NCBI GenBank assembly: GCA_900299205.1
Contig: OMIW01000090.1
Span: 1-7,978 of the forward strand
Direction of reading: 5' to 3'
From: Pseudomonadota bacterium
GTDB lineage: Bacteria > Bdellovibrionota_C > UBA2361 > OMIW01
DNA length: 7,978 nt
A program made the position numbers and the translations under genes. Below are positions 1 through 7,978 of the stretch, in pieces. The notes beneath the pieces were generated by a model. The model made no database searches and had not been told where the DNA came from. It saw nothing but the letters and a program-made list of their open reading frames with translations. Within the stretch, counting starts at the first letter, position 1; each line of letters starts with the position of its first letter.

Positions 1-2
1 AT

Positions 3-1607
3 GCTCCCCACTGGCGAGCTGCCGTTCATCTTGCTCACAACGGGTGGTTTGTATGGCGCGATGCTCTCTTTGGCGACCTATTTGTAGGGGCGGAGCTGCT
101 TATTCCAGCACTCCTTACCTGGATAGCCGGCTCTGCGCTGGTGCTTCTCACCACCCATCGATCGATGCTCCTCGCGACGAGTAGTTGGCTCCTGTCCGGC
201 ATTGCCTTTGCCTCTTTCATCGTGGGGCGAGACCCCGTTACTTGGTCGTGTATCGCTGGAACAACGATACTCTCGTGTGCGCTCAGCCTTCCACCTCCGA
301 CCCCGAGAACCGCCCGACTCCTCGCCGTCGGACAACCGATGCTCATCTTATTGAGTGGCGCTTTGTCGCTGCAGTTTTTCCCCCTTATCCTTGGGGTCTC
401 CCTCCTTAGTACCCCCCCCAAGATCCACCTCAGGCTCTCCCCCTCTGTCTGGGCAGGTATCGGTCTCGTCCTTTTGACGATCTTCTCCCTCACACCCGCC
501 ATCCCCGATCTCGATTATCCCCGACATGCCCGGGTCACCGATTGGGTGGAGGCAACCGACATGGTGCATGCCCTCGTCGGACCGACCTCTCCGATTCAGT
601 TTATCGATATACGCGGCATTCAGAGTCGCCTCGTCACCTATCTCGCTGTGATAGCCTCATGGCTTGTAGGAGGGGTCTTCATGTCCCGACATCGAAGGAC
701 GGTGCTCGTTCCTCTGGTAGGTACTGCTCTTGTCTTTCTTGATACGCTCCCCATACGCCGTATCCAGGAAACAAGCATCCTTCTCGCGCTGGGTCGTCTC
801 TTCCCACACGGCACATCGTTTCCGAGCGCATGGATCCTCGCAGGATACCTTCCTCTTTTGTGCGCAATCACGGTTGCGCGTTCGTCAGGATTCATGCTCC
901 GGGCACTCTGGACTCTCGCCACGGTGGGGAGCGCGGTTATTACCATCCGTCTGCCCGTTCTGCCACCCCCGCCAGCTCCCGCGCAAGAGCTGATATCACT
1001 TTCCCCGAATCTTTTGTTCACCCCCTCTCGGGTGGTCGCCGAGCAGAGCACCCATCAGGTCGTTGCGACCATTCGGAATCAGGAATCGGTTATCCAACCA
1101 ATGACCTCGTTCGATGCAACCATCACCGCCTCAGCGAACGCCTCCGATGCCGGGAAATTGATCGATCCACCTCCGGGCTGGCGATGGACCTCGGGGGGCG
1201 GAACTCAGAGGGGCATCGAATGGCTCGCAGTCAGAGTTGCCAAGCCAGAGCTGCTATCTGGAATCACTATCGATTCCGGCGATTATCTGAGCGACTTTGC
1301 GCGCGGCATATCAGTCCTTGGTGCCCCCTCATGCCCCCCCGATTGGGATCCCGCTCACGGGGAACCTATTCGAGTCGAACCCTTGGCGACGATCAACGAT
1401 TGGCGAGGCCCCATCGCCGTGACCCCCAAAGGGTTACTGTACTATGGGCCCCTCACCAAGATGACCGTATATTTTAACCGACCGACTATCACGCAATGCC
1501 TCCTAATTCGGCAAACCGGAACAGCTCCCTACGACTGGTCTATTATGAAGATAGGATTGTGGCGAACGGCACACGGGAACGAGCATAATCACCCACCCAA
1601 CAGGTGA
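3..1607 (+). CDS. Polytopic membrane protein with C-terminal discoidin-like domain (5' partial)
   Basis: The reading frame is open from the left edge, giving 534 visible residues, so the true start lies outside the window. A GTG at 141 is in frame, but the hydrophobic coding character continues upstream of it. Roughly nine or ten hydrophobic segments fill visible residues 25-320. They are followed by a proline-rich linker (PVLPPPPAPA, near residue 320) and a soluble tail. Residues about 368-520 look like a galactose-binding, F5/8 type C fold: an early SANASDAG stretch, then WRWTSGG, EWLAVRVAKPELLSGITI, and a late CLLIRQTG plus YDWSIMKIGLW. Many-helix proteins with such a tail are often GT-C type glycosyltransferases or cell-envelope polysaccharide proteins. 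That function is inference, because the N-terminal catalytic loop would lie outside the window. The gene ends 19 bp inside the convergent ribBA. A C8 tract at 412-419 lies within the coding region. Confidence 0.8.
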   Translation, partial: APHWRAAVHLAHNGWFVWRDALFGDLFVGAELLIPALLTWIAGSALVLLTTHRSMLLATSSWLLSGIAFASFIVGRDPVTWSCIAGTTILSCALSLPPPTPRTARLLAVGQPMLILLSGALSLQFFPLILGVSLLSTPPKIHLRLSPSVWAGIGLVLLTIFSLTPAIPDLDYPRHARVTDWVEATDMVHALVGPTSPIQFIDIRGIQSRLVTYLAVIASWLVGGVFMSRHRRTVLVPLVGTALVFLDTLPIRRIQETSILLALGRLFPHGTSFPSAWILAGYLPLLCAITVARSSGFMLRALWTLATVGSAVITIRLPVLPPPPAPAQELISLSPNLLFTPSRVVAEQSTHQVVATIRNQESVIQPMTSFDATITASANASDAGKLIDPPPGWRWTSGGGTQRGIEWLAVRVAKPELLSGITIDSGDYLSDFARGISVLGAPSCPPDWDPAHGEPIRVEPLATINDWRGPIAVTPKGLLYYGPLTKMTVYFNRPTITQCLLIRQTGTAPYDWSIMKIGLWRTAHGNEHNHPPNR

Positions 1608-2812
1608 CCCATCCGAATTTGTTTCGTCTCAAGATATCGCGCACAGAGGGGATCATGCGGAACGAGCGACGGCACTCGTTCGGTGATGGCGATGCCATAA
1701 CTTTCAATCGCCGATAGCTTATGTGGGTTGTTTGTCATGAGGCGAATTCGGGTGATTCCAAGTGCCTTCAACATCCCAGCAGCGACGTGATAATCTCGTT
1801 CATCCGGTTCAAAACCGAGCGCAGTGTTGGCATCCACCGTATCGAGGCCCGCATCCTGAAGTTCGTACGCTCGGAGCTTGTTACCTAATCCGATCCCCCG
1901 TCCCTCCTGACGGAGGTAGAGAACCCCTCCCCGCCCCTCTGAAACAATCCTCTCCATCGCCCCAGAGAGCTGGGTACCACAATCGCATCGGCGACTTCCG
2001 AGAATATCCCCGGTGAGACACTCTGAATGAATACGGATAAGAGGGGGTTCCTCATCATCAACAACCTTACCCCGAATGAATGCAAGGTGTTCCTTAAGGT
2101 CGGCCTCATCCTCGCACGAAATGACCCGAAAAGACCCCCACGGGGTCTCCCGCTCAACATCGGCAGTTATCCGCACCAGTGGATATCGAGCAAGGCGGTG
2201 CTGACGAATCTCTTCGATCGAGGTGATCAGTAGATCGTGTTTCTTCGCAAATGCAATGACCTCAGCACCACGTGAAACCGTTCCATCAGAATTAAGGATC
2301 TCGCAGATTACCGCCGATGGGGGACTTCCGCAGAGCCTGGCGAGGTCGAACGAACCCTCCGTCTGCCCTCTCCGCCCGAATACTCCCCGCTCGTCTGCAA
2401 CGAGAGGCACGATACATCCCGGCACAACAAACGATTCAGGTCTTGCATCTATTTTCGCCACTTCGCGTATTGTGCGGGCACGAACCGACGCACCGCACGC
2501 AGCTCCACACGCCGGATCTCTTAGCCCCACGGTCACCGCGAAAGGGGTCCCGAACGAACTACGATTATCTTCTGTCTGAAATCCTAATCCGAGCCGGAGC
2601 GCCTGCGAGCGCTCGATGCTCATACATATGAGCCCGCCACACTCACGTATCATGAAAGTTACTGCTGAAGCTTCTATCCGGTCCGCGAGGAATACGAGAT
2701 CGCCCTCGTTCTCTCGATCATCGTCATCAACAAGAACAACCCCTCGGCCCGCGAGTAAATGCTCGCATATGTCAGGTATCGCCGCACAATAGGGAGAGAA
2801 AAAAGAGCTCAT
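1589..2812 (-). CDS. ribBA: RibBA-type protein: GTP cyclohydrolase II with a degenerate DHBP synthase domain
   Basis: This 407-residue two-domain protein belongs to riboflavin biosynthesis. The C-terminal half (about 211-407) is GTP cyclohydrolase II (RibA), which opens GTP to the first pyrimidine intermediate. It has the zinc ligands C265, C276 and C278 in HSECLTGD/GSRRCDCG, the YLRQEGRGIGL loop, Y316 in RAYELQD, LGFEPDERD, TNNPHK and the usual MGHLL ending. The N-terminal half (about 10-205) is homologous to 3,4-dihydroxy-2-butanone-4-phosphate synthase (RibB) and keeps DDRENEGD at 31-38. However, RxGHTEA reads RRGQTEG (metal-ligand His replaced by Q150), PGHxFPL reads PGCIVPL (C133), and the TTGxSAxDR stretch is replaced (ACGAACGASVR, 101-111). 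This half is therefore probably inactive. The ATG at 2812 is the only good start ahead of the domain, and no clear Shine-Dalgarno sequence precedes it. The gene lies 77 bp downstream of nrdR, a common partner of rib genes. Confidence 0.95.
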   Translation of the reverse strand: MSSFFSPYCAAIPDICEHLLAGRGVVLVDDDDRENEGDLVFLADRIEASAVTFMIRECGGLICMSIERSQALRLGLGFQTEDNRSSFGTPFAVTVGLRDPACGAACGASVRARTIREVAKIDARPESFVVPGCIVPLVADERGVFGRRGQTEGSFDLARLCGSPPSAVICEILNSDGTVSRGAEVIAFAKKHDLLITSIEEIRQHRLARYPLVRITADVERETPWGSFRVISCEDEADLKEHLAFIRGKVVDDEEPPLIRIHSECLTGDILGSRRCDCGTQLSGAMERIVSEGRGGVLYLRQEGRGIGLGNKLRAYELQDAGLDTVDANTALGFEPDERDYHVAAGMLKALGITRIRLMTNNPHKLSAIESYGIAITERVPSLVPHDPLCARYLETKQIRMGHLLGG

Positions 2813-2889
2813 GACGAGAACTGGAGTGACACAAATGGGGATGAGCTTTGATAACTAAGCCCCGAGAAGCTCCCAGTTCCCCCTAACGC
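2813..2889 (-). promoter_or_regulatory. Candidate structured RNA leader between nrdR and ribBA
   Basis: Read on the minus strand, this 77-nt gap can fold almost completely. An outer 7-bp stem pairs 2879-2873 (GAACTGG) with 2824-2818 (CCAGTTC). An inner perfect 6-bp stem pairs 2872-2867 (GAGCTT) with 2848-2843 (AAGCTC), stacking directly on the outer one. A GGGG in the inner loop (2863-2860) can pair with CCCC in the 3' bulge (2840-2837), giving a possible pseudoknot. The structure ends 5 nt before the ribBA ATG, and no Shine-Dalgarno sequence is seen. It does not resemble the conserved FMN (RFN) riboswitch. A regulatory role is inference. Confidence 0.35.
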
Positions 2890-3345
2890 TCATGCTCGAT
2901 CCTCGCTATCGAGACTTTTAATCGTCTCTGCGAACTGGGTGAGGTCAGAAAACTCCTGATAGACCGAAGCGAACCGCACATAAGCAACGACATCGATCCC
3001 TTTAAGGAGGCCCATTACTATTTCACCGATCCGTTTGCTCGGTATCTCCTTTACCCCTAGCTCACTGACCCGTTGCTCAACAGATTGGAGGATCTGCTCA
3101 ATCTGCGCAACTCCCACAGGGCGCTTTTCAAATGCACGGATCAATCCAGTGCGAACCTTCTCACGGGAAAACGGCTCCCGCCTCCCATCTTTTTTCTCTA
3201 CGAAGGGAAGAAACTGTTCAATCCGCTCAACCGTCGTGAACCGCTTGCCGCACGCTTGGCATTCACGACGACGACGGATCGCTCCGTCCTCAGATCGGGT
3301 GTCAATAACTGAAAGGCGATCAGAACCGCACGATGGACAGTGCAT
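2890..3345 (-). CDS. nrdR: Transcriptional repressor NrdR
   Basis: NrdR represses ribonucleotide reductase genes in response to bound ATP/dATP. The 151-residue length is typical. The N-terminal zinc ribbon has C3 and C6 (MHCPSCG) and C29 and C32 (CQACGKRFTT), with the basic RRRREC stretch between them. An ATP-cone domain spans about residues 46-136, with VEKKDGRREPFSREK near its start and the signature VVAYVRFASVY near its end. The ATG at 3345 is preceded by GGAGAA (3358-3353) at good spacing. The gene lies downstream of acpP and upstream of ribBA on the same strand; nrdR next to rib genes is a widespread arrangement. No NrdR box was recognised in this window. Confidence 0.97.
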   Translation of the reverse strand: MHCPSCGSDRLSVIDTRSEDGAIRRRRECQACGKRFTTVERIEQFLPFVEKKDGRREPFSREKVRTGLIRAFEKRPVGVAQIEQILQSVEQRVSELGVKEIPSKRIGEIVMGLLKGIDVVAYVRFASVYQEFSDLTQFAETIKSLDSEDRA

Positions 3346-3421
3346 CTCGAGGTTCTCCGAACACTGCTTCGTCGATTAGTGAGGCATCATCCCTCACAAT
3401 TCGAGCGGAATTTTCCGTCAA
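3320..3421 (-). CDS. Possible 33-codon small ORF overlapping the nrdR start
   Basis: A TTG at 3421 is preceded by an unusually G-rich ribosome-binding-like sequence (AGGGGGG, about 4 nt from the TTG). It opens a 33-residue frame that ends in a TGA inside nrdR, overlapping the nrdR start by 26 nt in another frame. The predicted peptide is hydrophilic (begins (L/M)TENSARIVRDD, ends ALSIVRF) and I recognise no family. It could be a translationally coupled leader peptide for nrdR or a chance frame. Confidence 0.15.
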   Translation of the reverse strand: MTENSARIVRDDASLIDEAVFGEPRDALSIVRF

Positions 3422-3586
3422 TACGCCCCCCTACCGGGCATCTCGCAATTCATGCAGAAGACATACAGACGGCACATCTCCTCACATCCGAAGCCTTGGA
3501 TACGGCTTCGGGGCAAGCCACACGAGGGTCACCTCCCCTCGACCCATGTATCTCTCATGACTTGCCTCCGCTCAACCGAACTCCTG
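3346..3586 (-). other. acpP-nrdR intergenic region with two perfect hairpins
   Basis: This 241-bp gap lies where fabF normally follows acpP, and no full gene is visible. On the minus strand it contains two inverted repeats. The first is CGAGGG/CCCTCG (3541-3536 with 3528-3523, 7-nt loop). The second is CCGAAGCC/GGCTTCGG (3511-3504 with 3495-3488, 8-nt loop). An upstream GGCTT (3519-3515) can pair with the same GAAGCC arm, so two exclusive folds exist. Neither hairpin is followed by a U run, so they are not ordinary terminators. A strong GGAGG (3569-3565) stands 6 nt before an ATG (3558) whose frame closes after nine codons. No convincing nrdR promoter was found. Confidence 0.4.
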
Positions 3587-3832
3587 TTAGGACTGTTTGT
3601 TCTTGATGAAGGTAACGATGTCCTCAACAGTCTGAATCTTTTCTGCCTCCTCGTCGGGGATCTCCATTTCGTATTCCTCTTCGAGTGCCATCACGAGCTC
3701 TACGATATCGAGGGAATCTGCGCCAAGGTCCTCGATCAGAGAGGCTTCGGGCGTTACGTCGTCTACGGCGGATCCGAGCTGCTCCGCTACAATGCTTCTT
3801 ACCCGCTCAGAAATCTCTTCGACCGATGCCAT
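3587..3832 (-). CDS. acpP: Acyl carrier protein AcpP
   Basis: ACP carries growing acyl chains on a 4'-phosphopantetheine arm and serves FabG, PlsX and the other fatty-acid enzymes in the cytosol. From the ATG at 3832 the product is 81 residues and strongly acidic. It shows the canonical [19 protein letters not shown] motif around the attachment residue S40, followed by the [20 protein letters not shown] helix region. The frame is open further upstream to 3898, but the start at 3832 gives the standard [11 protein letters not shown] beginning and has a GGAG about 10 nt upstream, so the longer version is rejected. It lies downstream of fabG, but with a 363-bp gap and an apparent terminator between them, so it is probably transcribed on its own. 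Confidence 0.98.
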
Positions 3833-4104
3833 GATGGTTATTCTCCAGAATAAAAACGAAGTGGATCCCCCGATTGGAAGATCCTGCACTATCTTCAAAA
3901 CGAATACGCAGCCTCCTGCGCCGTTTGGCCTCTCGCTACGTTCGGGTTCTTGCTACGTTTCGGGCAGTCAAGCCATCTTGACGAGCACTTTTTTCGGGGA
4001 ATCTCCCCGAGAGAGGGTTAATTCCTCTCTCACGCTCAGCCACCACGCTGATACAAGCCGGACTCCCTCGGTTGAACGGACACCGCTCTCCGGGGTAGCC
4101 ATCT
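3833..4104 (-). other. Long acpP leader with paired repeats
   Basis: If the promoter at 4105-4133 is used, the acpP mRNA carries a leader of about 265 nt. It contains two perfect inverted repeats that overlap by 2 nt: GAGAGAGG/CCTCTCTC (4031-4024 with 4016-4009, 7-nt loop) and TCGGGGA/TCCCCGA (4010-4004 with 4000-3994, 3-nt loop). The second is followed on this strand by AAAAAA rather than T's. Further down lies a tandem imperfect repeat (3965-3931). A 44-codon frame (4102-3968) spans the hairpins, but I do not recognise it and it is not called as a gene. Confidence 0.35.
3931..3965. repeat. Tandem imperfect 17/18-bp direct repeat upstream of acpP
   Basis: Two adjacent copies, TCTCGCTACGTTCGGGT (3931-3947) and TCTTGCTACGTTTCGGGC (3948-3965), differ by one T insertion and two substitutions. 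They sit 99-133 bp ahead of the acpP start. They could be a pair of binding sites for a lipid-synthesis regulator or a local duplication; the sequence cannot decide between these. Confidence 0.6.
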
Positions 4105-4133
4105 TCTTTAACGGTCACCGGACGATAAGTCAA
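4105..4133 (-). promoter_or_regulatory. Probable acpP promoter
   Basis: On the minus strand TTGACT (4133-4128, 5 of 6 matches to the -35 consensus) is followed after 17 nt by TAAAGA (4110-4105, a weak -10). An A-rich AAAAAC stretch lies just upstream. It follows the fabG terminator and precedes acpP, fitting independent expression of the abundant carrier protein. Confidence 0.4.
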
Positions 4134-4166
4134 GTTTTTAGCTAGATGACCCACCCTTCGAGCCCG

Positions 4167-4195
4167 AAAAAAAACCGTCTACCCCCCGGCAGTCG
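4167..4195 (-). terminator. Probable Rho-independent terminator of fabG
   Basis: Immediately after the fabG stop, the minus strand reads a short GC-rich hairpin: CG, an A-A mismatch, then CTGCC pairing with GGTAG (one G-U) around a GGGG loop. A run of eight T's (4174-4167) follows, one base past the stem. The T run is convincing; the stem is only moderate. Confidence 0.55.
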
Positions 4196-4945
4196 TTACA
4201 TGTACATCCCGCCGTTAACCCCAATAACCTGCCCCGTAATGTACGAAGCGGATGGCGATGCGAGGAATGCCACCAGAGACGCCACCTCGCGTGGCTCGCC
4301 GAACCTCCCAAGAGGGATCGCCTTGAGATGTTCCTCACGAACCCCCTCCGGAAGCACCTGAGTCATCTCGGTATCGATAAATCCGGGGGTAATCGCGTTC
4401 ACCGTAACATTCCGGGAAGCGAGCTCTCGGGCCATCGCCTTCGTGAGCCCGAGCATTCCCGCTTTTGACGAGACATACGGCACCTGCCCTGCATTACCCA
4501 TCTCCCCTACGACCGAACTGATATTGATTATCCGCCCCTCTCTCTGCTTCATCATTAACTTGGCAGCCGCCCGAGCAACGTAAAAGGCGCCCGAGAGGTT
4601 GGTCTGAAGCGTCTGCTCCCAATCGGCATCCTTCATCCGCACAAAAAGCCCATCCCGCGATATCCCCGCGTTGTTTACGACGATATCAAGCCGCCCTGAC
4701 TCCGCTTTAATCTGCTCTATTGCTTTGTCAACTGCCTCGCTATCCTCAACCAGAAAGGGGACAATCTTTGCGGGCGTTCCCTTTTCCTCGCATAGCGCCG
4801 CTGTCTCCTCGGCGGCATCTGAACGGGCTGCATAATTAATCCACACCGTCGCCCCTTCAGCGGCGAGCGCTACACACACAGCCCGCCCAATTCCCCGCGA
4901 CCCTCCCGTCACCAGAGCTATCTTACCCGACAACAATCCCGCCAT
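4196..4945 (-). CDS. fabG: 3-oxoacyl-[acyl-carrier-protein] reductase FabG
   Basis: FabG reduces 3-oxoacyl-ACP to 3-hydroxyacyl-ACP with NADPH in each round of fatty-acid elongation. The 249-residue length is standard for this short-chain dehydrogenase. Visible motifs are the cofactor loop TGGSRGIG (13-20), NNAG (91-94), catalytic N116, S144 in NISSVVG, and Y157 and K161 in YVSSK. After these come PGFIDTEMT and the C-terminal YITGQVIGVNGGMYM, characteristic of FabG rather than other family members. The ATG at 4945 gives the usual short lead-in MAGLLSGKIALVTG; a GAGG lies about 10 nt upstream. The usual upstream partners fabH and fabD are missing, and the divergent leuC follows on the other strand. 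A terminator right after its stop separates it from acpP. Confidence 0.97.
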   Translation of the reverse strand: MAGLLSGKIALVTGGSRGIGRAVCVALAAEGATVWINYAARSDAAEETAALCEEKGTPAKIVPFLVEDSEAVDKAIEQIKAESGRLDIVVNNAGISRDGLFVRMKDADWEQTLQTNLSGAFYVARAAAKLMMKQREGRIINISSVVGEMGNAGQVPYVSSKAGMLGLTKAMARELASRNVTVNAITPGFIDTEMTQVLPEGVREEHLKAIPLGRFGEPREVASLVAFLASPSASYITGQVIGVNGGMYM

Positions 4946-5120
4946 TTTCCAGCATCCTCAAGAATTCAGTCCTAACCACCGTGAGCCGGCCCCACTCGCC
5001 TCAGCTAAAGAGCCCCCCCCGGACAACCGGCCCTTAACACTCACACACACCGTGCCTATTTTCAATGCTCCCCTGACAAAATCCAGCCTTTACCTCTGTA
5101 CAGGGCGGACCTCAACCTCC

Positions 5121-5149
5121 TTGCTCAGTGGCCGGCACACTGCGATAAT
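5121..5149 (+). promoter_or_regulatory. Probable leuCD promoter
   Basis: TTGCTC (5121-5126) and GATAAT (5144-5149, 5 of 6 matches to the -10 consensus) are separated by 17 bp. The predicted start of transcription near 5156 gives a leader of about 38 nt before the leuC ATG. No leucine-rich leader peptide or T-box is seen in the 248-bp fabG-leuC gap. The -35 match is partial (3 of 6). Confidence 0.5.
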
Positions 5150-5193
5150 AAGGGGTCTTCATCCCACCGTTCTGCAACTCCATCAGGGAACTC

Positions 5194-6612
5194 ATGTCGT
5201 CAGCAGCTCCGTTATCACTTGGTTCGCCCAATATCATAAACAAGCTTTGGTCTCTTCATTCGGTAGTCGCCCCCGAAGGATACCCAACGGTGCTCACGAT
5301 TGATGGTATGCTCATTCACGAGGTGACTTCCCCCCAGGCATTTCAGTACCTTGAAGATCATCAACTCCCGATTGCATACCCCGATTACATCTTCGGCACC
5401 CTCGATCACAGCATCCCGACCCGACCCGATCGACACATCATCCGCGATGAGGTAGCGCGCTCTCAGGTCGAGCTTTTCCGATCGAATACCGCGAAGCGCG
5501 GACTCACGATCTTCGATTTTGATAGTGGTCATCAGGGTGTTGTTCATGTCATCGGCCCTGAGCTCGGGATCGCTCAACCGGGGCTGTCCCTCGTCTGCGG
5601 CGATTCGCATACCGCCACCCTCGGCGCGTTCGGAGCGCTTGCCTTCGGGGTCGGCACTTCCGAGGTGATGCACGTCATGGCGACCGGGTGTGTCCTCCAG
5701 TATCGTCCCAAAACGATGGAGGTAGCCGTCACGGGCTCACTCCCCCCCGGAGTTTCCGCAAAAGATATCGTCCTCGCAATTATCAATCGGCTTGGGGTCG
5801 GTGGTGCAAATGGTCATTTTATTGAATACCGTGGCGACACCATTTCAGGGCTCGACATGGATGCACGGATGACGATATGCAACATGTCGATTGAATGCGG
5901 TGCGCGGGGAGGACTGATCGGGCCCGATGACGTCACCTTTACATACCTCAAGGGACGACGATACGCCCCCCAGGGCGAACAGTGGGACGAAGCGGTCAGC
6001 TATTGGCGCTCCCTTGCGTCAGCCCCCGACGCATTTTATGACACCAGCATCTCAGTGAATGCCGCGGCATTAAAACCAATGATCACCTGGGGCACCAACC
6101 CCGCACAGTCCGTTGCAATCGATGAACCGATCCCTCTCCCAGAAACCCTCTCAACCACCGAACGGCTCGCACAGCAACAATCTCTCGCGTACACAAAACT
6201 TACTGCGGGCAAATCACTGCTCGGAACCCCGATTCAATGGGCCTTTTTGGGTTCGTGCACAAACGCCCGCATCTCGGATCTTCGGCTCGCTGCAGATATC
6301 ATCAAAGGGCGACGGGTCGCCGATGACGTTACCTTTCTCGTCGTCCCGGGCTCCGAATCGGTCAGGGCACAGGCGATAGCTGAGGGACTCGATAAGATAT
6401 TTATCGAAGCGGGAGCACAGTTTCGGATGCCCGGGTGTTCAATGTGCCTCGGCATGAACGATGACATAGTCCCCGCAGGGCAACGGTGCATCAGTTCATC
6501 GAATCGCAACTTTGTCGGACGTCAGGGACCAGGAAGCATCACCCATCTGGCCTCTCCCGCTACAGTCGCCGCGAGTGCTCTTGCAGGAGTAATAACAGCG
6601 TCGGGTGATTAG
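5194..6612 (+). CDS. leuC: 3-isopropylmalate dehydratase large subunit LeuC
   Basis: LeuC, with LeuD, isomerises 2-isopropylmalate to 3-isopropylmalate in leucine biosynthesis using a [4Fe-4S] cluster. The 472-residue length matches the enterobacterial-type subunit. The cluster ligands are C355 (FLGSCTNARISDLR), C415 and C418 (PGCSMCLGMNDD). Aconitase-family active-site stretches are present: LDHSIPT, VVHVIGPE and CGDSHTAT (136-142). Later blocks include AKDIVLAII, GARGGLIGPDD, WGTNPAQ, LVVPGSESV and SNRNFVGRQG. Two conserved spots differ: the His usually following DSHTAT is L143, and the usual ATQ after the TSEV-HV block reads ATGC. The ATG at 5194 has AGGGAA at good spacing; the N-terminal region is slightly longer than usual before NKLWSLHSVV. 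leuD follows after 101 bp. Confidence 0.97.
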   Translation: MSSAAPLSLGSPNIINKLWSLHSVVAPEGYPTVLTIDGMLIHEVTSPQAFQYLEDHQLPIAYPDYIFGTLDHSIPTRPDRHIIRDEVARSQVELFRSNTAKRGLTIFDFDSGHQGVVHVIGPELGIAQPGLSLVCGDSHTATLGAFGALAFGVGTSEVMHVMATGCVLQYRPKTMEVAVTGSLPPGVSAKDIVLAIINRLGVGGANGHFIEYRGDTISGLDMDARMTICNMSIECGARGGLIGPDDVTFTYLKGRRYAPQGEQWDEAVSYWRSLASAPDAFYDTSISVNAAALKPMITWGTNPAQSVAIDEPIPLPETLSTTERLAQQQSLAYTKLTAGKSLLGTPIQWAFLGSCTNARISDLRLAADIIKGRRVADDVTFLVVPGSESVRAQAIAEGLDKIFIEAGAQFRMPGCSMCLGMNDDIVPAGQRCISSSNRNFVGRQGPGSITHLASPATVAASALAGVITASGD

Positions 6613-6614
6613 TG

Positions 6615-6645
6615 CCCGGGAGGAGGTGCTGAAAGGAACTTTCAG
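6615..6645 (+). promoter_or_regulatory. Orphan ribosome-binding sequence followed by hairpin
   Basis: In the leuC-leuD gap a near-perfect Shine-Dalgarno sequence (GGGAGGAGGT, ending at 6627) has no ATG at usable spacing. It is followed directly by a perfect 7-bp inverted repeat CTGAAAG-GAA-CTTTCAG (6629-6645). The leuD ATG is 86 nt further on and lacks its own ribosome-binding sequence. It may be a ribosome standby or mRNA-processing element, or a relic of a lost start. Confidence 0.35.
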
Positions 6646-6713
6646 AGCTTCGCCGATATTGCCCAGAACGAATCCTCTATCGCTCATAATTTTACGATTT
6701 GCTTAACCGTTCC

Positions 6714-7310
6714 ATGGAAACCTTCTCAACGCTCACCTCAAACTTCATCCCTCTTCCGATCGACGATGTCGACACCGACATGATCATCCCCGCCCGCCAT
6801 CTCCGAAACACCGGCAGAACCGGCTACGGGGCGTTTGCGTTTGAAAATCTCAGACGCGATAACCCCACCTTCCCTATCGGGAACCCTTCCTATTCAGGAG
6901 CCGCCATCCTTGTTGCCGGCAATAATTTCGGATGTGGCTCATCTCGAGAACACGCTGTATGGGCATTGCGGGAGATCGGGATTCGGGTCGTCATCGCCGA
7001 ATCATTCGCCGATATCTTCCGGAACAACGCCGAGAAGAACGGACTTCTTCCCGTTGTCGCAGAGCGACCGGTGATTGAAAAACTCTGGCAAGTACCCGTG
7101 GATAAGAGCGCAACCATCACCGTCGATCTCTCGACACAGACGGTCAGAAGTGACGCTCTCGATGCCTCGTTTGCCTTCACCTGCGATCCTTTTCGCAAGC
7201 ATTGCCTCTTGAACGGGTTTAGTGACGTTGATTACCTCCTATCGCACAAGGAAGAGATAGCGCGTCACTTTCAGGTGGCAGGGACACGGCGGTTTTTGCG
7301 GGTTGATTGA
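6714..7310 (+). CDS. leuD: 3-isopropylmalate dehydratase small subunit LeuD
   Basis: LeuD is the swivelling small subunit that pairs with LeuC in the isopropylmalate isomerase. From the ATG at 6714 it has 198 residues, the usual size. It begins METFSTLTSNFIPL and then shows VDTDMIIPARHL, RTGYGAFAFENLR, the substrate-loop signature NNFGCGSSREHAVWAL, SFADIFRNNAEKNGLLPV, and the C-terminal FRKHCLLNG. An in-frame TTG at 6699 would add five residues, but the family starts at the MET. An in-frame TAA at 6687 blocks longer versions. Neither start has a good Shine-Dalgarno sequence, which is odd because leuC and leuD products are needed in equal amounts; see the orphan element just upstream. A CATAAT at 6685 could be the -10 of an internal promoter, but no good -35 matches it. 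It converges with plsX. Confidence 0.96.
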   Translation: METFSTLTSNFIPLPIDDVDTDMIIPARHLRNTGRTGYGAFAFENLRRDNPTFPIGNPSYSGAAILVAGNNFGCGSSREHAVWALREIGIRVVIAESFADIFRNNAEKNGLLPVVAERPVIEKLWQVPVDKSATITVDLSTQTVRSDALDASFAFTCDPFRKHCLLNGFSDVDYLLSHKEEIARHFQVAGTRRFLRVD

Positions 7311-7335
7311 TCGCAGGAGCGGGAATTTCTTTGGA

Positions 7336-7352
7336 GGTAGCGTCTTACTACC
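7336..7352. terminator. Small hairpin between convergent leuD and plsX
   Basis: GGTAG (7336-7340) and CTACC (7348-7352) form a 5-bp stem with a 7-nt loop in the 44-bp convergent gap. There is no clear T run on either side, so a terminator role is only suggested by position. Confidence 0.2.
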
Positions 7353-7354
7353 CG

Positions 7355-7978
7355 TCATGCCTGTTCGACCGCGGCCCCGCCTCCCATAGCCGCGAGCCCC
7401 GCCTCGAGACGTTCTATCAAGCACTCTTTAGAAAAATGGTGCCCTACCCGAATCGCATTAAAAAACGCCCACTCGCTCGATGACCCGTGGCACACGATAC
7501 CAAGCTTGGCGAGACCGAGAAGGGGGGCACCGCCATGAACCTCGGGATCAAGGCGGCTCTTGACCTGCCGAAGCGCAGGGCGCGCGAGTAGCATACCGAG
7601 CTTTGCTATGGTGCTGGTGGAGACTTCGTCTTTTATCGACCCCATCACCAACTTGAAGGTCCCCTCCATCGCCTTGAGGACGGCGTTACCGACGAAGCCA
7701 TCGCAGACGACCACATCAGCATGATCGTGAACAAGATCTTTACCTTCAGCGAATCCGATGAAATTGAGGGATGAGAAACTTCGAAGTGATTCGGCGGCAG
7801 CCCGCACTACATCGGTTCCCTTGCCGACCTCACTACCGTTTGAGAGAAGGGCCACTCGAGGGTGCGCCAGTCCGTGCGCGACCGAAGCGAAGGCACTACC
7901 CATCACCGCGAACTGTAGAAGCTGTTGAGAGTGACAATCGACGTTCGCCCCAACATCAAGGAAGATGCACGGGCACAG
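7355..7978 (-). CDS. plsX: Phosphate acyltransferase PlsX (N-terminus outside window)
   Basis: PlsX converts acyl-ACP and phosphate to acyl-phosphate, the acyl donor for the first step of phospholipid synthesis. About 207 C-terminal residues are visible; the frame is open to the right edge, so the GTG/ATG codons at 7906/7903 are internal. Family motifs are DVGANVDC next to LLQFAVMGSAFA, ADVVVCDGFVGNAVLKAMEG, and HGGAPLLGLAKLGIVCHGSSS with FNAIRVG near the C-terminus. A full protein is about 330-350 residues. It points toward fabG on the same strand, as in the usual plsX-fabH-fabD-fabG order, but leuCD on the opposite strand lies between. It ends 45 bp from leuD, convergent. Confidence 0.95.
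   Translation of the reverse strand: MCPCIFLDVGANVDCHSQQLLQFAVMGSAFASVAHGLAHPRVALLSNGSEVGKGTDVVRAAAESLRSFSSLNFIGFAEGKDLVHDHADVVVCDGFVGNAVLKAMEGTFKLVMGSIKDEVSTSTIAKLGMLLARPALRQVKSRLDPEVHGGAPLLGLAKLGIVCHGSSSEWAFFNAIRVGHHFSKECLIERLEAGLAAMGGGAAVEQA

Follow-up and report, generated by a model that had tools for sequence, protein, structure and literature searches.

Reciprocal loss of active-site loops in two RibBA paralogues points to a composite DHBP synthase in a bacterial class

A ribBA gene with a partial DHBP synthase site

The window analysed here, by which we mean the whole stretch of 7,978 nucleotides (contig OMIW01000090.1), carries on its minus strand a gene whose product of 407 amino acids (ORF translation) joins a RibB (DHBP synthase) domain to a GTP cyclohydrolase II (GCHII) domain, that is, PF00926 fused to PF00925 in the architecture of a RibBA. 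This gene and its relatives in the class are referred to as alpha, and a second RibBA-like gene, described below, as beta. DHBP synthase is a homodimer with its active sites between the subunits (PMC10366380). In the V. cholerae enzyme each site is formed by loops 1 (34-41), 2 (82-98) and 3 (175-185) of the first monomer and by loops 4 (103-111) and 5 (132-138) of the other (PMC5228156), and we refer to these two sets as cis and trans. Residues are numbered as in E. coli RibB, by alignment of the window protein to it; this equals the V. cholerae numbering minus one. The features of the gene are the following, in window positions:

1589 to 2812, minus strand: alpha gene, RibBA with intact GCHII and a putative half-site DHBP synthase domain (ORF, Pfam, clade)
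2201 to 2773, minus strand: RibB (DHBP synthase) domain, amino acids 14-204 (PF00926, 191 bits)
1670 to 2161, minus strand: GCHII domain, intact, amino acids 218-381 (PF00925 GTP_cyclohydro2, 214 bits)
2699 to 2728, minus strand: loop 1 (cis), kept, DDDDRENEGD; R37, E38, E40 and D42 in 36/36 alpha covering them
2546 to 2575, minus strand: loop 2 (cis), kept, TEDNRSSFGT; T93 in 37/37 alpha and 1/35 beta
2480 to 2512, minus strand: loop 4 (TTGxSAxDR position), lost, ACGAACGASVR; T107 in 2/37 and D113 in 1/37 alpha
2405 to 2422, minus strand: loop 5 (PGHxFP position), PGCIVP, H136 lost; H136 in 18/37 alpha and 35/35 beta
2357 to 2371, minus strand: RGQTE (Q at H153, then T154 and E155, with R150 just before at amino acid 147); R150 and T154 invariant in alpha
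2270 to 2305, minus strand: loop 3 (cis), CEILNSDGTVSR, kept with M182V; E174 in 38/38 alpha and 6/35 beta

Convergent to ribBA, positions 141-1607 (plus strand) encode a 488-amino-acid protein that has no Pfam match and whose homologues lie downstream of alpha in loci L256, L260, L261 and L264. The genes leuC and leuD (5194-7310, plus strand) stand between plsX and fabG, unlike in the relatives showing both of the latter (L253, L256, L257, L258, L264), where plsX and fabG are adjacent. An Rfam search of the window returned no match. AlphaFold2, given the window protein as a single sequence, produced a model with a pLDDT of 35, which was set aside.

The GCHII half is intact, as the first-pass annotation of this DNA had stated: SECLTGD...RCDCG and RQEGRGIGL are both preserved in the alignment, the zinc cysteines 54, 65 and 67 are present in every alpha sequence spanning them, and the protein scores above the cut-off of NCBIfam TIGR00505 for ribA (234.4, cut-off 205.85). 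The RibB domain is full-length by Pfam and falls below the cut-off of TIGR00506 for ribB (158.6, cut-off 177.45). Alignment to E. coli RibB bore out the residue calls made earlier: H153 is replaced by Q150 of the window protein, H136 by C133 and D113 by V110, DDRENEGD is kept, and the TTGxSAxDR block is indeed unrecognisable, with G103, A104 and G107 standing at T106, T107 and S110. Retained are R37, E38, E40 and D42 (amino acids 33-38), together with T93, R150, T154, C173 and E174. Scored over 14 residues (8 cis and 6 trans), a list picked after inspection of the alignment and for which the loop partition alone comes from PMC5228156, the window protein keeps 8/8 cis and 0/6 trans residues and therefore lacks a complete DHBP synthase set in its single chain.

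Not all of these substitutions carry the same weight. Loss of function has been reported at E39, E41 and H154 of the V. cholerae DHBP synthase, and for the M. jannaschii enzyme upon T-to-S and D-to-S changes in loop 4 (PMC5228156). The earlier emphasis on the metal-ligand His (H153Q) did not hold up, since Gln occurs at 153 in 7/17 otherwise complete reference RibBs as well as in complete planctomycete and Nitrospira RibBAs, so that H153Q is no sign of a dead enzyme. Judged from the alignment, the informative losses in alpha are those of T107 and D113 in loop 4, gone in 35 and 36 of the 37 sequences that have the column. The claim that the RibB half lacks residues it would need as a homodimer is supported, and a homodimer of the window alpha is predicted to be devoid of DHBP synthase activity. 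The pattern is present to some degree in 38/38 alpha sequences (37 genomes) and is thus not due to chance.

A complementary paralogue in the same genome

The genome to which the window belongs (2.45 Mb in 206 contigs, 89.75% complete) contains exactly two PF00926 genes, both RibBA-like, alpha and the unlinked beta:

Contig C9 of the window genome, locus L002, 361 to 1566: beta gene, both RibBA halves present

In beta, loop 1 reads DDCASASASA, the GHTE motif AIPE and the CEI motif FSY, and the GCHII zinc ligands are gone, while GxSGISIADR and PGHIFP are retained: loop 5 is full and loop 4 largely so, with T106G and T107S. The first-pass annotation expected another RibB in the genome. A second PF00926 gene was found, but it is not an intact rescue copy, beta being without loops 1-3. 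The site composed of the cis residues of alpha and the trans residues of beta scores 12/14 in this genome because of T106G and T107S in beta. T107S falls at the position where, according to PMC5228156, a T-to-S change abolished the activity of the M. jannaschii enzyme.

Directly after beta lies an HD-domain gene (L002 1601-2545; PF01966, sometimes with HD_assoc_2). The same arrangement was seen in 12/12 class loci compared (L100, L103, L104, L108, L110-L112, L196-L200), and because the HD-domain gene adjoins beta here as in relatives, we consider the window-genome beta the positional orthologue. Linkage of an FMN riboswitch to beta was found in none of 45 class genomes. A structural model of a class beta protein (14 sequences; pLDDT 73, pTM 0.69) confirms the fold only, showing that this protein keeps the RibB/RibBA fold.

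Losses follow the subunit boundary throughout the class

Our class survey covered 45 genomes, 40 of them with PF00926 genes; in public records, class members are labelled Deltaproteobacteria, Proteobacteria, Oligoflexia and the like. Alpha was found in 37 genomes, of which 35 also have beta; the remaining two are 84% and 79% complete, and no class genome had beta without alpha. Three genomes do not conform. In G006 and G043 a complete RibBA is the only copy and beta is missing. G009 (L015 and L059) combines an intact stand-alone RibB, adjoining a lumazine synthase match, with a RibBA elsewhere in the genome in which loop 1 is lost, the RibB half is broken and GCHII is intact. The pair-bearing genomes contain no further PF00926 gene to supply DHBP. 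Most of them also encode RibH, RibE and RibD, with gaps mainly in incomplete assemblies; the alpha neighbourhood is plsX-fabG-acpP-nrdR-(ribE)-ribBA, and alpha adjoins ribE, ribD or ribH in many class genomes. DHBP is therefore expected to be required. The lumazine synthases of the class (L182-L195) fall into two PF00885 score bands, about 180-198 and about 105-125 bits, suggesting that there may be two kinds of RibH.

The residues lost from each paralogue are largely those kept by the other. R37, E38, E40, G41, D42, T93, T154 and E174 do not vary among alpha and are gone from most or nearly all beta (the cis residues invariant in alpha include E38, E40, T93, R150, T154 and E174). G104, T107, S110, D113 and H136 are lost or variable in alpha and 91-100% retained in beta, with S110, D113 and H136 in 35/35 and T107 in 33/35. 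Among the conserved columns of the published loops, cis columns are better kept in alpha by 12:1 and trans columns better in beta by 0:6 (Fisher p = 0.00026). The single column against the partition in this test is M83, which in the alignment runs counter to the cis/trans division: position 83 (window amino acid 79) is Gln in 37/37 alpha and Met in complete enzymes and 33/35 beta.

By the score introduced above, the composite site, with cis residues from alpha and trans residues from beta, reached 14/14 of the residues picked after alignment inspection in 31/35 pairs (mean 13.7). The reciprocal site was complete in 0/35 (mean 2.5), and a homodimer site in 0/35 alpha and 0/35 beta, so that neither paralogue carries a full catalytic set by itself.

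The same split in a second bacterial group

Through locus L150 (MAG S145_11, outside the class) we reached a second group, a set of 36 related genomes that yielded 28 pairs. Here, loops 1-3 are retained by the subunit A', whose GCHII is dead, and its partner B' has an intact one; the intact GCHII is hence on the opposite subunit compared with the window's class. B' is without loops 1-3 and retains loops 4-5 in 15/28 pairs, and loop 4 of the corresponding A' is damaged, severely in most (it is intact in G073 and changed at T106 in G057). The other 13 pairs are intermediates in which most loops remain: 12/13 A' have Ser, Asn or Thr in place of H136, and E174Q is present in 13/13 B'. The composite site is complete in 28/28 pairs and the reciprocal site in 0/28, A' alone being complete only in G063 and G073. 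In the fully split pairs the partition is 14:1 vs 0:4 (p = 0.0013). In the relatives G071, G077, G087 and G090 the only RibBA is complete and, as in G006 and G043 of the window's class, has no partner.

Ancestry and a possible order of loss

In a tree computed with the active-site loops masked, the alpha and beta clades received SH-aLRT values of 100 and 99, and in a careful subset tree both had bootstrap values of 100. These trees are most simply read as a single old duplication, or an acquisition, after which the copies underwent reciprocal loss and were inherited vertically. AU tests rejected neither a clade of alpha with A' (p 0.34) nor one of beta with B' (p 0.24); an independent origin of the two groups was thus not concluded from the tree alone, shared ancestry of like subunits being compatible with these tests. 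That the losses themselves took place separately is concluded from the intermediates, which still hold most of loop 4 (A') and of loop 1 (B'), and also from the position of GCHII on opposite subunits. It is likely, in our judgement, that a homodimer with two identical sites has repeatedly become an obligate one-site heterodimer by reciprocal half-site loss, in two groups with GCHII on opposite sides. The intermediates suggest a possible order, in which E174 was lost from one copy, then H136 from the other, then whole loops.

A predicted heterodimer and its alternatives

What was observed directly is that there are two such genes, that across the class their losses divide along the subunit boundaries of the published dimer, that the genes are inherited together, and that the pattern recurs with intermediates. 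From this we infer that alpha and its unlinked partner assemble into a catalytically active enzyme, with a high probability that it is an obligate heterodimer with one composite DHBP synthase site. Alpha would give loops 1-3, with the metal and substrate ligands (R37, E38, E40, D42, T93, R150, T154, E174), and beta would give in trans loops 4 and 5, with the lid and neighbouring residues (T107, S110, D113, H136). Each heterodimer would then have one working composite site and one vacant reciprocal site; GCHII would be on alpha only, and the dead GCHII half of beta may serve dimerisation or be a structural relic. In the open-access literature searched, we found no description of a heterodimeric DHBP synthase.

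The first-pass annotation had instead proposed a dead RibB half in alpha, as in plant RIBA3, which may have a structural or regulatory function, with DHBP coming from another enzyme. Alpha does lack T107 and D113, dead halves persist in RIBA3 (PMC3509567) and RibBX (PMC10012899), and G009 pairs an intact stand-alone RibB with a RibBA of broken RibB half. Yet the other PF00926 gene is itself half-broken in 35/37 genomes, with none found in the remaining two, and a domain with a structural role only is not expected to keep all cis residues and lose only trans ones. Since the losses follow the subunit supplying each loop, the retained RibB domain of alpha is best read as a probable catalytic half-site, and we regard a dead domain as very improbable. 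The same annotation named ligands supplied by shifted residues as what would overturn its view; this does apply, though in an unforeseen way, the missing residues being most likely supplied by another polypeptide. A further alternative takes alpha homodimers to be competent and beta to be an allosteric activator without active-site residues, in the manner of the dead paralogues that activate trypanosomatid AdoMetDC and DHS (PMC5201418, PMC3663545). This seems very improbable to us, since the active-site residues preserved in beta are precisely those of loops 4 and 5, which alpha lost, and the second group likewise has them missing from A' and present in B'.

The case for a split enzyme is weakest in the window's own genome, where function is less sure than for the class. 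RibD, RibE and RibH were not found in its 89.75% complete assembly, a class-specific alignment search for lumazine synthase (RibH) giving a best E of 0.3, and the riboflavin pathway may for this reason be incomplete or lost. Compared with most pair-bearing relatives, the missing genes could reflect an assembly gap, divergence or real loss. A deletion of ribD and ribE at the window locus, where nrdR directly precedes ribBA, was considered and is countered by G010, which has the same nrdR-ribBA order and its ribD, ribE and ribH elsewhere in the genome. Together with the missing genes, T106G and T107S in beta and the long branches of alpha and beta (1.3 and 1.75) would fit riboflavin auxotrophy and a pair that survives in this lineage as a decaying relic, even if the class has a split enzyme. 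Against this, 8/8 alpha cis and 4/6 beta trans residues remain despite fast evolution, both reading frames are open, and GCHII is intact. Furthermore, beta of G034 has Ser at T107 in a genome with RibD, RibE and RibH all present, so a functional pair is still possible in the window genome. We consider decay an unlikely outcome, though one with a real chance, and lean towards a functional alpha/beta pair in the window's species.

Should the heterodimer reading be true, it would explain the persistence of dead-looking enzymes through a whole bacterial class, in which each copy is liable to misannotation as either a complete RibBA or a dead pseudoenzyme. It would also predict that an E. coli ribB mutant is rescued by both genes together and by neither alone. 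The complete single copy, the duplicate with E174Q, the reciprocal loss of H136 and E174, and the full split form a natural series suited to testing how an obligate heterodimer can arise from a homodimer, which has long been argued to be a route to molecular complexity.

Comparison with known systems

The closest architectural match is the bifunctional RibBA, represented by M. tuberculosis RibA2 (PDB 4i14), which shares the two-domain arrangement and matches amino acids 18-407 of alpha (E 7.6e-92); the difference is that here the catalytic set is divided over two genes, and one composite site is predicted per dimer. A degenerate GCHII half, as in beta and A', is known from RibBX (Acinetobacter 6mnz; Shewanella, Aeromonas, Bradyrhizobium), and the class beta model matches the 6mnz structure. 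In beta, likewise, the zinc cysteine positions are replaced. RibBX retains a working RibB half (PMC10012899), whereas beta is without loops 1-3, with DRENEGD, T93 and T154 lost and E174 mostly lost. Arabidopsis RIBA2 and RIBA3 are RibBA paralogues that each lack part of the bifunctional protein, RIBA3 having an active GCHII and no DHBP synthase activity (PMC3509567). The Arabidopsis proteins have each lost a whole activity, and a bifunctional RIBA1 remains, whereas here the losses divide one active site. Alpha does not simply fall in with RIBA3, since the rest of the window genome (assembly 89.75% complete) yielded no complete DHBP synthase. In outcome, the proposed pair would resemble the trypanosomatid DHSc/DHSp heteromers, in which a heterodimer of paralogues has two interface sites, of which one functions and the other is dead (PMC7581365). 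In that system DHSp, devoid of the catalytic lysine, is described as a dead paralogue that activates its partner, whereas the losses in RibB are reciprocal and are found in two groups.
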